Part shown: piece by piece, positions 1-64,000 of the stretch
Position numbering within the stretch: the stretch's first letter is position 1
Layout: each line of letters starts with the position of its first letter
Assembly: GCF_003415675.1 (NCBI RefSeq)
Contig: NZ_QFZK01000002.1
Span: 248,001-312,000 of the forward strand
Direction of reading: 5' to 3'
Source of the DNA: Rhodoferax lacus
GTDB taxonomy: Bacteria; Pseudomonadota; Gammaproteobacteria; Burkholderiales; Burkholderiaceae_C
DNA length: 64,000 nucleotides
The notes under the pieces: generated by a model
Databases searched by the model: none
Seen by the model: the letters and a program-made list of their open reading frames with translations, nothing else
What the model was told of the DNA's origin: nothing
Translations under genes and position numbers: made by a program

Positions 1-333
1 TCTGACGGTGCGAGCTTTCGCATTCCCTTCGAGCTGATGCGCGTGTATTCGCCCTCGGCCGAAGTGGCGGGCCACGGCCCGGGCCAGGAAACCCTTCAGA
101 CGGGCAAGCGCCTGGTGGACCTGACCGGCCTGGAGCCGGTGGGCAACTACGCCGTGCAGCCACGCTTTTCGGATGGCCACGACACCGGCCTTTTCTCCTG
201 GGACTACCTGTACTTCCTGGGTTCGCAGCAGGAGCAACTGTGGGCCGACTATGAGCAACGCCTGCAGGCCGCCGGCGTGCACCGCGATGCGCCCATGCCC
301 GAAAAAGGTGGTCATAGCTGCGCCAGCCACTGA
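1..333 (+). CDS. DUF971 family protein, 3' part
   Basis: The reading frame is open from the first base and ends in TGA at 331-333, so the N-terminus lies outside the window. The visible 110 residues contain the pattern typical of DUF971 (the domain also found at the N-terminus of gamma-butyrobetaine hydroxylase): FELMRVYSPSAEV, then a conserved GNYAVQPRFSDGHDTGLFSW segment and DYLYFLG. Biochemical role is unknown; the fold is thought to bind metal or act in iron-sulfur chemistry, but that is family knowledge only. It lies 118 bp upstream of ubiE in the same direction, an arrangement common in Burkholderiales. Confidence 0.85.
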   Translation, partial: SDGASFRIPFELMRVYSPSAEVAGHGPGQETLQTGKRLVDLTGLEPVGNYAVQPRFSDGHDTGLFSWDYLYFLGSQQEQLWADYEQRLQAAGVHRDAPMPEKGGHSCASH

Positions 334-451
334 TCTGGATCTGTCGGCCTTCTGCACAAGGCCGGTGCGCGAACGCAACGCGCTCGCAAATGAATAGCTG
401 ATTGGGCAGCCTTTATCGTGCTTGCGGCGGTGAACTGCTTAAAATCAGTGC

Positions 452-1183
452 ATGACTACCACCCATTTTGGTTTTGAATCCGTAGACGAGGCGGAGAAGG
501 CACGCAAAGTGCGCGGCGTGTTCGACTCGGTCGCCCCCAAGTACGACCTGATGAACGACCTCATGTCCATGGGCTTGCACCGCGCCTGGAAGGCCTACAC
601 CCTGATGGTGGCCAACCTCAAACCCGGCGACCGTGCGCTCGACATTGCAGGCGGCACTGGCGACCTGGCACTGGCCTTCTCCAAAAAAGTGGGCGCCAGC
701 GGGCAGGTGGTGCACACCGACATCAACGAGGCCATGCTCAGTACCGGGCGCAACCGCCTGCTGGACGCGGGTGTGTCCCTGCCCACCCTGGTGTGCGATG
801 CCGAGAAGCTGCCCTTTGCCGACAACTATTTTGACTTGGTCAGCGTGGCCTTCGGCCTGCGCAACATGACCCACAAGGACATCGCTCTGGCCGAGATGAA
901 CCGCGTGCTCAAGCCCGGCGGCAAGCTGCTGGTGCTGGAATTTTCCAAGGTGGCGGCGCCGTTGGAGAAGGTGTATGACTGGTATTCGTTCAAGGTGCTG
1001 CCGCGCCTGGGCAAGTTGGTGGCAGGCGACGACGCCAGCTACCGCTACCTGGCCGAGTCCATCCGCATGCACCCCAGCCAACAGGAGCTAAAGGCCCTGA
1101 TGCACAAAGGTGGTTTCGGCCATGTGGACTACCACAACCTCACTGGTGGTGTTGCCGCGTTGCATGTTGGAATCAAGTGTTGA
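452..1183 (+). CDS. ubiE: Ubiquinone/menaquinone biosynthesis C-methyltransferase UbiE
   Basis: SAM-dependent C-methyltransferase of ubiquinone (and, where present, menaquinone) synthesis, acting on the polyprenyl benzoquinol ring. The 243-residue length matches the family (E. coli about 251). Visible motifs: YDLMND near residue 31, the SAM-binding glycine loop [10 protein letters not shown] at 64-73, the acidic segment VCDAEKLPF, and the UbiE signature [20 protein letters not shown] followed by [12 protein letters not shown]. It heads a same-strand run with the Tim44-like gene, ubiJ and ubiB, so the block reads as a ubiquinone biosynthesis operon. The ATG at 452 is the start giving a standard N-terminus. 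Confidence 0.97.
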
Positions 1184-1205
1184 ACAAATTTAAATTGGAG
1201 CTTGT

Positions 1206-2177
1206 ATGAAGTGGTCTGTGTCCGCGGTAGTTTTGACTCTCGCTTTGGCCTTGGGTGGCGTAAACGCCGAGGCCGCCAAGCGCCTGGGCGGTGGGGGCTC
1301 GTTTGGCAAGCAGTCGAGCAACGTGACACAGCGCAGCACGGCACCAGCGGCTCCCGGCGCGCCTGCGCAAAGTGCGACCAACGCAGCCAAGCCGGCACCG
1401 GCGGTGGCCCCTGCGCCTGCACGCCGTCCCTGGGGCGCCATGCTGGGCGGCCTGGCTGCTGGCTTGGGACTTGCCTGGCTGGCCAGTTCGCTGGGTATGG
1501 GCGAGGCCTTTGGCCAGATTCTGATGTTTGGTCTGTTGGCCTTGGGGGTGATGATGTTGGTGGGCTTCATCATGCGCAAGCGCAATGCGGCCCCGGCCGC
1601 TGCACAGCGTAGCCCTTTCGCCTTCCAAGGTGCTGGCGGAGCGCCTGTGCCCCAAGCCTACCGGCCCGAAAATGTGGGTAACGATGCCTCGGCCCGGCCC
1701 TTTGAGCGCAGCAACCTGACGCCCATTGAATCGGGTGCCGGTGGTAGCTCGATGATTGGCTCCGCCCTGCAGGGTTCGCAGAACTGGGGTGTGCCTGCAG
1801 GTTTTGACAGCGAAGGCTTTCTGCGCGCGGCCAAGGGAAATTTTGTCACCCTGCAGGCGGCTTGGGACCGCTCCGACATCCCCGCGCTGCGCGCCATGAT
1901 GACGGACGGCATGCTGGGTGAAATACGCACCCAGTTGGCTGAGCGCGAAGCCCACACCGGCACAGCACCCAATAGCACCGAGGTGGTGATGATCGAAGCC
2001 CATCTCTTGGGTATCGAGGAGTTGGCCGACGAATATATGGCCAGCGTGGAGTTCTCCGGCATGATCCGCGAAGAACCCTCGGCCGGACCCAGTCCGTTCC
2101 GTGAAGTCTGGAACATGACCAAACCAAAAAGCGGCAACAGCGGCTGGCTGGTTGCCGGCGTGCAAGCGCTGCAATAA
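1206..2177 (+). CDS. Tim44-like domain protein, membrane-anchored
   Basis: A 323-residue protein with an N-terminal signal or anchor (residues 1-24), a low-complexity Ala/Pro linker (about 45-75), two hydrophobic segments (about 78-95 and 103-123) and a C-terminal Tim44/TIM44-like domain (about 185-321) that contains the conserved FLRAAKGNFVTLQAAWDRSD stretch and ends in GWLVAGVQAL. Tim44-like proteins in bacteria are of unknown function; conserved placement between ubiE and ubiJ-ubiB suggests an inner-membrane role linked to quinone synthesis or lipid handling, which is inference. A GGAG ribosome-binding site (TTGGAGCTTGT) precedes the ATG. Confidence 0.88.
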   Translation: MKWSVSAVVLTLALALGGVNAEAAKRLGGGGSFGKQSSNVTQRSTAPAAPGAPAQSATNAAKPAPAVAPAPARRPWGAMLGGLAAGLGLAWLASSLGMGEAFGQILMFGLLALGVMMLVGFIMRKRNAAPAAAQRSPFAFQGAGGAPVPQAYRPENVGNDASARPFERSNLTPIESGAGGSSMIGSALQGSQNWGVPAGFDSEGFLRAAKGNFVTLQAAWDRSDIPALRAMMTDGMLGEIRTQLAEREAHTGTAPNSTEVVMIEAHLLGIEELADEYMASVEFSGMIREEPSAGPSPFREVWNMTKPKSGNSGWLVAGVQALQ

Positions 2178-2192
2178 GGAATAATCGGGGCT

Positions 2193-2747
2193 ATGGCAAC
2201 ACAGTCCCCCTTTTCTTTCCTGGAAGAACTCTTCCAGAAGCTCCCCGTTCCCACGCCACCGGCCTGGGTGATTGACGAAACCCACCGCCGCGTGGTGCTC
2301 ATGCTCAACCATGTGTTGATGCAGGAGCCTCAGGCCATGGAGCGCCTGGTGCGCCAGAGCGGGCGGGTGGTGCTGGCGCAATGGCGCAGCTTCACGTTTA
2401 CCTTGCTGGTGACCCCGGCCGGTTTGTTGGACCTGGCAAGCGCGGACGCCACGCCCGACCTGACCCTGGTGCTGACCGAAGAGTCCCCCTTGGCCCTGGC
2501 CCAGACCCTGATGGCCGGCACCAAGCCCCCGGTGCGCATTGAAGGGGACGTGCAACTGGCCGCTGAAGTCAACTGGCTGGCCGACAACGTGCGCTGGGAC
2601 GTGGAAGAGGACCTGTCGCGCATCATTGGCGATGCACCCTCGCACATGCTGATGCAAGCCTGCCGCACGGTGGGCGGCGGACTGCGCGATTTCCTGGGCC
2701 GCAAGGCCGCGGACGCCACAGACACACGCCCTGGCACTTCGGCATGA
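2193..2747 (+). CDS. ubiJ: Ubiquinone biosynthesis accessory factor UbiJ (SCP2 domain)
   Basis: A 184-residue protein with a sterol-carrier-protein-2-like N-terminal half (the LNHVLMQEP start, then the beta-rich [16 protein letters not shown] and the [15 protein letters not shown] segment) and a helical C-terminal half beginning with [21 protein letters not shown]. In E. coli UbiJ binds ubiquinone intermediates and supports the soluble Ubi complex with UbiK. It lies directly before ubiB with a 4-bp ATGA overlap, giving translational coupling, which supports the assignment even though SCP2 domains alone are not specific. Confidence 0.88.
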
Positions 2748-4312
2748 GCCGCTTGTTCCGGGGGGCGTTCATCATCTGGATCGTCCTGCGCTATGGCCTG
2801 GACGAGTTGGTGCTCTCCAGTTTTCAAAAGCCCTGGCTGCACTGGATTGCCAAAGTGGTGTCGGTCGGGCGGCGCGACGCGCCACGCGGCCAGCGCCTGC
2901 GTGAAGCGCTGGAGCGACTGGGCCCTGTGTTCGTGAAGTTCGGCCAGGTGCTGTCCACCCGGCGCGACCTGATGCCGGTGGACATTGCCGATGAGCTGGC
3001 CCGCCTGCAGGACCAGGTGCCGCCTTTCCCTGCAGCCCAGGCTGTGGCCATCATTGAGCGCGCGCTGCGCAAGCCCTTGGCCGAGATTTTTGTCTCCTTC
3101 GACCAAGTGCCGATCGCCAGCGCCTCCATTGCGCAGGTGCACTTTGCCGTCATCAAGGACCGCAGCGGCCGCGAGCGCGACGTGGCCGTCAAGGTGCTGC
3201 GTCCCGGCATGTTGTCGGCCATTGACAGCGATCTGGGTCTGATGCGTTTGATGGCAGCCTGGCTGGAGGGTTTGTCCAGCGACGGCAAGCGCCTCAAACC
3301 CCGTGAGGTGGTGGCCGAATTTGACAAGTACCTGCATGACGAACTTGACCTGATTCGTGAAGCCTCCAGTGCGGGCCAGTTGCGCCGCAACATGGAAGGC
3401 CTGAACATGGTGATGATTCCCGAAATGCTGTGGGACTTCTGCACCACGGAGGTGTTGGTGATGGAACGCATGATCGGTGTGCCCATCAGCCAGGTAGAAC
3501 GCCTGCGTGCGGCCGGTGTGGACATCAAGAAGCTGGCGCGCGACGGGGTTACGCTGTTTTTTACCCAGGTGTTCCGGGACGGCTTTTTCCATGCCGATAT
3601 GCACCCGGGCAACATCCAGGTCAGCCTGGCACCCGAGACCTTTGGGCGTTATATCTCGCTGGACTTCGGCATCGTGGGCACGCTCACCGAGGTCGACAAG
3701 GAGTACCTGGCGCAGAATTTCGTGGCCTTCTTCCGGCGCGACTACAAGCGCGTGGCCGAGTTGCACATTGAGTCCGGCTGGGTGCCTGCCAGTACGCGTG
3801 TGGATGAGCTCGAAGCTTCGGTGCGTTCGGTGTGTGAGCCGTATTTCGACCGCCCACTGAAGGAAATTTCCCTGGGTGTGCTGCTGATGCGCCTCTTCCA
3901 GGTATCGCGCCGCTTCCAGGTGGAGATTCAGCCGCAGCTGGTGCTGCTGCAAAAGACCCTGCTCAACATCGAAGGCCTGGGCCGCGAGCTCGACCCCGAC
4001 CTGGACCTGTGGGCCACGGCCAAGCCCTTCCTGGAGAAGTGGATGCTGGGGCAGGTGGGGCCGCAAAAGTTCTGGGAGCAGCTCAAGTCGCAGGCGCCGC
4101 ATTACGCCAAGCTCTTGCCCGAGCTGCCCATGCTGGTGAACAACTACCTCAAGCGTGGTGCGCAAGCGTCCGGCTCGGACAAGCTGGTGGCTGAGCTGCT
4201 GCAGGAGCAAAAACGCACCAACCGCATGCTGCAGTGGCTGATCGCCATGGTCATCGGTTTTTCTGTGGGGCTGGTGGTGATGCAGTTTGTGGTGCGGGTC
4301 CGGCCTTTCTAG
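2744..4312 (+). CDS. ubiB: UbiB, ABC1/ADCK-family atypical kinase for ubiquinone biosynthesis
   Basis: A 522-residue member of the UbiB/ADCK family needed for aerobic coenzyme Q synthesis, probably an ATPase that helps extract quinone precursors from the membrane. Visible motifs: the KFGQ signature at about residues 65-68 followed by STRRDLMP, the Ala-rich nucleotide loop [11 protein letters not shown], the VAVKVLRPG lysine region, HADMHPGN (catalytic-loop equivalent) and LDFGIVGTL (DFG equivalent). A C-terminal hydrophobic segment (about 494-516) is the membrane anchor. The start codon overlaps the ubiJ stop (ATGA). Confidence 0.97.
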
Positions 4313-4364
4313 CCGCACCTCTATAATTGAAGGCTTTGCCACCACCGACAAAGCCTTACATCCC

Positions 4365-4706
4365 ATGCCCATATACGCTTACAAATGCGAGTCCTGCGGG
4401 TTTGCCAAGGACGTCCTGCAAAAAATGTCGGACGCACCGCTGACCGACTGCCCGTCGTGCGCCAAGCCGGCTTTCCAGAAGCAGGTGACTGCTGCAGGCT
4501 TTCAGCTCAAGGGCTCGGGCTGGTATGCCACCGATTTCAAGGGTTCTGGCGCTGCGCCCAGCACCGCGGTGGCACCGGCCGCCAGTGGCGAGGCGGCACC
4601 TGCTGCTGCATCCAGCGAGACACCCGCGACCAGCAAGGCCGAAACAGCTGCGCCCACCGCGCCTGCCGCAACCCCTGCGGCAAAACCTGCACCGGCCGCA
4701 GGCTGA
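4365..4706 (+). CDS. FmdB-type zinc ribbon protein with Ala/Pro-rich tail
   Basis: The start at 4365 (MPIYAYKCESCG) is chosen because FmdB-family proteins begin with this segment; an upstream in-frame extension would overlap the 3' end of ubiB. The four cysteines C8, C11, C29 and C32 form a CxxC...CxxC zinc ribbon, followed by the conserved VTAAGFQLKGSGWYATDFK stretch (FmdB/CxxC_CXXC_SSSS family). Residues from about 64 to 113 are an Ala/Thr/Pro-rich tail of low complexity. Function is not established; family members are called putative regulatory proteins. It is followed 24 bp downstream by the DUF502 gene. Confidence 0.92.
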   Translation: MPIYAYKCESCGFAKDVLQKMSDAPLTDCPSCAKPAFQKQVTAAGFQLKGSGWYATDFKGSGAAPSTAVAPAASGEAAPAAASSETPATSKAETAAPTAPAATPAAKPAPAAG

Positions 4707-4730
4707 ACCACTTTTTCCACCGGAGCCACC

Positions 4731-5408
4731 GTGCCCTTTAAAAAATACCTGCTCACTGGCCTGATGGTCTGGCTGCCCCTGGCCATCACCATCTGGGTGC
4801 TGCTGTGGTTGATGGGCACCATGGACTCGGTGTTCTTCGGCCTGCTTTCCATGCTGTCGGCGGTAACGCCCACCTATCTGGAACCCCTGATCGAGCGCCT
4901 GCACCACATTCCCGGCCTGGGCGTACTGCTGGTGGTGTTAGGCCTACTGTTGACCGGGGCCCTGGTCACCAACGTGGCAGGCCGCTGGTGGCTGCGTCAG
5001 TGGGACACCTTGTTCACCAACATCCCCATCGTCAAGTCGATCTACAACAGTGTCAAGAAAGTTTCCGACACGCTGTTCTCCAGCAACGGCAATGCCTTTC
5101 GCACCGCCATGCTGGTGCAGTACCCGCGTGCGGGCAGCTGGACCATTGCCTTCCAGACCGGCGTGCCCGGCGGCGAGGTGCAATCCCACCTGGGTGCGGA
5201 CATGGTGAGCGTGTACGTGCCCACCACGCCCAACCCCACCAGTGGTTTTTTCCTGATGCTGCCGCGCTCCGAAGTGATAGAGCTCGACATGAGTGTCGAC
5301 GAGGCGCTGACCTACGTGATTTCCATGGGCTCGGTGGCACCGACGGCGCATCCGCATCCAGGCGCAGCGGGTGCTGTTGCGCCCACCCTTCCCAACACCT
5401 CTTTATAA
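4731..5408 (+). CDS. DUF502 family inner-membrane protein
   Basis: A 225-residue membrane protein starting with GTG. Two strong hydrophobic segments are visible: about 8-30 (starting LLTGLMVWLPLAITIW) and about 64-84 (GLGVLLVVLGLLLTGALV). The region after TM2 contains the DUF502 hallmark NIPIVKSIYNSVKKV and a soluble domain with a GGEVQSHLGADMVSVYVPTT segment. The function of the family is unknown. The order fmdB-DUF502-aspS is widely conserved in betaproteobacteria, so it is probably cotranscribed with aspS. Confidence 0.92.
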   Translation: MPFKKYLLTGLMVWLPLAITIWVLLWLMGTMDSVFFGLLSMLSAVTPTYLEPLIERLHHIPGLGVLLVVLGLLLTGALVTNVAGRWWLRQWDTLFTNIPIVKSIYNSVKKVSDTLFSSNGNAFRTAMLVQYPRAGSWTIAFQTGVPGGEVQSHLGADMVSVYVPTTPNPTSGFFLMLPRSEVIELDMSVDEALTYVISMGSVAPTAHPHPGAAGAVAPTLPNTSL

Positions 5409-5446
5409 AACCAGCTGCCGACAGTGCAGCGTTCTGAAAGCAAGCC

Positions 5447-7264
5447 ATGGCCATGCGCTCCCACTATTGCGGTCTTGTGACCGAAGCCCTGTTGGGCCAA
5501 ACCGTTACCCTGTGCGGCTGGGTCAACCGCCGCCGCGACCACGGCGGCGTGATCTTTGTGGACCTGCGCGACCGCGAAGGTTATGTGCAGGTGGTCTGCG
5601 ACCCGGACCGCGCCGACATGTTCAAGGTGGCCGAAGGCGTGCGCAATGAGTTCTGCGTGCAAATTGTCGGCCTGGTGCGTGCACGCCCCGAAGGCACCGT
5701 CAACGACAACCTCAAGAGTGGCAAGATTGAAGTGCTGTGCCACGAGTTCAAGGTGCTCAACCCGTCGGTCACGCCTCCATTCCAGCTGGACGACGACAAC
5801 CTGTCGGAGACCACCCGCCTGACCCACCGCGTGCTGGACCTGCGCCGTCCCTACATGCAAAACAACCTGATGCTGCGCTACCGCGTGGCCATGGAAGTGC
5901 GCAAGTTCCTGGATGCCAACGGCTTTGTGGATATCGAAACCCCCATGCTCACCAAGAGCACGCCCGAAGGCGCGCGGGATTATCTGGTGCCCAGCCGTGT
6001 GCATGACGGCCATTTCTTCGCGCTGCCCCAGTCGCCCCAGCTGTTCAAGCAGCTGCTGATGGTGGCCGGCTTTGACCGCTACTACCAAATTACGAAATGC
6101 TTCCGCGACGAAGACCTGCGCGCCGACCGCCAGCCCGAGTTCACGCAGATCGATATCGAGACTTCGTTCCTGAGCGAAGAAGACATCCGCGACATGTTCC
6201 AGGGCATGATCACCACCGTCTTCAAGAACACCATTGGCGTGGATCTGGGGGAGTTCCCGGTCATGACCTACCAGGACGCGGCCCGCCTGTATGGCTCGGA
6301 CAAGCCCGATCTGCGTGTGAACTTGCAGTTCACCGAAGTCACCGACGTGATGGCCGACGTGGACTTCAAAGTCTTCTCGGGTGCTGCCACCATGAAGGGC
6401 GGCCGTGTGGTGGCCCTGCGCGTGCCGGGTGGCTCCAAAGAAGGCGGCGGCATCAGCCGCGGCGAGATCGACGCCTACACCGAGTTCGTCAAGATTTACG
6501 GCGCCAAGGGCCTGGCCTATATCCGCGTGAACGATGTGACCAAGGGTCGCGACGGTTTGCAGAGCCCCATCGTCAAGAACATCCACGACAAGGCGATTGC
6601 CGAAGTGCTTGCGCGCACCGGTGCCCAGGACGGCGACCTGATCTTCTTTGGCGCAGACAAAGAGAAGATCGTCAACGACGCCATTGGTGCCCTGCGCATC
6701 AAGATCGGCCACAGCGAGTTCGGCAAGAAGAACGGCCTGTTCACTGCCGGCTGGCGCCCCATGTGGGTGGTGGACTTCCCCATGTTCGAGTTCGACGAGG
6801 ACAACCAGCGCTACACCGCTGTGCACCACCCCTTCACCGCGCCCAAGGAAGGTCACGAAGACTGGATGGTCACCGCGCCCGAGAAGTGCATCTCGCAAGG
6901 CTATGACATGGTCTTGAACGGCTGGGAAATGGGTGGCGGCTCGGTCCGTATCCACCGCGCCGATGTGCAGCAGAAGGTGTTCGATGCCCTGAAGATCACG
7001 CCCGAAGAAGCGCAGGTCAAATTCGGCTTCCTGCTCGACGCCCTGCAATACGGCGCGCCCCCGCACGGCGGCCTGGCCTTTGGCCTGGACCGCATCGTCA
7101 CCATGATGACGGGTGCCGAGTCCATCCGCGACGTGATTGCCTTCCCCAAGACCCAGCGTGCCCAGTGCCTGCTCACGCAAGCCCCCAGCCTGGTTGACGA
7201 GAAGCAGTTGCGCGAATTGCACATCCGCCTGCGCAATACCGAGCTGGCTGCCAAGCCAGCGTAA
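5447..7264 (+). CDS. aspS: Aspartate-tRNA ligase (bacterial type)
   Basis: Class II aminoacyl-tRNA synthetase charging tRNA(Asp), cytoplasmic, 605 residues (usual about 590-600). Domain order: N-terminal OB-fold anticodon-binding domain (about 1-110, with [20 protein letters not shown]), catalytic core with motif 2 around [19 protein letters not shown], the bacterial GAD insertion (about 280-420), and motif 3 [15 protein letters not shown] near the C-terminus. The residues do not let me decide whether it is discriminating or also charges tRNA(Asn). An in-frame ATG two codons in (5453) is an equally possible start. A strong intrinsic terminator follows. Confidence 0.98.
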
Positions 7265-7303
7265 GGTAGCGCACGGAGGCGCGTCCTCCTGTGGTGCACA
7301 ATG

Positions 7304-7331
7304 AAAGGGCGCTTTTTGAGCGCCCTTTTTT
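7304..7331 (+). terminator. Intrinsic terminator after aspS
   Basis: A perfect 10-bp stem (AAAGGGCGCT at 7304-7313 paired with AGCGCCCTTT at 7319-7328) with a 5-nt loop is followed by a T tract up to 7331. It lies 40 bp after the aspS stop and ends the fmdB-DUF502-aspS unit. The ATG at 7332 that immediately abuts the T tract is therefore unlikely to be the start of the next gene. Confidence 0.9.
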
Positions 7332-7394
7332 ATGAGCGACGCGCTGGGCCGCCCCAAGCAAGCTCGCACCGCAGTGCGCTGCACGGAGGTTTTT

Positions 7395-7889
7395 TTGCTT
7401 CAACCCTTCAAGATCCCCCTGTCCGTGCTGGTGGTGATTTACACCCCGGCGCTCGATGTATTGCTGATACGCCGCGCGGACACGGACGACACGGTGTTCT
7501 GGCAATCCGTCACCGGCAGCAAGGACGCGCTTGAGCACAGCTTTGCCGAGACCGCCATGCGCGAGGTGCTGGAAGAAACCGGCATCGACTGCAGTGAAGG
7601 CTCCCCTCTGCACAGTGGCTTGCAGGATTGGGAATTGGAGAATGTCTACAACATCTACCCGCGCTGGCTGCACCGCTATGCGCCTGGCACCGTGTTCAAT
7701 ACCGAGCGCGTGTTTGGCCTGCAAGTGCCCGCAGGAACGCTGGTCACGCTGAGCCCGCGCGAGCACACCCATTACCAGTGGCTGCCTTTTGTGGACGCTG
7801 CAGCGCAGTGCTATTCGCCCTCGAACGCGGAGGCCATCCTCATGCTGCCGCGCTTTGCAGGCGCACTGGGCAAGGGGCAGTCCGCATGA
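7395..7889 (+). CDS. nudB: Dihydroneopterin triphosphate diphosphatase (NUDIX hydrolase)
   Basis: NUDIX pyrophosphohydrolase predicted to remove pyrophosphate from dihydroneopterin triphosphate, the second step of folate synthesis after FolE. The N-terminus FKIPLSVLVVIY and the FWQSVTGSK segment match the NudB subfamily, and the NUDIX box reads GSKDALEHSFAETAMREVLE with EETG following, one residue longer than the strict consensus. I chose the TTG at 7395 because GGAGG (7385-7389) sits 5 nt upstream and the protein then begins close to FKIP as in homologues; the ATG at 7332 directly follows the aspS terminator and has no ribosome-binding site. The stop overlaps the next start (ATGA). Confidence 0.85.
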   Translation: MLQPFKIPLSVLVVIYTPALDVLLIRRADTDDTVFWQSVTGSKDALEHSFAETAMREVLEETGIDCSEGSPLHSGLQDWELENVYNIYPRWLHRYAPGTVFNTERVFGLQVPAGTLVTLSPREHTHYQWLPFVDAAAQCYSPSNAEAILMLPRFAGALGKGQSA

Positions 7890-8623
7890 CCCGCCTGCGC
7901 ATTGCCACCTACAACATCCACAAGGGCGTGCAGGGCATGGGCCCCAACCGCCGCCTGGAGATCCACAACCTGGGCCACGCGGTGGAGCAGTTCAATGCCG
8001 ACATCGTCTGCCTGCAGGAGGTGCGCAAAATGCACCGGCGCGAGGCGGCCTACTTCAAGCACTGGCCTGAGGAGGCGCAGGCCGATTTTCTGGCGCCCGA
8101 AGGCTACAACGTGGTCTACCGGACCAATGCCATCACCCGGCACGGCGAGCATGGCAACGCCATCCTGTCGTGCTGGCCGGTGCTGGCGCATACGCACGAA
8201 GACATGTCGGACCACCGCTTCGAGCAGCGTGGCCTGCTGCATGCCGAGGTGGATGTAGACGGTGTGTCGGTGCATGTGGTGGTGGTGCACCTGGGGCTGA
8301 TACGTGCCAGCCGCGTGCGCCAGTTGGCGCAGCTGGCGCAGTTCATTGCGCGCGAGATACCGGCCCAGGCGCCTCTGCTGGTGGCGGGCGACTTCAACGA
8401 CTGGGGCGCGCTGTTGTCGCGGCCGCTGGCCACCGTGGGCTTGCGCAGTTGCTCCGGCAGCCAGACCCCCACCTTTCCGTCGCGCATGCCGCTGGTGCAG
8501 TTTGACCATATCTATGCGCGGGGTCTGGTGCCGGTGTCGCAGCAGGTGCCCAAGGGCCGCATCTGGTGGCGCATGTCGGACCATTTGCCGCTGATCGCCG
8601 AATTTGAGCTGGCGCCCCCTTGA
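7886..8623 (+). CDS. Endonuclease/exonuclease/phosphatase (EEP) family protein
   Basis: A 245-residue EEP-superfamily hydrolase. Catalytic signatures are visible in order: ATYNIHKG at the N-terminus (metal-binding Asn), VCLQEV (Glu), VVHLGL (His), VAGDFNDWG (Asp/Asn) and the C-terminal SDHLPLIAEF (Asp-His pair). The compact single-domain form resembles the E. coli YbhP type encoded next to clsB. The substrate cannot be told from sequence. It is translationally coupled to nudB (ATGA overlap) and is followed 6 bp later by cardiolipin synthase B; ybhP-clsB pairing is also known from enterobacteria, suggesting a role near membrane phospholipids. Confidence 0.88.
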   Translation: MTRLRIATYNIHKGVQGMGPNRRLEIHNLGHAVEQFNADIVCLQEVRKMHRREAAYFKHWPEEAQADFLAPEGYNVVYRTNAITRHGEHGNAILSCWPVLAHTHEDMSDHRFEQRGLLHAEVDVDGVSVHVVVVHLGLIRASRVRQLAQLAQFIAREIPAQAPLLVAGDFNDWGALLSRPLATVGLRSCSGSQTPTFPSRMPLVQFDHIYARGLVPVSQQVPKGRIWWRMSDHLPLIAEFELAPP

Positions 8624-8629
8624 GCTGAT

Positions 8630-9853
8630 ATGCCCAATATGCGAGCCGGCCATAGCGTGCAGTTGCTCACCACCGGGCAGGCGTTCTTTCCTGCGCTGGT
8701 GGAGGCAGTGGATGCGGCACTGCACGAGGTGCGCCTGGAGACCTACATTTTCCACGAGGATGCCGTGGGCGAGTCGGTGATCGCTGCGCTGGAGCGAGCC
8801 GCCCTGCGCGGTGTGGAGGTGTATCTGGTCGTGGATGGCATTGGCACACCCGAGCTGCCGCGGCACTGGCAGGAGCGCCTGCGTGCCAGTGGCGTGCAGT
8901 GGCAGCAGTTCTTGCCACTGGGCTCCTTGGGCCTGTTGATTCCCGGTCGCTGGCGCCGCCTTCACCGCAAGCTGTGTGTGGTGGACCGTGCGCAGGCGTT
9001 TTGCGGCGGCATCAATGTGATGGATGATTTCTTCGAGCTCAACCACGGGGTTCAGGAAACCGCCCGTTTTGACTTTGCAGTGCAGGTGCAAGGTCCCCTG
9101 GTGGGCGATATCCACCAGGCCATGGAGCAATTCTGGCAGCGGTTGCTGGCAACCCGGCAGCTCGAGCATGGACGGTTTCAGGGTGCGCGGCGCGCACTGG
9201 AGCATCTGACGGTCTTGCCGCGCACCACGGCCGAACCTCTGGGGAATGGAACGGGCTTGCCTGAGCGCCCAGTCCCGGGCATGCGCGCAGCGCTGCTGCT
9301 GCGCGACAACCTGCGCAATCGCACCGGCATCGAGCGCGCGTACCGTTCGGCAATAGCCCGCGCGCGGCATGAGGTACTGATTTCCAATGCCTACTTTCTG
9401 CCCGGAGCCAAGCTGCGCCGCGCCCTGGTGCATGCGGTGCAACGGGGTGTGCGGGTAAGGCTGCTGCTGCAGGGGCGCTATGAGTTTTTCATGCAGTTCC
9501 ACGCCGCCAAACCGTTTTACGACGCGCTGCTGGAAGCCGGTGTGGAAATACACGAATACCAGGCCGGCTTTCTGCATGCCAAGGTAGCCGTCATCGATGG
9601 CAAGTGGGCCACCGTGGGCTCGTCCAACCTGGACCCTCTGAGCCTGCTGCTGGCGCGCGAGGCCAACGTGGTGGTAGACGATGTGGCCTTTGCCCAGACC
9701 TTGCTGGAGCCCCTCAATGCAGCCATTGCGCAGCACAGCGTGCAGCTCGACCGGGCCCGGTTTGCCCACCGGCCCCTTTGGCAGCGCCTGCAGGGCAGGC
9801 TGGCCTACAGCCTGATGCGCCTCACCCTGTTTTTGACGGGCAGGGACTACTGA
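8630..9853 (+). CDS. clsB: Cardiolipin synthase ClsB (phospholipase D family)
   Basis: Phospholipase-D superfamily enzyme that makes cardiolipin by phosphatidyl transfer between two phosphatidylglycerols at the inner membrane. Both HKD motifs are present: HRKLCVVD at residues 112-119 and HAKVAVID at 316-323, the latter followed by GSSNLDPLSLL. At 407 residues with no N-terminal transmembrane pair it fits ClsB rather than ClsA. It shares a tight gene cluster with nudB and the EEP gene. The paired arrangement with an EEP/YbhP homologue supports ClsB over other PLD-like proteins. Confidence 0.93.
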   Translation: MPNMRAGHSVQLLTTGQAFFPALVEAVDAALHEVRLETYIFHEDAVGESVIAALERAALRGVEVYLVVDGIGTPELPRHWQERLRASGVQWQQFLPLGSLGLLIPGRWRRLHRKLCVVDRAQAFCGGINVMDDFFELNHGVQETARFDFAVQVQGPLVGDIHQAMEQFWQRLLATRQLEHGRFQGARRALEHLTVLPRTTAEPLGNGTGLPERPVPGMRAALLLRDNLRNRTGIERAYRSAIARARHEVLISNAYFLPGAKLRRALVHAVQRGVRVRLLLQGRYEFFMQFHAAKPFYDALLEAGVEIHEYQAGFLHAKVAVIDGKWATVGSSNLDPLSLLLAREANVVVDDVAFAQTLLEPLNAAIAQHSVQLDRARFAHRPLWQRLQGRLAYSLMRLTLFLTGRDY

Positions 9854-9931
9854 TGCCATAGCGGCGCTGCCATGGTTTTCAGGGTCCCTGCCGCTATAAC
9901 CCTACTGTTTAAAGACTGGTACCATCATTCC

Positions 9932-10657
9932 ATGTTAATGAAAATGCAGAGCAGCATGAACCCAAACGATGCCGACGAGGGGACTCCGGTTTCCGTGAAA
10001 ATCCGGGAGCGCATCACAGCATCGCGCAAACGCTACAACGCCAACGACAACATTGCACAGTTCATCGAGCCAGGTGAATTGGAGCTGCTGCTCGACGAGG
10101 TGGAAGAAAAAATGAAGGGCGTGCTCAGCAGCCTGGTCATAGACACCGAGCGCGACCACAACACCGGCAACACGGCACGCCGCGTGGCCAAGATGTACCT
10201 CAACGAGGTGTTCAAGGGCCGCTATGTACCAGCACCCACCATCACCGAGTTTCCCAACGCAGAGCACCTCAATGAGCTGATGATTGTGGGCCCCATCACG
10301 GTGCGCAGCGCCTGTAGCCACCACTTCTGTCCTGTGATCGGCCAGATCTGGATTGGCGTCATGCCCAATGAGCACACCAATGTGATCGGTCTTTCGAAAT
10401 ATGCACGCCTGGCCGAATGGATCATGGGTCGTCCGCAAATCCAGGAAGAGGCGGTGGTGCAACTCGCTGACCTGATCCAGGAAAAAACGCAGCCTGATGG
10501 CCTGGCCATCGTCATGGAGGCCAGCCACTTCTGCATGTCCTGGCGCGGCGTCAAGGATATGGACAGCAAGATGATCAACTCCGTTATGCGCGGAGCCTTC
10601 CTCAAGAATCCGGACTTGCGCCGCGAATTTTTGTCACTGATTCCCCGGAAAGGCTGA
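9932..10657 (+). CDS. folE: GTP cyclohydrolase I
   Basis: Converts GTP to 7,8-dihydroneopterin triphosphate, the first step of folate and pterin synthesis; a decameric zinc enzyme in the cytoplasm. Visible motifs: the zinc-binding ACSHHFCPVIG segment (normally CEHH), the GLSKYARLAEW helix, the VQLADLIQEKTQPDGLAI stretch and SHFCMSWRGVKD with the second zinc cysteine. Four in-frame ATGs (9932, 9938, 9944, 9956) lie close together with no clear ribosome-binding site, so the exact start is uncertain. The gene is followed after 4 bp by a BLUF photoreceptor gene. Confidence 0.96.
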   Translation: MLMKMQSSMNPNDADEGTPVSVKIRERITASRKRYNANDNIAQFIEPGELELLLDEVEEKMKGVLSSLVIDTERDHNTGNTARRVAKMYLNEVFKGRYVPAPTITEFPNAEHLNELMIVGPITVRSACSHHFCPVIGQIWIGVMPNEHTNVIGLSKYARLAEWIMGRPQIQEEAVVQLADLIQEKTQPDGLAIVMEASHFCMSWRGVKDMDSKMINSVMRGAFLKNPDLRREFLSLIPRKG

Positions 10658-10661
10658 AGCC

Positions 10662-11084
10662 ATGTTGGTTCGTTTGTTGTATGCCAGCCGTGCCATTGAC
10701 CCTGCTTGCAGTGCCATTGAAGACATTCTTTCGCAGTCGCGCCAGTTCAATCCGGGCAGCGGCATCACAGGTATCCTGTGCTATGGCGGCGGCATTTTCC
10801 TGCAGGCCATAGAAGGCGGGCGCAATGCGGTCAGTGAGCTCTATGGCCACATCCAGAAAGACCCGCGCCACAAGGACGTGGTGCTGCTGCACTACGAAGA
10901 AATTTCCGAACGCCGTTTTGGCGGCTGGACTATGGGTCAGGTCAACATGTCCAAGGTGAACACCAGCATCCTGCTCAAGTACGCCGAGAGGCCCGAGCTG
11001 GACCCGTACGCTGTATCTGGCAAAGTGTCGCTGGCGCTGCTGGAAGAACTGATGGCCACAGCGAGCATCATCGGCCGCGCCTAG
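10662..11084 (+). CDS. BLUF-domain blue-light sensor protein
   Basis: A 140-residue protein made of a single BLUF flavin-binding domain (about 1-95) and a short C-terminal helical extension. The photocycle residues are all present: Tyr7 (LLYAS), Asn30 (QFNPGSGITG), Gln48 (GIFLQAIEG) and the Trp89/Met91 pair (FGGWTMG). Such short BLUF proteins bind FAD and signal to a partner protein or DNA-binding factor. It starts 4 bp after folE, so the two are probably cotranscribed. No output domain is fused, so the downstream partner is unknown. Confidence 0.93.
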   Translation: MLVRLLYASRAIDPACSAIEDILSQSRQFNPGSGITGILCYGGGIFLQAIEGGRNAVSELYGHIQKDPRHKDVVLLHYEEISERRFGGWTMGQVNMSKVNTSILLKYAERPELDPYAVSGKVSLALLEELMATASIIGRA

Positions 11085-11091
11085 CAAGTAA

Positions 11092-11973
11092 ATGCCCATT
11101 TCAGCCCTGGCCCTGGTGGTTCTGGCGGGGCTTATCCATGCCTTGTGGAATATCGCTGCCAAAAAGGCCAATGGCGACGTGCGTTACGCGTGTTTCATCG
11201 CGCTGTTCACGGTCCTGGTGTGGGCGCCCGTGGGACTGTACCTGGCTTGGCAGCAATTACCGCAATGGGACGTTGCCGCCTGGGCCTGTGTGGTGGCCAG
11301 CGGACTGATCCATGTGCTGTATTTCATCGTGCTGCTACGTGGTTACCGCGAGGCCGACCTCACGGTCGTCTATCCACTGGCACGCGGCTCCGGTCCCCTG
11401 ATCTCATCGCTGGTGGCTGTCGTGCTTTTTGGTGAGCATATTTCTGTCTACGGCTTTGCCGGCCTGGCCGCCGTAGTGCTGGGTGTCTTCCTGGTTGCAG
11501 GCGGGACGGGCATCTGGCACAACGCCCACAGCCCGGAGCAGCGCAGCCGCATACACCGGGGCCTGTTCTACGGCCTGCTGACCGGCTTTTGCATTGCCAG
11601 CTATACCCTGGTGGATGGGTACTCTGTCAAGGTGCTGTTGTTGTCGCCCATCCTGATGTTTTACATGGCCTGTTGCGTGCAGGCGCTGCTGCTGCTGGCG
11701 CCTGTCGTGCAGGACCGGGCCTTGGCACGGCAGCACTGGCAGCAACAGTGGAAATCGGCTCTGCTGGTGGGGGCCTTGAGTCCGGTGTCCTATGTGCTGG
11801 TGCTGTATGCCCTGCAAATCGCGCCCATCAGCCATGTGGCGCCTGCCCGCGAGGTATCCATGCTGTTTGCAGCGTTGCTGGGCGGGCACCTGCTGCGCGA
11901 GGGGGATCGCCTGGCCCGCATGATGGGGGCGGCCTGTATTGGTCTGGGCGTGGTCGCGCTGTCCCTGGGCTGA
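11092..11973 (+). CDS. EamA/DMT-superfamily transporter
   Basis: A 293-residue inner-membrane protein with about ten hydrophobic segments arranged as two EamA repeats (about 3-135 and 152-292). Recognisable features are the first-repeat end VVYPLARGSGPLISSLVAVV with a following FGEH, and the second-repeat end VAPAREVSMLFAALLGGHLL. Drug/metabolite transporters of this group usually export amino acids or metabolites; the substrate is unknown. It starts 7 bp after the BLUF gene and ends 6 bp before the DUF429 gene, so it is probably part of the same transcription unit. Confidence 0.9.
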   Translation: MPISALALVVLAGLIHALWNIAAKKANGDVRYACFIALFTVLVWAPVGLYLAWQQLPQWDVAAWACVVASGLIHVLYFIVLLRGYREADLTVVYPLARGSGPLISSLVAVVLFGEHISVYGFAGLAAVVLGVFLVAGGTGIWHNAHSPEQRSRIHRGLFYGLLTGFCIASYTLVDGYSVKVLLLSPILMFYMACCVQALLLLAPVVQDRALARQHWQQQWKSALLVGALSPVSYVLVLYALQIAPISHVAPAREVSMLFAALLGGHLLREGDRLARMMGAACIGLGVVALSLG

Positions 11974-11979
11974 GCACCG

Positions 11980-12825
11980 ATGGCAACAAGCACGCCACCG
12001 CTCCAACTGTTGGGTTGTGATTTTTCAAGCAGTCCCACGCGGCGCAAGCCCGTGCTGCTGGCTTGGGGCACCCTGTCACAGGGCAGAGTTCAACTGCAGC
12101 GCCTGGAGCGGCTGGAAACGCTGGACAACTTCGCAGCCTGCATGGCACGTGATGAAGTTTGGCTGGGAGGCTTTGACATGCCTTTTGGCCTGCCGCGTGA
12201 ATTGGTTGAAACACTGGGCTGGCCGCGCGAGTGGGAGGCCTGCATCGGCCACTATGCGGCCCTGAGCCGCTCCGAAATTCGCGACTGTTTCGCGGCCTTT
12301 TGCGATGCCCGTCCCGTGGGCGGCAAATTTGCCCATCGCGCCACGGACCGTCCCGCTGGCAGCAGCCCGTCCATGAAATGGGTGAACCCGCCTGTGGCCT
12401 ACATGCTGCATGCGGGCGTGCCGCGCCTGCTGGCTGCAGGCGTTTATGTGCCCGGGCTGCAGCCGAGGGCCAAGGCCACTGCCAAAGTGGCGCTGGAAGC
12501 CTATCCTGGCCTGTTGGCGCGTGAAGTGTTGGGGCAGCGCAGCTACAAGAGCGATGATCGCGCCAAGCAGACGCCCGAGCGCCTGATTGCACGCAAGGAT
12601 TTGCTCACCGCCCTGGAACTGGGGCAGACCCGTTTGGGCCTGCGCTTGAAGCTCAGCCACGCGCAGCACGATGCGTTGGTGGATGATGCCAGCGGCGACA
12701 GCCTGGACGCCGTGCTATGCCTGATGCAGGCTGCATGGGCCCAAACCCAGCATGTGGCAGGCGCTCCGCTGTACGGATTGCCTGCTGACATGGATACATT
12801 GGAAGGGTGGATCGTCACCGCCTGA
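11980..12825 (+). CDS. DUF429 family protein
   Basis: A 281-residue protein of the DUF429 family, which has a predicted RNase H-like fold. The N-terminal GCDFSSSPTRRKP segment, the GGFDMPFGLPRELV segment, the EAYPGLLAREVLG stretch and the C-terminal HDALVDDASGDSLDAVLCL helix carry acidic residues typical of that fold. The function is unknown; nuclease-like activity is only a fold-based guess. It ends the folE-BLUF-EamA-DUF429 run, and its stop at 12823-12825 is directly followed by a tandem repeat. Confidence 0.82.
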   Translation: MATSTPPLQLLGCDFSSSPTRRKPVLLAWGTLSQGRVQLQRLERLETLDNFAACMARDEVWLGGFDMPFGLPRELVETLGWPREWEACIGHYAALSRSEIRDCFAAFCDARPVGGKFAHRATDRPAGSSPSMKWVNPPVAYMLHAGVPRLLAAGVYVPGLQPRAKATAKVALEAYPGLLAREVLGQRSYKSDDRAKQTPERLIARKDLLTALELGQTRLGLRLKLSHAQHDALVDDASGDSLDAVLCLMQAAWAQTQHVAGAPLYGLPADMDTLEGWIVTA

Positions 12826-12826
12826 G

Positions 12827-13029
12827 GGCAGCGCAGTACACGCAGTGGCAAGCGTGGGGGCCACAACCCGGTGCTGGGCCGCCCCGAGCCGGGTTGGCCC
12901 CCTTGGGGGGCAGCGCAGCACACGCAGTGGCAAGCGTGGGGGCCACAACCCGGCGCTGGGCCGCCCCGAGCCGGGTTAGCCCCCTTGGGGGGCAGCGCAG
13001 CACACGCAGTGGCAAGCGTGGGGGCCACA
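12827..13029. repeat. 82-bp tandem repeat, about 2.5 copies
   Basis: Units begin at 12827, 12909 and 12991 (each starting GGCAGCGCAG), giving an exact 82-bp period; the third unit stops at about 13029 just before the stop codon of the minus-strand gene. Units differ by only a few bases (for example GTACACGC against GCACACGC). Each full unit can fold: GGGGGCC...ACCCGG pairs with CCGGGT...GGCCCCC across a loop of about 16 nt. The array occupies the whole gap between two convergent genes and may act as a bidirectional terminator. I recall related repeats in Comamonadaceae intergenic regions but cannot verify this here. Confidence 0.9.
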
Positions 13030-13030
13030 C

Positions 13031-13864
13031 TTAAATGCGCGGAATCACCGTTTCTTGAATCTTCTGTGCGAGCTGGGTGATCGCCAAGGATGCAGGGCAG
13101 CCTGGTGCCGTTTGCACCAGCAGTTGCCTGCGCATCACGGCCTGACGCACGGTGGGGTCGGCTGGAATGTCGCCCATATGGATCAGCTTGATCGGGCGGC
13201 CTGGTTCGGTGACGACAAAACGGTCCAGCACCTGCTGCAGTTGCACGGTGATGGCACGGCCGTCACCCAGGCGCGCCGTCTGGTTGATCACCATGCGAAT
13301 CACTTGGCGCTTTTGTTGGCCCACCAGCACTTTGATGGTGGCGTAGGCGTCGGTCAGCGACGTGGGTTCTGGTGTTGCCACTACCACCACCTCGGAAGCC
13401 AGTGACACGGCAAACAGCACCACATCCGAAATGCCGGCGCCCGTGTCCAGCAGCACGATGTCGTAGTGCGGCACCAGGCCGGTCATGATGTTCAGAAATT
13501 CGTTGCGTACCTCGGGGGTCAGGCGCGAATACTCAACCATGCCCGAGCCTGCCAGCAGCACCGAGAAGCCCCCCGGCGCCTTGATGATGGCGTCTTCGAG
13601 TTTGGCCTTGCCGGTGAACACATCGTGCAAGGTGGTCTTGGGGTACAGGTTGAGCACCACGTCCAGATTGGCCAGGCCCAGGTCGGCGTCCAGCACGAGC
13701 ACGCGCAGTCCGCGCTTGGCCAGGGCAGCAGCCAGATTGGCCGACACAAAGGTCTTGCCAACGCCGCCCTTGCCGCTGGTGACAGCGACCACTTTGCCCA
13801 GAGGCTTCAGCGGGACATCGAGCAATTTTTCAGCTTTTGCGGGTGGAATCACTTCATCAGACAT
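13031..13864 (-). CDS. MinD/FlhG-like ParA-family ATPase
   Basis: A 277-residue deviant-Walker-A ATPase. Motifs: SGKGGVGKT near residue 35 (signature lysine Walker A), LVLDADLGLANLDVVLNLYP (switch I and the MinD/FlhG NLD segment), VLLDTGAGISDVVLFA (Walker B/switch II) and VINQTARLGDG. These proteins dimerise on ATP and position cell structures. FlhG (YlxH) would be the closest functional guess, but no flagellar gene is nearby and no C-terminal amphipathic targeting helix is obvious. The ATG (13864) shares one base with the stop of the upstream diguanylate cyclase, so the two are translationally coupled. Confidence 0.85.
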   Translation of the reverse strand: MSDEVIPPAKAEKLLDVPLKPLGKVVAVTSGKGGVGKTFVSANLAAALAKRGLRVLVLDADLGLANLDVVLNLYPKTTLHDVFTGKAKLEDAIIKAPGGFSVLLAGSGMVEYSRLTPEVRNEFLNIMTGLVPHYDIVLLDTGAGISDVVLFAVSLASEVVVVATPEPTSLTDAYATIKVLVGQQKRQVIRMVINQTARLGDGRAITVQLQQVLDRFVVTEPGRPIKLIHMGDIPADPTVRQAVMRRQLLVQTAPGCPASLAITQLAQKIQETVIPRI

Positions 13865-14643
13865 CAATTAACCCTCTGCCCCGCGGCACTTGCCGTGCCA
13901 TCACCCGATTCAATCCAAGCCGGTTCGCCCAGCGCCAAATGTCCGAACAGCATGTTTTTCTCTTCGGCGCTGACAAATATTTCCTGCTGCGTATCCAGCA
14001 CCACCCGGTTGCGGCCTTCGTGCTTGGCACGGTAGAGCTGCACGTCGGCGCGCTCGGTCCACAAGGCCGCTGTGGAGCGCACCCATTCCGGAGCGTAGGC
14101 GCCACCGATGCTCACCGTAACTTGAAGCGACAGAGCCGGGTTGATGGCTATCTGCATGTTCTCGATGGTCTGGCGAATCCGCTCTGCCACCGTGATCCCA
14201 AAAAACGCGTGGCAGTTGGGCAAGACCACGGCAAATTCCTCGCCACCGTAGCGGGCCACCGTGTCCATAGGGCGCACACATTTGGCCAGGGCCTGAGCCA
14301 CGACCTGGAGCACCATGTCACCGGCTTGGTGGCCGTGGGTGTCGTTGACCTTCTTGAAGTGGTCGATGTCCACCATGAGCAGCAAGGCCGGCTCTCCTGA
14401 ACGGGCCACCATATCGGTGGTACGGTCCAGCACTGAACGGAAATGGCGGCGGTTGGAGAGTCCGGTGAGCGGGTCTTTGAGCGAGAGTTCGCACAGCCCG
14501 TCAATCACTCTTTGCAGATATTCAACCGGCGACTCCACCGCAGCGGGCAGTGCCAGACCGGAGTCACGGTCCAACAGCGCGCGGGCGTCATCTAGACGCA
14601 ATTGATCCAAGGCAACGAGGGATTCTGGTGTTGGTGATGCCAC
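13864..14643 (-). CDS. Diguanylate cyclase (GGDEF domain)
   Basis: Makes cyclic di-GMP from two GTP. The 259-residue protein has a short N-terminal helical segment (about 1-50) and one GGDEF domain (about 55-220) with LKDPLTGLSNRRHF, LLMVDIDHFKKVND, the intact active-site motif GGEEF and the allosteric inhibition site RPMD (RxxD) five residues upstream of it. No transmembrane or recognised sensor domain is visible, so it is probably cytosolic. It starts at GTG. Its stop overlaps the start of the MinD-like ATPase, an arrangement that suggests the ATPase and c-di-GMP output act in one process. Confidence 0.93.
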   Translation of the reverse strand: MASPTPESLVALDQLRLDDARALLDRDSGLALPAAVESPVEYLQRVIDGLCELSLKDPLTGLSNRRHFRSVLDRTTDMVARSGEPALLLMVDIDHFKKVNDTHGHQAGDMVLQVVAQALAKCVRPMDTVARYGGEEFAVVLPNCHAFFGITVAERIRQTIENMQIAINPALSLQVTVSIGGAYAPEWVRSTAALWTERADVQLYRAKHEGRNRVVLDTQQEIFVSAEEKNMLFGHLALGEPAWIESGDGTASAAGQRVN

Positions 14644-14731
14644 TGTTGGGGTGCTTTAAGTTCTGCGCCAAAGTCTAACAGCAGGAGTTGCACTCATGGC
14701 AACTTTATCGTGCAGAAATGCAGGCTTTGCA

Positions 14732-15490
14732 TCAGTGTGTCGGGCGGTGGCTGCATACCGGGCACGATGGATTGCGTGGCAGGCGAATTTCGTTCCACTC
14801 CATGGCGCGCCCATCCAGCATCAACAGGCGGCCATTGAGGCTGCGGCCCGTACCCACCACCAGTTTGAGTGCTTCGGCGGCCTGCATGGAGCCGATGATG
14901 CCCACCAAGGGTGCAAACACTCCCATGGTGGAGCAGCGTGCTTCTTCAAAAGTCACGTCGGGCGGGAAGGTGCAGGCATAGCAGGGTGCTTGCGCGTCGC
15001 GTGTGTCGTAGACGCTGATCTGCCCGTCAAACTGGATTGCTGCGCCCGATACCAGGGGCTTGGCATGCTGCACGCAAGCAGCATTGACCGCGTGGCGCGT
15101 CGTGAAGTTGTCACAGCAGTCCAGCACCACGTCGGCGGCTTGCACCAGCACGTCCAGTGAGTCAGCGTCCGCGCGGATGGGCAGCGCCTGCACTTCCACC
15201 AGCGGATTAAGCTCCTGCAGGGTGCGCTTGAGCGAATCCACCTTGGGGCTGCCCACAGAATCGGTGCGGTGGGCAATCTGGCGCTGCAGGTTGGTCAGGT
15301 CCACGGTGTCGTGGTCTGTCACTGTGATGTGGCCCACACCGGCACACGCCAGGTACATGGCAACCGGTGAACCCAGGCCGCCGGCACCAATCACCAGCGC
15401 CCGTGTGGCCCGTATCCGCTCCTGGCCCTCGATGCCAATTTCATCGAGCAGAATGTGGCGCGAGTAGCGTAGCAGTTCAGCGTCCTGCAT
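14732..15490 (-). CDS. moeB: MoeB/ThiF-family sulfur-carrier adenylyltransferase
   Basis: An E1-like enzyme that adenylates the C-terminal glycine of a small sulfur carrier (MoaD or ThiS). It is 252 residues, with RYSRHILLDEIGIEGQERI at the N-terminus, the ATP-binding loop VIGAGGLGSPVAMYLA, DHDTVDLTNLQRQI, zinc ligands CYAC and CPVC, and the MoeB/ThiF cysteine region ARCSTMGVFAPLVG. It lacks the C-terminal rhodanese domain of MoeZ types. MoeB and ThiF cannot be separated by sequence reading alone; a molybdoenzyme (formate dehydrogenase) elsewhere in the window fits MoeB but does not prove it. Confidence 0.88.
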   Translation of the reverse strand: MQDAELLRYSRHILLDEIGIEGQERIRATRALVIGAGGLGSPVAMYLACAGVGHITVTDHDTVDLTNLQRQIAHRTDSVGSPKVDSLKRTLQELNPLVEVQALPIRADADSLDVLVQAADVVLDCCDNFTTRHAVNAACVQHAKPLVSGAAIQFDGQISVYDTRDAQAPCYACTFPPDVTFEEARCSTMGVFAPLVGIIGSMQAAEALKLVVGTGRSLNGRLLMLDGRAMEWNEIRLPRNPSCPVCSHRPTH

Positions 15491-15507
15491 CGTGGGCCAG
15501 CCCGTGC

Positions 15508-16944
15508 CTACTCTTCTTTCTTGACTTCCTGGCGCTCCACCAGGGTTTTGCTCACCAGCACCGGCTTGCCCTTGAGCTGGTTAATGGCCTGCATCAACTG
15601 GAAGTCCTGCTCGGAGCCGTACTCGGGGGCTTTGCGCTCCGATGGGGGCTTGCGCGATTCCTCCTCCAGGCGCTTGAGCGCGTCTTCACGGGCTTTTTCG
15701 CGCTCCGGGTCTTTCTTCTCTTCGCCCTGGCCGCTGGTCAGGTGCTTGTCGTAGTCGGCCTCACGCATGCGCAGTGCGGCGTAGGGGCTGCCTTCGGCGG
15801 TGTCATCGACCATCACTTCGGGGACGATGCCCTTGGCCTGGATGGAGCGTCCGCTGGGCGTGTAGTAGCGTGAGGTGGTGATCTTCAGGCCGGTGTCTGG
15901 CCCCAGGGCGCGGAAGGTTTGCACCGAGCCTTTGCCGAAGGTCTGGCTGCCCATCAGGGTGGCACGCTTGTGGTCTTGCAGGGCACCGGCCACGATCTCG
16001 CTGGCCGAGGCCGAGCCTTCGTTCACCAGCACGACCAGTGGGACCTTCTTCAGCCCGGCGGGCAGGGTCTTGAGTGCGTCTGCCCCGGGGATGCCACGGA
16101 AATCGTCATAGGTGGCCTTGAGTACCTGCTTGCTTTCGGCGGTCTGGCCATTGGTGGAAACCACCACCGCATCATCCGGCAAAAAGGCGGCAGAAATTGC
16201 CACGGCGGCGTTCAGCAGTCCACCCGGGTCATTGCGCAGGTCCAGCACAAAGCCCTTGATCTTGGGGTCTTGCCGGTAGATCTCGTTGACCTTCTTCACG
16301 AAGTCATCCACCGTGCGTTCCTGGAACTGGTTCAGGCGTACCCAGGCGTAGCCCGGCTCGATCAGTTTGCCGCGTACCGATTGCTGCTTGATTTCTTCGC
16401 GGATGATGGTCACCGGGAAGGTGCGGTTTTCGTCCTTGCGGTAAATCGTCAGCAGCACCTTGGTGGCGGGCTCGCCGCGCATGCGCTTGACGGCTTCGTT
16501 GAGGGTCAGGCCCTTGACGGCGGTTTCATCAATTTTGGTGATCAGGTCATTGGGCTTGAGGCCGGCGCGAAAGGCGGGAGAGCCCTCGATGGGAGACACC
16601 ACCTTGACCAGCCCGTCTTCCTGCGTGATCTCGATGCCAACGCCGACAAACTTGCCGGATGTGCCTTCCCGGAATTCCTTGAAGGACTTCTTGTCAAAGT
16701 ATTGCGAGTGTGGGTCCAGCGCCGAGACCATGCCGGAGATGGCGTCGGTGATGAGCTTCTTCTCGTCCACCGGCTCTACATAATCGCTTTTGATCATGCC
16801 GAATACGGCGGCCAGCTGCTGCAGCTCTTCCAGGGGAAGCGGTGCCAGCGCGCTGCGTGCCACGGTCTGCAGGGACACGGTCGTGAGTGCGCCCGCGACT
16901 ACGCCTATTGCAATCCAGCCGGTGATTTTCAATTTTTGACCCAT
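15508..16944 (-). CDS. ctpA: C-terminal processing protease (S41 family)
   Basis: Periplasmic S41 serine protease that cleaves proteins at their C-termini. The 478-residue sequence has an N-terminal signal or anchor (about 8-28), a substrate-recognition region, a PDZ domain (about 95-175, with GVGIEITQEDGLVKVVSPI) and the S41 catalytic region with the Ser in VNEGSASASEIVAGAL and the Lys in GSQTFGKGSVQT. The C-terminal about 70 residues are rich in Lys, Glu and Arg. It is encoded 17 bp upstream of moeB on the same strand and downstream of gpmA, a common order in Burkholderiales. Confidence 0.95.
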   Translation of the reverse strand: MGQKLKITGWIAIGVVAGALTTVSLQTVARSALAPLPLEELQQLAAVFGMIKSDYVEPVDEKKLITDAISGMVSALDPHSQYFDKKSFKEFREGTSGKFVGVGIEITQEDGLVKVVSPIEGSPAFRAGLKPNDLITKIDETAVKGLTLNEAVKRMRGEPATKVLLTIYRKDENRTFPVTIIREEIKQQSVRGKLIEPGYAWVRLNQFQERTVDDFVKKVNEIYRQDPKIKGFVLDLRNDPGGLLNAAVAISAAFLPDDAVVVSTNGQTAESKQVLKATYDDFRGIPGADALKTLPAGLKKVPLVVLVNEGSASASEIVAGALQDHKRATLMGSQTFGKGSVQTFRALGPDTGLKITTSRYYTPSGRSIQAKGIVPEVMVDDTAEGSPYAALRMREADYDKHLTSGQGEEKKDPEREKAREDALKRLEEESRKPPSERKAPEYGSEQDFQLMQAINQLKGKPVLVSKTLVERQEVKKEE

Positions 16945-17044
16945 ATATGTTCCTGTCTCGTCTCAATATACACCGGCAGACGCATTCGGGCATTGATCGC
17001 CCGGTGCTGCAAAAGTGAGTAGGGTCTTTGGGCGCCGGTCCGCG

Positions 17045-17788
17045 TCAGGCCTTGCCTTGCGAGGCTACGGCCGCAGCAGCTTTGGCCGCGGCTTCGGCAT
17101 CGCCCAGGTAGTAGTTGCGGATCGGCTTGAGGTTGGCGTCCAGCTCATAGACCAGCGGAATGCCATTGGGAATGTTGACACCCACAATGGCGTCGTCGGC
17201 GATGTCGTCCAGGTATTTCACCAGGGCGCGTATGGAGTTGCCGTGGGCGGCAATCACCACGTTCTTGCCGGCACGGATCGCAGGGGCTACCGCTTCGTTC
17301 CAGAACGGCATGACGCGGGCCACGGTGTCTTTCAGGCATTCAGTCAGCGGTACCTGGTCGGGCTGCAGCTTGGCGTAGCGCAGGTCGCTTCGCTCGCAAC
17401 GCGGGTCAGTGGCTTCCAGCGCAGGCGGGGGCGTGTCGTAGCTGCGGCGCCAGACCAGCACCTGCTCTTCGCCAAATTGCTTGGCCATGTCGGCCTTGTT
17501 CAGGCCCTGCAGGGAGCCGTAATGGCGCTCGTTCAGGCGCCAGGAGTGCACCACCGGCAGCCAGGTGCGGTCCATCTCATCCAGGCAATGCCACAGGGTG
17601 CGGGTGGCGCGCTTGAGCACGCTGGTGTAGGCCAGGTCAAACTCGTAGCCCTCGGCCTTGAGCAGGCGCCCGGCATTCTTGGCCTGCTCGATGCCGGTGG
17701 CCGTCAGGTCCACATCGGTCCAGCCGGTAAAGCGGTTTTCAAGATTCCAGGTGGATTCGCCGTGGCGTACAAGAACGAGTTTGTGCAT
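17045..17788 (-). CDS. gpmA: 2,3-bisphosphoglycerate-dependent phosphoglycerate mutase
   Basis: Glycolytic enzyme interconverting 3- and 2-phosphoglycerate, 247 residues (usual about 249). The start at 17788 gives [15 protein letters not shown] with the phosphohistidine in VRHGES; further features are the [15 protein letters not shown] region, [17 protein letters not shown], and [17 protein letters not shown] with the second catalytic histidine. An upstream in-frame extension of 18 codons exists but does not match the family start. It faces the rhodanese gene across a 114-bp divergent promoter region that has an AT-rich CTAAAATG stretch. Confidence 0.95.
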
Positions 17789-17902
17789 GGTGGATGGGGG
17801 ATGTTGGAGGGGCAATGGCCCGTCTTTAAAAAGTGCAGGCAACGCATTCTAAAATGGCGGGCTAATACTTTCGCAGGTGCGATGGTACGAACAAGGAACA
17901 AA

Positions 17903-18310
17903 GTGAACTTTATTGTCAATAACTGGATGTTGATTGCCATCGCCCTGGCCTCTGGCAGTCTGCTGCTGTGGCCGGTGATTCAGGGTGCGGCTACCGCAGG
18001 TCTGTCCCCGGCAGGTGCGGTATTGCTGATGAACCGCGAAAAGGCTGTGGTGGTGGATGTATCCGAAACCGGTGAATTTGCCGCAGGCCACATCGTCGGT
18101 GCCAAGAACGTGCCGCTGGGCGACCTGGAAGCCAAACTGGGCGCTGCCGTGAAGAACAAGAGCCTGCCGCTGATCCTGGTCTGCCAGACCGGCGCGCGTT
18201 CCGGCCGGGCTTTGGCCATTGCCAAAAAGCTGGGCTATGAGCAGGCGCAAAGCCTGGGCGGCGGACTCACAGCCTGGAAGGCCGCCAACCTGCCGGTCGA
18301 AAAAGCCTGA
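17903..18310 (+). CDS. Membrane-anchored rhodanese-domain protein
   Basis: A 135-residue protein with one N-terminal transmembrane segment (about 6-25) and a rhodanese domain (about 35-130). The active-site loop is CQTGARS within LVCQTGARSGRALAIAKKLG, and the ending GGGLTAWKAANLPVEK is typical. It is a candidate sulfurtransferase facing the cytoplasm or periplasm; the physiological acceptor is unknown. I chose GTG at 17903 because AAGGAA lies 5 nt upstream and homologues begin right at the membrane segment; ATG at 17882 would add seven residues. It leads the grxC-secB-gpsA run. Confidence 0.9.
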   Translation: MNFIVNNWMLIAIALASGSLLLWPVIQGAATAGLSPAGAVLLMNREKAVVVDVSETGEFAAGHIVGAKNVPLGDLEAKLGAAVKNKSLPLILVCQTGARSGRALAIAKKLGYEQAQSLGGGLTAWKAANLPVEKA

Positions 18311-18334
18311 AGCCAGCCCACCAAGGAACACCCC

Positions 18335-18595
18335 ATGCAAGCCGTCAAGATGTACACCACTGCCGTCTGCCCTTACTGCGTGCAGGCCAAACGCCTGCTG
18401 CTGTCCCGGGGCGTGGCGCAGATCGAGGAAGTGCGGGTGGATGCCCAGCCGCAAGAGCGCATGAAGATGATGGAACTGACCGGCCGGCGCACCGTACCGC
18501 AAATCTTTATCGGCGAAACCCATGTCGGCGGTTGCGACGACCTGATGGCTTTGGACGCCAAGGGCGGCCTGCTGCCACTGCTGAACGCGGGCTGA
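18335..18595 (+). CDS. grxC: Glutaredoxin 3
   Basis: An 86-residue class I dithiol glutaredoxin with the CPYC active site at residues 12-15, the conserved TVPQIFIG (cis-Pro) segment and GGCDDLMAL glutathione-binding end. It reduces protein disulfides and mixed disulfides in the cytosol. It sits 24 bp after the rhodanese gene, the usual order in betaproteobacteria before secB, and is followed by a strong terminator. Confidence 0.96.
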   Translation: MQAVKMYTTAVCPYCVQAKRLLLSRGVAQIEEVRVDAQPQERMKMMELTGRRTVPQIFIGETHVGGCDDLMALDAKGGLLPLLNAG

Positions 18596-18624
18596 CATAA
18601 TTCTCGCCAATAATCCCTGATCCC

Positions 18625-18658
18625 AGCCCGCCAGGAACAGCCTGGCGGGCTTTGTTTT
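18625..18658 (+). terminator. Intrinsic terminator between grxC and secB
   Basis: A perfect 11-bp stem (AGCCCGCCAGG at 18625-18635 with CCTGGCGGGCT at 18641-18651) with loop AACAG is followed by TTGTTTT. It separates the rhodanese-grxC unit from secB, which starts 19 bp later, so secB either relies on read-through or has a promoter inside this short gap. Confidence 0.88.
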
Positions 18659-18677
18659 ACTTAGAAAGAGTTTTTTC

Positions 18678-19133
18678 ATGGCCGATCAAGATCCCGTTTT
18701 CCAGATCCAGCGCGTTTACCTCAAAGAGGCATCGCTGGAGCAGCCCAATTCGCCGGCCATCTTGCTGGAGCAGGAACAACCTTCGGTGGACATCCAGTTG
18801 GGCGTGGAAGCCACTCCCGTTGCCGAAGGCATTTACGAAGTGGCGGTGACCGCCACCGTGCATACCAAGATCAAAGAGCGGACCGTGTTTCTGGTGGAAG
18901 CCAAGCAGGCCGGTATTTTTGAAATCCGCAACCTGGAAGAAGAGCAGTTGGGTCAGATCATGGGCATTGCCTGCCCGCAAATCGTCTATCCCTACCTGCG
19001 CGGCAATGTGGCCGACCTGATCCAGCGCGCAGGCTTCCCGCCCGTGCACCTGTCGGAAATCAACTTCCAGGCCATGTACGAGCAGCAGCGCAGCGAAGCC
19101 GCTGCCGCACCTGCGGGCACATTACCCCAGTAA
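18678..19133 (+). CDS. secB: Protein-export chaperone SecB
   Basis: Tetrameric cytosolic chaperone that keeps pre-secretory proteins unfolded and passes them to SecA. At 151 residues it matches the family, with the N-terminal [19 protein letters not shown], the [20 protein letters not shown] strand region, the [20 protein letters not shown] segment and the C-terminal [18 protein letters not shown]. An AGAAAGAG stretch precedes the ATG. It is followed by gpsA, the standard neighbour. Confidence 0.97.
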
Positions 19134-19190
19134 GCCGATGCGCAGGCAGGCCTGTGCCTGCCGGCTGCTGTCGATTGCTTTGGACCTGCC

Positions 19191-20210
19191 ATGAAAATTC
19201 TTGTACTCGGCGCCGGCGCCTGGGGTACGGCCTTGGCCATCAGCGCGGCCCAAACTGCCAGTCACCACCAGGTTACGCTGTGGGCGCGTGATGCGGCCCA
19301 GGCCGCTGCCATGCAGGCCAGCCGCAGCAATGCGCGTTACCTGCCGGGCATTGCCCTGCCTGACGGGCTGCAGATTGCCGGTGGCAGCCTGGAGTCTGTG
19401 ACCCATGGCCTGGGGCCCAAGGACCTGCTGGTCGTGGCTACACCCATGGCCGGGCTGCGCGCCATGCTGACCCGGCTGCGCGACAGCGCGGTGCCGGTGG
19501 TCTGGCTGTGCAAGGGCTTTGAGGCCGAACGCGACGACAGCTTTGGTCTGCTGGGCCACGAGGTGCAGGCGCAGGTGGCGCCCGCCCTGCTGGCGGGTGT
19601 GCTCAGTGGCCCCAGCTTTGCGCAGGAAGTGGCTCTTGGCAAACCGACGGCGCTGGTGGCTGCCAGCAGCCACGCGCCGGTGCGCGACGCCATGGTCCAG
19701 GCATTCCACAGCCGCAGCTTGCGCGTTTATGCCAACGACGATGTGGTGGGCGTGGAGGTAGGCGGTGCCGTGAAGAACGTGCTGGCCATTGCCACAGGCC
19801 TGTGTGACGGCCTGCAACTGGGCCTGAACGCCCGTGCTGCACTGATCACCCGTGGCCTGTCTGAAATCACCCGCTTGGGGCTGGCACTCGGTGCCAAGGC
19901 TGAGACCTTCATGGGATTGAGCGGCCTGGGCGACCTGGTGCTGACTGCCACTGGAGACCTGTCACGCAACCGGCGTGTGGGCATGGCGCTGGCCCAGGGC
20001 AAGACCCTGCAGCAGGCGGTGGACGAGCTGGGCCATGTGGCCGAGGGCGTGTACTGCGCCCACACGGTGCTGCAGCGCGCACGGCAGCTGGATGTGGATA
20101 TGCCCATTACCGAGTGTGTGGTCGAGCTGCTGGTGGGCCGCATCCGCCCCGATCAGGCCGTGGCCCAACTGATGGGGCGCGAGCCGGGCACCGAAGTGCC
20201 GCTGGCCTGA
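19191..20210 (+). CDS. gpsA: Glycerol-3-phosphate dehydrogenase [NAD(P)+]
   Basis: Reduces dihydroxyacetone phosphate to sn-glycerol 3-phosphate for phospholipid synthesis. The 339-residue protein shows the Rossmann loop [12 protein letters not shown] at residues 4-15, the [17 protein letters not shown] segment, the catalytic-lysine region [20 protein letters not shown] and the [10 protein letters not shown] and [16 protein letters not shown] signatures. It ends 41 bp before the convergent cyanophycin synthetase gene. Confidence 0.97.
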
Positions 20211-20251
20211 GCCTCACGTGACCCACACGCAGTGGGCGAACGTAGGGGCTC

Positions 20252-22822
20252 TTAGCTTGCTGCTACCTTGGCTGCGATGTGCGCCAGGGCTTCCTGCACC
20301 TGGTCCACCAAAATCAGGCACAGCTCGCCCTCTTTCAGTTTGTCCATGGCCGTGTCGATGGCCAGGAACTCACCAAAGATTTCCGAGGATTCGGTGGTGC
20401 GCTTGGCGCCCTTGAGGCCTTCGCGCAGCAGGGCAATCACTTCGCCATCCTTGCGCCCGCGCTGGCACTGGTCTTCAAACAGCACCACCTCGTCAAAGGC
20501 CTCGCCCAGGATTTCGGTTTGCTGGCGGATGTCCTGGTCGCGCCGGTCACCGGCACCGCTGATGACCACGCTGCGGCGGGTGGCCGGTATGGCCTGTACC
20601 GCCTGCACCAGCGCCGCCATGGCGTCGGGGTTGTGGCCGTAGTCGGCAATCACGGTGGCGCCCCGGTACTTGAACAGGTTGAAGCGCCCGGCGGCGTTGT
20701 CGTTGTCGTTGGAGAAGCTGGCCAGGCCCGCCTCGATCGTGGCCCAGTCCAGCTTCAGGGCCCAGACGGCGGCCACCGAGGCCATCACGTTTTCGACCTG
20801 GAAGCCAATGCTGCCGCCCAGGGTGACGGGCACTTTGCTCAAGGGAATGTGGTGCTTGAAATCTCCCTTGGCAGCCACCAGGTTGCCTTCTTCCACAAAG
20901 ACCACAGCGTGGCCTTGCGCACGGTGCGTGGCCATCACCGGGTGGTGCCGGTCCTGGGCGAAGAAGGTCACAGCACCCCGGGTCTTGGCCGCCATGGAGG
21001 CCACATTCGGGTCAGCCGCATTGAGCACGGCCACGCCGTGCTTGGAGACGTTTTGCACGATCACGCGCTTGAGCACCGCCAGGTCCTGCACCGTGGTGAT
21101 GTAGTTCAGGCCCAGGTGGTCACCGCTGCCCACGTTGGTGACTACGGCCACATCGCAGCGGTCGAAGGCCAAGCCCTCGCGCAGCACGCCGCCGCGCGCG
21201 GTTTCCAGCACAGCCGCGTCCACATCCGGGTGCAGCAGCACGCTGCGTGCGCTCTTGGGGCCGCTGCAGTCGCCGGTGTCTATGCACTGGCCGTCCACGT
21301 AGACGCCGTCGGTATTGGTCATGCCCACGCGCATGCCGTTGGCCTTGAGCAGGTGCGAGATCAGCCGCACCGTGGTGGTCTTGCCGTTGGTGCCGGTCAC
21401 GGCCACCAGGGGGATGCGCCCGGTCTGGCCGTTCTTGAACAGCATGGAAATAATCGCCTCGCCCACCGGGCGGCCCTTGCCAAAGGAGGGCGCCAGGTGC
21501 ATGCGCAAGCCGGGGGCGGCGTTCACTTCCACCATGCCGCCGCCTTGCTCTTCCAGGGGCCGCAGAATGCTGTCGCTCACCACGTCCACACCGCAGATGT
21601 CCAGGCCCACCATGTGGGCGGCGGCCACTGCACGCGCGGCCACGTCGGGGTGCACATCGTCAGTCACGTCGGTGGCTGAGCCGCCGGTGGAGAGGTTGGC
21701 GTTGTTGCGCAGGTTGACGCGCTGGCCCTTGAGTGGTACCGACTCGGCACTGAAGCCCTGGTTGGCCAGGCACTCTTTGGCGATGTCATCAAAGCGGATT
21801 TTGGTGAGCGACGTGGAGTGGCCGGAGCCACGGCGCGGGTCCTTGTTGACCTGCTCCACCAGTTGCGCAATGCTGCTCACGCCATCGCCAACGACCTTGG
21901 GCGGGTCGCGCCGGGCCGCAGCCACCAGCTTGTCGCCCACCACCAGCAGGCGGAAATCGTTGCCGGGCATGTAGCGCTCCACCAGGATGTCGTCGCGGAA
22001 AGTGGCAGCCACCGCATAGGCTTTGCGCAAAGCCTCTTCGCTGGTGATGTTCACCGTCACGCCCTTGCCCTGGTTGCCGTCCAGCGGCTTGACCACGACC
22101 GGCAGGCCAATTTCCTGTGCGGCCTTCCAGGCGTCATCGGCGTCGCTGACGGCGCGACCGGCAGGCACCGGCACACCGGCTGCGGCCAGCAGGCGCTTGG
22201 TGAGCTGCTTGTCCTGCGCAATGGCCTCGGAAATGGCGCTGGTGGAATCAATCTCGGCGGCCTGGATGCGGCGCTGCTGGCTGCCCCAGCCAAAGCGCAC
22301 CATGCTGCCTTCGGTCATGCGGCTGAACGGTATGCCGCGGGCTACGGCCGCGTCCACGATGCAGCCGGTGCTGGGCCCCAGGCGCACGTCTTCGTCCAGA
22401 TCGCGCAGTTCGGTGAGGGCCGCAGCCAGATCAAACGGTGTGTCATTCAGGGCCGCTTCGCACACGGCCTGTGCCATTTCCATCGCCTTGCGGCCCACGG
22501 CTTCTTCGCTGTACTCCACCACCACCTGGTAGACGTTGGCGTCCAGCGTGGGCATGGTGCAACTGAAGGTAACCGGGCAGCCGGCCTGGGCCTGCAGCCC
22601 GAGGGCCACGGCTTCGAGCACATGGGCCATGGCAATGGTGTCCTTGTGGCCGGTGGGCTGCAGCGCACCGAGTTCCGGAAAGCGCTCGCGCAAGCGTGCT
22701 TCAAAGGCCGGCAGGTGCGCAATCGAATCTTCGGGTGGCAGGCAGGACACAATGGACTGAATGGCCGTGTGGTGGCTCCAGAGATTGGGGCCGCGCAGGG
22801 CGCGAATACGGGTGACTTCCAT
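20252..22822 (-). CDS. cphA: Cyanophycin synthetase, complete two-ligase type (CphA1)
   Basis: ATP-dependent polymerase making the storage polymer multi-L-arginyl-poly-L-aspartate. The 856-residue protein has an N-terminal domain (about 1-165), an ATP-grasp glutathione-synthetase-like domain (about 165-480; VVVKPLDGNQGKGVTVNI, DPRRGSGHSTSL and EVNAAPGLRMHLAP) that adds Asp to the backbone, and a Mur-ligase-like domain (about 490-856) with an intact P-loop TGTNGKTTT and the late DYGHNPDAMAALVQAV motif, which adds Arg to the side chain. It lies 7 bp downstream of a shorter paralogue on the same strand. No cyanophycinase or isoaspartyl dipeptidase gene is in the window. Confidence 0.96.
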   Translation of the reverse strand: MEVTRIRALRGPNLWSHHTAIQSIVSCLPPEDSIAHLPAFEARLRERFPELGALQPTGHKDTIAMAHVLEAVALGLQAQAGCPVTFSCTMPTLDANVYQVVVEYSEEAVGRKAMEMAQAVCEAALNDTPFDLAAALTELRDLDEDVRLGPSTGCIVDAAVARGIPFSRMTEGSMVRFGWGSQQRRIQAAEIDSTSAISEAIAQDKQLTKRLLAAAGVPVPAGRAVSDADDAWKAAQEIGLPVVVKPLDGNQGKGVTVNITSEEALRKAYAVAATFRDDILVERYMPGNDFRLLVVGDKLVAAARRDPPKVVGDGVSSIAQLVEQVNKDPRRGSGHSTSLTKIRFDDIAKECLANQGFSAESVPLKGQRVNLRNNANLSTGGSATDVTDDVHPDVAARAVAAAHMVGLDICGVDVVSDSILRPLEEQGGGMVEVNAAPGLRMHLAPSFGKGRPVGEAIISMLFKNGQTGRIPLVAVTGTNGKTTTVRLISHLLKANGMRVGMTNTDGVYVDGQCIDTGDCSGPKSARSVLLHPDVDAAVLETARGGVLREGLAFDRCDVAVVTNVGSGDHLGLNYITTVQDLAVLKRVIVQNVSKHGVAVLNAADPNVASMAAKTRGAVTFFAQDRHHPVMATHRAQGHAVVFVEEGNLVAAKGDFKHHIPLSKVPVTLGGSIGFQVENVMASVAAVWALKLDWATIEAGLASFSNDNDNAAGRFNLFKYRGATVIADYGHNPDAMAALVQAVQAIPATRRSVVISGAGDRRDQDIRQQTEILGEAFDEVVLFEDQCQRGRKDGEVIALLREGLKGAKRTTESSEIFGEFLAIDTAMDKLKEGELCLILVDQVQEALAHIAAKVAAS

Positions 22823-22829
22823 GGCGTGC

Positions 22830-25007
22830 TCAGTAAGGGGTTTTCTTGGGGGCGGACTCGAAGGTGCGCAGGCCGGCGCCTATCAGCTCCACCGGAATGT
22901 CCAGGGCCCAGGCAGCGGCCACTGCGGCCATCACCATTTCCGGTTTGGAGGCCTTGGCGGGCTTGAGGGTGGAGAGCGACAGGCTGGCGGCCAGTTGCGC
23001 ACCCTGGGCCAGCACAATGCTGTCGCCCTGCAGCACCACCACGCGCTCACCGGCTTCGCGGTGGGCGGCGACAGCCGCGTTGTCGGCTTGCAGGCTGTAA
23101 AAAATCACTTTGCCGTCACACAGTTCGGCCATCTCCACGGCCTGGTGGTCATCGGCATTGAGGACCGCCGTACCACTGGGCAGCACCACATCCACCTGGG
23201 TGCGCGCCACCTTGTAGGTCTGCTCGTCGTCCAGGATGTCGAAGTGCTTGAGGCCCTCCGTCCAGGCCACGTCGGTCACCACGCCCACGGTGCATTTGTC
23301 ATAGGCCAGGCCCTCGCCCAAAATCATGCTGCCGGAGTTTTCGAACACGGCCGCCTGCACCGAGCGGTTGATCAGCACGCGCTGACCGGCTTCCCAGTGG
23401 GCGCAATCGGCGGCGTCAATCTGGCGCCCGTCCAGGTACAGGCCTTCGCTGCAGGCCAGGCCCACATGCCTGCCGCTGATGTGCACCAGCCAGGCCACCA
23501 GGCGCGCAATGCGGCCGGTGTTCTGGGTGCCGGTGATGCCGACGATGGGGATGCGCCCGTCATGGCCTGCGCTGAACAGGTGGTCAATGATGGCGCGACC
23601 CACTGGCTGGCCAGTGCCGTTGGAGGGTTTGATGTGGGCCAGGAGCCCGGGGCTGGCATTCACCTCGATCACACAGGCGCGCTGGCTGCTCAGGGGCTTG
23701 GTAATGTCTTCCATCACCATGTCCACACCGGCAATGTCCAGGCCCACCACGCGCGCGGCCAGGGCGGCAGCGGCGGCAATGCTGGGGTGCACCTGGTCGG
23801 TGACGTCGAACTTGACGTTGCCGTTGCGCTGGATGAGCACGCGCTCGCCGTCCTGCGGAATGGATTCGGGCGTGAGGCCTGCGCGTTCGAGCTCCAGCAT
23901 GATCTCGCCGCTCTTGCTGGGCATCAGTGCGTTGAGCGGTGAGTCTTCGCCGGAGCCGCGGCGTGGGTCGATGTTGATTTGCAGATCGGTCAGCTGGTCA
24001 ATGTTGTGCACGGCATCGCCCGTGACCCACAGGGTCTCACCGGCTGCAGCAGCCACCATTTTCTTGCCCACCACCAGCAGGCGGTGTTCATTGCCGGGGA
24101 TGTACTTCTCCACAATGACCGCGCTGCCATTGCCCTTGCGAAAGGCCAGCTCGAAGGCCGCATGGACTTCCTTCTCGGTTTTCAGGTCCAGCGAAACCCC
24201 ACGGCCGTGGTTGCCGTCATAGGGCTTGAGCACCACTGGCACGCCGATCTCCTGGGCCGCTTCCCAGGCAGCATCGGCGCTGCGCACCAGTTCGCCCTCG
24301 GGCACGGGCACGCCGCAGGCCTTGAGCAGGGACTTGGTCAGGTCTTTGTCGCTGGCGATCTCTTCGGCAATGGCCGAGGTCTGGTCGGTCTCGGCCGTCC
24401 AGATGCGGCGCTGTGCCATGCCGTAGCCCAGTTGCACCAGGTTGCCGCTGGTCAGGCGGATGTTGGGAATGCGCCTGGCCGTGGCGGCATCCACAATGTG
24501 CGCGGTGCTGGGCCCCAGGCACAGGTCATCGACCATTTCCTGCAGGTCAGCCACGGTTTTGGCCATGTCGAAGGGCGTGTCCTGAATGGCTGAGAGCAGC
24601 AGGGCGCGGCCCGCCTCCAGCGCGGCGCGGCCCACGTCTTCATGGCGGGTGCGAAAGGCGATCTTGTAGACGCCGGGCTTGGAGGTGCTGCGGGCCTTGC
24701 CAAAGCCGGTGCGCATGCCTGCCAGGTTTTGCATCTCCAGGCACACATGTTCGAGTATGTGTGCGGCCCAGGTGCCTTCCTGCAGGCGCTGCAGAAAGCC
24801 GCCCCGTACACCGGGGCTGCATTCGTGCTCGATCAGGCCGGGCAGCAGGGTGGTCAGGCGTTCGTAAAAGCCGGGGATGGTGTTGGAGGGATGGTTCTCC
24901 AATTCGCCGATGTCCACCCATGCTTCGATGACCGGACGGTAAGTCCAGATGTTGGGACCGCGTAAGTGGGTAACCCTGAGGATTTCGATATTGATCTTGG
25001 CTTGCAT
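22830..25007 (-). CDS. Cyanophycin synthetase paralogue lacking Mur-ligase catalysis (CphA2-like)
   Basis: A 725-residue paralogue of the neighbouring synthetase. The start at 25007 gives MQAKINIEILRVTHLRGPN, matching the family N-terminus. The ATP-grasp domain is intact (VVLKPYDGNHGRGVSLDL, DPRRGSGEDSPL, EVNASPGLLAHIKPSNG). The Mur-ligase-like domain is degenerate: the P-loop position reads TGTQNTGRIA instead of TGTNGKTTT, the ETARGG and GSGDHLG segments of the full enzyme are replaced by ENSGSM and AWTEGLK, and the protein ends at GLRTFESAPKKTPY, where the full-length enzyme continues for about 150 residues including the DYGHNPD motif. This is the architecture described for cyanobacterial CphA2, which polymerises preformed Asp-Arg dipeptides; that activity here is inference. 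Confidence 0.9.
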   Translation of the reverse strand: MQAKINIEILRVTHLRGPNIWTYRPVIEAWVDIGELENHPSNTIPGFYERLTTLLPGLIEHECSPGVRGGFLQRLQEGTWAAHILEHVCLEMQNLAGMRTGFGKARSTSKPGVYKIAFRTRHEDVGRAALEAGRALLLSAIQDTPFDMAKTVADLQEMVDDLCLGPSTAHIVDAATARRIPNIRLTSGNLVQLGYGMAQRRIWTAETDQTSAIAEEIASDKDLTKSLLKACGVPVPEGELVRSADAAWEAAQEIGVPVVLKPYDGNHGRGVSLDLKTEKEVHAAFELAFRKGNGSAVIVEKYIPGNEHRLLVVGKKMVAAAAGETLWVTGDAVHNIDQLTDLQINIDPRRGSGEDSPLNALMPSKSGEIMLELERAGLTPESIPQDGERVLIQRNGNVKFDVTDQVHPSIAAAAALAARVVGLDIAGVDMVMEDITKPLSSQRACVIEVNASPGLLAHIKPSNGTGQPVGRAIIDHLFSAGHDGRIPIVGITGTQNTGRIARLVAWLVHISGRHVGLACSEGLYLDGRQIDAADCAHWEAGQRVLINRSVQAAVFENSGSMILGEGLAYDKCTVGVVTDVAWTEGLKHFDILDDEQTYKVARTQVDVVLPSGTAVLNADDHQAVEMAELCDGKVIFYSLQADNAAVAAHREAGERVVVLQGDSIVLAQGAQLAASLSLSTLKPAKASKPEMVMAAVAAAWALDIPVELIGAGLRTFESAPKKTPY

Positions 25008-25222
25008 GGGGCTTTGTGGCTTGGGCAGTCCACCGACATGGCGCTGTCCGCGTTGTGTATTCTCGCTCACTGTGGGACTAGGAATTCCGGAGCCAACCGC
25101 AGCGGTATGGCCTGTAAGTCCCGCTTGTGGGTGGTATGGTTAACTTGTCGCTGCTGAAGGGGCTGCAAGATGCGCCAATGGCTGAGCCCTTTGATCCGAA
25201 GAAAACATGAATTTTGCCTGTA

Positions 25223-27529
25223 ATGACCACTGAAACTTCCCTTGTTCGCGCTGTGCCCGGCGAACTCGCCGCAGAACTCACAGCCCCCTGGCGCCACGAA
25301 GTTCAGACACAACTGCATCCCCTTGAAAACGTTCTGGCCGCCCTGGAGGTTGACCTGGACGCGCGCCTTCACTTTGTCAAAGGCCTGCTGCTCATCACCA
25401 CCGAGCGTGTGCTGAGCCGCGAGGCGGGCACCAGCGGCTGGCGGGAGTGGACCTATTCTGCGGGCCTTTCCTTGCAGCACCATGACCACGCCGGTGTCGG
25501 CCATCTGGAGTTGCAGGACGCCACCGGCCTGCTGGCCAGCTGGCGCTTTACCCTGGGACAGAACCTGCACGCCATTCGTGTGGTGGACCAGTTTGGCGCG
25601 CAGTTGGAGAGCGTTGTGTCGGGCAAGCCGCTGGCGCAGGCGTTGAAGAATGTGTGCCCCAGCTGCAAGGCCCCCTTGGAGCCCGACCAGGAGGAGTGCC
25701 CGGTGTGTACCAAGGTGGTCCACACGCCGCCCAGCACCTGGACCCTGTTTCGCCTGTGGCGCTTTGCCAAACCGTACCGCGGCCAGTTGTTCCTGGGCTT
25801 CTTCCTGATGCTGCTGGGCACCGCCGCCAGCCAGGTGCCGCCCTACCTGACCATCCCGCTGGTGGACGAGGTGCTGATCCCTTTCCAGAACGGCCAACAC
25901 ATTGAGCCCAGCACCATCGCCTTGTACCTCTCGGGCCTGCTGGCTTCGGGCATTCTGGCCTGGGGCTTGAGTTGGGCCAAGACCTACATCCTGGCCCTGG
26001 CCTCCGAGCGCATCGCCGCTGATTTGCGCACCACCACCTACGAGCATTTGCTGCGCCTGTCCCTCGAATACTTCGGCGGCAAGCGCACCGGTGATTTGCT
26101 CTCACGCGTGGGCAGCGAGAGCGACCGCATTGCGGTGTACTTGTCCCTGCACCTGACCGACTTTGCCAGCGATGTGGTGATGATCGTGATGACCGCCGTC
26201 ATCCTGTTTTCCATGAACCCGTACCTGGCGCTGATCACCCTGGTGCCCTTGCCCTTCATCGGTTGGATGATCCACTTTGTGCGCTACCGCCTGCGCACCG
26301 GCTTTGAGAAGATTGACCGGGTCTGGGGCGAGGTCACCAACGTGCTGGCCGACACCATCCCCGGCATCCGCGTGGTCAAGGCCTTTGCGCAGGAGCAGCG
26401 CGAGGCCAAACGCTTTCGCGAGGCCAACAAGCACAACCTGATCGTCAACGACCGCATCAACAAGATCTGGTCGCTGTTCTCGCCCAGCGTGTCTCTGCTG
26501 ACCGAGATCGGCCTGCTGGTGGTCTGGGGCTTTGGCATCTGGCAGGTGTCCAAGGGCGACATCACCGTGGGTATGCTGCTGGCGGCCATTGCCTACATCG
26601 GCCGCTTTTACGGGCGGCTGGACTCCATGAGCCGCATCGTGTCGGTGACGCAAAAATCGGCTTCAGCGGCCAAGCGCATCTTTGACATTCTGGACCACGT
26701 ATCCAGCGTGCCCGAACCGGCCAACCCGGTGCATGTGGGCAAGATGGAGGGACGCATCGAGGTGCGCGATGTGGGCTTCCGCTACGGCAACCGCGAGGTG
26801 AACCGCGGCATCACCCTCAACATTGCGCCTGGCGAGATGATTGGTCTGGTGGGCCACAGCGGCTCGGGCAAGAGCACGCTGGTCAACCTGATCTGCCGCT
26901 TCTACGATGTGTCCGAGGGCGCGATTCTGGTGGACGGCGTGGACATCCGCTCGTATGCGATTGCCGACTTCCGCCAGAACATCGGCCTGGTGCTGCAAGA
27001 GCCGTTTTTGTTCTTCGGCACCATTGCCGAGAACATTGCCTATGGCAAGCCGGATGCCACCCGTGAAGAGATCATTGCCTCGGCCCGTGCGGCGCACGCC
27101 CACGAGTTCATATTGCGCCTGCCGCAGGGCTACGACTCCATGGTGGGCGAGCGCGGACAGGGCCTCTCGGGTGGCGAACGACAGCGTATTTCGATCGCAC
27201 GCGCCCTGCTGATCGACCCGCGCATCCTGATCCTGGACGAGGCCACCTCGTCGGTGGACTCCGAGACCGAGAAGGAAATCCAGAAGGCGCTGGAGAACCT
27301 GGTGCAGGGCCGCACCACGATTGCCATCGCCCACCGCCTGTCCACCCTGCACCGCGCCGACCGCCTGGTGGTGCTGGACCGCGGCCGTGTGGTGGAAGAG
27401 GGCACGCACGACGTGCTGATGGCGGCCGAGGGCGCCTACTTCAACCTCTACCAGGCGCAGGCGCGCAACATGGATGTGGACATGGACGCCAGCCGTGGTT
27501 CGGACAATGCAGACAAGGAAGGTGAATGA
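25223..27529 (+). CDS. Cyanophycin-locus ABC exporter (fused permease-ATPase) with N-terminal domain and zinc ribbon
   Basis: A 768-residue half-ABC exporter. Residues 1-145 form a soluble domain without recognised catalytic motifs, followed by a zinc ribbon CPSC...CPVC (about 147-165), six transmembrane helices (about 185-450) and an ATPase domain (about 505-745) with Walker A GHSGSGKST, signature LSGGERQRISI, Walker B ILILDEATS and AIAHRL. It is divergent from the cyanophycin synthetase pair across a 215-bp gap and overlaps the DUF1854 gene downstream. This ABC-DUF1854 pair is known to accompany cyanophycin genes in betaproteobacteria; the substrate is unknown. ATG 25223 is preferred over an in-frame TTG at 25214. 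Confidence 0.92.
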   Translation: MTTETSLVRAVPGELAAELTAPWRHEVQTQLHPLENVLAALEVDLDARLHFVKGLLLITTERVLSREAGTSGWREWTYSAGLSLQHHDHAGVGHLELQDATGLLASWRFTLGQNLHAIRVVDQFGAQLESVVSGKPLAQALKNVCPSCKAPLEPDQEECPVCTKVVHTPPSTWTLFRLWRFAKPYRGQLFLGFFLMLLGTAASQVPPYLTIPLVDEVLIPFQNGQHIEPSTIALYLSGLLASGILAWGLSWAKTYILALASERIAADLRTTTYEHLLRLSLEYFGGKRTGDLLSRVGSESDRIAVYLSLHLTDFASDVVMIVMTAVILFSMNPYLALITLVPLPFIGWMIHFVRYRLRTGFEKIDRVWGEVTNVLADTIPGIRVVKAFAQEQREAKRFREANKHNLIVNDRINKIWSLFSPSVSLLTEIGLLVVWGFGIWQVSKGDITVGMLLAAIAYIGRFYGRLDSMSRIVSVTQKSASAAKRIFDILDHVSSVPEPANPVHVGKMEGRIEVRDVGFRYGNREVNRGITLNIAPGEMIGLVGHSGSGKSTLVNLICRFYDVSEGAILVDGVDIRSYAIADFRQNIGLVLQEPFLFFGTIAENIAYGKPDATREEIIASARAAHAHEFILRLPQGYDSMVGERGQGLSGGERQRISIARALLIDPRILILDEATSSVDSETEKEIQKALENLVQGRTTIAIAHRLSTLHRADRLVVLDRGRVVEEGTHDVLMAAEGAYFNLYQAQARNMDVDMDASRGSDNADKEGE

Positions 27530-28020
27530 TGGCTGCCCCGCAGATTGTGGAACACACGCACTTCACGCTGGAGCGCAATGCCTTTGGCAAGCTGATCCTG
27601 ACGACAGAGAGCGGTGTGCGTTTTGAGGGCGTGGTGCCGGTGCGCGCCTTCCCCATCCAGGCGCCGGAAATCGGCATTTCGCTGGTGAATACCGACAGCG
27701 AAGAAGTGGGATGGGTGGACCGGCTGGCCGATGTGCCCGAGCCCGCGCAAAGCCTGATCCGCCAGGAGTTGGCTGCGCGCGAGTTCATGCCGGTGATTGC
27801 GCAGATTGTGTCGGTCAGCAGCTTTTCTACCCCCTGCACCTGGACCGTAGAGACGGACCGTGGTCGCACCGAGTTTGTGTTGCGCGGTGACGAGGACATA
27901 CGCCGCATTGGCAAAGACAACGCCTTGCTGATTGCCGACACGCATGGTATCCAGTATTTGGTGCGGGACCAGTTTGCCTTGAATACGGGCAGCAAGAAGA
28001 TACTGGACCGGTTCCTTTGA
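27526..28020 (+). CDS. DUF1854 family protein of the cyanophycin locus
   Basis: A 164-residue soluble protein of family DUF1854, with the typical VRFEGVVPVRAFPIQAPE segment, LVNTDSEEVGWVDRL, a helix around SLIRQELAAREFMPVI, and the C-terminal DEDIRRIG...ADTHGIQYLVRD. Its ATG overlaps the ABC exporter stop by 4 bp (ATGA), so both proteins are probably made in step and may form a complex. No catalytic motif is visible. Function is unknown beyond its genetic link to cyanophycin synthetases. Confidence 0.88.
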   Translation: MMAAPQIVEHTHFTLERNAFGKLILTTESGVRFEGVVPVRAFPIQAPEIGISLVNTDSEEVGWVDRLADVPEPAQSLIRQELAAREFMPVIAQIVSVSSFSTPCTWTVETDRGRTEFVLRGDEDIRRIGKDNALLIADTHGIQYLVRDQFALNTGSKKILDRFL

Positions 28021-28379
28021 TTTTCTGATTGGTTGGTTCGCCCGGGTCTTGCGCCTGCTTCTTTGTTTGAGGTTGTTGGTTCGCTTGTGTTTCGTGCCTG
28101 CTTGGGTGGCAGGGTAGGCGAACCGGGTATCCCTTCTCCAGCCCTGCTCGCGGGCGTCTGCTTCGGGTTCGCCCACACCGCTTTGTTAACGCCATTGCTG
28201 GCGCGCTGGCTCTGTGGCAACCGCGAATGGGGGCTTGCGAAGGGACACCCGATCCGCCTACCCGGCGGTGCATGTTGGCGCTCAGCAGGGGTATCCCTCG
28301 CGGCGCTTGTCACGCCAGCAGCCGCCCGCGCGGTGCAGGCTTAAAGCATATGCAACCCACACGCGGTGCAGCTAAGAAA
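28021..28379. other. 359-bp intergenic region between convergent genes, repeat-containing
   Basis: The gap between DUF1854 and panC (convergent) holds one copy of a dispersed structured repeat (28112-28263). Around it lie GC-rich sequence with TTGGTTCG repeats near 28030 and 28078, and a CCCACACGCGGTGCAG stretch near 28356 that faintly resembles part of the 82-bp repeat at 12.8 kb. Open frames here are short, have no family features and overlap the repeat, so no gene is called. Confidence 0.7.
28112..28263 (+). repeat. Structured repeat family 2, copy 1 (conserved core with copy-specific inverted arms)
   Basis: A core of 102 nt (28137-28238) is enclosed by 25-nt arms, 28112-28136 and 28239-28263, that are inverted repeats of each other at 21 of 25 positions. 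The core's left part (TCTCCAGCCCTGCTCGCGGG...) and right part (CTCTGTGGCAACCGCGAATG...) match copy 2 at 40081-40227 (which is inverted), while the arm sequences differ between the two copies. A small hairpin CGCCA-TTGC-TGGCG lies inside the core at about 28190-28203. Confidence 0.8.
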
Positions 28380-29213
28380 TCAGACTTCCAGGTTGTCAAT
28401 CAAGCGCGTCGTTCCCAATTTGGCTGCCGCCAGCACCACCAGCGCCTCCCCTGGATGATCCGGCTGCGGCACCTGCAGGTCCACGCGCCTGCGTGCCACC
28501 ACGTAGTCGGGCTGCCAGCCTGCGTTGCGCAGTGTGGCCATGGCGTCAGCTTCCAGTGCCGCGTAGTCAGTGCGGCCGGAGCGGATGGCGTTGGCCAGGG
28601 CCTTCAGGGTTTGGGACAGCAACACTGCCTGCTGGCGCTCAGATGCGTTCAGGTACCCGTTGCGCGAGGACATGGCCAGGCCGTCGTCAGTGCGCAAGGT
28701 GTCCAGCCCGACGATGTTGATGGGCATTGCGAACTGCTGCACCATCTGGCGCACCACCATCAGCTGCTGGTAGTCCTTCTTGCCAAACACGGCGCTGCGG
28801 GCCTGGGTGCAGCTCAGGAGCTTCATCACGATGGTGGCCACGCCGGTAAAAAAGCCGGGGCGGAATTCGCCTTCCAGGATGTTGGCCAGCTCTACCGGGG
28901 GCTGCACCAGAAAGCCCTGGGGCTGCGGGTACAGCTCGGCCTCTGAAGGTGCAAACACGATGTCACAACCGGCCTGTGCCAGCTGCGCACAGTCAGCCTC
29001 CAGCGTGCGCGGGTAGGTGGCGAAATCTTCCTTGGGGCCGAACTGCAGGCGGTTCACAAAGATGGTGGCCAGCGTCACGTCGCCCAGGGGTTTGGCGGCT
29101 TTCACCAAGGCGATGTGCCCGGCATGCAGATTGCCCATGGTGGGAACCACTGCGGGGTGGCGGTAGGCCGCAAGCGCAGCGCGCAGCTCGGGCAGGGTGT
29201 GTACGATTTTCAT
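28380..29213 (-). CDS. panC: Pantothenate synthetase
   Basis: ATP-dependent condensation of pantoate with beta-alanine, the last step of pantothenate (vitamin B5) synthesis. The 277-residue protein shows PTMGNLHAGHIALV with the HxGH nucleotide motif, IFVNRLQFGPKEDFATYPRT, RPGFFTGVATIVMKLL, VFGKKDYQQLMVVRQM and the GLAMSSRNGYL loop (KMSKS equivalent). It is encoded 10 bp downstream of panB on the same strand, the classical pantothenate pair. Confidence 0.97.
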   Translation of the reverse strand: MKIVHTLPELRAALAAYRHPAVVPTMGNLHAGHIALVKAAKPLGDVTLATIFVNRLQFGPKEDFATYPRTLEADCAQLAQAGCDIVFAPSEAELYPQPQGFLVQPPVELANILEGEFRPGFFTGVATIVMKLLSCTQARSAVFGKKDYQQLMVVRQMVQQFAMPINIVGLDTLRTDDGLAMSSRNGYLNASERQQAVLLSQTLKALANAIRSGRTDYAALEADAMATLRNAGWQPDYVVARRRVDLQVPQPDHPGEALVVLAAAKLGTTRLIDNLEV

Positions 29214-29223
29214 AGGCAGTTTG

Positions 29224-30120
29224 CTACCAGGCGTGTACCGCGTTGTCCGGGAAGCTGCCGTTTTTCACAGCTGCTACATAAGCCTCCATGGCGCCGCGCA
29301 CGCTGCCGGCGTCCTGCATGAAGTTGCGCACGAACTTGGGCATCTTGCCCAGGTTCATACCCAGCATGTCATGCAGCACCAGCACCTGCCCGGCCGTGCC
29401 GTTGCCCGCACCGATGCCGATGGTGGCGCATTGGGTGAGTTCAGTGGTTAGCTCGGCGGCAATCTGGTGCGGCACCATCTCCAGCACCAGCATGGTGGCG
29501 CCTGCGTCCTGCAGCTCGTGCGACTGGATGCGCAGCAGTTCGGCGCTGGCTTGCGTCTTGCCCTGCACCCGGTAGCCGCCCAGGGCGTGCACGGTTTGCG
29601 GCGTCAGGCCCAAGTGGGCGCAGACCGGAATGCCGCGCTCCACCAGAAAGCGCACGGTCTCGGTGGTCCAGCCGCCACCTTCCAGCTTGACCATGTGGGC
29701 TCCAGCCTGCATCAATACAGAGGCACTGCGGATGGCCTGCTCCTTGGACTCGTGGTAGCTGCCGTAGGGCAGGTCGCCAATCACCCAGGCCGTGGCTTGG
29801 GCACGGTACAGGCCACGTGTGACGCTCTCGGTGTGGTAGCGCATGTGCTCCAGGCTCACACCCACGGTGCTGGCCAGGCCCTGGCAGACCATGCCCAGCG
29901 AGTCGCCCACCAGAATGGTCTCCACACCGGCGGCATCGGCCACGGCGGCAAAGGTGGCGTCATACGCCGTGAGCATGGTGATCTTCTCGCCACGTGTGCG
30001 CATCTCCTGCAGGCGCGGCAGGCTCATGGGCTTGCGGCTGGGCATGGGGGAGGCCGGGGCAAAGGTGCCGTAGGGTGTGGCGTGCAGCGCGGCGGCAGTG
30101 CCCGTGGTGGCGTCGGTCAT
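29224..30120 (-). CDS. panB: 3-methyl-2-oxobutanoate hydroxymethyltransferase
   Basis: Transfers a hydroxymethyl group from methylenetetrahydrofolate to ketoisovalerate to make ketopantoate. The 298 residues include an extended N-terminus of about 35 residues, then [57 protein letters not shown] and the catalytic [20 protein letters not shown] region. A clear AGGAG ribosome-binding site (GCAGGAGTTCTTGCC) precedes its ATG. It lies between scpA and panC on the same strand. Confidence 0.97.
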
Positions 30121-30176
30121 GGCAAGAACTCCTGCGGAAAAGTGGGGCAGATACTAACCGCTTACAAGCGGAGTTT

Positions 30177-30974
30177 TCAGCTGGGCGAGTAGGCCAGTCG
30201 CACATAGATGGGTGCGAAGGCCTCGGCCTGGGTGATTTCGATCAGGGTTTCCTTGGCCAGCTCCAGCATGGCGATGAAGGTCACCACCAGCACCGGGTGC
30301 CCGGCCTCGGGGTCGAACAGGTCTTCAAAGCCGACAAAGCGCCGGCCTTGCAGTTTTTTGAGCACGATGCTCATGTGCTCCCGAACGGACAACTCGGCGC
30401 GGCTGATCTTGTGGTGCTGAACCAGTTTGGCGCGCTTGAGGATGTCGCGCCAGGCCTCCTGCAGGTCCACTAGGTGCACTTCCGGAAAGCGTGGCTGCAG
30501 GCTTTGCTCGATGAAGATGCTGGCCTTGAGGTAGTCGCGCCCGTATTGCGGCACGGCGTTCAGGCGGGCCGCGGCCAGCTTCATCTGCTCGTATTCCAGC
30601 AGGCGGCGCACCAGCTCGGCGCGCGGGTCTTCGGCCTCTTCGCCCTCGGCCACCTTCTTGGGTGGCAGCAGCATGCGGGATTTGATTTCAATCAGCATGG
30701 CCGCCATCAGCAGGTATTCGGCCGCCAGCTCCAGGTTGCGCTTGCGGATCTGCTCCACGTAGACCAAATATTGCTTGGTCACGCTGAGCATGGGGATATC
30801 CAGGATGTTGAAGTTCTGCTTGCGGATCAGGTACAGCAGCAGATCCAGCGGGCCTTCAAACGCCTCCAGAAACACTTCCAGTGCATCGGGCGGGATGTAG
30901 AGGTCCTGTGGCAGCGCAAACAGCGGCTCGCCATACAGGCGGGCCAGCGCAACCTGGTCCACCACTTCGGGCAT
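30177..30974 (-). CDS. scpA: Segregation and condensation protein A
   Basis: Kleisin subunit of the SMC-ScpAB condensin complex that compacts and segregates chromosomes. The 265-residue sequence contains the kleisin N-terminal signature FEGPLDLLLYLIRKQNFNIL, the YLVYVEQIRKRNLELAAEYLLMAAMLIEIKSRMLLP segment and a C-terminal winged-helix region around VVTFIAMLELAKETLIEITQ. The ATG at 30974 is preferred over an upstream TTG (30986). The partner scpB and smc are not in the window. Confidence 0.94.
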   Translation of the reverse strand: MPEVVDQVALARLYGEPLFALPQDLYIPPDALEVFLEAFEGPLDLLLYLIRKQNFNILDIPMLSVTKQYLVYVEQIRKRNLELAAEYLLMAAMLIEIKSRMLLPPKKVAEGEEAEDPRAELVRRLLEYEQMKLAAARLNAVPQYGRDYLKASIFIEQSLQPRFPEVHLVDLQEAWRDILKRAKLVQHHKISRAELSVREHMSIVLKKLQGRRFVGFEDLFDPEAGHPVLVVTFIAMLELAKETLIEITQAEAFAPIYVRLAYSPS

Positions 30975-30992
30975 GGCAGCGCTCAAGGCAGC

Positions 30993-31199
30993 TTAGTCGT
31001 GGTTGGTCTGGTAGACGTAGGGCTTTTGCGCTACTTCGGCCTTGCGGAAACCCTTCCAGGCCAGACGGTCCACCACTTTGTCCCACAGAAGGGAGCGTCC
31101 CTTTTGCTGTTCCACTTCCAGTGCGGGCTTGAGGGCCTTGAGCTGGTCAATGAACTGGGTGGCGTCAGAACGGTAATCGGGGCGGCGGAATATGGACAT
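30993..31199 (-). CDS. DUF3460 family small protein
   Basis: A 68-residue protein starting MSIFRRPDYRSDATQFIDQL and ending in KAEVAQKPYVYQTNHD, matching the small DUF3460 family that is largely restricted to betaproteobacteria. A GAGG ribosome-binding site lies 7 nt before its ATG. No function is known. Placement 18 bp upstream of scpA is conserved in Burkholderiales, so it is probably cotranscribed with scpA. Confidence 0.88.
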   Translation of the reverse strand: MSIFRRPDYRSDATQFIDQLKALKPALEVEQQKGRSLLWDKVVDRLAWKGFRKAEVAQKPYVYQTNHD

Positions 31200-31222
31200 G
31201 TGGGTAACCTCTTTGCGCTATT

Positions 31223-32947
31223 TTACGGTGTGCCAGGGTCCGGGTGCGCGTCCAGAGGCCCCAGGTTGGCGCTGCCCTCGATGGCCGTGGCTACATTGGG
31301 GTAGATATTGGCGGCCCCCACCGAGGCACAGAAGCCGCAGCGCTGGGCAATGTCCAGGGGCTGGTGCATCAGGCCGCAGATGACCAGGCGCACCCGGTTT
31401 TTGTGGCACGCGCGGGCCAGATCGCCCAAAGAGTCGGCTCCACTGGAGTCCACATAGATCACGTTTTTCAGGTCCAGCAGCAGGGTGCGTTGTGGCAAAT
31501 GGTCCTGCAGGTCCTCGATCAGCTTGACCGCCCCGAAGAACAAGGCGCCATACAGGCGGTGTGCCTCCACCTGACCTTGCAAGCCTGCCAGCGCAGGGTA
31601 ATCGGCCGCGCTGATGGGTTCGGTGCGCGAGAGGCTGGAGATGCGGTAAATAAAGGTAATGCAGGCCGCCACCAGGCCCACTTCCACGGCCACCGTCAGG
31701 TCGAACACCACCGTTAAAAAGAACACCGCCAGCAGCGTGGCCCGGTAGGGCATGCGGTACTGGCGCAGATGCAAGAACTCGCGCCACTCGCCCATGTTCC
31801 AGGCCACAAACATCAGGATGGCGGCCATCGCCGCCAGCGGGATGTCCTGCGCCAGGGGTGCAGCCACCAGCATCACTAGCAGCAGCGTGAATGCATGCAC
31901 CATGCCGGCAATGGGCGAGGTGGCACCGCCCTTGACGTTGGTGACCGTGCGGGCAATGGTGCCGGTGGCCGGCATGCCACCAAAAAACGGCGTGAAGAAG
32001 TTGGCAATGCCCTGGGCCATCAGCTCCTGGTTGGGGTTGTGGCGGTCGTCAATCATGCCGTCGGCCACGCGCGCGCACAGCAGCGACTCAATGGCCCCCA
32101 GCATCGCCAATGTGGTGGCCGGGATGAACAAAAAGCGCACCGTCTCCCAGCTGAACGCGGGCCACTGCAGGCCCGGCAGCGCCGAGGGGATGCCGCCAAA
32201 CTTGCTGCCAATGGTCTCCACCGGCAGGTGGAACACGGCCACCACCACGGTGGCCAGCACCAATGCCAGCACAGAGCCCGGCACCAGCCGCAGGCGCTGG
32301 TTCCAGACCGGGTTGCCAACCAGACGCGGCATGCCGAATTGCCAGCCTACGATCAGCGCCAAAGAGCCCAGCGCGAGCAGACTGGCCGCCGGGTTGAAAG
32401 TGGGAAGCGCTTGGATCAGCGCCTGGGCCATGCCGAAGAAATTGGCCGGCAGGTTGGCGATGGACAGGCCCAGAAAATCTTTCACCTGAGAGAGCGCAAT
32501 CAGCACCGCAATGCCGTTGGTAAAGCCGATGATCACTGACACCGGTATGAAGCGCACCAGCGTGCCCATCTTGAACACGCCCATGGCAAACAGCATGACG
32601 CCCGACATGGCCGTGGCAATCACCAGATTGGCCAGACCGTAACGCTCCACGATGCCGTAGACGATGACGATGAAAGCACCGGCCGGCCCGCCAATCTGCA
32701 CGCGGCTGCCGCCCAGAGCCGACACCAGAAAGCCCGCAATGATGGCGGTGAACAGCCCGGCCTCGGGCTTGAGGCCACTGGCAATGGCAAAGGCCATGGC
32801 CAGGGGCAGGGCCACCACGCCCACCGTCAGGCCCGCGCCCACATCCTTGGCAAAGCGTTGCTGGTTGTAGCCCTGCAGGGCGTCGAGCAGGCGCGGCCGA
32901 AAGTAATGGTTGAAGCGGGCTGCGATGGAGGGCAGGTCAGTAGCCAT
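31223..32947 (-). CDS. SulP-family inorganic anion transporter with STAS domain
   Basis: A 574-residue inner-membrane transporter with a membrane domain of about 12-14 segments (residues 20-425) and a C-terminal STAS domain (about 450-555). Signatures include VGVVALPLAMAFAIASGLKPEAGL, GGSRVQIGGPAGAFIVIV and ELMAQGIANFFTPFFGGMPATGTIART in the membrane part, and LDLKNVIYVDSSGADSLGDL in the STAS part. Substrates of the family include sulfate, bicarbonate and dicarboxylates; the sequence alone does not choose. It is followed 23 bp later by DUF3460. Confidence 0.93.
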   Translation of the reverse strand: MATDLPSIAARFNHYFRPRLLDALQGYNQQRFAKDVGAGLTVGVVALPLAMAFAIASGLKPEAGLFTAIIAGFLVSALGGSRVQIGGPAGAFIVIVYGIVERYGLANLVIATAMSGVMLFAMGVFKMGTLVRFIPVSVIIGFTNGIAVLIALSQVKDFLGLSIANLPANFFGMAQALIQALPTFNPAASLLALGSLALIVGWQFGMPRLVGNPVWNQRLRLVPGSVLALVLATVVVAVFHLPVETIGSKFGGIPSALPGLQWPAFSWETVRFLFIPATTLAMLGAIESLLCARVADGMIDDRHNPNQELMAQGIANFFTPFFGGMPATGTIARTVTNVKGGATSPIAGMVHAFTLLLVMLVAAPLAQDIPLAAMAAILMFVAWNMGEWREFLHLRQYRMPYRATLLAVFFLTVVFDLTVAVEVGLVAACITFIYRISSLSRTEPISAADYPALAGLQGQVEAHRLYGALFFGAVKLIEDLQDHLPQRTLLLDLKNVIYVDSSGADSLGDLARACHKNRVRLVICGLMHQPLDIAQRCGFCASVGAANIYPNVATAIEGSANLGPLDAHPDPGTP

Positions 32948-32952
32948 GGTGG

Positions 32953-33696
32953 TCAGTGCGGTTCAATCCAGTTGCGGGCGTCGTTGAGCACCGGGCGCAG
33001 CACCAGCAGCAGGAGCAGGACGGACAGGGGGACGGTGGCGTAATAGCCCATGGTCTTGAAGCCAATGGCACCGGCCAGCCCACCGATAAAAAAGCTGCCA
33101 ATCAGCTTGAGGTGAATGGCCAGGCGCGCACGGTCCGCCACCACCAGCGTGTCGCGCGTCAGGCGGTTGACGTAGAACAGCTTGCCCAGCTCAATGCCCA
33201 GGTCGGTCACCAGGCCGGTGACGTGGGTGGTGCGAATCTCGGCGTGCGAGATCTTGGTGATCACCGCGTTCTGCAACCCCATGATGAAGCACAGCAGCAA
33301 GACCGTGAGCGGCGCAAACAAAGGCGCAAAGAAGTTGATGCCGGTGCCAAACACGCCGAACACCAGCAGCAAGCCGGCCTCCAGCAGCAGCGGCCGGCCA
33401 TAAGCGCTTTGCATCTTGTGGCGCAGACCCCAGTTCACCATCCAGGCCGTGGTCATGGCGCCCAGCAAAAAAGCCAGCACCGCAGCGATGCCGGCCAGTG
33501 CCAGCTGCACCTGGCCCAGCACCAGGTTGTCAGCCACGGAGGACACGATGCCGCTCATGTGCGAGGTGTATTGCCCCACAGCCAGAAAGCCGCCGGCATT
33601 GGTGGCACCGGCCACAAAACACAGCGTGACCCCTAGCCGCAGATTGTTCTGGGCGGTGCGCTGCACCGAAGTCCAGCCGCGCAACAGGGGGATCAT
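32953..33696 (-). CDS. DUF1275 (YoaK-type) membrane protein
   Basis: A 247-residue protein with about six to seven hydrophobic segments and the DUF1275 hallmarks TLCFVAGATNAGGFLAVGQYTSHMSGIVSS and LCFIMGLQNAVITKISHAEIRTTHVTGLVTDLG (quoted in part). The family is of unknown function, possibly a transporter. It lies 5 bp upstream of the SulP gene and 8 bp downstream of metG on the same strand. Confidence 0.88.
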   Translation of the reverse strand: MIPLLRGWTSVQRTAQNNLRLGVTLCFVAGATNAGGFLAVGQYTSHMSGIVSSVADNLVLGQVQLALAGIAAVLAFLLGAMTTAWMVNWGLRHKMQSAYGRPLLLEAGLLLVFGVFGTGINFFAPLFAPLTVLLLCFIMGLQNAVITKISHAEIRTTHVTGLVTDLGIELGKLFYVNRLTRDTLVVADRARLAIHLKLIGSFFIGGLAGAIGFKTMGYYATVPLSVLLLLLVLRPVLNDARNWIEPH

Positions 33697-33704
33697 GGCT
33701 GCAC

Positions 33705-35804
33705 CTAGTGAATCCGCATTCCGGGTGCCGCGCCGGGCCAGGGGTTGAGGATGTAGATGCCCGGGTTGGCCTTCTCATCGCCGTGGCTGGCAGCCAGCAC
33801 CATGCCCTCAGACACGCCAAACTTCATCTTGCGCGGCGCCAGGTTGGCCACCAGCACGGTGAGCTGGCCGGTGAGCTCCTCGGGTTGGTACATGCTGGCA
33901 ATGCCGCTGAAGACATTGCGCAGCTTGGGTGCACCGGTGGCGTCCTGCTCGCCAGCGTCCAGTGTGAGGCGCAAGAGCTTGGTGGAGCCTTCCACGGCCG
34001 CACAGGCCACGATTTTGGCGATGCGCAAATCGATCTTGGCGAAGTCGTCGATGGTGATGGTGGGTGCGAGTTCCTCGCCGCCGGGGGGCAGAATTTCCAC
34101 GGTGGGTACGGCGGGCTCGGGGATTTCAAACAGGGCGTCGAGTTGCTTCACGTCCACGCGCTGCATCAGGTGCTGGTAGGGCTGGATGGACACTACATTG
34201 CTGTCGATGTCACTCCACTTTTGCATGCCCTGTCCGGTGAAGGTTTCCACCGACTGCGCCAGCGCAGGCAGGATGGGCGCCAGGTAGCGGCTGAGCACGG
34301 CAAAGGCGTTGATCAGCACCGAGCAGACCTGGTGCAGGGCCTCGTTGTTGGCGGCATCCTTGGCGAGGTCCCAGGGCTTGTGCTGGTCCACATAGGCGTT
34401 CACCTTGTCGGCCAGCAGCATGACTTCGCGGGTGGCTTTGCCCAGCTCACGGCTGTCGTACAGCGCGGCGATGGCGTCTGACTCGCTGCGCAGGTCGGCC
34501 AGAATGGCTGCGCCCACAGCGCCAAAGTCTTGCGTCAGTTTGCCCTCAAAGCGCTTGCTCAGGAAACCGGCGGCGCGCGAGGCGATGTTGACAAACTTGC
34601 CAATCAGGTCGCTGTTGACGCGGGCCATGAAGTCATCGGCATTGAAGTCAATGTCTTCATTGCGCACCGACAGCTTGGCTGCCAGGTAGTAGCGCAGCCA
34701 CTCGGGGTTCATGCCCAGGCTCAGGTACTTCAAAGGGTCCAGGCCGGTGCCGCGGCTCTTGCTCATCTTCTCGCCGTTGTTCACGGTCAAAAAGCCGTGC
34801 ACAAACACGTTGTTGGGGGTCTTGCGGCCGCTGAAATGCAGCATGGCCGGCCAGAACAGGGTGTGGAAGGTGACGATGTCCTTACCAATGAAGTGGTACT
34901 GCTCCAGCTTCGGGTTGGCCATGTAGGCCTCATAGTCCTGGCCGCGCTTGTCCAGCAGGTTCTTGAGCGAGGCCAGGTAACCCACGGGCGCGTCCAGCCA
35001 GACGTAAAAGTACTTGCCCGGCGCATCGGGAATCTCGATGCCGAAGTAGGGCGCATCGCGGCTGATGTCCCAGTCGCCCAGGCCTTCACTGGTCGTGCCG
35101 TCCGGGTTGGTCCGCACCGTGAACCATTCCTTGATCTTGTTGGCCACCTCGGGTTGCAGCTTGCCATCCTGCGTCCATTGCTCCAGGAAGGCCACGCAGC
35201 GCGGGTCCGACAATTTGAAGAAGAAGTGCTCCGAGCTTTTCAGTTCGGGCTTCACACCGCTGAGTGCCGAGTAGGGGTTGATCAGGTCGGTGGGCGCGTA
35301 GACCGAGCCGCACACCTCGCAGTTGTCGCCATACTGGTCTTTCGCGTGGCACTTGGGGCACTCGCCTTTGATGAAGCGGTCGGGCAGGAACATGTTCTTC
35401 TCGGCGTCGAAGAACTGCTCAATCGTCTTGCGCTCGATCAGCGAGCCGCCAGCGGACTCGGGGATGTCGCGCAGGTCGCGGTAGATCTGGCGTGCCAGTT
35501 CGTGGTTCTCCGGCGCGTCGGTGCTGTGCCAGTTGTCAAAGGCGATATGAAAGCCGTCCAGGTAGGGCTTGCGTCCGGCGGCAATGTCGGCCACAAATTG
35601 CTGTGGCGTTTTGCCGGCCTTCTCGGCGGCAATCATGATGGGCGCGCCATGCGTGTCGTCGGCCCCCACGAAGTTGACAGCCAGGCCCCGCATGCGCTGG
35701 AAACGCACCCAGATATCGGCCTGGATGTACTCCATGATGTGGCCGATGTGGAAGTTGCCGTTGGCGTAGGGCAGGGCGGTGGTGACGAAAAGTTGGCGCG
35801 GCAT
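33705..35804 (-). CDS. metG: Methionine-tRNA ligase
   Basis: Class I aminoacyl-tRNA synthetase charging tRNA(Met) and initiator tRNA. The 699-residue protein has the HIGH motif in [16 protein letters not shown], a zinc-knuckle insertion with CPKC...CEVC, the [12 protein letters not shown] loop, a helical anticodon-binding domain and a C-terminal tRNA-binding (EMAP/Trbp111-like) dimerisation domain from about 590 ([20 protein letters not shown]...). Length and layout match E. coli MetG. The upstream divergent neighbour is the patatin gene on the same strand 93 bp away. Confidence 0.98.
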
Positions 35805-35897
35805 GGGGACGTGGGGCTTTCAGGCAGGCTTATGAGCTGGGGTGCTGATTTTAGTCGGGGCGCCAGCCACCCCGACAGAGCGCCACCAGGCTTTGGT

Positions 35898-37208
35898 CTA
35901 TCGCACCCGCAAAGGGTCGGACCGCCGCTCCACAAAGGGCTGGCCCGCCCGCACCCGGAAGGTGGCCGCCTCGGGGTCGGTCCAGCCAAAAAACGCACAG
36001 ACTTCGGCGCGTTGTTTTTGCGCATCGGCATAGCCCAGGGCCATCAGCTCGCTGGTGTAGCTGGATTCAAACAACAGGTAGCTGGCCAGGGCCGAGCCCT
36101 TGACGTCGGCCTGGGCCGACGACACGCCCACGCCGCCCAGCATGGTGCGCACCGCGTGTGGCAGCTCGTCAATGTGGCGCGAGGCCAGTACGTCCAGGCG
36201 CTGGCTGGGGGCAATCACCAGCAGCTCGATGGGCTTGAGGGCGCTTTGCTGGCGCAGGGCTTCGGGCACCAGCTGCAGGGTGTGGTTGATGCGCCGCACC
36301 CGCTCTACGTCCACGGCCAGCGCATCCAGAAAGATGTTGGACAGCGCATGGCCCGCAATCTGCGCAATGCTGGGGTAGCTGTTGGCGCTGCCGTTGTTGC
36401 CGGGGGCCTGGCCTTTGGGCTCGCTCATGCGCCCGGCGCCCACCACCAGCAGGCGCTCAGCCCCCAGGTGGATGGCCGGGGCCACCGGCGCGCTCTGGCG
36501 CATGGAGCCGTCGCCAAAGTACTCCATGTGCCCGCTGATCTGCAGCTCGGTGGCCGGGAACACAAAGGGGATGGCACTGGAGGCCAGCAGGTGGGCGTGG
36601 CTGATGCGCCCGCGCACTGCCAGGCGTTGGGAGCGCACCCAGGGCATGAGGCGTTTGTCGCCGTCGAAAAAAGTCACATGCTCGCCAGAGCTGTAGCTCG
36701 ACGCCGTGACCGCCAGGGCCTGCACATGGCCCGTGCGTATCAGCTCGGGCAGGCGCTCCAGCGGCACCAAACGGGCCAGCAGGTCACTCAGGGGGCTGTT
36801 GTCCAGCAGCGAGCGCGGCTTGATGCGCCGCCACTTGGCCAGCAGCCAGCCGGCCGAGAGCAGGGTCATCCACTTGGCGCCGGAGCGCAGCATGCTCAGG
36901 TGGTCGGCGCGGTAGACCTGGTCGGCACTGAAGTGGCGCCAGGTGTCGGCAATCATGCGCACGGTGGCGTCGAAGTTATCGGCGCCACAGGCCAGGGCCG
37001 CGGCATTGATGGCGCCGGCCGAGGTGCCGGTGATGATGGGGAAGGGGTTGGGCTCGTTGCCTGCGCCGCAGCGCAGCCGGATATCGGCAATGGCTTCGAG
37101 CACGCCCACCTGGTAGGCGGCGCGGGCGCCACCGCCCGACAGCATCAGGCCCGCTGGCCTGCGCCGCTTGGTCTCTGCGACCATGACTTCTGTGTCGTTG
37201 CTTCCCAT
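35898..37208 (-). CDS. Patatin-like phospholipase
   Basis: A 436-residue predicted lipid acyl hydrolase. The catalytic features are the oxyanion loop LSGGGARAAYQVGVLEAI near residue 23, the nucleophile elbow GTSAG with the catalytic Ser, and the dyad Asp in YFGDGSMRQSAPVAPAIHLG. There is no signal peptide, so it is probably cytosolic or membrane-associated. The C-terminal region after about 300 has no recognised domain (ends DPEAATFRVRAGQPFVE...). Members act on phospholipids or storage-polymer-associated lipids; the target is unknown. Confidence 0.9.
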   Translation of the reverse strand: MGSNDTEVMVAETKRRRPAGLMLSGGGARAAYQVGVLEAIADIRLRCGAGNEPNPFPIITGTSAGAINAAALACGADNFDATVRMIADTWRHFSADQVYRADHLSMLRSGAKWMTLLSAGWLLAKWRRIKPRSLLDNSPLSDLLARLVPLERLPELIRTGHVQALAVTASSYSSGEHVTFFDGDKRLMPWVRSQRLAVRGRISHAHLLASSAIPFVFPATELQISGHMEYFGDGSMRQSAPVAPAIHLGAERLLVVGAGRMSEPKGQAPGNNGSANSYPSIAQIAGHALSNIFLDALAVDVERVRRINHTLQLVPEALRQQSALKPIELLVIAPSQRLDVLASRHIDELPHAVRTMLGGVGVSSAQADVKGSALASYLLFESSYTSELMALGYADAQKQRAEVCAFFGWTDPEAATFRVRAGQPFVERRSDPLRVR

Positions 37209-37345
37209 GCGAACGATTATGAAGTGCGACCCTGTTATTTACCGTGTGGAATTTGTGGGGTTAACCCTGAACATCGCGGCTATGCACCTGCGATACCGAG
37301 GGCAAAGCCCGGTTCGCTAGACTACCCGGTCCACAGGAGTAAGAC

Positions 37346-38437
37346 ATGGCAGTGACAGAACAAGCAATCATGGGCGCCTTGCAGGGCGTCATCGACCCGA
37401 ACACGGGCAAAGACTTCGTTTCCAGCAAGTGCATCAAGAACCTCAAAGTCGACGGCGGCCAGGTCAGCCTGACTCTGGAACTGGGCTACCCCGCCCAAAG
37501 CCAGTACCCGCAGTTCATAGAAGCCCTGACAGCCGCTGCCAAAACGGTAGACGGCGTGCAGGGCGTTGCCGTCACCCCCACCCTGAACGTGACGGCGCAT
37601 GCCGTGCAGCGCGGCGTGGCCTTGCTGCCCGGCGTGAAGAACATCGTGGCCGTGGCCTCAGGCAAGGGTGGCGTGGGCAAGAGCACCACCGCGGCCAACC
37701 TGGCCCTGGCCCTGGCCGCCGAGGGCGCGCGCGTGGGCCTGCTGGATGCCGACATCTACGGCCCCAGCCAGCCCATGATGATGGGCATTGAAGGCCGCCC
37801 TGACTCCGAAGACGGCAAGACCATGGAGCCCATGGAAAACTACGGCGTGCAGGTCATGTCCATCGGCTTTCTGGTAGCCCCGGACGAGGCCATGATCTGG
37901 CGCGGCCCCATGGCCACCCAGGCGCTGGACCAGCTGCTGCGCCAGACCAACTGGAAAGACCTCGACTACCTGGTGGTGGACATGCCTCCGGGCACCGGCG
38001 ACATCCAGCTCACCTTGAGCCAGCGCGTGCCCCTCACCGGCGCCGTGGTGGTGACCACGCCGCAGGACATCGCCCTGCTGGACGCCCGCAAGGGCATCAA
38101 GATGTTCGAGAAGGTGGGTGTTCCTATTCTGGGCATTGTGGAAAACATGGCGGTGCACGTGTGCAGCAACTGCGGCCATGTGGAACACATTTTTGGCGCC
38201 GACGGCGGCAAGAAAATGGCCGCCGACTACGGCATGGACTACCTGGGCGCCTTGCCCCTGGCCATGCAAATCCGCGTGCAGGCCGATGGCGGCAAGCCCA
38301 CCGTGGTGGCCGAGCCCGACAGCGAAGTGGCCGGCCTCTACAAGGGCGTGGCGCGCAAGGTGGCCCTGGCCATTGCCGCCAAGAACAAGGACTTCTCCAG
38401 CAAGTTCCCCAGCATCACCATCAGCAAGAACACCTGA
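37346..38437 (+). CDS. apbC: Mrp/ApbC iron-sulfur cluster carrier ATPase
   Basis: P-loop ATPase that carries and transfers [4Fe-4S] clusters to apoproteins. The 363-residue protein has an N-terminal DUF59/MIP18 domain (about 1-85), Walker A VASGKGGVGKSTTAANLALAL (quoted in part) near residue 107, the LLDADIYGPSQPMMMG segment, VVDMPPGTGDIQLTLSQ, and the cluster-binding CSNC within VHVCSNCGHVEH. It diverges from the patatin gene across 137 bp. The formate dehydrogenase encoded downstream is rich in iron-sulfur clusters, but apbC homologues are general housekeeping factors. Confidence 0.96.
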   Translation: MAVTEQAIMGALQGVIDPNTGKDFVSSKCIKNLKVDGGQVSLTLELGYPAQSQYPQFIEALTAAAKTVDGVQGVAVTPTLNVTAHAVQRGVALLPGVKNIVAVASGKGGVGKSTTAANLALALAAEGARVGLLDADIYGPSQPMMMGIEGRPDSEDGKTMEPMENYGVQVMSIGFLVAPDEAMIWRGPMATQALDQLLRQTNWKDLDYLVVDMPPGTGDIQLTLSQRVPLTGAVVVTTPQDIALLDARKGIKMFEKVGVPILGIVENMAVHVCSNCGHVEHIFGADGGKKMAADYGMDYLGALPLAMQIRVQADGGKPTVVAEPDSEVAGLYKGVARKVALAIAAKNKDFSSKFPSITISKNT

Positions 38438-38462
38438 TGCCTGCCGCCCGGCCCGAAGTGTC

Positions 38463-39407
38463 ATGAACCTGCTGCCCTCCCTGCGCTACCTGGTGGCGCT
38501 GCAAGAGCACAAGCATTTCGGGCGCGCTGCTGCTGCCTGCCACATCACGCAGCCCGCGCTCAGCAACGCCCTGCGTGCGCTGGAGCGGGAGTTCAATGTA
38601 GTCATCGTCAAGCGTGACCGCAATTTTGTGGGCCTTACACCCCAGGGCGAGCGGGTGCTGGCCTCGGCCAAGCTGATGCTGCATGAGCATGCCAACCTGC
38701 AGCAGGACCTGCAGAGTGAAACCCTGCTGCCACGTGGCGCCATCCGCATAGGCGCAGTACCCACGGCCGTGCCGATTGCAGCGCGCTTTGCGGCCATGCT
38801 GCACGCCCGCCACAGCGGCATACAGCCGGTGGTGCTGTCGCTGAGTTCCTCCGAGCTGGAGCGCGGCCTGGAAGACCTGACGCTGGACCTGGCCCTGGGC
38901 TACAGCGAACGCATGCGGGTGCAGGAGCGCAAGCTCACCGCCTGGCCGCAGTACACCGAGCATTACTTTCTGCTGCGCCGCGCCCCCAAGCCCAGTGCCA
39001 AAGGCCTGCAGCTGGCCAAGCCCATGCGCTGGAAGGACGCCGCCGCCTTGCCCCTGTGCCTGCTTACACCAGAGATGCACAACCGCGCCATTGTGGACGC
39101 CGCCTTCACCACCGCCGGTGTGCGCGCAATCCCTGCCATAGAGACCAACTCCATCATGACCATGATGCTTAGCGTGGTCGATGGCAACGTTTGCAGCGTG
39201 CTGCCCGGCGCACTGGTGGACACGGTGCGCGGCTACAAGGAGTTGGAGGCCGCGCCCCTGATAGGCCCGGATGTGAAAACCCGCATCGGCTTTATCTCCC
39301 ACGCCCAGGCGCGCCCCTCGCGGGCGCTGGAGGCGGGTCTTGTGCTGGCGCAGGACGGCGCTTGGCTGCGCCATGCGGCGGCGCATAGTGGGTTGCTGGC
39401 GGCTTGA
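38463..39407 (+). CDS. LysR-type transcriptional regulator
   Basis: A 314-residue regulator with an N-terminal winged helix-turn-helix (about 1-60; LVALQEHKHFGRAAAACHIT then QPALSNALRALE) and a LysR substrate-binding domain (about 88-300). It starts with ATG at 38463, 25 bp after apbC. LysR regulators often sit beside formate dehydrogenase operons (for example FdsR of Cupriavidus), and the next gene downstream on the same strand begins the formate cluster, so control of that cluster is a reasonable inference. It could also be an OxyR-like or other regulator; the effector is unknown. Confidence 0.93.
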   Translation: MNLLPSLRYLVALQEHKHFGRAAAACHITQPALSNALRALEREFNVVIVKRDRNFVGLTPQGERVLASAKLMLHEHANLQQDLQSETLLPRGAIRIGAVPTAVPIAARFAAMLHARHSGIQPVVLSLSSSELERGLEDLTLDLALGYSERMRVQERKLTAWPQYTEHYFLLRRAPKPSAKGLQLAKPMRWKDAAALPLCLLTPEMHNRAIVDAAFTTAGVRAIPAIETNSIMTMMLSVVDGNVCSVLPGALVDTVRGYKELEAAPLIGPDVKTRIGFISHAQARPSRALEAGLVLAQDGAWLRHAAAHSGLLAA

Positions 39408-39457
39408 GTTCGGGCGAGTGCTGAGAGGCTGATTGCGGTCTTGTTCGCTCGCTCGCT

Positions 39458-39531
39458 GCGGTGCAAGGGCTATGCCGGGCTCCTCATGGTGGAGTACCGC
39501 AAATCGTCGCCCAGCATAGCCCTTACACCGC
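39458..39531 (+). repeat. Structured repeat family 1, copy C
   Basis: Arms 39458-39480 and 39509-39531 are inverted repeats matching at 21 of 23 positions, and both mismatches are C/T changes that would leave G-U pairs in one strand's RNA. They enclose a 28-nt module, 39481-39508: 8 nt TCCTCATG, a 12-nt mini-hairpin GTGG-AGTA-CCGC (one G-T wobble), and 8 nt AAATCGTC. The innermost GGGC/GCCC of the arms is shared with other copies; the outer arm sequence is not. Confidence 0.88.
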
Positions 39532-39688
39532 GAGTGTGGGTTGGCCGAGGTTCAAAAGCCACTGAGCAGAAAGGTAGGCTGCTGAAGATGGGTGGAGTTG
39601 CTCAGAGTGACTGATTGCCAGTAATCAATGGGTTAATTTCGATGTCGGGTTTGCCGCGTTTGCGGTCATACGTCTTTTTCGCTCGCGG

Positions 39689-39762
39689 CGCGGGAAGGGG
39701 GTAGGCCGGGCATCTCATGGCGGGGTACCGCAAATCGGCGCCCGGCCTACCCCCTTCCCGCG
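39689..39762 (+). repeat. Structured repeat family 1, copy B
   Basis: Arms 39689-39711 and 39740-39762 are a perfect 23-bp inverted repeat with a sequence different from the other copies outside the inner GGCCGGGC. The 28-nt module, 39712-39739, reads ATCTCATG, mini-hairpin GCGG-GGTA-CCGC, AAATCGGC. It has the same orientation as copy C. Confidence 0.9.
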
Positions 39763-39852
39763 CGACCCCCGTGTGAACCCGCGATTCAAGACAGTGCGCG
39801 TCGGTTGTACGGTCGGTGTTTGGTATTTTTCGTCAAGCGCAGCCGCGCCCCA

Positions 39853-39930
39853 GTGAGCAGGAGGGACAAGGGCGGGCGACGATTTGCGGTACTCCGCCAT
39901 GAGGAGCCCGCCCTTGCCCCTCCTGCGCAC
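39853..39930 (-). repeat. Structured repeat family 1, copy A (inverted)
   Basis: Arms 39853-39877 and 39906-39930 are inverted repeats matching at 23 of 25 positions. The module, 39878-39905, read on the minus strand is TCCTCATG, GCGG-AGTA-CCGC, AAATCGTC, 28 nt. It lies opposite in orientation to copies B and C, and its outer arms are unrelated in sequence to theirs. Confidence 0.9.
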
Positions 39931-40080
39931 CCACCCGCCGGTGCGAGATCTCTGACCGCCAGATACCGGACGTATTTGAAGACCCGCTTCCAGCCCTTCA
40001 GAGCCTTTCTCGGCCAAGGCCGCAACAGTTTCTTACGCTGTACCCCTGACTTCCCTCTCCGCAACCAACCCCTAACCCTG

Positions 40081-40227
40081 GCAGGTGATGCGGGTGCCCG
40101 GGCGCAGGCCCCCATTCGCGGTTGCCACAGAGCAGGCCAGACAGCACGTAGTTAACGCAGCAACGCAGCAGCACCCAAAGCAGCCGCCCGCGAGCAGGGC
40201 CGGAGAACGGGTACCCGCATCGCCTGC
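40081..40227 (-). repeat. Structured repeat family 2, copy 2 (inverted)
   Basis: Arms 40081-40100 and 40208-40227 are inverted repeats at 18 of 20 positions and enclose a 107-nt core. The minus-strand core begins TTCTCCGGCCCTGCTCGCGG and ends with CTCTGTGGCAACCGCGAATG plus GGGGCCTGC, closely matching copy 1 near 28.1 kb; the middle is less conserved but shares a GTTAAC. The arms share only short patches with those of copy 1. Confidence 0.82.
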
Positions 40228-40331
40228 CTCCCACAAAAGCAGGCGCGTGAATCCATAAAAGTTGGAGCGCAAATCCACAAGAACAGGCACGCAACCACCC
40301 AAGGCCGCAACGCCAATTGCCGCACCGCGTC

Positions 40332-40367
40332 ATTCAATCCCCGAATCAAGCCATGTAGCGATTCAAT
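40332..40367 (+). promoter_or_regulatory. Candidate regulator-binding site upstream of the formate cluster
   Basis: ATTCAAT occurs at 40332-40338 and again at 40361-40367, 29 bp apart, with GAATC (the reverse of GATTC) between them at 40343-40347. Such spaced, partly inverted half-sites about 110-140 bp before the first gene of the MFS-fds unit would suit a LysR-type activator. The assignment rests on pattern and position only. Confidence 0.25.
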
Positions 40368-40472
40368 TGGACGGCTATCAGTCCGGCGTCCGATACTCCG
40401 CCCACGCCGCAAAGACGTCAGTGAATGTCGCGCCGTCAATAGACTCAAAAACATAAACACGTAGGAGACACC

Positions 40473-42116
40473 ATGACAACTGCATCCCCCGGGCTGCTCG
40501 ACAAAGAGCGCATCATTGCCGGCCCCGGCTTCAACCGCTGGCTGGTACCCCCGGCAGCGCTGGCCATTCACCTGTGTATCGGCATGGCCTATGGCTTTTC
40601 CGTGTTCTGGCTGCCTTTAAGCAAGGCACTCGGCATCAAAGAGGCCATCAAGTGCGGGCCCGAGGTGGGCTTTATGGGCCAACTCTTCACTACTACCTGC
40701 GACTGGCAAATCTCCACCCTGGGCTGGATGTACACCCTGTTTTTTGTGCTGCTCGGCTCCAGTGCTGCCACCTGGGGTGGCTGGCTGGAACGGGCCGGCC
40801 CGCGCAAGGCCGGTGTGGTGTCGGCCGTGTGCTGGTGCGGCGGCATGCTGATCTCGGCATTGGGCGTGTACCTGCACCAGTTCTGGATGATGATTCTGGG
40901 CTCCGGCGTGATAGGCGGCATTGGCCTGGGCCTGGGCTACATCTCGCCCGTGTCCACGCTGATCAAGTGGTTCCCGGACCGCCGCGGCATGGCCACCGGC
41001 ATGGCCATCATGGGCTTTGGCGGCGGCGCCATGATCGGCTCACCCCTGGCGGCTGACCTGATGAAATACTTTGCCACCCCCACCGATGTGGGCGTGATGC
41101 AGACCTTCATCGTGATGGCGCTGATCTACTTTGTCTTCATGATGGCGGGTGCCTTTGGCTACCGCGTGCCCGAGACCGGCTGGATGCCCAAGGGCTGGAG
41201 CGCGCCCACGGGCCAGACCGCCAACGTCATGATCACCAAAAAGCATGTGCATGTGAAGAAGGTCTGGGGCATTCCCCAGTTCTGGCTGATCTGGATGGTG
41301 CTGTGCATGAACGTGAGTGCGGGCATTGGTGTGATCGGCATGGCCTCGCCCATGCTGCAGGAGGTGTTTGGCGGCTCGCTGATTGGCGTGGCCAAGAAGT
41401 TTGGTGAACTCGACAAGGCGCAACTGGCCTCCATTGCCACCGTGGCCGCCGGCTTTACCGCGCTCTTGAGCCTGTTCAATATCGGCGGGCGCTTCTTCTG
41501 GGCCAGCCTGTCCGACAAGCTGGGCCGCAAGCTCACCTATGTGGTGTTCTTTGTGCTGGGTGGTGCCATGTACTTCAGCGTGCCCGGCAGTGCCGCAGCG
41601 GGCAGCACGGTGCTGTTTGTGTCGGCCTTCTGTGTGATTCTGAGCATGTATGGCGGCGGCTTTGCCACCGTGCCGGCTTACCTGGCCGACATTTTCGGCA
41701 CGCAGATGGTGGGCGCCATCCACGGCCGCCTGCTCACGGCCTGGGCCACGGCGGGTGTGCTGGGCCCGGTGGTGGTGAACTACATGCGTGAGTACCAGCT
41801 TGGGCTGGGCATTCCGCGCGAGCAGGTCTACAACCAGACCATGTATATCCTGGTGGGTATGCTGGTGGTAGGTCTCATCTGCAACCTGCTTGTTCGCCCC
41901 TTGGACAACAAGTGGTTTATGACCGAAGCAGAATTGGCAGAAGAAAAGCGCCTGGCCCATGACAAGGCCGTGTCCAACGAGGTGCACCGCGCCAATGGCG
42001 GCGGCGCCGACACGGTCAGCCCCGCGGTGGTGGTGCTGGCCTGGGTGGCGGTAGGTGTGCCGCTGGCCTGGGGCGTGTACCGCACCCTGCTGAGCGTGGC
42101 CAAGTTTTTCGCCTGA
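40473..42116 (+). CDS. OFA-family MFS transporter (oxalate/formate antiporter type)
   Basis: A 547-residue major facilitator with about 12 transmembrane segments and the oxalate/formate antiporter (OxlT-like) layout: GMAYGFSVFWLPLSKALGI in TM1, the LGLGYISPVSTLIKWFPDRRG segment (quoted in part) after TM4 and GRFFWASLSDKLGRKLTYV between the halves. A longer periplasmic or cytosolic insertion (KEAIKCGPEVGFMGQ...CDWQ) follows TM1. Directly upstream of formate dehydrogenase genes it is likely to import formate or oxalate or exchange them. A strong AGGAG ribosome-binding site is 5 nt before the ATG. Confidence 0.92.
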   Translation: MTTASPGLLDKERIIAGPGFNRWLVPPAALAIHLCIGMAYGFSVFWLPLSKALGIKEAIKCGPEVGFMGQLFTTTCDWQISTLGWMYTLFFVLLGSSAATWGGWLERAGPRKAGVVSAVCWCGGMLISALGVYLHQFWMMILGSGVIGGIGLGLGYISPVSTLIKWFPDRRGMATGMAIMGFGGGAMIGSPLAADLMKYFATPTDVGVMQTFIVMALIYFVFMMAGAFGYRVPETGWMPKGWSAPTGQTANVMITKKHVHVKKVWGIPQFWLIWMVLCMNVSAGIGVIGMASPMLQEVFGGSLIGVAKKFGELDKAQLASIATVAAGFTALLSLFNIGGRFFWASLSDKLGRKLTYVVFFVLGGAMYFSVPGSAAAGSTVLFVSAFCVILSMYGGGFATVPAYLADIFGTQMVGAIHGRLLTAWATAGVLGPVVVNYMREYQLGLGIPREQVYNQTMYILVGMLVVGLICNLLVRPLDNKWFMTEAELAEEKRLAHDKAVSNEVHRANGGGADTVSPAVVVLAWVAVGVPLAWGVYRTLLSVAKFFA

Positions 42117-42146
42117 TCTTTTTATTACTGGTATTGGTAAGAGCAC

Positions 42147-43964
42147 ATGCATCCTTCTGCAGCCCCTGATGTGAAGCCCGTGACCCTGGGCACGGTGGAC
42201 GATATGCGCGAGCGCATCCGTCGCAAAAGCAAACTCAAGGGGCGACAGCCGGATGATGTGTCTCTGGCCGAGGTGCGCGCCCTGATCGGGGCCGCACCGC
42301 ACCGGCGCGACCTGCTCATCGAGCACCTGCACAAGCTCAACGACGCCTACCGCTGCCTGCATGACCGGCACCTGGTGGCCCTGGCCCGCGAGATGAACAT
42401 CCCCATGGCCGAGGTCTACGAAGTAGCCACCTTCTATCACCACTTTGAGGTGGTGAAGGGCGACGCCGCCGCACCGGGCTTGACCGTGCGCGTGTGCGAT
42501 GGCCTGAGCTGTGAGCTGGCCGGTGCCCAGGATTTGCTCAAACGATTGCCCGCGTTGTTGGGCAGCACCGATGTACGTGTCATCCCCGCACCCTGCCTGG
42601 GCCGCTGCGAGCAGGCCCCGGTGGCCGTGGTGCACCAGCACCCGGTGCCACAGGCCACGGTGGAGTCTGTGGCCAGCGTGGTCCAGGCCGCCCAAGCCCA
42701 GCATCCGCAGGCGCGCATGGACAGCGTGTTTGTGGCGTCTGCCCTGGCCGAGCGCAGTGTCTCGCCCGAGCCGCATGCGGTGGACGTGGCGCCAGACTAC
42801 ACCGGCTACGATGCCTACCGGGCCCATGGTGGCTACAGCCTCGCTGCCGCCTTGGTGAATGGCGAGCACGATGCCGAAGCCGTCATCAAGGCCATGGAAG
42901 ACTCGGGCCTGCGCGGTCTGGGCGGGGCAGGCTTTCCGGCCGGGCGCAAGTGGCGCATCGTGCGCGACCAGCCCGCACCGAAGCTGATGGCGGTGAACAT
43001 CGACGAGGGCGAACCCGGCACCTTCAAGGACCGCACCTACCTGGAGCGCGACCCGCACCGTTTTCTGGAAGGCCTGCTGGTGGCAGCCCAGGTGGTAGGC
43101 ATCGAGAGTTGCTACATCTACCTGCGCGACGAGTACCATGGCTGCCGCGCCATCCTGGAGGCCGAACTGGCCCGGCTGTACGCCAACCCGCCATGTCCCT
43201 TGCCGCACATTGAACTGCGCCGCGGCGCTGGTGCCTATATCTGCGGCGAAGAGTCCGCCATGATCGAGAGCATTGAAGGCAAGCGCGGCGAGCCGCGCAT
43301 GCGCCCGCCCTACATCGCCCAGGTCGGCCTGTTTGGCAGGCCCACGCTGGAGCACAACTTCGAGACCCTGTACTGGGTGCGCGACATTGTGGAAAAAGGC
43401 GCAGGCTGGTTCAGCAGCTTTGGCCGTAACGGCCGCAAGGGGCTGCGCAGTTTCAGCGTGAGCGGGCGCGTCAAGCTGCCCGGCGTGAAGCTGGCGCCTG
43501 CAGGCATTACGCTGCGTGAGCTGATTGCCGAATACTGCGGCGGCATGCAGGACGGCCACACGCTCTACGCCTACCTGCCCGGTGGCGCCTCGGGCGGCAT
43601 CTTCCCCGAAAGCCTGGCCGATGTGCCCCTGGACTTTGACACCCTGCAGCCGCATGGCGGCTTCATCGGCTCGGCCGCAGTGATTGTGCTGAGTCAGCAC
43701 GACTCGGCGCGCGACGCCGCCCTGAACATGATGCGTTTCTTCGCGCATGAGAGCTGCGGCCAGTGCACGCCTTGCCGCGTGGGCACCGTCAAGGCGGCCA
43801 CGCTGATGGAAGCCCATGTCTGGGACACAGAGACCCTGGAAGACCTCAACCAGGTGATGACCGACGCCTCGATTTGCGGCCTGGGTCAGGCGGCGCCCAA
43901 CCCGGTGCGCTGCGTGGTGAAATATTTCGCGCACGAAGTACGCGGCGCAGGAGCAGCAGCATGA
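42147..43964 (+). CDS. fdsB: NAD-dependent formate dehydrogenase, fused gamma-beta subunit (FdsG-FdsB)
   Basis: A 605-residue fusion of a NuoE-like and a NuoF-like subunit that passes electrons from FdsA to NAD+. Residues about 1-170 form the [2Fe-2S] thioredoxin-like domain (VRVCDGLSCELAG and APCLGRCEQAPV supply four Cys). Residues about 215-600 are NuoF-like: GLRGLGGAGFPAGRKW (NADH site), NIDEGEPGTFKDR (FMN site) and ESCGQCTPCRVGT ([4Fe-4S] site). In many bacteria these are separate fdsG and fdsB genes. The stop overlaps the fdsA start (ATGA). Confidence 0.94.
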   Translation: MHPSAAPDVKPVTLGTVDDMRERIRRKSKLKGRQPDDVSLAEVRALIGAAPHRRDLLIEHLHKLNDAYRCLHDRHLVALAREMNIPMAEVYEVATFYHHFEVVKGDAAAPGLTVRVCDGLSCELAGAQDLLKRLPALLGSTDVRVIPAPCLGRCEQAPVAVVHQHPVPQATVESVASVVQAAQAQHPQARMDSVFVASALAERSVSPEPHAVDVAPDYTGYDAYRAHGGYSLAAALVNGEHDAEAVIKAMEDSGLRGLGGAGFPAGRKWRIVRDQPAPKLMAVNIDEGEPGTFKDRTYLERDPHRFLEGLLVAAQVVGIESCYIYLRDEYHGCRAILEAELARLYANPPCPLPHIELRRGAGAYICGEESAMIESIEGKRGEPRMRPPYIAQVGLFGRPTLEHNFETLYWVRDIVEKGAGWFSSFGRNGRKGLRSFSVSGRVKLPGVKLAPAGITLRELIAEYCGGMQDGHTLYAYLPGGASGGIFPESLADVPLDFDTLQPHGGFIGSAAVIVLSQHDSARDAALNMMRFFAHESCGQCTPCRVGTVKAATLMEAHVWDTETLEDLNQVMTDASICGLGQAAPNPVRCVVKYFAHEVRGAGAAA

Positions 43965-46900
43965 ACGCCCCCACCAAGCTCAACGAAGTCACACCCGCAA
44001 CGGTCACCTTCACGCTGGACCAGAAGACCATCCACGCCTTTGAGGGCGAAACCATCCTGAAGGCCGCCAAGCGCCACGGCATCGACATCCCGCACCTGTG
44101 CTACAAGGACGGCCTGCGCGCCGACGGCAACTGTCGCGCCTGTGTGGTGGAGATCAAGGGCGAGCGCACCCTGGCGCCGAGCTGCTGCCGCAATGCCACC
44201 GCCGGCATGGAGGCCTTGGCCAACAGTCCGCGTGCTATCAAGAGCCAGAAGATGGTGCTGGAGATGCTGCTCTCCGACATGCCGGATGTGGGCTACAAGT
44301 GGAATGACGCGGAAGATAAACCGTCGGTGCACCCAGGTTCCTCTGACACGGCGGTGACAGTGGGCGGGCCGGGTGACGATTTGCGCTCGCGCCATGAGGA
44401 GCCCGGCCTGCCCGCTGGCGCCGCCGGGGCAGAGGCGATCACCCATAACGCAACAAATACAAAAACAACAGGCCAACACGGCGAACTCAGCGACTGGGCC
44501 AGCCGCATGGGCGTCACGGTACGTCCCCAACTCAAAGCCCTCCGAAGAGAGCAACCCAAGGCCGACGTTTCACACCCCGCCATGGCCGTGAACCTGGATG
44601 CCTGCATTCAGTGCAACCGCTGCGTGCGCGCCTGCCGTGAAGAACAGGTGAATGATGTCATCGGCTACGCCATGCGCGGCTCGCACAGCGAGATCGTGTT
44701 TGACCTGGGCGACCCCATGGGCGATAGCACCTGCGTGGCCTGCGGCGAATGTGTGCAGGCCTGCCCCACGGGCGCACTCATGCCCAAGACGCAAATCGGC
44801 TCGCAAGTCGTCGACAAAAAAGTCGACTCGGTCTGCCCCTTCTGCGGCGTGGGCTGCCTGCTCACCTACAACGTCAAGGACAACAAGATCGTCAGCGTGG
44901 ACGGCCGCGACGGCCCGGCCAACCACAGCCGCCTGTGCGTCAAGGGCCGCTTCGGCTTTGACTACGCGGCCAGCCCGCAGCGCCTGACTGTGCCGCTGAT
45001 ACGCAAGGCCGGTGTCGCCAAAGACCCGGCCCTGCTGCAAAACCTGAACCGCGACAGTGCCGACTGGTCCGAGGTATTCCGCGAAGCCACCTGGGAAGAG
45101 GCTTTGTCATTCTCCGCAGGCAGCCTGGTGCGCCTGCGGGACACCCATGGCAAGAAATCGCTCGCCGGTTTTGGCTCGGCCAAGGGCAGCAACGAAGAGG
45201 CCTATCTGTTCCAGAAGCTGGTGCGCACCGGCTTTGGCAGCAACAACGTGGACCACTGCACCCGCCTGTGCCATGCCTCCAGCGTGGCGGCCCTGTTGGA
45301 GGGCGTAGGCTCCGGCGCGGTGAGCAACCAGGTCAACGACGTGCAGCACTCGGACCTGATTTTTGTCATCGGCTCCAACCCCACGGCCAACCATCCCGTA
45401 GCCGCCACCTGGATGAAGAACGCCGCCAAGCTGGGCGCAAAAATCGTGCTGGCCGACCCGCGCATCACCGACATCGGCAAGCACGCCTGGCGCACCCTGC
45501 AGTTCAAGCCCGACACCGATGTGGCCATGCTCAATGCACTCATCCACGTTGTGATTGAAGAGGGCCTGGCCGACCAGGACTTCATTGCCAAGCGCGCCAA
45601 CAATTACGAGGCCTTGCGCGAGAACGTCAAGGGCTACAGCCCCGAGGCCATGGAGCCCATCTGCGGCATTCCGGCCCAGACCCTGCGCGAAGTGGCGCGC
45701 GCCTATGCCAGCGCCAAGGGCGCCATGATTCTCTGGGGCATGGGCATCAGCCAGCATGTGCACGGCACCGACAATGCGCGGTGCCTGATCGCACTGGCCA
45801 CAGTCGCCGGCCAGATCGGCAAGCCGGGCTCTGGCCTGCACCCTTTGCGCGGTCAGAACAATGTGCAGGGCGCATCCGACGCCGGACTCATCCCCATGAT
45901 GTTCCCCAACTACCAGCGCGTGACCAACAAAAGCGCACACGCCTGGTTCGAGAACTTCTGGGACACCAAGCTCGACGACCAGCCCGGCTACACCGTGGTG
46001 GAAATCATGCACAAGGCGCTGGCCCCGGAGAGTGACCCACACAAGATCCGCGGCATGTACATCATGGGCGAGAACCCCGCCATGAGCGACCCCGACCTGA
46101 ACCATGCGCGCCACGCGCTGGCCAGTCTGGAGCATATGGTGGTGCAAGACATCTTCATGACCGAAACCGCCTGGCTGGCCGACGTGGTGCTGCCCGCCAC
46201 CGCCTGGCCGGAGAAGACCGGCACCGTCAGCAATACCGACCGCATGGTGCAGCTCGGCAAGCAGGCTATTCAAGCGCCGGGACAGGCCAAACCCGATCTG
46301 TGGATCATCCAGGACATTGCCCGGCGCATGGGCCTCAACTGGAATTACGAAGGCGAGTTTGACGGCGTGGCCGCTGTCTATGACGAAATGCGCCAGGCCA
46401 TGCATGCGGCCATCTCGGGCATTACCTGGGAGCGCCTGCAGCGCGAGTCCAGCGTCACCTACCCCTGCCTGAGCGCGGAAGACCCGGGAGCACCCACCGT
46501 GTTCCTGGATAAATTCGACACCACGGACGGCCGCGTCAACCTGGTGCCTGCCGACATCATTCCGGCCAACGAGCGGCCCGATGCGGACTTCCCCTTTGTG
46601 TTGATCACCGGCCGCCAGCTGGAGCATTGGCACACCGGCAGCATGACGCGCCGCGCGGTGGTGCTGGATGCTATCGAACCGATGGCCACGGCCTCCCTGT
46701 GCGGTGCCGACCTGGTCGCCTTGGGGCTGGAGGCAGGCGATGTGGTCACGGTGCAGTCGCGCCGCGGCGAAGTGGCCATCCATGTGCGGCGCGATGACGG
46801 CACGCCGCGCGGTGCGGTGTTCATCCCCTTTGCCTACTATGAGGCAGCAGCCAACCTGATGACCAATGCGGCGCTGGACCCGTTTGGCAAGATCCCCGAG

Positions 46901-46984
46901 TTCAAGTACTGCGCCGTGGCCATACGCCGTGGCGGCACGCCCACGTTTGTGGCGGGCTACGGCACGGCGGCACTGGCGGCCTGA
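43961..46984 (+). CDS. fdsA: NAD-dependent formate dehydrogenase, molybdenum-containing alpha subunit
   Basis: Catalytic subunit oxidising formate to CO2. The 1,007 residues include an N-terminal [2Fe-2S] domain (CYKDGLRADGNCRAC), a His/Cys and two-[4Fe-4S] ferredoxin region (CIQCNRCVRACREEQ, CVACGECVQACPTGAL), a further CPFCGVGC cluster and the bis-molybdopterin domain with catalytic Cys-His in VDHCTRLCHASSVA. The start at 43961 is set by the ATGA overlap with the gamma-beta gene. It is about 45-50 residues longer than FdsA proteins as I remember them (about 960). The excess lies in residues about 119-171, between GYKWNDA and QHGELSDW, and contains a translated copy of structured repeat family 1. 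Confidence 0.95.
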   Translation: MNAPTKLNEVTPATVTFTLDQKTIHAFEGETILKAAKRHGIDIPHLCYKDGLRADGNCRACVVEIKGERTLAPSCCRNATAGMEALANSPRAIKSQKMVLEMLLSDMPDVGYKWNDAEDKPSVHPGSSDTAVTVGGPGDDLRSRHEEPGLPAGAAGAEAITHNATNTKTTGQHGELSDWASRMGVTVRPQLKALRREQPKADVSHPAMAVNLDACIQCNRCVRACREEQVNDVIGYAMRGSHSEIVFDLGDPMGDSTCVACGECVQACPTGALMPKTQIGSQVVDKKVDSVCPFCGVGCLLTYNVKDNKIVSVDGRDGPANHSRLCVKGRFGFDYAASPQRLTVPLIRKAGVAKDPALLQNLNRDSADWSEVFREATWEEALSFSAGSLVRLRDTHGKKSLAGFGSAKGSNEEAYLFQKLVRTGFGSNNVDHCTRLCHASSVAALLEGVGSGAVSNQVNDVQHSDLIFVIGSNPTANHPVAATWMKNAAKLGAKIVLADPRITDIGKHAWRTLQFKPDTDVAMLNALIHVVIEEGLADQDFIAKRANNYEALRENVKGYSPEAMEPICGIPAQTLREVARAYASAKGAMILWGMGISQHVHGTDNARCLIALATVAGQIGKPGSGLHPLRGQNNVQGASDAGLIPMMFPNYQRVTNKSAHAWFENFWDTKLDDQPGYTVVEIMHKALAPESDPHKIRGMYIMGENPAMSDPDLNHARHALASLEHMVVQDIFMTETAWLADVVLPATAWPEKTGTVSNTDRMVQLGKQAIQAPGQAKPDLWIIQDIARRMGLNWNYEGEFDGVAAVYDEMRQAMHAAISGITWERLQRESSVTYPCLSAEDPGAPTVFLDKFDTTDGRVNLVPADIIPANERPDADFPFVLITGRQLEHWHTGSMTRRAVVLDAIEPMATASLCGADLVALGLEAGDVVTVQSRRGEVAIHVRRDDGTPRGAVFIPFAYYEAAANLMTNAALDPFGKIPEFKYCAVAIRRGGTPTFVAGYGTAALAA
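44350..44425 (-). repeat. Structured repeat family 1, copy F, inside the fdsA coding sequence
   Basis: Arms 44350-44373 and 44402-44425 are inverted repeats at 20 of 24 positions. The module between them, read on the minus strand, is TCCTCATG, mini-hairpin GCG-CGAG-CGC (10 nt rather than 12) and AAATCGTC, 26 nt plus one unpaired base on each side. The 8-nt strands are identical to copy A. The element is in frame and is translated as residues about 130-155 of FdsA (Thr-Ala-Val... to ...Gly-Ala-Ala). Confidence 0.85.
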
Positions 46985-46988
46985 ACCC

Positions 46989-47846
46989 ATGACGACCCTA
47001 GCCACCCATGCGCCGCTGTACCTCACGCAGGCCAGCGCTGCACTCACGCACAGCGTGGACGTGGTCAACGAGTTTGGCGAGACCTACCAGCTCGCCATCC
47101 CATCGGAGCGCGCCCTCACCGTGTATGTGGACAAGCGCGAACTCATCACCGTCATGACCCTGGGCGCACACCCGGAGTGGCTGGTGCTGGGCTACCTGCT
47201 CAACCAGCGCCTGGTCAGCAGCTTTGACGACATCGAGTCCGTCACTGTGGATTGGGAGGTGGGTGCGGCGGCCGTGAAAACGCGCAGCGGCATTGCCGAC
47301 CTGGAACAAAAAACCGCACGCCGCGTGGTCACCACCGGCTGCGGCCAGGGCAGTGTGTTTGGCGACATGATGGACGGGCTGGACGCCCTGCAGTTGCCCG
47401 ACACCCGCATCACCCAGGCCCAGTTGTACTCCGTGGTGAATGCCATCCGCCTGCAGCAAAGCGTGTACAAAACGGCCGGCTCGGTCCACGGCTGCGCGCT
47501 GTTTGCCGGGGAAGAAATGCTGCTGTTTGTGGAAGACGTGGGCCGCCACAACGCCATCGACACGATTGCCGGCTGGATGGCCTTGAACGGCGTGCAGCCC
47601 GAGGGCAAGGTGTTCTACACCACCGGGCGCCTGACCAGCGAAATGGTGGTCAAGGCCGCGCAAATGGGCATTGCCGTGGTGGTGTCGCGCAGCGGCATGA
47701 CCCAGATGGGCCACTCTGTTGCCCAGCGCCTGGGCCTGTGCGCCATAGGCCGCGCCACCAACAAGCGCTTTGTCTGCTTCAGCGGCGCCGGGCGCTTGCA
47801 GCTGCAGCCGGAGCTGGCGGGATTGCCGGTGCGGGCGGCTGCATAG
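46989..47846 (+). CDS. fdhD: Formate dehydrogenase accessory sulfurtransferase FdhD (FdsC)
   Basis: A 285-residue FdhD-family protein that sulfurates or delivers the bis-MGD cofactor to formate dehydrogenase. Features: YVDKRELITVMTLGAHPEWLVLGYLLNQ, VVTTGCGQGSVFGDMMD, VHGCALFAG, VEDVGRHNAIDTIAGW, and FYTTGRLTSEMVVKAAQMGI. The motif that is CxxC in E. coli FdhD has only its first Cys here (CGQG). It lies 4 bp after fdsA. A small fdsD gene, usual after fdsC, is not seen; the next gene is on the opposite strand. Confidence 0.94.
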   Translation: MTTLATHAPLYLTQASAALTHSVDVVNEFGETYQLAIPSERALTVYVDKRELITVMTLGAHPEWLVLGYLLNQRLVSSFDDIESVTVDWEVGAAAVKTRSGIADLEQKTARRVVTTGCGQGSVFGDMMDGLDALQLPDTRITQAQLYSVVNAIRLQQSVYKTAGSVHGCALFAGEEMLLFVEDVGRHNAIDTIAGWMALNGVQPEGKVFYTTGRLTSEMVVKAAQMGIAVVVSRSGMTQMGHSVAQRLGLCAIGRATNKRFVCFSGAGRLQLQPELAGLPVRAAA

Positions 47847-47857
47847 CGTCTGATTTC

Positions 47858-48307
47858 TTAGCGCAGCATGTCGATGTGCGCAATGCCGTCCTCGTCATAG
47901 GGCGCTGACACGGTGACAAAGCCAAAGCTGGCGTAGAAGGCTTCCAGGTACTGTTGCGCGCCAATGCGCAGGCGCGCCTCCGGGTACAGCGCTTGGGCTT
48001 CTGCAATACCGCGCCTGAGCAGCGCGCGTCCGGCACCGGTGCCGCGGCCTGCTGCGGTGGTCAGCACGCGGCCCAGCGAGGCTTCGGCAAATTTCACACC
48101 GGGGGCCAGCACGCGCAGGTAGGCGCAGAGCTGGGCCGTGGGGGTGTCGTCGCTCCAGCCCAGAAGGTGGTGCGCGTCCTGGTCCAGGCCGTCCATGTCC
48201 GGGTACAGGCATTGCTGCTCCAGCACAAACACCTGCTGGCGTGCGGATAGCACAGCGTAGAGCTGTGCGCCTGTGAGTTGCTCAAAAGAAAGACACTGCC
48301 AGTTCAT
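47858..48307 (-). CDS. ElaA-family GNAT N-acetyltransferase
   Basis: A 149-residue GNAT acetyltransferase starting MNWQCLSFEQLTGAQLYAVL, with the ElaA signature LSARQQVFVLEQQCLYPDMDGLDQDAHHLLGW (quoted in segments), the acetyl-CoA-binding LGRVLTTAAGRGTGAGRALL and the LRIGAQQYLEAFYASFGF ending. The ATG at 48307 fits the family start; an upstream extension is not needed. The acceptor substrate is unknown. It converges on fdhD with an 11-bp gap. Confidence 0.88.
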   Translation of the reverse strand: MNWQCLSFEQLTGAQLYAVLSARQQVFVLEQQCLYPDMDGLDQDAHHLLGWSDDTPTAQLCAYLRVLAPGVKFAEASLGRVLTTAAGRGTGAGRALLRRGIAEAQALYPEARLRIGAQQYLEAFYASFGFVTVSAPYDEDGIAHIDMLR

Positions 48308-48352
48308 GGACTCCAATCCTTTCTGGCTCGGCCGTCCGATGGTATGCATCAG

Positions 48353-49420
48353 CTAGGCCAGCACCAGCAGGTTTTCAAACGCAAAGCTCAGCGACACCGT
48401 GTCGCCGCGCACCGGCAGCTTCTGGTTCGGGTCATTGAATACGTCCATGGAAACCACCTCAGCGCCCAGGTGCGTTCGCATACGCACGATGGAGCCCAGA
48501 AAGCTCACATCATCCACCACCGTCTGCACCGTGTTCTTGCCGTTGGTGACTGCGCCGGGAGCATCCAGGGTAATGGCTTCGGGGCGGATCGCCAGGGTGC
48601 ATTTCTGGCCGTTCTTCAAATCATCCAGCGGGTTGCTGGTGACCAGCACCTGCGTGCCCACACGGATCTCGCCCTTGGCCGTGTCCACCACCTCGCCGGA
48701 GAGTTGGTTGAGTGTGCCAATAAACGAGGCCACAAAGCGCGTGCGCGGAAAGTTGTAAATCGCCGAGGGCGTGCCGGTCTGCTCCACACGGCCTTCGTTC
48801 AGAACCACGATACGGTCGGAGATGGACAGGGCCTCCTCCTGGTCGTGTGTGACAAACACGGTGGTGATGTGCAGCTCGCGCTGCAGCTCGCGGATTTCTT
48901 CGCGCAACGAGATGCGGATCTTGGCGTCCAGCGCCGACAGCGGCTCGTCCAACAACAAGACCTTGGGGCGGTTGGCCAGTGCGCGCGCCAGTGCCACGCG
49001 CTGCTGCTGGCCGCCCGACATCTGCCAGGGGTAGCGCTCGGCCAGGGCATCGAGCTTGATGAGCTTGAGCATCTCGCGTACGCGCGCTTCGGTCTCGTCT
49101 TTGCCCACATTGGCTACCTTGAGGCCAAAGCCGATGTTCTCGGCCACCGTCATGTTGGGGAACAGCGCATACGACTGGAACACCATGCCCACATTGCGCT
49201 TGGCTGTTGGCACATGCGTGACATCCTTGCCGTCAAACACGATGCTCCCTACCGAGGGTGCTTCAAACCCCGCCAGCATGCGCAGGATGGTGGTCTTGCC
49301 GCAGCCCGAGGGGCCCAGGAAGGTGATGAACTCGCCCTTCTCGATCGAGATGGAGAAGTCATGCACGGCGGTCTGGCTGCCGAAACGCTTTTGTATGTTG
49401 GAAATTTCCAGGAAGGCCAT
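48353..49420 (-). CDS. ABC importer ATP-binding protein
   Basis: A 355-residue ATPase of the iron/polyamine/phosphonate type. Nucleotide-binding domain (about 1-235): Walker A GPSGCGKTT, Q-loop VFQSYALFPNMTVAENIGFG, signature MSGGQQQRVALARAL, Walker B VLLLDEPLSALD and H-loop VTHDQEEA. A TOBE-type domain follows (about 265-350; LAIRPEAITLD). ATG 49420 matches the family start. Last gene of the substrate-binding protein-permease-permease-ATPase series, so it energises the importer. Confidence 0.95.
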   Translation of the reverse strand: MAFLEISNIQKRFGSQTAVHDFSISIEKGEFITFLGPSGCGKTTILRMLAGFEAPSVGSIVFDGKDVTHVPTAKRNVGMVFQSYALFPNMTVAENIGFGLKVANVGKDETEARVREMLKLIKLDALAERYPWQMSGGQQQRVALARALANRPKVLLLDEPLSALDAKIRISLREEIRELQRELHITTVFVTHDQEEALSISDRIVVLNEGRVEQTGTPSAIYNFPRTRFVASFIGTLNQLSGEVVDTAKGEIRVGTQVLVTSNPLDDLKNGQKCTLAIRPEAITLDAPGAVTNGKNTVQTVVDDVSFLGSIVRMRTHLGAEVVSMDVFNDPNQKLPVRGDTVSLSFAFENLLVLA

Positions 49421-49445
49421 GGCGTGAATCTTTTTATTGGGTGGG

Positions 49446-50252
49446 TTAGCGGGTGGGCTTGGTGTGGGCGTTGCGGCCAAACACATTGATAAGGCCCATG
49501 GAGGCCCAGGTCACGATGAAGGCAATCACGGCCAGGGCCGACGGCTCATACGCCCGGTTGGCGCCTATAAGCTGCAGGTAAGGGCCAAAGGCCGGGCGGT
49601 CCAGCAGGCTGGCCATGGTGAACTCGCCAATCACCACGGCGAAGGTCAGGAAGGCACCCGACAGAATGGCCGAGCTGATGTTGGGAAATATCACCCGCAA
49701 CAAGATGGTGGCACGCTTGGCACCCAGCACCTCGGCGGCCTCGGTGAGTGTGCGCACATCAATCGTGCGCAGGCCCGTATCCACCGAGCGGTACATATAC
49801 GGCAGGGACAGCGTCACATAGCTGCAGACCAACAAAAAGTCGGTGGCGTGCTCGCTGCCGGTGAGCGGAATGATGGAGCTGCTGTTGTACATGCGCAGGT
49901 AGCCAAACACGATGACAATGGCCGGTATCACCAGCGGCAGCAGCGTGATGAACTCCACCAGCGGGCGCAGCTTGGGCATGCGCAAATGCACCCAGTAGGC
50001 GGTGGGCACCACCAGCAGCACGCCCACCAGAATGGTGGCAATCGCCATCACGATGGAGTAGCCAAAGGTGGCCTGGAACTGCGGGTCGCCAAACACCACC
50101 TTGTAGGCCTCAAAGCTGTACTCACCGCGCTTCATGCGCAGGCTGAATTCAAAGGTGGCAATCAGAGGCAGCAGGAAGTAGGCGCTGCCCACAGCCATGG
50201 CAATCCATGCACCCAGGCGCGATTCTTTTGTGGCTTTGCTCGCGGTGCTCAT
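49446..50252 (-). CDS. ABC importer permease, second subunit
   Basis: A 268-residue inner-membrane permease with about six transmembrane helices and a binding-protein-dependent transport (BPD) fold. The EAA-type coupling loop is EAAEVLGAKRATILLRVIFP. Its ATG overlaps the stop of the preceding permease by 4 bp. The family resembles PotC/PhnV/FbpB second permeases; the substrate is not readable from the sequence. Confidence 0.92.
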   Translation of the reverse strand: MSTASKATKESRLGAWIAMAVGSAYFLLPLIATFEFSLRMKRGEYSFEAYKVVFGDPQFQATFGYSIVMAIATILVGVLLVVPTAYWVHLRMPKLRPLVEFITLLPLVIPAIVIVFGYLRMYNSSSIIPLTGSEHATDFLLVCSYVTLSLPYMYRSVDTGLRTIDVRTLTEAAEVLGAKRATILLRVIFPNISSAILSGAFLTFAVVIGEFTMASLLDRPAFGPYLQLIGANRAYEPSALAVIAFIVTWASMGLINVFGRNAHTKPTR

Positions 50253-51148
50253 GCGCTCCTCCGGTCGGTCTTGCTGCGCAACACCATGTAGCCGGCGTTG
50301 GCCAGGCCGGTGATGACAATCATGCCCAGGGCCATGGCGTAGCCCAGATTCGGGTTGTGCAGCACGTCGCCGCGTATCTGCGCATAGAGCAGGATGGGCA
50401 CGATGTTGAGCGAGCTGCCGGTGAGCGCATAGGCCGTGGCCACCGCGCCGAAGGCGTTGGCAAACAGCAGCAGCATGGCGCCCAGGATGCTGGGCCATAG
50501 CACCGGCAGGGCAATAAAGCGCCAGTACTGCAGGGTGCTGCCGCCCAGGCAATCGCAGGCCTCGCGCCACTCTTTCTTCAGGCCTTCAAGTGCCGGTGTG
50601 ATGATCAGCACCATGAGCGGAATCTGGAAATATAAATAGGTGAGCGTGAGGCCCGTGAAGCTCAAAATCGAAAAGCCGGTGGAATAGATATTGATATCCA
50701 GATAGGTGCGCAGCAGGATGGTCACCAGCCCCATACGGCCCAGCGTGGCCAGAAAGGCAAAGGCCAGCGGCACACCGGCAAAGTTGGAGGCCACACCCGA
50801 GAAGGTCATCAGCGTGGGCCGTATCCAGCCCGGCAGCTTGCCCAGTACTGCAGCCCAGGCCAGCAGGCAGCCCAGCAGGCCACCCGCCACGGAGGAGGCG
50901 ATGCTGATCTTGAAACTGATCCAGTAGGCGCTCAGCACATTGGGCTCCAGCAGGCCGGCCAGGTTGTTCAGCGTGAAGTGTCCCTCGGCATCCTGGAATG
51001 CGCCCACCATCAGGTAGGCCGTGGGCAGCAGCATGAACATCAGCGCAAACACAAAGAAGGGCAGCACGCCCAGCAGGTTTAGGTTGAGTGGCTTGTTGCC
51101 AGGGGGCGCCGGTATGCGCCCGGGGTTTGGAATGGAATCAGCAGACAC
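50249..51148 (-). CDS. ABC importer permease, first subunit
   Basis: A 299-residue permease with about six transmembrane helices and the coupling-loop motif EACDCLGGSTLQYWRFIALP. The GTG at 51148 is chosen because it lies downstream of the intrinsic terminator at 51194-51224 and gives a short cytosolic N-terminus before the first helix (LNLNLLGVLPFFVFALMFML); an ATG at 51217 would place the terminator hairpin inside the gene. Partner of the following permease (ATGA overlap). Confidence 0.9.
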   Translation of the reverse strand: MSADSIPNPGRIPAPPGNKPLNLNLLGVLPFFVFALMFMLLPTAYLMVGAFQDAEGHFTLNNLAGLLEPNVLSAYWISFKISIASSVAGGLLGCLLAWAAVLGKLPGWIRPTLMTFSGVASNFAGVPLAFAFLATLGRMGLVTILLRTYLDINIYSTGFSILSFTGLTLTYLYFQIPLMVLIITPALEGLKKEWREACDCLGGSTLQYWRFIALPVLWPSILGAMLLLFANAFGAVATAYALTGSSLNIVPILLYAQIRGDVLHNPNLGYAMALGMIVITGLANAGYMVLRSKTDRRSA

Positions 51149-51186
51149 GGTGCAACTCACTGGTGAAACAGGGCAGGCCGGGGCCC

Positions 51187-51224
51187 AAACAAAATCGGGC
51201 ATGACCGCAAGAGTCATGCCCGAT
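51187..51224 (-). terminator. Intrinsic terminator within the ABC importer operon
   Basis: A perfect 12-bp stem (ATCGGGCATGAC at 51194-51205 with GTCATGCCCGAT at 51213-51224) with a 7-nt loop is followed on the minus strand by TTTTGTTTG. It lies 22 bp after the binding-protein gene and before the permease genes, so it probably lowers expression of the permeases and ATPase relative to the binding protein. Confidence 0.85.
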
Positions 51225-51246
51225 GGGAGGCTGTCAGCGGGTCAAC

Positions 51247-52341
51247 TTACTTGACCGCTGCACCTACGACGGCATCCCACTGCTTGGTGATGACTTCCTT
51301 GGCAGCACCCTGCTGATCCAGCGTGGGGAACAGGGCCTTGGCATAACCAGCAGCCGGAGGCAGCTTGTCCAGTGAGGCCTTGCTGAACTTGTTCTTGGCA
51401 ACCATGTCGTTGAAGCGGATGGGGTGGCAGTAACCGTTGAGCAGGCCTTGCTGGCCTTCGTCAGAGTACAGGTACTCCATCCACAGCTTGGCGGCATTGG
51501 GGTGGGGTGCGTAGGCGCTGATGGCCTGCACATACACGCCCGCCACCACGCCGGTCTTGGGCACTACCACGTCGACCTTGGGGTTGCCAGCGAGCTTGTC
51601 GCGGTCGGCCAGGGCGTTGTAGTCCCAGCTGATGATGATGGGGGTGGTGCCCTGGGCCAGCGAGGCCGCCTTGCCGATCACCGGCACAAAGTTGCCGGCC
51701 TTGTTCAGGTCAGCAAAGAATTTCAGGCCCGCAGCGGCGGCCTTGGAGGTGTCGCCACCGGAGATGCTCAGGCCTGCAGCGTACACACCCTGGATAGCCT
51801 GGTTGGAGGCACGTGGGTCGCCAGCCAGGGCCACGGCGTTCTTGTACTCGGGCTTCTGCAGATCGGCCCAGTCTTGCGGTGGCTTGACCATGTCGGAGTT
51901 GACCTGGAAGGCCAGCACGCCGTAGTAGTCGCCAACCCAGTAGCCTTCAGGATCCTTGGCGCTGTCAGGGATGCTGGCCCAGGTGGATACCTTGTAGGGC
52001 TGCAGCAGACCGGCGGCCTTGGCGCTGGGGCCAAAGGACAGGCCGACGTCAATGGTGTCGGGGGCCTGGGGGCCCTTGTTGTCCTTGTTGGCCTTGATGG
52101 CCTCGATTTCATCGCCGGAACCTGCATCGGGATTGAGCTCATTGACCTTGATGCCGTACTTGGCCTTGAAGGCGTCAATGATGGGGCCGTAGCCACACCA
52201 GCTGCGCGCCAGCGCGATCACGGTCAGCTGGCCTTCGGCCTTGGCTGCGGCAATCAGCTGGGCCGACTGGGCGGACGCGCTTTGCGCACCGCAAACGGCC
52301 AGGGCGGCCAGGGCCAGTGAAGTCAATTTATTTACATGCAT
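51247..52341 (-). CDS. ABC importer periplasmic substrate-binding protein
   Basis: A 364-residue periplasmic binding protein with a Sec signal peptide (about 1-24, cleavage near ASAQSA) and the family-1 extracellular-solute-binding layout (AEGQLTVIALARSWCGYG, FKAKYGIKVNELNPDAGSGD, YAPHPNAAKLWMEYLYSDEG). It resembles the iron(III)/polyamine/2-aminoethylphosphonate cluster of binding proteins; no residues seen here select one ligand. It is the first gene of the importer operon and is divergent from mgtC. Confidence 0.92.
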   Translation of the reverse strand: MHVNKLTSLALAALAVCGAQSASAQSAQLIAAAKAEGQLTVIALARSWCGYGPIIDAFKAKYGIKVNELNPDAGSGDEIEAIKANKDNKGPQAPDTIDVGLSFGPSAKAAGLLQPYKVSTWASIPDSAKDPEGYWVGDYYGVLAFQVNSDMVKPPQDWADLQKPEYKNAVALAGDPRASNQAIQGVYAAGLSISGGDTSKAAAAGLKFFADLNKAGNFVPVIGKAASLAQGTTPIIISWDYNALADRDKLAGNPKVDVVVPKTGVVAGVYVQAISAYAPHPNAAKLWMEYLYSDEGQQGLLNGYCHPIRFNDMVAKNKFSKASLDKLPPAAGYAKALFPTLDQQGAAKEVITKQWDAVVGAAVK

Positions 52342-52405
52342 AACGGTTCCTATGAAGTTGCCAGCGCAGTGTGGCGTTAAAAGAAGTCAGTTCCGTGACA
52401 ATCAG

Positions 52406-52434
52406 TTTACAGTTAGCAAACGTATTTGGATACA
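52406..52434 (+). promoter_or_regulatory. Candidate sigma-70 promoter of the mgtC-like gene
   Basis: TTTACA (52406-52411) and GATACA (52429-52434) are separated by 17 bp, 8 bp upstream of the gene's ATG; TACAAA two bases further right is an alternative -10. The very short distance to the start would leave almost no leader, so the fit is only moderate. Confidence 0.3.
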
Positions 52435-52441
52435 AATAAAA

Positions 52442-53137
52442 ATGGATCAAGATTTAGTGACGATGACCATGCACCTGGTAGGTGCCATGGCAGTCGGTGG
52501 TGTGATTGGACTGGAGCGCAGCTACCACGGCCGACCGGCGGGTTTTCGCACCCACACCCTGGTGTGCCTGGCGTCGAGCCTGCTGATGCTGGTTACGCTG
52601 TACCAGAGCAAATGGCTGCCGGCCGGGGCCTCCATGGACTCCTTCCGCACCGATCCCACCCGCATGGCACAGGGCATCATGACGGGCATCGGCTTTTTGG
52701 GCGCGGGGGTGATCTTCAAGGAGGGCCTGAGCGTGCGGGGCCTGACCACGGCCGCATCGATCTGGATCACCTCGGCCATTGGCGTGCTGATCGGCATCGG
52801 GTTCTATTACCCCGCCATCGTGGCCACCATACTCACCGTGGGTATTCTGTCGCTGTTCCGTTTGATAGAGGCGCGCATACCCTCGCACCACTATGCCCAG
52901 CACTTCATTGCCTTTGACCGCAACAACGCCATGGAAGAAGAAGAGGTGCGCGCACTGCTGGAGAAGCATGGCTTCACCATCGCCAACATCAGCTACCGGG
53001 TGTCCGACGATGGGGCGGATTTTGAATACCGCATGGTCATACGCACGTCGGATGCCCACAAATTCTCGGCACTGGCCCGCTACCTGCGCGCCAGTGTGCA
53101 GATCAAGACCTTCCGCATCTCGCCCACGGGCGATTGA
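52442..53137 (+). CDS. MgtC/SapB-family membrane protein
   Basis: A 231-residue protein with an MgtC membrane domain of about five hydrophobic segments (1-140; GGVIGLERSYHGRPAGFRTH and GIMTGIGFLGAGVIFKEGLS then VRGLTTAASIW are classic) and a cytosolic C-terminal ACT-like domain (about 150-230). MgtC proteins help growth under low magnesium and modulate the F-ATPase or phosphate/metal balance in some species. It is divergent from the ABC importer across 100 bp. Confidence 0.93.
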   Translation: MDQDLVTMTMHLVGAMAVGGVIGLERSYHGRPAGFRTHTLVCLASSLLMLVTLYQSKWLPAGASMDSFRTDPTRMAQGIMTGIGFLGAGVIFKEGLSVRGLTTAASIWITSAIGVLIGIGFYYPAIVATILTVGILSLFRLIEARIPSHHYAQHFIAFDRNNAMEEEEVRALLEKHGFTIANISYRVSDDGADFEYRMVIRTSDAHKFSALARYLRASVQIKTFRISPTGD

Positions 53138-53301
53138 GACAGCGCGCACATGCCGGGCGCTCATCGTTAGCACAGCGGCAGGCCTTTGCGCTTGTGGTTA
53201 CGCACACTTACATTCGAAACAGTTTGCTCACGACTTATCCATAAGATGCATGCCGGCTTTGGCGATACTGGACTCTACGTATTTACTTGACGGAGCTACC
53301 C

Positions 53302-53808
53302 ATGAGCCTTGCAGAATCTGCCAAACGCATTCACCCCCTGGTTGCAGTCGCAGCCGGTGCAGTCACCCTCTTCAGTCTGGTGGGCATTGCCGCCATCACG
53401 GGGCTGCTGCCCAACTCGTATGGCACCACCGCAGAAGGCAACCGCGACAATCTGCAAGGCACTTCCATGTCCGCGCCTGACCAACGCAGCGCAGACAACT
53501 GGGACAACGGTGTGCCCGCAGCCAAGAGCCAGCAGCAAAGGCCTGTCAGCCACCTCAAATCCGGCAACACAAACGTGGCCGCGCAGGACACGGCACAGCG
53601 CAATGCACCCGTTGCACCTCCCGCACAGCCAGCACCGGTTGCCCACAAGGCGCCACAAAACAGCCCGGTGGGCATTGGCGTGGGCGCCGTCGTAGGCGGT
53701 GTGCTGGGCAACCAGGTGGGCAGTGGCGACGGCAAGACCCTGGCCACCATCCTTGGCGCCGTGGGCGGCGGCTACATTGGCAACGAAATCGCCAAGAAAA
53801 ATCAGTAA
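53302..53808 (+). CDS. Glycine-zipper 2TM domain protein
   Basis: A 168-residue envelope protein with an N-terminal anchor or signal (about 12-35), a Gln/Ala/Pro-rich linker and a C-terminal glycine-zipper region (about 122-165; GIGVGAVVGGVLGNQVG and ILGAVGGGYIGNEIAKK). Such proteins associate with the outer membrane (SlyB/17-kDa antigen-like); this one has no lipobox. ATG 53302 is preferred over an in-frame TTG at 53287. It is followed by a BON-domain lipoprotein gene. Confidence 0.88.
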   Translation: MSLAESAKRIHPLVAVAAGAVTLFSLVGIAAITGLLPNSYGTTAEGNRDNLQGTSMSAPDQRSADNWDNGVPAAKSQQQRPVSHLKSGNTNVAAQDTAQRNAPVAPPAQPAPVAHKAPQNSPVGIGVGAVVGGVLGNQVGSGDGKTLATILGAVGGGYIGNEIAKKNQ

Positions 53809-54460
53809 GCACCTGCGCACACCGTGGCCCTACCGGCCACTGGGGCCAGTCTGGCACTTTGCCGCCCTGGCGCTCCTGCTGTGCGCCAGTGGCTGTACCA
53901 CCGTACTGTCCGAGAGTGCCAAAAGGGCTGCTGAAAGCCGCAACAGCAGCGACTTCATTACCGACGCCCAGATCGGTACCAGCCTGTTTTCCGCGCTGGC
54001 TCAAAAGGACACCGCCTTGGCCATGGACGTCAACATCGATGTCTGGGAACAGCGTGTGCTGCTGACCGGCACGGTGGCAGACGCCCGCACGCGGAACGAG
54101 GTGGCGCAGTCCGTGCGCGCCGACAAGCGCGTGCTCAAGGTCTACGACGAAATCCAGATTGTGTCTGCCGAAGAGTTGGCCCGACGCCGTGCCTCGGTCG
54201 CCAAGCGCGACGCCAACAAGAAGGAAGGCCTGGAGCGCTTTGCCAGTGACTACTGGATAGAGACCAAGATCACCGGGCAACTGCTCTCCACCCGCGATGT
54301 GTCGTCTGTGAACTTGCGCTGGCGCTCTGTGCGCAACACTGTCTACGTCCTGGGCCGGGCCCAGTCCGCAGACGAACACCGCAAGGCCATGGAGGCCATA
54401 CGCGCGGTAGACGGCGTGGCGCAGCTGAAGTCGTTTGTGGAAATCAAAAAGTATCCCTAG
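53777..54460 (+). CDS. BON-domain outer-membrane lipoprotein (OsmY/DolP-like)
   Basis: Two BON domains (first around ITDAQIGTSLFSALAQ to VKVYDEIQI; second around SDYWIETKITGQLLS to LKSFVEI) follow a lipoprotein signal peptide with the lipobox LCASGC. No ATG lies in a sensible place. TTG at 53777 gives a strongly basic n-region (KSPRKISKHLR), a hydrophobic stretch and then the lipobox Cys, so I use it; CTG at 53813 is the alternative. The gene then overlaps the glycine-zipper gene by 32 bp. DolP-like proteins maintain outer-membrane integrity and bind anionic phospholipids. Confidence 0.82.
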   Translation: MATKSPRKISKHLRTPWPYRPLGPVWHFAALALLLCASGCTTVLSESAKRAAESRNSSDFITDAQIGTSLFSALAQKDTALAMDVNIDVWEQRVLLTGTVADARTRNEVAQSVRADKRVLKVYDEIQIVSAEELARRRASVAKRDANKKEGLERFASDYWIETKITGQLLSTRDVSSVNLRWRSVRNTVYVLGRAQSADEHRKAMEAIRAVDGVAQLKSFVEIKKYP

Positions 54461-54572
54461 CCAACTTCGCTGGATGCGACGCCGTCTGGTCTGCTTTCGA
54501 CGTGCTGGCACAGCAGCCTCACACGCAAAAGCCCATCCGTCAGATACTGCTGTGCTCTGAACTAGGAGCGCC

Positions 54573-56084
54573 ATGCAAGACGAAGACAAGTTCCCGGGCC
54601 GCGTGGCCCGCATGCTCAGCCGCTGGTCTGGGCAGCGCCTGACCTTCACCCGCAAAACCACAGAAGAAGGCGAGGTGCTGCAGCACACGCCGCCCGCACC
54701 AGGCGAGCTGGATGCTGACAAAGGCGTCTACATCGAGGCACCCAAGGCCTTGCCCATCCTGGCCGAATGCGAGGTGCTGGTGGTGGGCGCGGGTCCGGCC
54801 GGACTGTCTGCCGCACTGGCCGCGCGCCGGGCCGGTGCCGATGTGGTCCTGCTGGAGCGCTTTGGCTGCTTTGGCGGCGCCATCACCACCGTGGGCATGG
54901 AAACCCTGTCCTGGTACCGCTACGAGGGCACCATCGAGTCCGAAGGCATTGGCATCGAAATGGAGCGCCGCGCCGCCGCCATGGGCGGCACGGTGAAGTG
55001 GCCCTACAACGACAGCGAATGCCTGGATGCCGACTTCTTCAAGGTGGTGGCCGACCACCTGGTGCGCGAGTCCGGCATACGCCCCATCCTGCATTGCTAT
55101 GCGGTGGATGTGATTTTTGAAGAAGGCTCCAAGCGCCTCAAGGGCATCATCACCGAGAGCAAATCGGGCCGCCAGGTGGTGCTGGCCCAGCGCATCATCG
55201 ACTGCACTGGCGACGCCGACATTGCCCACCTGTCTGGTGCCAGCTACCGCAAGACCCCCAAGGACAAGATGCTGGGCATGACCACCGTGTTCAACGCCTC
55301 CGGCGTGGACAAGGAACGTTTTCTGGAATACACCGAGGCGCAACCGGCCACCTACGCCGACTGGAGCCGTACCTGGCAGCAGCAGACCACGGGCAAGGAA
55401 GAAGCCTTGCGCAGCCCCTACCTGGACAAGGAGTTTGATACAGCCCGCGCCCTGGGCGTGATCCCGCAGGACAGCACCAACCTGGGCGGCTCCTGGTCTT
55501 CGCTTACAGAGGCAGGCGAGGCCAATAACCTCAACCTGGTGCACATGTACGGCTTTGACCCCACCGACGTGAACGACCTCACCCGCGCCGAGATGCAGGG
55601 CCGCGGCGAAGCCCTGCAGGCTCTGCTGGCCCTCAAGGCCGTGGTGCCAGGCTTTGAGAAAGCCAAGCTGCGCAACTTCGCCATGACGCTGGGCGTGCGC
55701 GACTCGCGCAAGATCATCGGCCGCACCAACCTCACCGGTGACGATGTGCGCAACCAGGCCACCTTCAGCGACTCGATTGGCATCTTCCCGGAGTTCATCG
55801 ACGGCTACGCGGTGCTGATCCTGCCCAGCACCGGTCGCTACTTTGAGGTGCCCTATGGCTGCATGGTGCCGCTCGAAGTGGACAACCTGCTGGTGGCCGG
55901 GCGCTGCGTGGCCGGTGACATGGTCTCGCACGCGGCCATGCGCAACATGATGGCCTGCACCGTTACCGGCCAGGGGGCAGGCGTGGCGGCAGCTGTCTCC
56001 ATCCGCCAGAAGCAGAGCACGGCCGAGGTGGATATGGCCGCCGTGCAGGCCGAGCTGGAACGCCAGGGGGTGCGGCTGCATTGA
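54573..56084 (+). CDS. FAD-dependent oxidoreductase
   Basis: A 503-residue flavoprotein with an FAD-binding Rossmann motif VLVVGAGPAGLSAALAARRAGADVVLLE (read in part, near residue 68), a GCFGGAITTVGMETLSWYR segment and a late FAD-binding region LLVAGRCVAGDMVSHAAMRNM (read in part). This is the family annotated FAD-dependent oxidoreductase PF12831. There is no signal peptide and the first about 65 residues are not recognised. The substrate is unknown and the neighbours give no pathway. Confidence 0.88.
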   Translation: MQDEDKFPGRVARMLSRWSGQRLTFTRKTTEEGEVLQHTPPAPGELDADKGVYIEAPKALPILAECEVLVVGAGPAGLSAALAARRAGADVVLLERFGCFGGAITTVGMETLSWYRYEGTIESEGIGIEMERRAAAMGGTVKWPYNDSECLDADFFKVVADHLVRESGIRPILHCYAVDVIFEEGSKRLKGIITESKSGRQVVLAQRIIDCTGDADIAHLSGASYRKTPKDKMLGMTTVFNASGVDKERFLEYTEAQPATYADWSRTWQQQTTGKEEALRSPYLDKEFDTARALGVIPQDSTNLGGSWSSLTEAGEANNLNLVHMYGFDPTDVNDLTRAEMQGRGEALQALLALKAVVPGFEKAKLRNFAMTLGVRDSRKIIGRTNLTGDDVRNQATFSDSIGIFPEFIDGYAVLILPSTGRYFEVPYGCMVPLEVDNLLVAGRCVAGDMVSHAAMRNMMACTVTGQGAGVAAAVSIRQKQSTAEVDMAAVQAELERQGVRLH

Positions 56085-56191
56085 GCAAGCAGGGCCGGCA
56101 CCTGCGGTGGCGACTGCCATCGCACCGCAAGCCATAGGCCTTCTGTGGGTTGCTGCACCGTGCATACACACACATGCGCTATGGTTGCGCC

Positions 56192-58729
56192 ATGAAGCAA
56201 TCTTTTTGGAGCCTGGGCTGGCAAAGCCTGTGGCGTGATGTACGCAGCGGCGATTTGCGCCTGCTGATCGTGGCCGTGACACTGGCCGTGGCCGCACTCA
56301 GTGCCGTGGGCTTTTTTGCCGACCGCCTGCAGGGTGGTTTGCAGCGTGATGCGCGCCAGCTCTTGGGCGGCGACGCGGTCATCGCCAGCGACAACCCGAC
56401 GCCTGAAGTGTTTGTGGCCAAGGCGCGGGCACTGGGCCTGTCCATGGTCACCACACTGGGCTTTCCCACCATGGCGCGTGCAGACGACGCCAAGGGCGGC
56501 GGCTCCAAGCTGGTAGCGCTCAAGGTAGTGGAGCCGGGCTACCCGCTGCGCGGCAAGCTGATGCTGGCCACCGGCATTCCCTCCAAAGATGAGGCCGCCA
56601 CCGGCATTCCCCGGCCCGGCGAAGTCTGGGTCGATCCCTCCCTGCTGGAGTCGCTGGGTGTGGTGCGCGGCGACAGCTTGTTGCTGGGCGATAGCCGTTT
56701 CACCATTGGCGGCGTGATTGCGCTGGAGCCGGACCGGGGCGCGGGCTTCATGAACTTTTCGCCGCGCGTGATGATGCGCAGTTCTGATGTGGCCGCTACC
56801 GGCCTGATACAGCCTGCCAGCCGCCTGAACTACCGCCTGGCTGTGGCCGGTGCCGATGAGCCGGTCAAGACGTTTGTGGACTGGGCCGACAAAGAGGTGA
56901 AAGACGGCGCCAACCGGGCCGAGCGCGGTGTGCGCGGCGTGCGCGTGGAGTCGCTGCAGACCGGGCGGCCGGAGATGAGCCAGACGCTGGACCGCGCCAA
57001 CAAGTTCCTCAGCCTGGTGGCCCTTCTGGCCGCCTTGCTGAGCGCGGTGGCCGTGGCCCTGGCCGCGCGCGCCTTTGCCGCCAAGCACCTGGACGACTGC
57101 GCCATGCTGCGCGTGCTGGGCCTGAGCCAGCGCGCCATAGCGTCCAGCTACACGGTGGAGTTTGCGCTGGTGGGCGTGTTTGCCAGCGCCCTGGGCGTGC
57201 TGCTGGGCTTTTGTGTGCATTACCTGTTTGTGGCGCTCATGGCGGGCCTGCTCAACACCGCGCTGCCAGCGGCAAGCCTGTTGCCGGTAGCCCTGGGCAT
57301 GGGCATGGGCCTGACCCTGCTGCTGGCCTTTGGCCTGCCGCCGGTGTTGCAACTGGCGCAGGTGCCGCCGCTGCGCGTGATGCGCCGCGATGTGGGCAAT
57401 TTGCGGCCCGCGTCCATGGGCGTGCTGGCCGTCGGTGTGCTGGGCTTTGCCGCGCTGCTGCTGGTGGCCAGCAGCGACCTGACACTGGGCCTGATCGCCG
57501 TAGGTGGTTTTGCCGGGGCCGTGCTGCTGTTTGCAGCCATGAGCTGGCTGGCCGTCAAGCTCTTGCGCCGCAGTGTGAGTGAGCAAACCGCGCCACGCTG
57601 GCTGGTGCTGGCCACGCGCCAGATTGCCGCGCGCCCGGCCTTCGCCGTGGTGCAGGTCAGCGCGTTGTCGGTGGGCATGCTGGCGCTGTTGCTGCTGGTG
57701 CTGTTGCGCACCGACCTGATTGGCAGCTGGCGCCGCGCCACCCCGCCGGATGCGCCCAACCGCTTTGTCATCAACGTCATGCCCGAACAGGGCCCGGACT
57801 TCCGCGCCGCATTGGCCAAAGGCGGTGTAGAAAAGTACGACTGGTACCCCATGATCCGCGGCCGCCTGATTGCCATCAACGGGCGCACCGTGTCGCCCGA
57901 GGACTACACTGACGAGCGTGCCAAGCGCCTGGTGGACCGGGAGTTCAACCTTTCGCACAGCGCCACGCAGCCGCCACACAACGAAATTACGGCCGGTGCC
58001 TGGACGGCCGAGGAGGCGGGCGCCATCAGCGTGGAAGTGGGCATTGCCAAGACTCTGAGCCTCCAGTTGGGCGACAAGCTGGAGTTCGACATGGGCGGCG
58101 TGCAGACGCAGGCGCGCATCACCTCGCTGCGCAAGGTGGACTGGAGCTCCATGCGCGCCAACTTCTTTGTGCTGTTCCCGGTGGATGTGCTGGCCGACGT
58201 GCCCAGCACCTTCATGACCGCCTTCAAGGCCCCGGCCACGGCCGGCTTTGACAACGCGCTGGTGCGCCAATTTCCCAACGTTACCGAGGTGGACATGAGC
58301 AGCGCCCTGAACCAGGTGCAGCGCGTGCTCGACCAGGTGATCCGCGCGGTGGAGTTTTTGTTCGGCTTCACGCTGGCCGCCGGGCTGGTGGTGCTGTTTG
58401 CTGCCGTGAGCGCCACGCGCGAAGAGCGCGCGCAGGAGTACGCGGTGATGCGCGCCGTGGGCGCCCAGGCCAGCCTGTTGCGCCAGGTGCAGCGTGCCGA
58501 GCTGGCCGGGGTGGGTTTGCTGGCGGGCTTTCTGGCCTCGTTGGTGGCCAATGCCGTGGGCTGGGCGCTGGCCCACTATGTGTTTGAGTTTGAATGGACG
58601 GTGAGCCTGTGGCTGCCCATCTGGGGCGCTCTGTGCGGAGCCGTATTGGCGCTGGCAGCAGGCTGGTGGGGCTTGCGCGATGTGTTGCGCAGGCCGGTGG
58701 TGGAAACCTTGCGCAGGGCGGCCAGTTAG
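56192..58729 (+). CDS. FtsX-like ABC permease (YbbP type), no ATPase partner nearby
   Basis: An 845-residue inner-membrane protein with the ten-helix double-FtsX layout: TM1 at about 22-40, a large periplasmic domain, three TMs with KFLSLVALLAALLSAVAVAL and MLRVLGLSQRAIASSYTVEF, a central set, a second periplasmic domain, and three C-terminal TMs (FGFTLAAGLVVLFAAVSATR, YAVMRAVGAQASLLRQVQ). This matches YbbP-like permeases, which work with a YbbA/LolD-type ATPase, but none is adjacent. ATG 56192 matches the membrane-proximal start MKQSFWSLGW. Confidence 0.92.
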   Translation: MKQSFWSLGWQSLWRDVRSGDLRLLIVAVTLAVAALSAVGFFADRLQGGLQRDARQLLGGDAVIASDNPTPEVFVAKARALGLSMVTTLGFPTMARADDAKGGGSKLVALKVVEPGYPLRGKLMLATGIPSKDEAATGIPRPGEVWVDPSLLESLGVVRGDSLLLGDSRFTIGGVIALEPDRGAGFMNFSPRVMMRSSDVAATGLIQPASRLNYRLAVAGADEPVKTFVDWADKEVKDGANRAERGVRGVRVESLQTGRPEMSQTLDRANKFLSLVALLAALLSAVAVALAARAFAAKHLDDCAMLRVLGLSQRAIASSYTVEFALVGVFASALGVLLGFCVHYLFVALMAGLLNTALPAASLLPVALGMGMGLTLLLAFGLPPVLQLAQVPPLRVMRRDVGNLRPASMGVLAVGVLGFAALLLVASSDLTLGLIAVGGFAGAVLLFAAMSWLAVKLLRRSVSEQTAPRWLVLATRQIAARPAFAVVQVSALSVGMLALLLLVLLRTDLIGSWRRATPPDAPNRFVINVMPEQGPDFRAALAKGGVEKYDWYPMIRGRLIAINGRTVSPEDYTDERAKRLVDREFNLSHSATQPPHNEITAGAWTAEEAGAISVEVGIAKTLSLQLGDKLEFDMGGVQTQARITSLRKVDWSSMRANFFVLFPVDVLADVPSTFMTAFKAPATAGFDNALVRQFPNVTEVDMSSALNQVQRVLDQVIRAVEFLFGFTLAAGLVVLFAAVSATREERAQEYAVMRAVGAQASLLRQVQRAELAGVGLLAGFLASLVANAVGWALAHYVFEFEWTVSLWLPIWGALCGAVLALAAGWWGLRDVLRRPVVETLRRAAS

Positions 58730-58736
58730 GCGTTGC

Positions 58737-59855
58737 TCAGGCTGCTGCCGAAGCGCGCGGTTCCTGTTGCGTGGCGCAGTGCACGCTGCCGCCACCAGCG
58801 GCGATGGCGTCCATGCGCAACTGCTCGACCACTCTCCCGGCAAACACCTGCTGCAGCAGGTGCCTGGCAGCCTGGTCCGCCTTGTCATCACCAAATTTTT
58901 GCGAAATAACGGCGCCATTGCACAGGTAAAAGCCGATGTAGCCCGCCGCAAAGTTGGCGCCTTGCGCCTTTGGGCCCAAGGCTTGCGGCGCTTGCAAAAC
59001 CGCCACCTCCAGTTGCAGGCCTCGGGCGTCCCGGGCCTTGCGCAGAATCTGCAGGTGCGCCTGGGTCACCGCGTGGTCATAGGATTGGGGGTCGGGGTCA
59101 TAGCCGGCCACTACAACACCGGGCCTGGCAAAGCGGGCATAGAAATCGGTATGCCCATCGGTGATATCACGCCCGCGGATGCCTGGCAACCAGATGATCC
59201 GGGTCAGCCCCAGCAGGCGCTTGAGTTCGGCCTCTACAGCTTCTTTTCCCAGGCCAGGATTGCGGTTGGGGTTGAGAACGCAACTCTCCGAGATGATGGC
59301 CGTGCCCTGTCCATCCACCTCCAGACTGCCGCCCTCCAGCACCAAGGGGGTGTGCAGCAGTGGCACGCCTGCATGCCCGCTTATCAAAGCCGCCACGCGG
59401 GCGTCCTGGGCATGGGCCTGCTTGTTGCCCCAGCCATTGAAGTTGAGCTGCAGCGCGCCCCGTTCCCCGGGACGGCTCGGATTCACCACAAAGCTGGGGC
59501 CGGTGTCGCGTATCCACAAATCATCCAACGCAGCCTCAATCAGACGGATGGGCGCGCCAGCCAGCAGCTTTTCGGCGGTGGCGCGCTCTGCGTGACGCAC
59601 CAGCATGGAGACCGGCTCGTAGCGGGCAATCGTTCGTGCCAGCTCCGCCAGGTCGCGCTGCACTGCGGGTAGCAACGCCTGGCCCCATATGTCGGCACTG
59701 GCACCAAACGCCATCCAAGTCCGCAAGTGCGGTTCCCCCTCATCGGGCATGCGCCACGGAATCTGCGCTTGGCTGTGGCCCGGCGAAGCCCAGGACAGCA
59801 CACTAGCACCCACGCATGCTCCGGTTTTTGTAAGCAGTGTGCGGCGTGTGCCCAT
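58737..59855 (-). CDS. Agmatine deiminase family protein with Tat-like signal
   Basis: A 372-residue guanidine-modifying enzyme (porphyromonas-type peptidylarginine/agmatine deiminase). Catalytic signatures: DLWIRDTGPSFVV, LEGGSLEVDGQGTAIISESC, GHTDFYARF (His) and the C-terminal GGGSVHCATQQEP with the nucleophilic Cys. The ATG at 59855 gives MGTRRTLLTKTGACVGASVL, a twin-arginine-like signal followed by a hydrophobic segment and SQA, so it may act in the periplasm. The usual product would be N-carbamoylputrescine; the true substrate is not certain. Confidence 0.88.
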   Translation of the reverse strand: MGTRRTLLTKTGACVGASVLSWASPGHSQAQIPWRMPDEGEPHLRTWMAFGASADIWGQALLPAVQRDLAELARTIARYEPVSMLVRHAERATAEKLLAGAPIRLIEAALDDLWIRDTGPSFVVNPSRPGERGALQLNFNGWGNKQAHAQDARVAALISGHAGVPLLHTPLVLEGGSLEVDGQGTAIISESCVLNPNRNPGLGKEAVEAELKRLLGLTRIIWLPGIRGRDITDGHTDFYARFARPGVVVAGYDPDPQSYDHAVTQAHLQILRKARDARGLQLEVAVLQAPQALGPKAQGANFAAGYIGFYLCNGAVISQKFGDDKADQAARHLLQQVFAGRVVEQLRMDAIAAGGGSVHCATQQEPRASAAA

Positions 59856-59883
59856 AGGATTTGTCTCCTCTACAAGGCCTGCA

Positions 59884-60183
59884 TCAGACAAAGGCCGAAA
59901 CAACCATGCTTGAAAACGCCACCACGATGCCGCCCATATAGAGCCGCAGCGTGCGCGTGTAGTAGCGAGTCATGTCCTGTGGCTGCGCCGGTGCAAGCAT
60001 GCGGTACAAGGCGACCAGCAGCAGCACCACACCCAGCAAGCAGCCAGCAAAGACGATGTAGTCGGCCCCACTGCCCAGATGGAAGGCCGGCTCAGTCACC
60101 CACTGCCCCAAAAAGCCCATCAAAAAACCCAAAATGACACCGATCGACGTCACCATGGGCTGCCGGTAGTCTTTGATTTCCAT
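59884..60183 (-). CDS. Small hypothetical membrane protein
   Basis: A 99-residue protein with three hydrophobic segments (about 13-30, 41-61 and 79-98: GVILGFLMGFLGQWV, VFAGCLLGVVLLLVALY, YMGGIVVAFSSMVVSA). I do not recognise a family. AAAGGG lies 8 nt upstream of ATG 60183; a start at 60201 is possible but its Shine-Dalgarno sequence would abut the codon. It lies 28 bp upstream of the agmatine deiminase gene on the same strand and may be its cotranscribed membrane partner. Confidence 0.65.
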   Translation of the reverse strand: MEIKDYRQPMVTSIGVILGFLMGFLGQWVTEPAFHLGSGADYIVFAGCLLGVVLLLVALYRMLAPAQPQDMTRYYTRTLRLYMGGIVVAFSSMVVSAFV

Positions 60184-60352
60184 GGGTGTGGCCCTTTCCA
60201 TTTCCTGCGGTCAGCGCATTGTTAACCAAATCGTGACGCGCAAACTACCGACGTTTGGGTGCTGCTCACGGTTCACTGCGCACGCCTTGTGGGCCACGGT
60301 GCCTGCCCCGTGCATGTGAAAATGGCCCACCCCCAGACTTGAGAAAGCCCGT

Positions 60353-60748
60353 ATGAATGACGAAGAGACGCAGGGCGAATCGGCCTTTGCAGTGATCGGC
60401 GGCGAGCCTGTAATCCACGCCCTGGTGGAGCGCTTCTACGACCTGATGGACCTGGAACCCGCCTACAAGGAATTGCGCGCCGCACACGGCAGTGACCTGG
60501 TGCAGGCGCGCGAAAAGCTCAATTGGTTTTTATGCGGCTGGATGGGCGGGCCGCAGCACTACACCGAGCGCTTTGGCCACCCGCGCCTGCGTGCGCGCCA
60601 CATGCCCTTCAAGATCGGCATCCAGGAGCGCGACCAGTGGCTGGCCTGCATGGGCCAGGCCATGGCCGAGGTGCAGGTGCCCGAGCCTTTGCGCACCCGC
60701 CTGCAGGAGTCGTTCTTCCAGACGGCCGACTGGATGCGCAACCTCTGA
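60353..60748 (+). CDS. Group II truncated haemoglobin
   Basis: A 131-residue globin of the 2-on-2 (trHbO-like) class. Proximal His lies in LRARHMPFKIG, with the class-II E-helix HYTERFGHPRLRARH and the conserved Trp in ERDQWLACMGQAM; the N-terminal helix is GGEPVIHALVERFYDLMD. Such proteins bind oxygen or nitric oxide and are associated with redox or NO protection. The neighbours are unrelated, and no regulatory site such as an FNR box is evident in the 150-bp upstream gap. Confidence 0.93.
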   Translation: MNDEETQGESAFAVIGGEPVIHALVERFYDLMDLEPAYKELRAAHGSDLVQAREKLNWFLCGWMGGPQHYTERFGHPRLRARHMPFKIGIQERDQWLACMGQAMAEVQVPEPLRTRLQESFFQTADWMRNL

Positions 60749-60775
60749 GCCCCTGGTGCGCTGCGGCGCGTCGCG

Positions 60776-61393
60776 CTAGCGAACAATAATCGCCATCGCC
60801 TCCTCCACGCTGTCCACCAACTGGATGCGGCGCTTCAGGTCGTCATTGGATATCAGGCCCCGCGCCAGCACGGTGTTCTCCAGCCATTCCAGCAGGCCAG
60901 ACCAGAAGGCGCGGCCGAACAACAGCACGGGTACCTCGGGCATCTTGCCGGTCTGTATCAGGGTCAGGCATTCAAACAGTTCGTCCAGGGTGCCTACGCC
61001 ACCCGGCATGCAGACGAAGGCCCGGGAGTGGCGGCAAAAGGTGATCTTGCGCGATGCAAAGTGTTCAAACATCAGCGACAGGTCGTGGTGCTGGTTGGGG
61101 GTCTCAAAGGGCAGCAGGATGTTGAGCCCCACGCTGGCGCCGTGCATGCCCGCGCGTGCTCCCTTGTTGGCCGCCTCCATGATGCCGGGGCCTCCGCCCG
61201 AGATCACCGGTATGCCGGCTGCAGAAATGGTGCGCGCCAGCTCTATGGTGCTCAGGTAGCAGGCGTCGTCGGGCTTCACGCGGGTGCCGCCAAAGATGGT
61301 GACTGCCGGAGCCAGGCTGTGCAGCACCTGGTTGGCGCTTTCGAGTTCCATGGTGATGCGCTTGCCGATGCTGGATGTGAATGGGGACGTCAT
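60776..61393 (-). CDS. LOG-family nucleoside 5'-monophosphate phosphoribohydrolase
   Basis: A 205-residue Rossmann-like protein of the LOG (lonely guy)/TIGR00730 family, which hydrolyses the N-glycosidic bond of AMP- or cytokinin-type nucleotides to release the base. The PGGxGTxxE signature is present as MPGGVGTLDELFE, preceded by SGGGPGIMEAANKGA and FCRHSRAFV. It has no membrane or signal segment. It follows the NCS2 permease gene by 15 bp on the same strand, a link between base release and base transport. Confidence 0.9.
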   Translation of the reverse strand: MTSPFTSSIGKRITMELESANQVLHSLAPAVTIFGGTRVKPDDACYLSTIELARTISAAGIPVISGGGPGIMEAANKGARAGMHGASVGLNILLPFETPNQHHDLSLMFEHFASRKITFCRHSRAFVCMPGGVGTLDELFECLTLIQTGKMPEVPVLLFGRAFWSGLLEWLENTVLARGLISNDDLKRRIQLVDSVEEAMAIIVR

Positions 61394-61408
61394 GGTCTTG
61401 GTTTCCTT

Positions 61409-62719
61409 CTAGATGGCCGTCAGGCCGATAAGGGTGATGCACAGTACGCTGGCACTGATCTCCCAGGCCCGCAGCGCCTGGCCGGTCTGGTGCTTGCAAA
61501 GTGGGTACACGGCAAACAGTGCGAACAAGGTCATTGACAGGCTTTGGGTGAGCAGCAGGGCCAATACGGCCGTGCCAACGAGGTAGGGCAGTTCGCGGGG
61601 AATGTGTTGGCCGGCGCCGCCGGGCGCTGCGGTGGAGCCCTCGGGCATGGCGGCAATCGCGTGCCGGGCAATGATGAAGCCCACATAGGCCAGGCCCACC
61701 ACGCAGGCGCACACCGGTATGCGCTGCGCCAGCGGCGCCAGAAACACCAGGGCGGCAAAGCCCGCTGCCATCAGGCCTGCAGCCCACAGTGTGCGTGCCC
61801 CACTGAGCACGCCGCCCAGGCTTTCAAAAAACACCAGCAAGGGCGCACTGCCCAAAAAAGGGCTGATCAGGAACACCACGCCGCTCATCACCAGGCTGCG
61901 CTCAAAATGCTTCAGGCGCCCATCGGGGGTGCACAACTGTGGCGCGCAGGCCGCCATCGTTTCCAGAGTGGCCACCACGTCAACCACCACCACATAGAGC
62001 AGCATCAACCCATCGCCCAGAAAGCGCCATTGCAGTGCATCGGCAAAATCGGGCAGCACCAAAGCAAGCGGTGCGGTGGGCACCGTGGAGGTTTGGGGGG
62101 TGAGGTTGGACAGCCATGCCAGGACAGACGCAATAGCGATGCCAGCCAGAATGGCATAGCCATTCCACTTCCTGCTCCGGCTAACCAGAAACACGCCCAG
62201 CAGCCCGGCCAGAAACAAAAAGGCTTCGGCGCCCAGGTGCAAGCCCGGTGCGGAGTTGCCGCCGCCCAGCCCCACCACCCGCAGGGCAGCCATCAGCAAA
62301 TACAGGCCGATGGCCATTTGCCCCGTGGCTTTGAGCACCGGCGGCATGCGCCTGAGCGCTGCCTGCAGACCACCGCAGCACGCCAGCGCCAGAAAGGCCA
62401 GGCCCGCATAGAACTCCAGTCCCAGAACGGTTTGAAAGGGCACGCCACGGGCCAGCATGGAGGCCACCAGGCTGGCCGGAACAATGCCCGGCCCCACCGC
62501 AAACGGCAGCCGGGTGACGCAGGCAAATAGCAATGTGCCCACCGCACAGGCCAGTGCGGTAGCGGCTACCGTGCTCAGGTTGTGGTCCAGCATGGAGGGG
62601 ATCAGCATGGTGATGTAGACACTGCTGAGCAAAGTGACAAGGCCGCCGCGCAGGTCGTGGATCCTGTTGGGCAAGCGGGCTGCAAGATTTTGGGTCATGG
62701 ATTGAGTGGGGTGGGCCAT
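61409..62719 (-). CDS. NCS2-family nucleobase permease (AzgA-like)
   Basis: A purine/pyrimidine permease of about 430 residues and 12-14 transmembrane segments. The first segment VYITMLIPSMLD and LPFAVGPGIVPASLV are in the AzgA-type pattern, and VVVDVVATLETMAA and FISPFLGSAPLLVFFES-like segments match the TM8-TM10 region. The exact start is uncertain: ATG 62719, TTG 62731 or ATG 62698. With LOG directly downstream, purine salvage is the likely context. Confidence 0.88.
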   Translation of the reverse strand: MAHPTQSMTQNLAARLPNRIHDLRGGLVTLLSSVYITMLIPSMLDHNLSTVAATALACAVGTLLFACVTRLPFAVGPGIVPASLVASMLARGVPFQTVLGLEFYAGLAFLALACCGGLQAALRRMPPVLKATGQMAIGLYLLMAALRVVGLGGGNSAPGLHLGAEAFLFLAGLLGVFLVSRSRKWNGYAILAGIAIASVLAWLSNLTPQTSTVPTAPLALVLPDFADALQWRFLGDGLMLLYVVVVDVVATLETMAACAPQLCTPDGRLKHFERSLVMSGVVFLISPFLGSAPLLVFFESLGGVLSGARTLWAAGLMAAGFAALVFLAPLAQRIPVCACVVGLAYVGFIIARHAIAAMPEGSTAAPGGAGQHIPRELPYLVGTAVLALLLTQSLSMTLFALFAVYPLCKHQTGQALRAWEISASVLCITLIGLTAI

Positions 62720-62731
62720 GCGGCGGCTCAA

Positions 62732-63000
62732 CCACCCATTGGAGTGGCCTGGCGCATGGCAGTGGATAGGGAAGGGGGCTGGTGAACGCGGTGGTTCAGC
62801 GTCTGGGGTTCAGTGTGGCGGCTGTTTGGGGTGGCATGGGGCTTGAATGCGTTGTGTCGCTGGGTGCGATTATTGGGCCCAATTTGCCAACCGGGTACGA
62901 CTTGAATTGAATGCTACTGAGTGGTATGTAACGCCGAAAATCCAGCTGGCTTTGTGCTGGTTCGGGCCTTACACTGCATGCCAAAACTACAGGGAAACCC
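62732..63000. other. Upstream region of a secreted-protein gene
   Basis: This gap between divergent genes has no convincing gene. It is more AT-rich near 62840-62930 (for example CTTGAATTGAATGCTACTGA) than its surroundings, so it probably contains the promoters of the NCS2 permease and of the following secreted protein, but no clear -35/-10 pair was found. A weak hairpin CCAGCTGGC-TTTG-TGCTGG lies near 62940. Confidence 0.4.
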
Positions 63001-63858
63001 ATGCATTTAGCTCTTCGATCGCTGGCCGTTGCTTGTTGCGGCGCGCTTGGCGCGGCCGCACTGGCGGCCCAGCCCCCGCTGCACAGCGGCGACTCCCTGG
63101 AGCCCGCGCTGCTGGAGTCCCAGGGCATCTACATGTTCGACGGACTGTTGGCCACGGCCCTGATGTACGGCGTGCAGAACATGGGCCAGGTCAGTGATGC
63201 CGGTCTGAATTTGCTGGGCCCGCATGTGGACTGGAACACCGGGGCCAGGCCCTTTCGCAGCGCGGCCAAGCGGGCCCTGCTGGATGCGCGCCAGGCCTGC
63301 AAGACCCTCCACGAAACCTTTGCCCAGAGGGACTGCCAGAAGGCGCTGGCGCAAGGCTTTTCGGACTATGGGCGCAACGCCAGCCAGGCCCCCTTCATCC
63401 GGGTGGCCTACAAGGGGGTGTTGCACTGGAACGAGAACAGCGAAAGCCTGGACATGGTGAATGCCAATCCGCAGGCGTTTGGCCGCTCCGAAGGCTGTAT
63501 GCCCAATGCCATTTGCGCCTCGGCCGGTGTCTACAACGCGCAGGGCTCGCACAATGTGTTGTGCCTGCATCTGCCGCCCCAATACAGCGACCATATCCAG
63601 GCCGGCCCCCTGCCAGAGCCGCTGGCCCGGACCCTGTCGGGCCAATACGGCAACATCATGGCACTGGGCGCCAGCATGGTGTTTGAAGTGACCAAGCCTG
63701 TGCGTGCGCTGAGCCAGTACCGCCAATGCACCAACCCCTGGTTCAAAGGTGACAGGCTCTGGGCCGAAGGCTGGATCACGCCCAGGGCCATGCTGTTTGG
63801 CGACGCACAAAATGCCGGCTTTGTAGCGACACAGCTCCGCTTTTTGCCCCGACCCTAG
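63001..63858 (+). CDS. Hypothetical secreted protein
   Basis: A 285-residue protein with a Sec signal peptide (MHLALRSLAVACCGALGA, then ALAAQPP; cleavage near ALAAQ). The mature part contains several Cys pairs (CKTLHETFAQRDCQ, CMPNAICASAG, NVLCLHL, YRQCTN), no transmembrane segment and no motif I recognise. The DGLLATALMYGVQNMG and AYKGVLHWNENSESLDMVN segments suggest a compact globular fold. A periplasmic or secreted location is supported by the signal; the function is unknown. Confidence 0.75.
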   Translation: MHLALRSLAVACCGALGAAALAAQPPLHSGDSLEPALLESQGIYMFDGLLATALMYGVQNMGQVSDAGLNLLGPHVDWNTGARPFRSAAKRALLDARQACKTLHETFAQRDCQKALAQGFSDYGRNASQAPFIRVAYKGVLHWNENSESLDMVNANPQAFGRSEGCMPNAICASAGVYNAQGSHNVLCLHLPPQYSDHIQAGPLPEPLARTLSGQYGNIMALGASMVFEVTKPVRALSQYRQCTNPWFKGDRLWAEGWITPRAMLFGDAQNAGFVATQLRFLPRP

Positions 63859-63944
63859 CCAGGAAAGCACAACGCCATGGGATGGATGGACATCGCTGAT
63901 GCCCACGGCGTGCACAGGCAGTCAACGGTACGCAGGCAGGCGCC

Positions 63945-64000
63945 TTACTGGCGCTGGCGGGCGCCCAGTTTGCGGTACACCGTGGCCCGGCTGATGCCCA
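63945..64000 (-). CDS. C-terminal end of a Fis-type helix-turn-helix regulator (partial)
   Basis: The window's last bases, read on the minus strand, encode GISRATVYRKLGARQRQ followed by TAA (stop at 63945-63947). A sequence of the form LGISRATVYRKL is the recognition helix of Fis-type HTH domains that end sigma-54-dependent activators and related regulators. The rest of the gene lies beyond the window, so class and target cannot be given. Confidence 0.6.
   Translation of the reverse strand, partial: GISRATVYRKLGARQRQ

Follow-up and report, generated by a model that had tools for sequence, protein, structure and literature searches.

A dispersed family of hairpins with a constant tip and freely varying, paired arms in Rhodoferax lacus and related bacteria

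Bacterial palindromic repeats are normally defined by the sequences of their stem and foot. According to the excerpted account of Di Nocera (2013; PMC3733652), REP/BIME repeats of the GTAG and CGTC superfamilies are dispersed palindromes, often arranged as inverted dimers, which lie near gene 3′ ends with a preference for convergent and codirectional gaps and also occur within genes, uvrA among them; alternative pairing residues in the stem are reported, as are G-T pairs. The hairpins described here share these traits. In that account, however, the stems are family specific, 5 to 13 bp long, and accompanied by a conserved, unpaired foot tag of 4 nt, whereas the present stems are near 24 bp and free in sequence, carry no foot tag, and have their conserved module at the tip. 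As the fold is conserved here and the stem sequence is free, ordinary sequence searches miss most of the family. Integron attC sites likewise have a single folded strand that is recognized and a stem that varies yet stays paired, but in them it is the base that is conserved; the attC R-box (GTTRRRY/RYYYAAC) was identified at the stem base in 5 and 4 of 99 feet, which does not place the present hairpins among attC sites.

The window, the whole 64-kb stretch of R. lacus DNA analyzed, holds four hairpins, all found where the initial annotation had placed them (Table 1). Their folding energies lay 3.3 to 9.9 standard deviations below those of dinucleotide shuffles, and E values against the covariance model ranged from 5e−15 to 3e−20; two of these hairpins also contribute rows to the model alignment, so their scores arise partly by construction. 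The apex pattern matched five times against 0.01 expected. Four matches were the known hairpins, and the fifth (44777), with unpaired arms (4 of 22), was rejected as a chance match. The hairpins at 39689 and 39853 together make up a single dispersed unit, one half each. The arms had been described as differing completely outside the inner GGGC/GCCC; this held for other copies, whose arms are unrelated, but two arm classes (GCGCGGGAAGGGGGTATGCCGGG and GCAGGAGGGGCAAGGGCGGG) recur across the whole genome. Hairpin 4 encodes the peptide GGPGDDLRSRHEEPGLPAGA, in the linker joining the 2Fe-2S and 4Fe-4S domains of its host ORF.

Table 1. Positions of the hairpins and associated features in the window
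Feature	Position	Strand	Details
Hairpin 1	39457..39532	−	Covariance model, 76.6 bits; shuffle folding test; strand listed is that of the putative functional fold, 5′-GACGATTT..CATGAGGA
Hairpin 2, arm class A	39688..39763	−	90.2 bits; left half of dispersed hairpin-spacer-hairpin unit
Spacer of dispersed unit	39764..39853	.	Resembles spacers of several other copies (CGACCCCCGTGTGAACC...GCCCCAG)
Hairpin 3, arm class B	39854..39929	+	83.9 bits; right half of dispersed unit
Hairpin 4	44351..44424	+	69.3 bits; in-frame within formate dehydrogenase alpha-type ORF
Host ORF of hairpin 4	43961..46984	+	Fer2_4, Fer4, and Molybdop_Fe4S4 domains within first 323 residues

The hairpin is ∼76 DNA letters long, with a constant tip and two arms that vary jointly while keeping their pairing. 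Its tip (CGAUUU-stem-YAUGAG) is fixed, as is the length of its arms, near 24 bp; the arm sequence is free. The covariance-model search proposed with the initial annotation identified 58 matches in the R. lacus genome. Among 399 genomes sampled from the host's family, 76 carry such hairpins. It was also found in 1 of about 195 other genomes of the order, and its host range is part of one betaproteobacterial family, probably the Comamonadaceae. A longer-tip pattern matched in 25 of 200 genomes of the order, 24 with unpaired arms (2 to 10 of 22) and one with 22 of 22. Matches to the loose pattern CTCATGN{8,14}AAATCG over the 399 genomes were mostly chance-like and were dropped from the distribution counts, and the scan across genome contigs yielded at least the number of matches listed. 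The exact tip pattern had no match in viral contigs, and BLASTN of one hairpin copy gave none in phages and plasmids. A literature search of partial coverage found no description of this hairpin family.

Arm pairing was the rule in further copies. Among 137 exact apex matches, a check unselected for pairing from which 4 matches at locus edges were dropped, 133 had paired arms when shifts of ≤2 nt were allowed and 128 without shifts, compared with 10.6% when arms were swapped. Covariation was assessed by structure pair counts with shuffled and slid controls. The alignment used held 68 nonredundant copies from the 175, out of 189 motif matches, that passed 14 of 22 pairs, and is therefore selected for pairing. 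Paired cells made up 96.5% of this alignment, compared with 56.4% in shuffles (0/500) and 38 to 47% in slid controls; double-change cells numbered 715 versus 193 (0/500 shuffles), with a covariation score of 0.98 versus 0.20. The number of pairs changed on both sides (27 of 28) was nondiscriminating, 82 of 500 shuffles reaching 27. Decayed and hybrid hairpins also exist (223 of 1,035 arm differences aside; 4 of 137 unpaired).

Mismatches pointed to one strand. G·U was more frequent than A·C (76 versus 6; p = 1.6e−16) only on the strand complementary to CTCATG, and this strand is therefore taken as the functional fold. The G·U:A·C counts were 76:3 where the functional strand was sense to the nearest gene end, 130:22 where it was antisense, 8:0 for hairpins in CDSs, 15:2 for unassigned hairpins, and 40:1 at uvrA-candidate loci.

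Orthologous loci with registered flanks in different genomes provided 111 comparisons of 75 hairpins from 49 genomes in 24 locus groups, with very divergent pairs such as L083/L128 left out. Two-sided arm changes exceeded expectation in all four flank-identity classes (14/5.2, 63/20.3, 54/20.7, and 36/18.3) and numbered 58 against 26.3 expected with one comparison per group (24 groups), the only set in which comparisons are mutually independent. Non-Watson-Crick members of one-sided differences were G·U in 147 cases, A·C in 27, and other in 121. Covariation, strand-specific G·U tolerance, and compensatory orthologous changes together support the earlier proposal that selection acts on the folded shape, whether of RNA or of single-stranded DNA, and suggest that what it preserves is the folded shape of one strand, not its sequence. 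Pairing tends to persist in copies staying at one locus, which a purely mobile element need not display.

Hairpins were also followed at particular genes. The uvrA-candidate set comprised 33 hairpins at 11 loci, 30 of them inside ORFs of ≥500 amino acids, and the gene holds hairpins in both orientations; the copies compared in this set are similar but come from different loci, some within one genome, and are not strict orthologues. Maintenance of the fold inside the uvrA coding sequence alongside amino acid changes is unusual. At parE, a hairpin was present at 2 of 110 sampled loci, with patchy positional conservation. In fdsA, with the linker extracted at 16 of 30 loci, class-A-like arms appeared and disappeared together with the element among congeners. 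The suggestion that the ends be defined from loci with and without the element was partly realized: parE-parC and fdsA gave both states, but no clean sister pair.

The two-hairpin unit was identified at ten places in the genome, with spacers alignable in most and weakly so in L016, L029, and L033, and recent copies at different places shared both arms and spacer. This arrangement is that of a REPIN, in which two inverted hairpins and a conserved spacer form the replicative unit. The functional strands of close pairs were (−,+) in 40 of 40, a single geometry, so that with its 58 matches the family has the form of a dispersed, multicopy palindrome in inverted dimers known from REPs. Intergenic hairpins (n = 162) lay in 110 codirectional, 43 convergent, and 9 divergent gaps, with a median distance of 49 bp to the gene whose 3′ end faces the hairpin, by counts that rest on a home-made gene finder; proximity to gene 3′ ends and rarity in divergent gaps are likewise REP features. 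The median stem of 24 bp falls outside the 5 to 13 bp of REPs. GTAG and CGTC foot tags occurred at background level (2 to 5% of 99 hairpin feet), no column beyond the arms exceeded 0.35 bits in 93 copies, and no target site duplication signal was found at hairpins.

A Y1_Tnp gene was detected in 67 of the 76 genomes with hairpins and in 225 of the 323 without (p = 0.0008, uncorrected for phylogeny); one of the nine hairpin-positive genomes where none was detected is a single contig. Within 20 Y1_Tnp regions (4.7 to 8 kb) of hairpin-positive genomes, one hairpin was identified, ∼3.9 kb from the gene, and with none adjoining, a RAYT as the neighboring gene was rejected. An autonomous element between pairs ∼940 bp apart (L148, L168, and L079) was also rejected, the intervening gene in L148 and L168 being superoxide dismutase-like and not a transposase.

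Among the candidates raised earlier, a shape-recognized mobile element fits best. With a probability of roughly 0.55, we regard the hairpins as a REP-like (REPIN-like) dispersed, nonautonomous family whose one-strand hairpin is recognized in trans through its tip. The structure, its strand specificity, the dispersal in the genome, the pair geometry, the 3′-end location, and the compensatory excess at orthologous loci are observed features. The working form on one strand would be 5′-[arm of about 24 nt]-G(A/C)-CGAUUU-[3-4 bp stem, short loop]-YAUGAG-G(A/N)-[arm]-3′. In its apex, an internal loop of specific sequence, which a drawing by hand can show as tandem G·A pairs, would be read by a factor acting in trans, and this factor would also require a helix of ∼24 to 26 bp below the loop; the sequence of this helix would be irrelevant to the factor, and the arms could therefore drift provided that they pair on the functional strand. 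The spreading unit would be two hairpins with functional strands outward. The folded strand would be DNA that becomes single stranded during replication, not RNA, and the recognizer may be an HUH-type (RAYT-like) or other protein.

More tentatively, the hairpins could belong to a system that operates across the genome and has not been described before. A factor of host or selfish origin would read the tip of the strand-specific hairpin and measure a helix of ∼24 to 26 bp of any sequence, and between-species selection would keep each chromosomal copy foldable, including those in uvrA. The hairpins would then be working single-strand landmarks, not decaying transposon copies. Natural covariation across many loci reveals which strand folds and which bases get read, making it directly testable whether REP-like hairpins are acted on as single-stranded DNA or as RNA, and by which protein, and the family offers a defined hairpin substrate with its complement as control.

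It is rather unlikely that the hairpins are instead RNA elements, in which transcribed 3′-untranslated or antisense RNA would fold, a protein such as a nuclease or termination factor would act, and paired units would block read-through between neighbors. Tolerance of G·U is a typical RNA trait, the hairpins adjoin gene 3′ ends and avoid divergent gaps, and the pair geometry sets each functional hairpin before a neighbor's 3′ end. Loops were of the CUUG/CUCG type in 33 of 33 copies at uvrA-candidate loci, a uniformity partly due to selection because 74-nt matches were the main source of these loci. However, the functional strand was frequently antisense to the adjacent gene (25 antisense and 14 sense among single codirectional copies; p = 0.11), the G·U asymmetry persisted in antisense copies, and uvrA holds both orientations. 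The T-rich tract that follows the stem in intrinsic terminators was absent; between +26 and +44 of the functional strand, T was the least frequent base, or shared that rank, at every position except one. Rfam also speaks against RNA, with 0 matches at gathering score in the window and, in permissive scans of nine loci, sub-threshold matches only, miRNA-like on hairpins.

Quasipalindrome template switching perfects imperfect palindromes and as a mutational process could keep arms paired without selection. Adjacent double changes were indeed about twice the shuffled level (runs of two, 10 versus 4.7; runs of three, 2 versus 0.4), but 51 of 63 runs were isolated pairs, a strand asymmetry that follows the orientation of the apex whatever the direction of the gene would be unexpected, and the conserved apex and narrow arm length would be left unexplained; as the main cause, this process raised by the initial annotation is improbable. 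Its further idea of insertion into pre-existing palindromes, taken here as an apical module entering terminator-like stems at gene ends, accords with the location beside 3′ ends and yet is very improbable: arm length is narrow (counted from k=3, the median is 24 bp, with 67 of 99 within 22 to 26 bp, 15 shorter, and 17 longer), recent copies at different places share arms and spacer, and the class-A-like arms of fdsA are gained and lost with the element.

Palindromes within coding sequences are known from other systems. Rickettsia palindromic elements likewise lie within protein genes, and the excerpted account (PMC3733652) describes no apex-conserved architecture with free arms for them. In Nematomorpha mitochondria, long inverted repeats are also kept within translated genes, but with conserved protein encoded in each of the two arms, and a shared tip is not among the features in the excerpted description (PMC6649704). 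In the REPIN/RAYT system, according to the excerpts drawn on (Bertels and Rainey 2011, PMC3116915; PMC8266576), the dispersed unit is likewise two inverted hairpins with a spacer, and TnpAREP recognizes a single-stranded hairpin (PMC8266576), as proposed here; a Y1_Tnp gene in most hairpin-positive genomes adds to the likeness. Recognition there runs through a foot motif and bulge (PMC3116915, PMC8266576), whereas here it would be through the apex, and the present hairpins have no GTAG motif and do not flank the Y1_Tnp genes examined. Although the foot tag, the short stem, and the adjacent RAYT gene are missing, the family resembles REP/REPIN repeats.

The four hairpins described in the initial annotation are all present at the positions it gave. 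They fold better than shuffled sequences (z, −3.3 to −9.9), and a covariance model whose alignment includes two of them as rows matched only these four places across the window, a fifth row being the opposite strand of one of them. The covariance-model search proposed earlier returned 58 matches in the host genome at an E value of 0.001 or better, with 150 of 1,844 first-look candidates scored. Apex variants within this genome retain CGATTT and YATGAG around a mini-hairpin of changeable length.

Coordinates of individual hairpins, in the window (1 to 4) or in fetched loci
Hairpin	Coordinates	Strand	Remark
1	39457..39532	-	
2	39688..39763	-	One unit with hairpin 3
3	39854..39929	+	One unit with hairpin 2
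4	44351..44424	+	Within formate dehydrogenase alpha-type protein, in the linker joining the 2Fe-2S and 4Fe-4S domains
Locus L031	1512-1595		Hybrid
Locus L387 (genome G488)	1501-1611		22/22 arm pairs, elaborated tip

A scan of the contig collection with the 24-base tip identified at least 112 stretches. Among the matches listed, 137 distinct ones had enough flank for the arms to be compared with shifts of up to 2 nt, and the paired arms expected of further copies were found in 133 (≥14 of 22 Watson-Crick pairs; mean, 19.7; 128 without a shift), whereas only 10.6% reached this level when arms were exchanged between copies. Across 68 copies with arms <75% identical, standard pairs filled 96.5% of cells (shuffled, 56.4%; slid, 38 to 47%), and the covariation suggested by the initial annotation was evident in 715 double-change cells versus 193 after shuffling. 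The bare count of pairs changed on both sides (27 of 28) was uninformative, because 82 of 500 shuffles also reached it. Pairing dropped beyond position 26 counted from the tip, and arms measured 22 to 26 bp in 67 of 99 hairpins (15 shorter, 17 longer).

Compensatory change was also observed at registered loci, in 111 comparisons between different genomes in which both hairpin flanks aligned in register. Two-sided arm changes exceeded the independent expectation at flank identities of 90 to 99% (14 versus 5.2), 85 to 90% (63 versus 20.3), 80 to 85% (54 versus 20.7), and <80% (36 versus 18.3), as well as with one comparison for each of 24 locus groups (58 versus 26.3). Both members were Watson-Crick in 134 of the 167 two-sided changes; in one-sided differences, the non-Watson-Crick members were G·U (147), A·C (27), or other (121). 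Double changes were mainly isolated (51 of 63 runs). Runs of two (10 versus 4.7 shuffled) and three (2 versus 0.4) were about double the shuffled number or more, so some concerted change may have taken place. Among the compared sites are gaps next to parE/parC and next to superoxide dismutase-, rpmG-, recX-, and clpB-like genes. Retention was patchy, with a hairpin at 2 of 110 sampled parE loci.

Arm mismatches read on the CTCATG strand were A·C in 76 cases versus G·T in 6, and A·C on this strand equates to G·U (or G·T) wobbles on its complement. With the complementary strand oriented to the nearest gene end, the bias was 130:22 in antisense and 76:3 in sense, greater for sense (p 0.013); it was 8:0 within genes, 15:2 for unassigned hairpins, and 40:1, plus 29 other mismatches, at uvrA-candidate loci (L034, L419-L424, L426, L429, L430, and L432). 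As the bias appears in every orientation, it is a property of the element rather than of transcription direction. The functional fold is that of one strand, complementary to CTCATG. Its internal loop can be drawn, as a model, as G·A, A·G, C-G, G·A, A·G, U·U, U-A, U·Y, and Watson-Crick or G·U pairs often substitute at the outer two positions.

Ten places on seven contigs of the host genome carry a hairpin-spacer-hairpin unit, and hairpins 2 and 3 of the window form one of the ten. Outer flanks of the units differ, yet L010, L023, and L032 have some tens of bases in common past the hairpins; the spacers of L016, L029, and L033 align weakly. Among 196 hairpins of fetched loci, functional strands were (-,+) in 40 of 40 close pairs, and seven larger groups read --+, -++, or --++. 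Two hairpins, those of L031 and L180 (an unpaired apex match among the 137), are hybrids with arms from different arm classes, which are therefore unpaired; recombination between the two members of a unit may have produced them. For 162 intergenic hairpins flanked by genes on both sides, our own simple gene finder, with related loci not thinned, gave 110 codirectional, 43 convergent, and 9 divergent contexts; the median distance to a neighboring gene ending towards the hairpin was 49 bp.

Some hairpins lie inside genes. The formate dehydrogenase (fdsA) linker that carries hairpin 4 in the window was extracted from 16 of 30 loci (L182-L211); in congeners it holds one hairpin, two, degraded copies, or none, in both orientations and with apparent deletions, and looks like an insertion hotspot. 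Five hairpins occur in the host genome's double-length UvrA and up to six in each UvrA-like ORF of other genera; similar copies from different loci showed 231 two-sided changes versus 60 expected. REPs are reported in uvrA of other phyla (PMC3733652). All 33 hairpins at uvrA-candidate loci have a 10-nt mini-hairpin (CUCG or CUUG loops), a uniformity due partly to selection, as these loci were chosen largely from 74-nt matches; most intergenic copies of the host genome have 12 nt.

Across the betaproteobacterial family, the proposed model search located hairpins in at least 76 of 399 genomes and at least 43 of 141 genera, a lower bound with 12 candidates scored per genome. Tip-bearing stretches, among the matches listed, were mostly from Limnohabitans, Rhodoferax, Polaromonas, and other Comamonadaceae or Burkholderiales MAGs. 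In an order-level sample, 3 of 200 genomes matched, 2 of them from the same family. The hairpin of G488, the remaining genome, from another family of the order, lies 19 bases past a transporter-like gene, and its mini-hairpin is replaced by a larger folded domain at the apex; arms were unpaired in 24 other matches to this longer-tip pattern, a useful negative control. The tip was also seen, among the matches listed, on contigs of MAGs labeled Cryomorphaceae, Akkermansia, and Chitinophaga (L070, L074, L081, and L157), probably through binning contamination. Viral contigs, phages, and plasmids gave no hairpin match at the sensitivities used.

We consider it somewhat more probable than its converse (roughly 0.55) that the hairpins are a REP-like dispersed element whose tip is recognized in single-stranded form; orientation-independence, we infer, favors single-stranded DNA over RNA. 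Y1_Tnp, the transposase type of the REP-linked RAYTs, was found in 67 of 76 hairpin-positive versus 225 of 323 hairpin-negative family genomes with phylogeny ignored, a co-occurrence that is suggestive only. The family departs from REPs and REPINs in three tests, namely, foot tag, stem length, and a flanking RAYT, but behaves as a REPIN-type element does.
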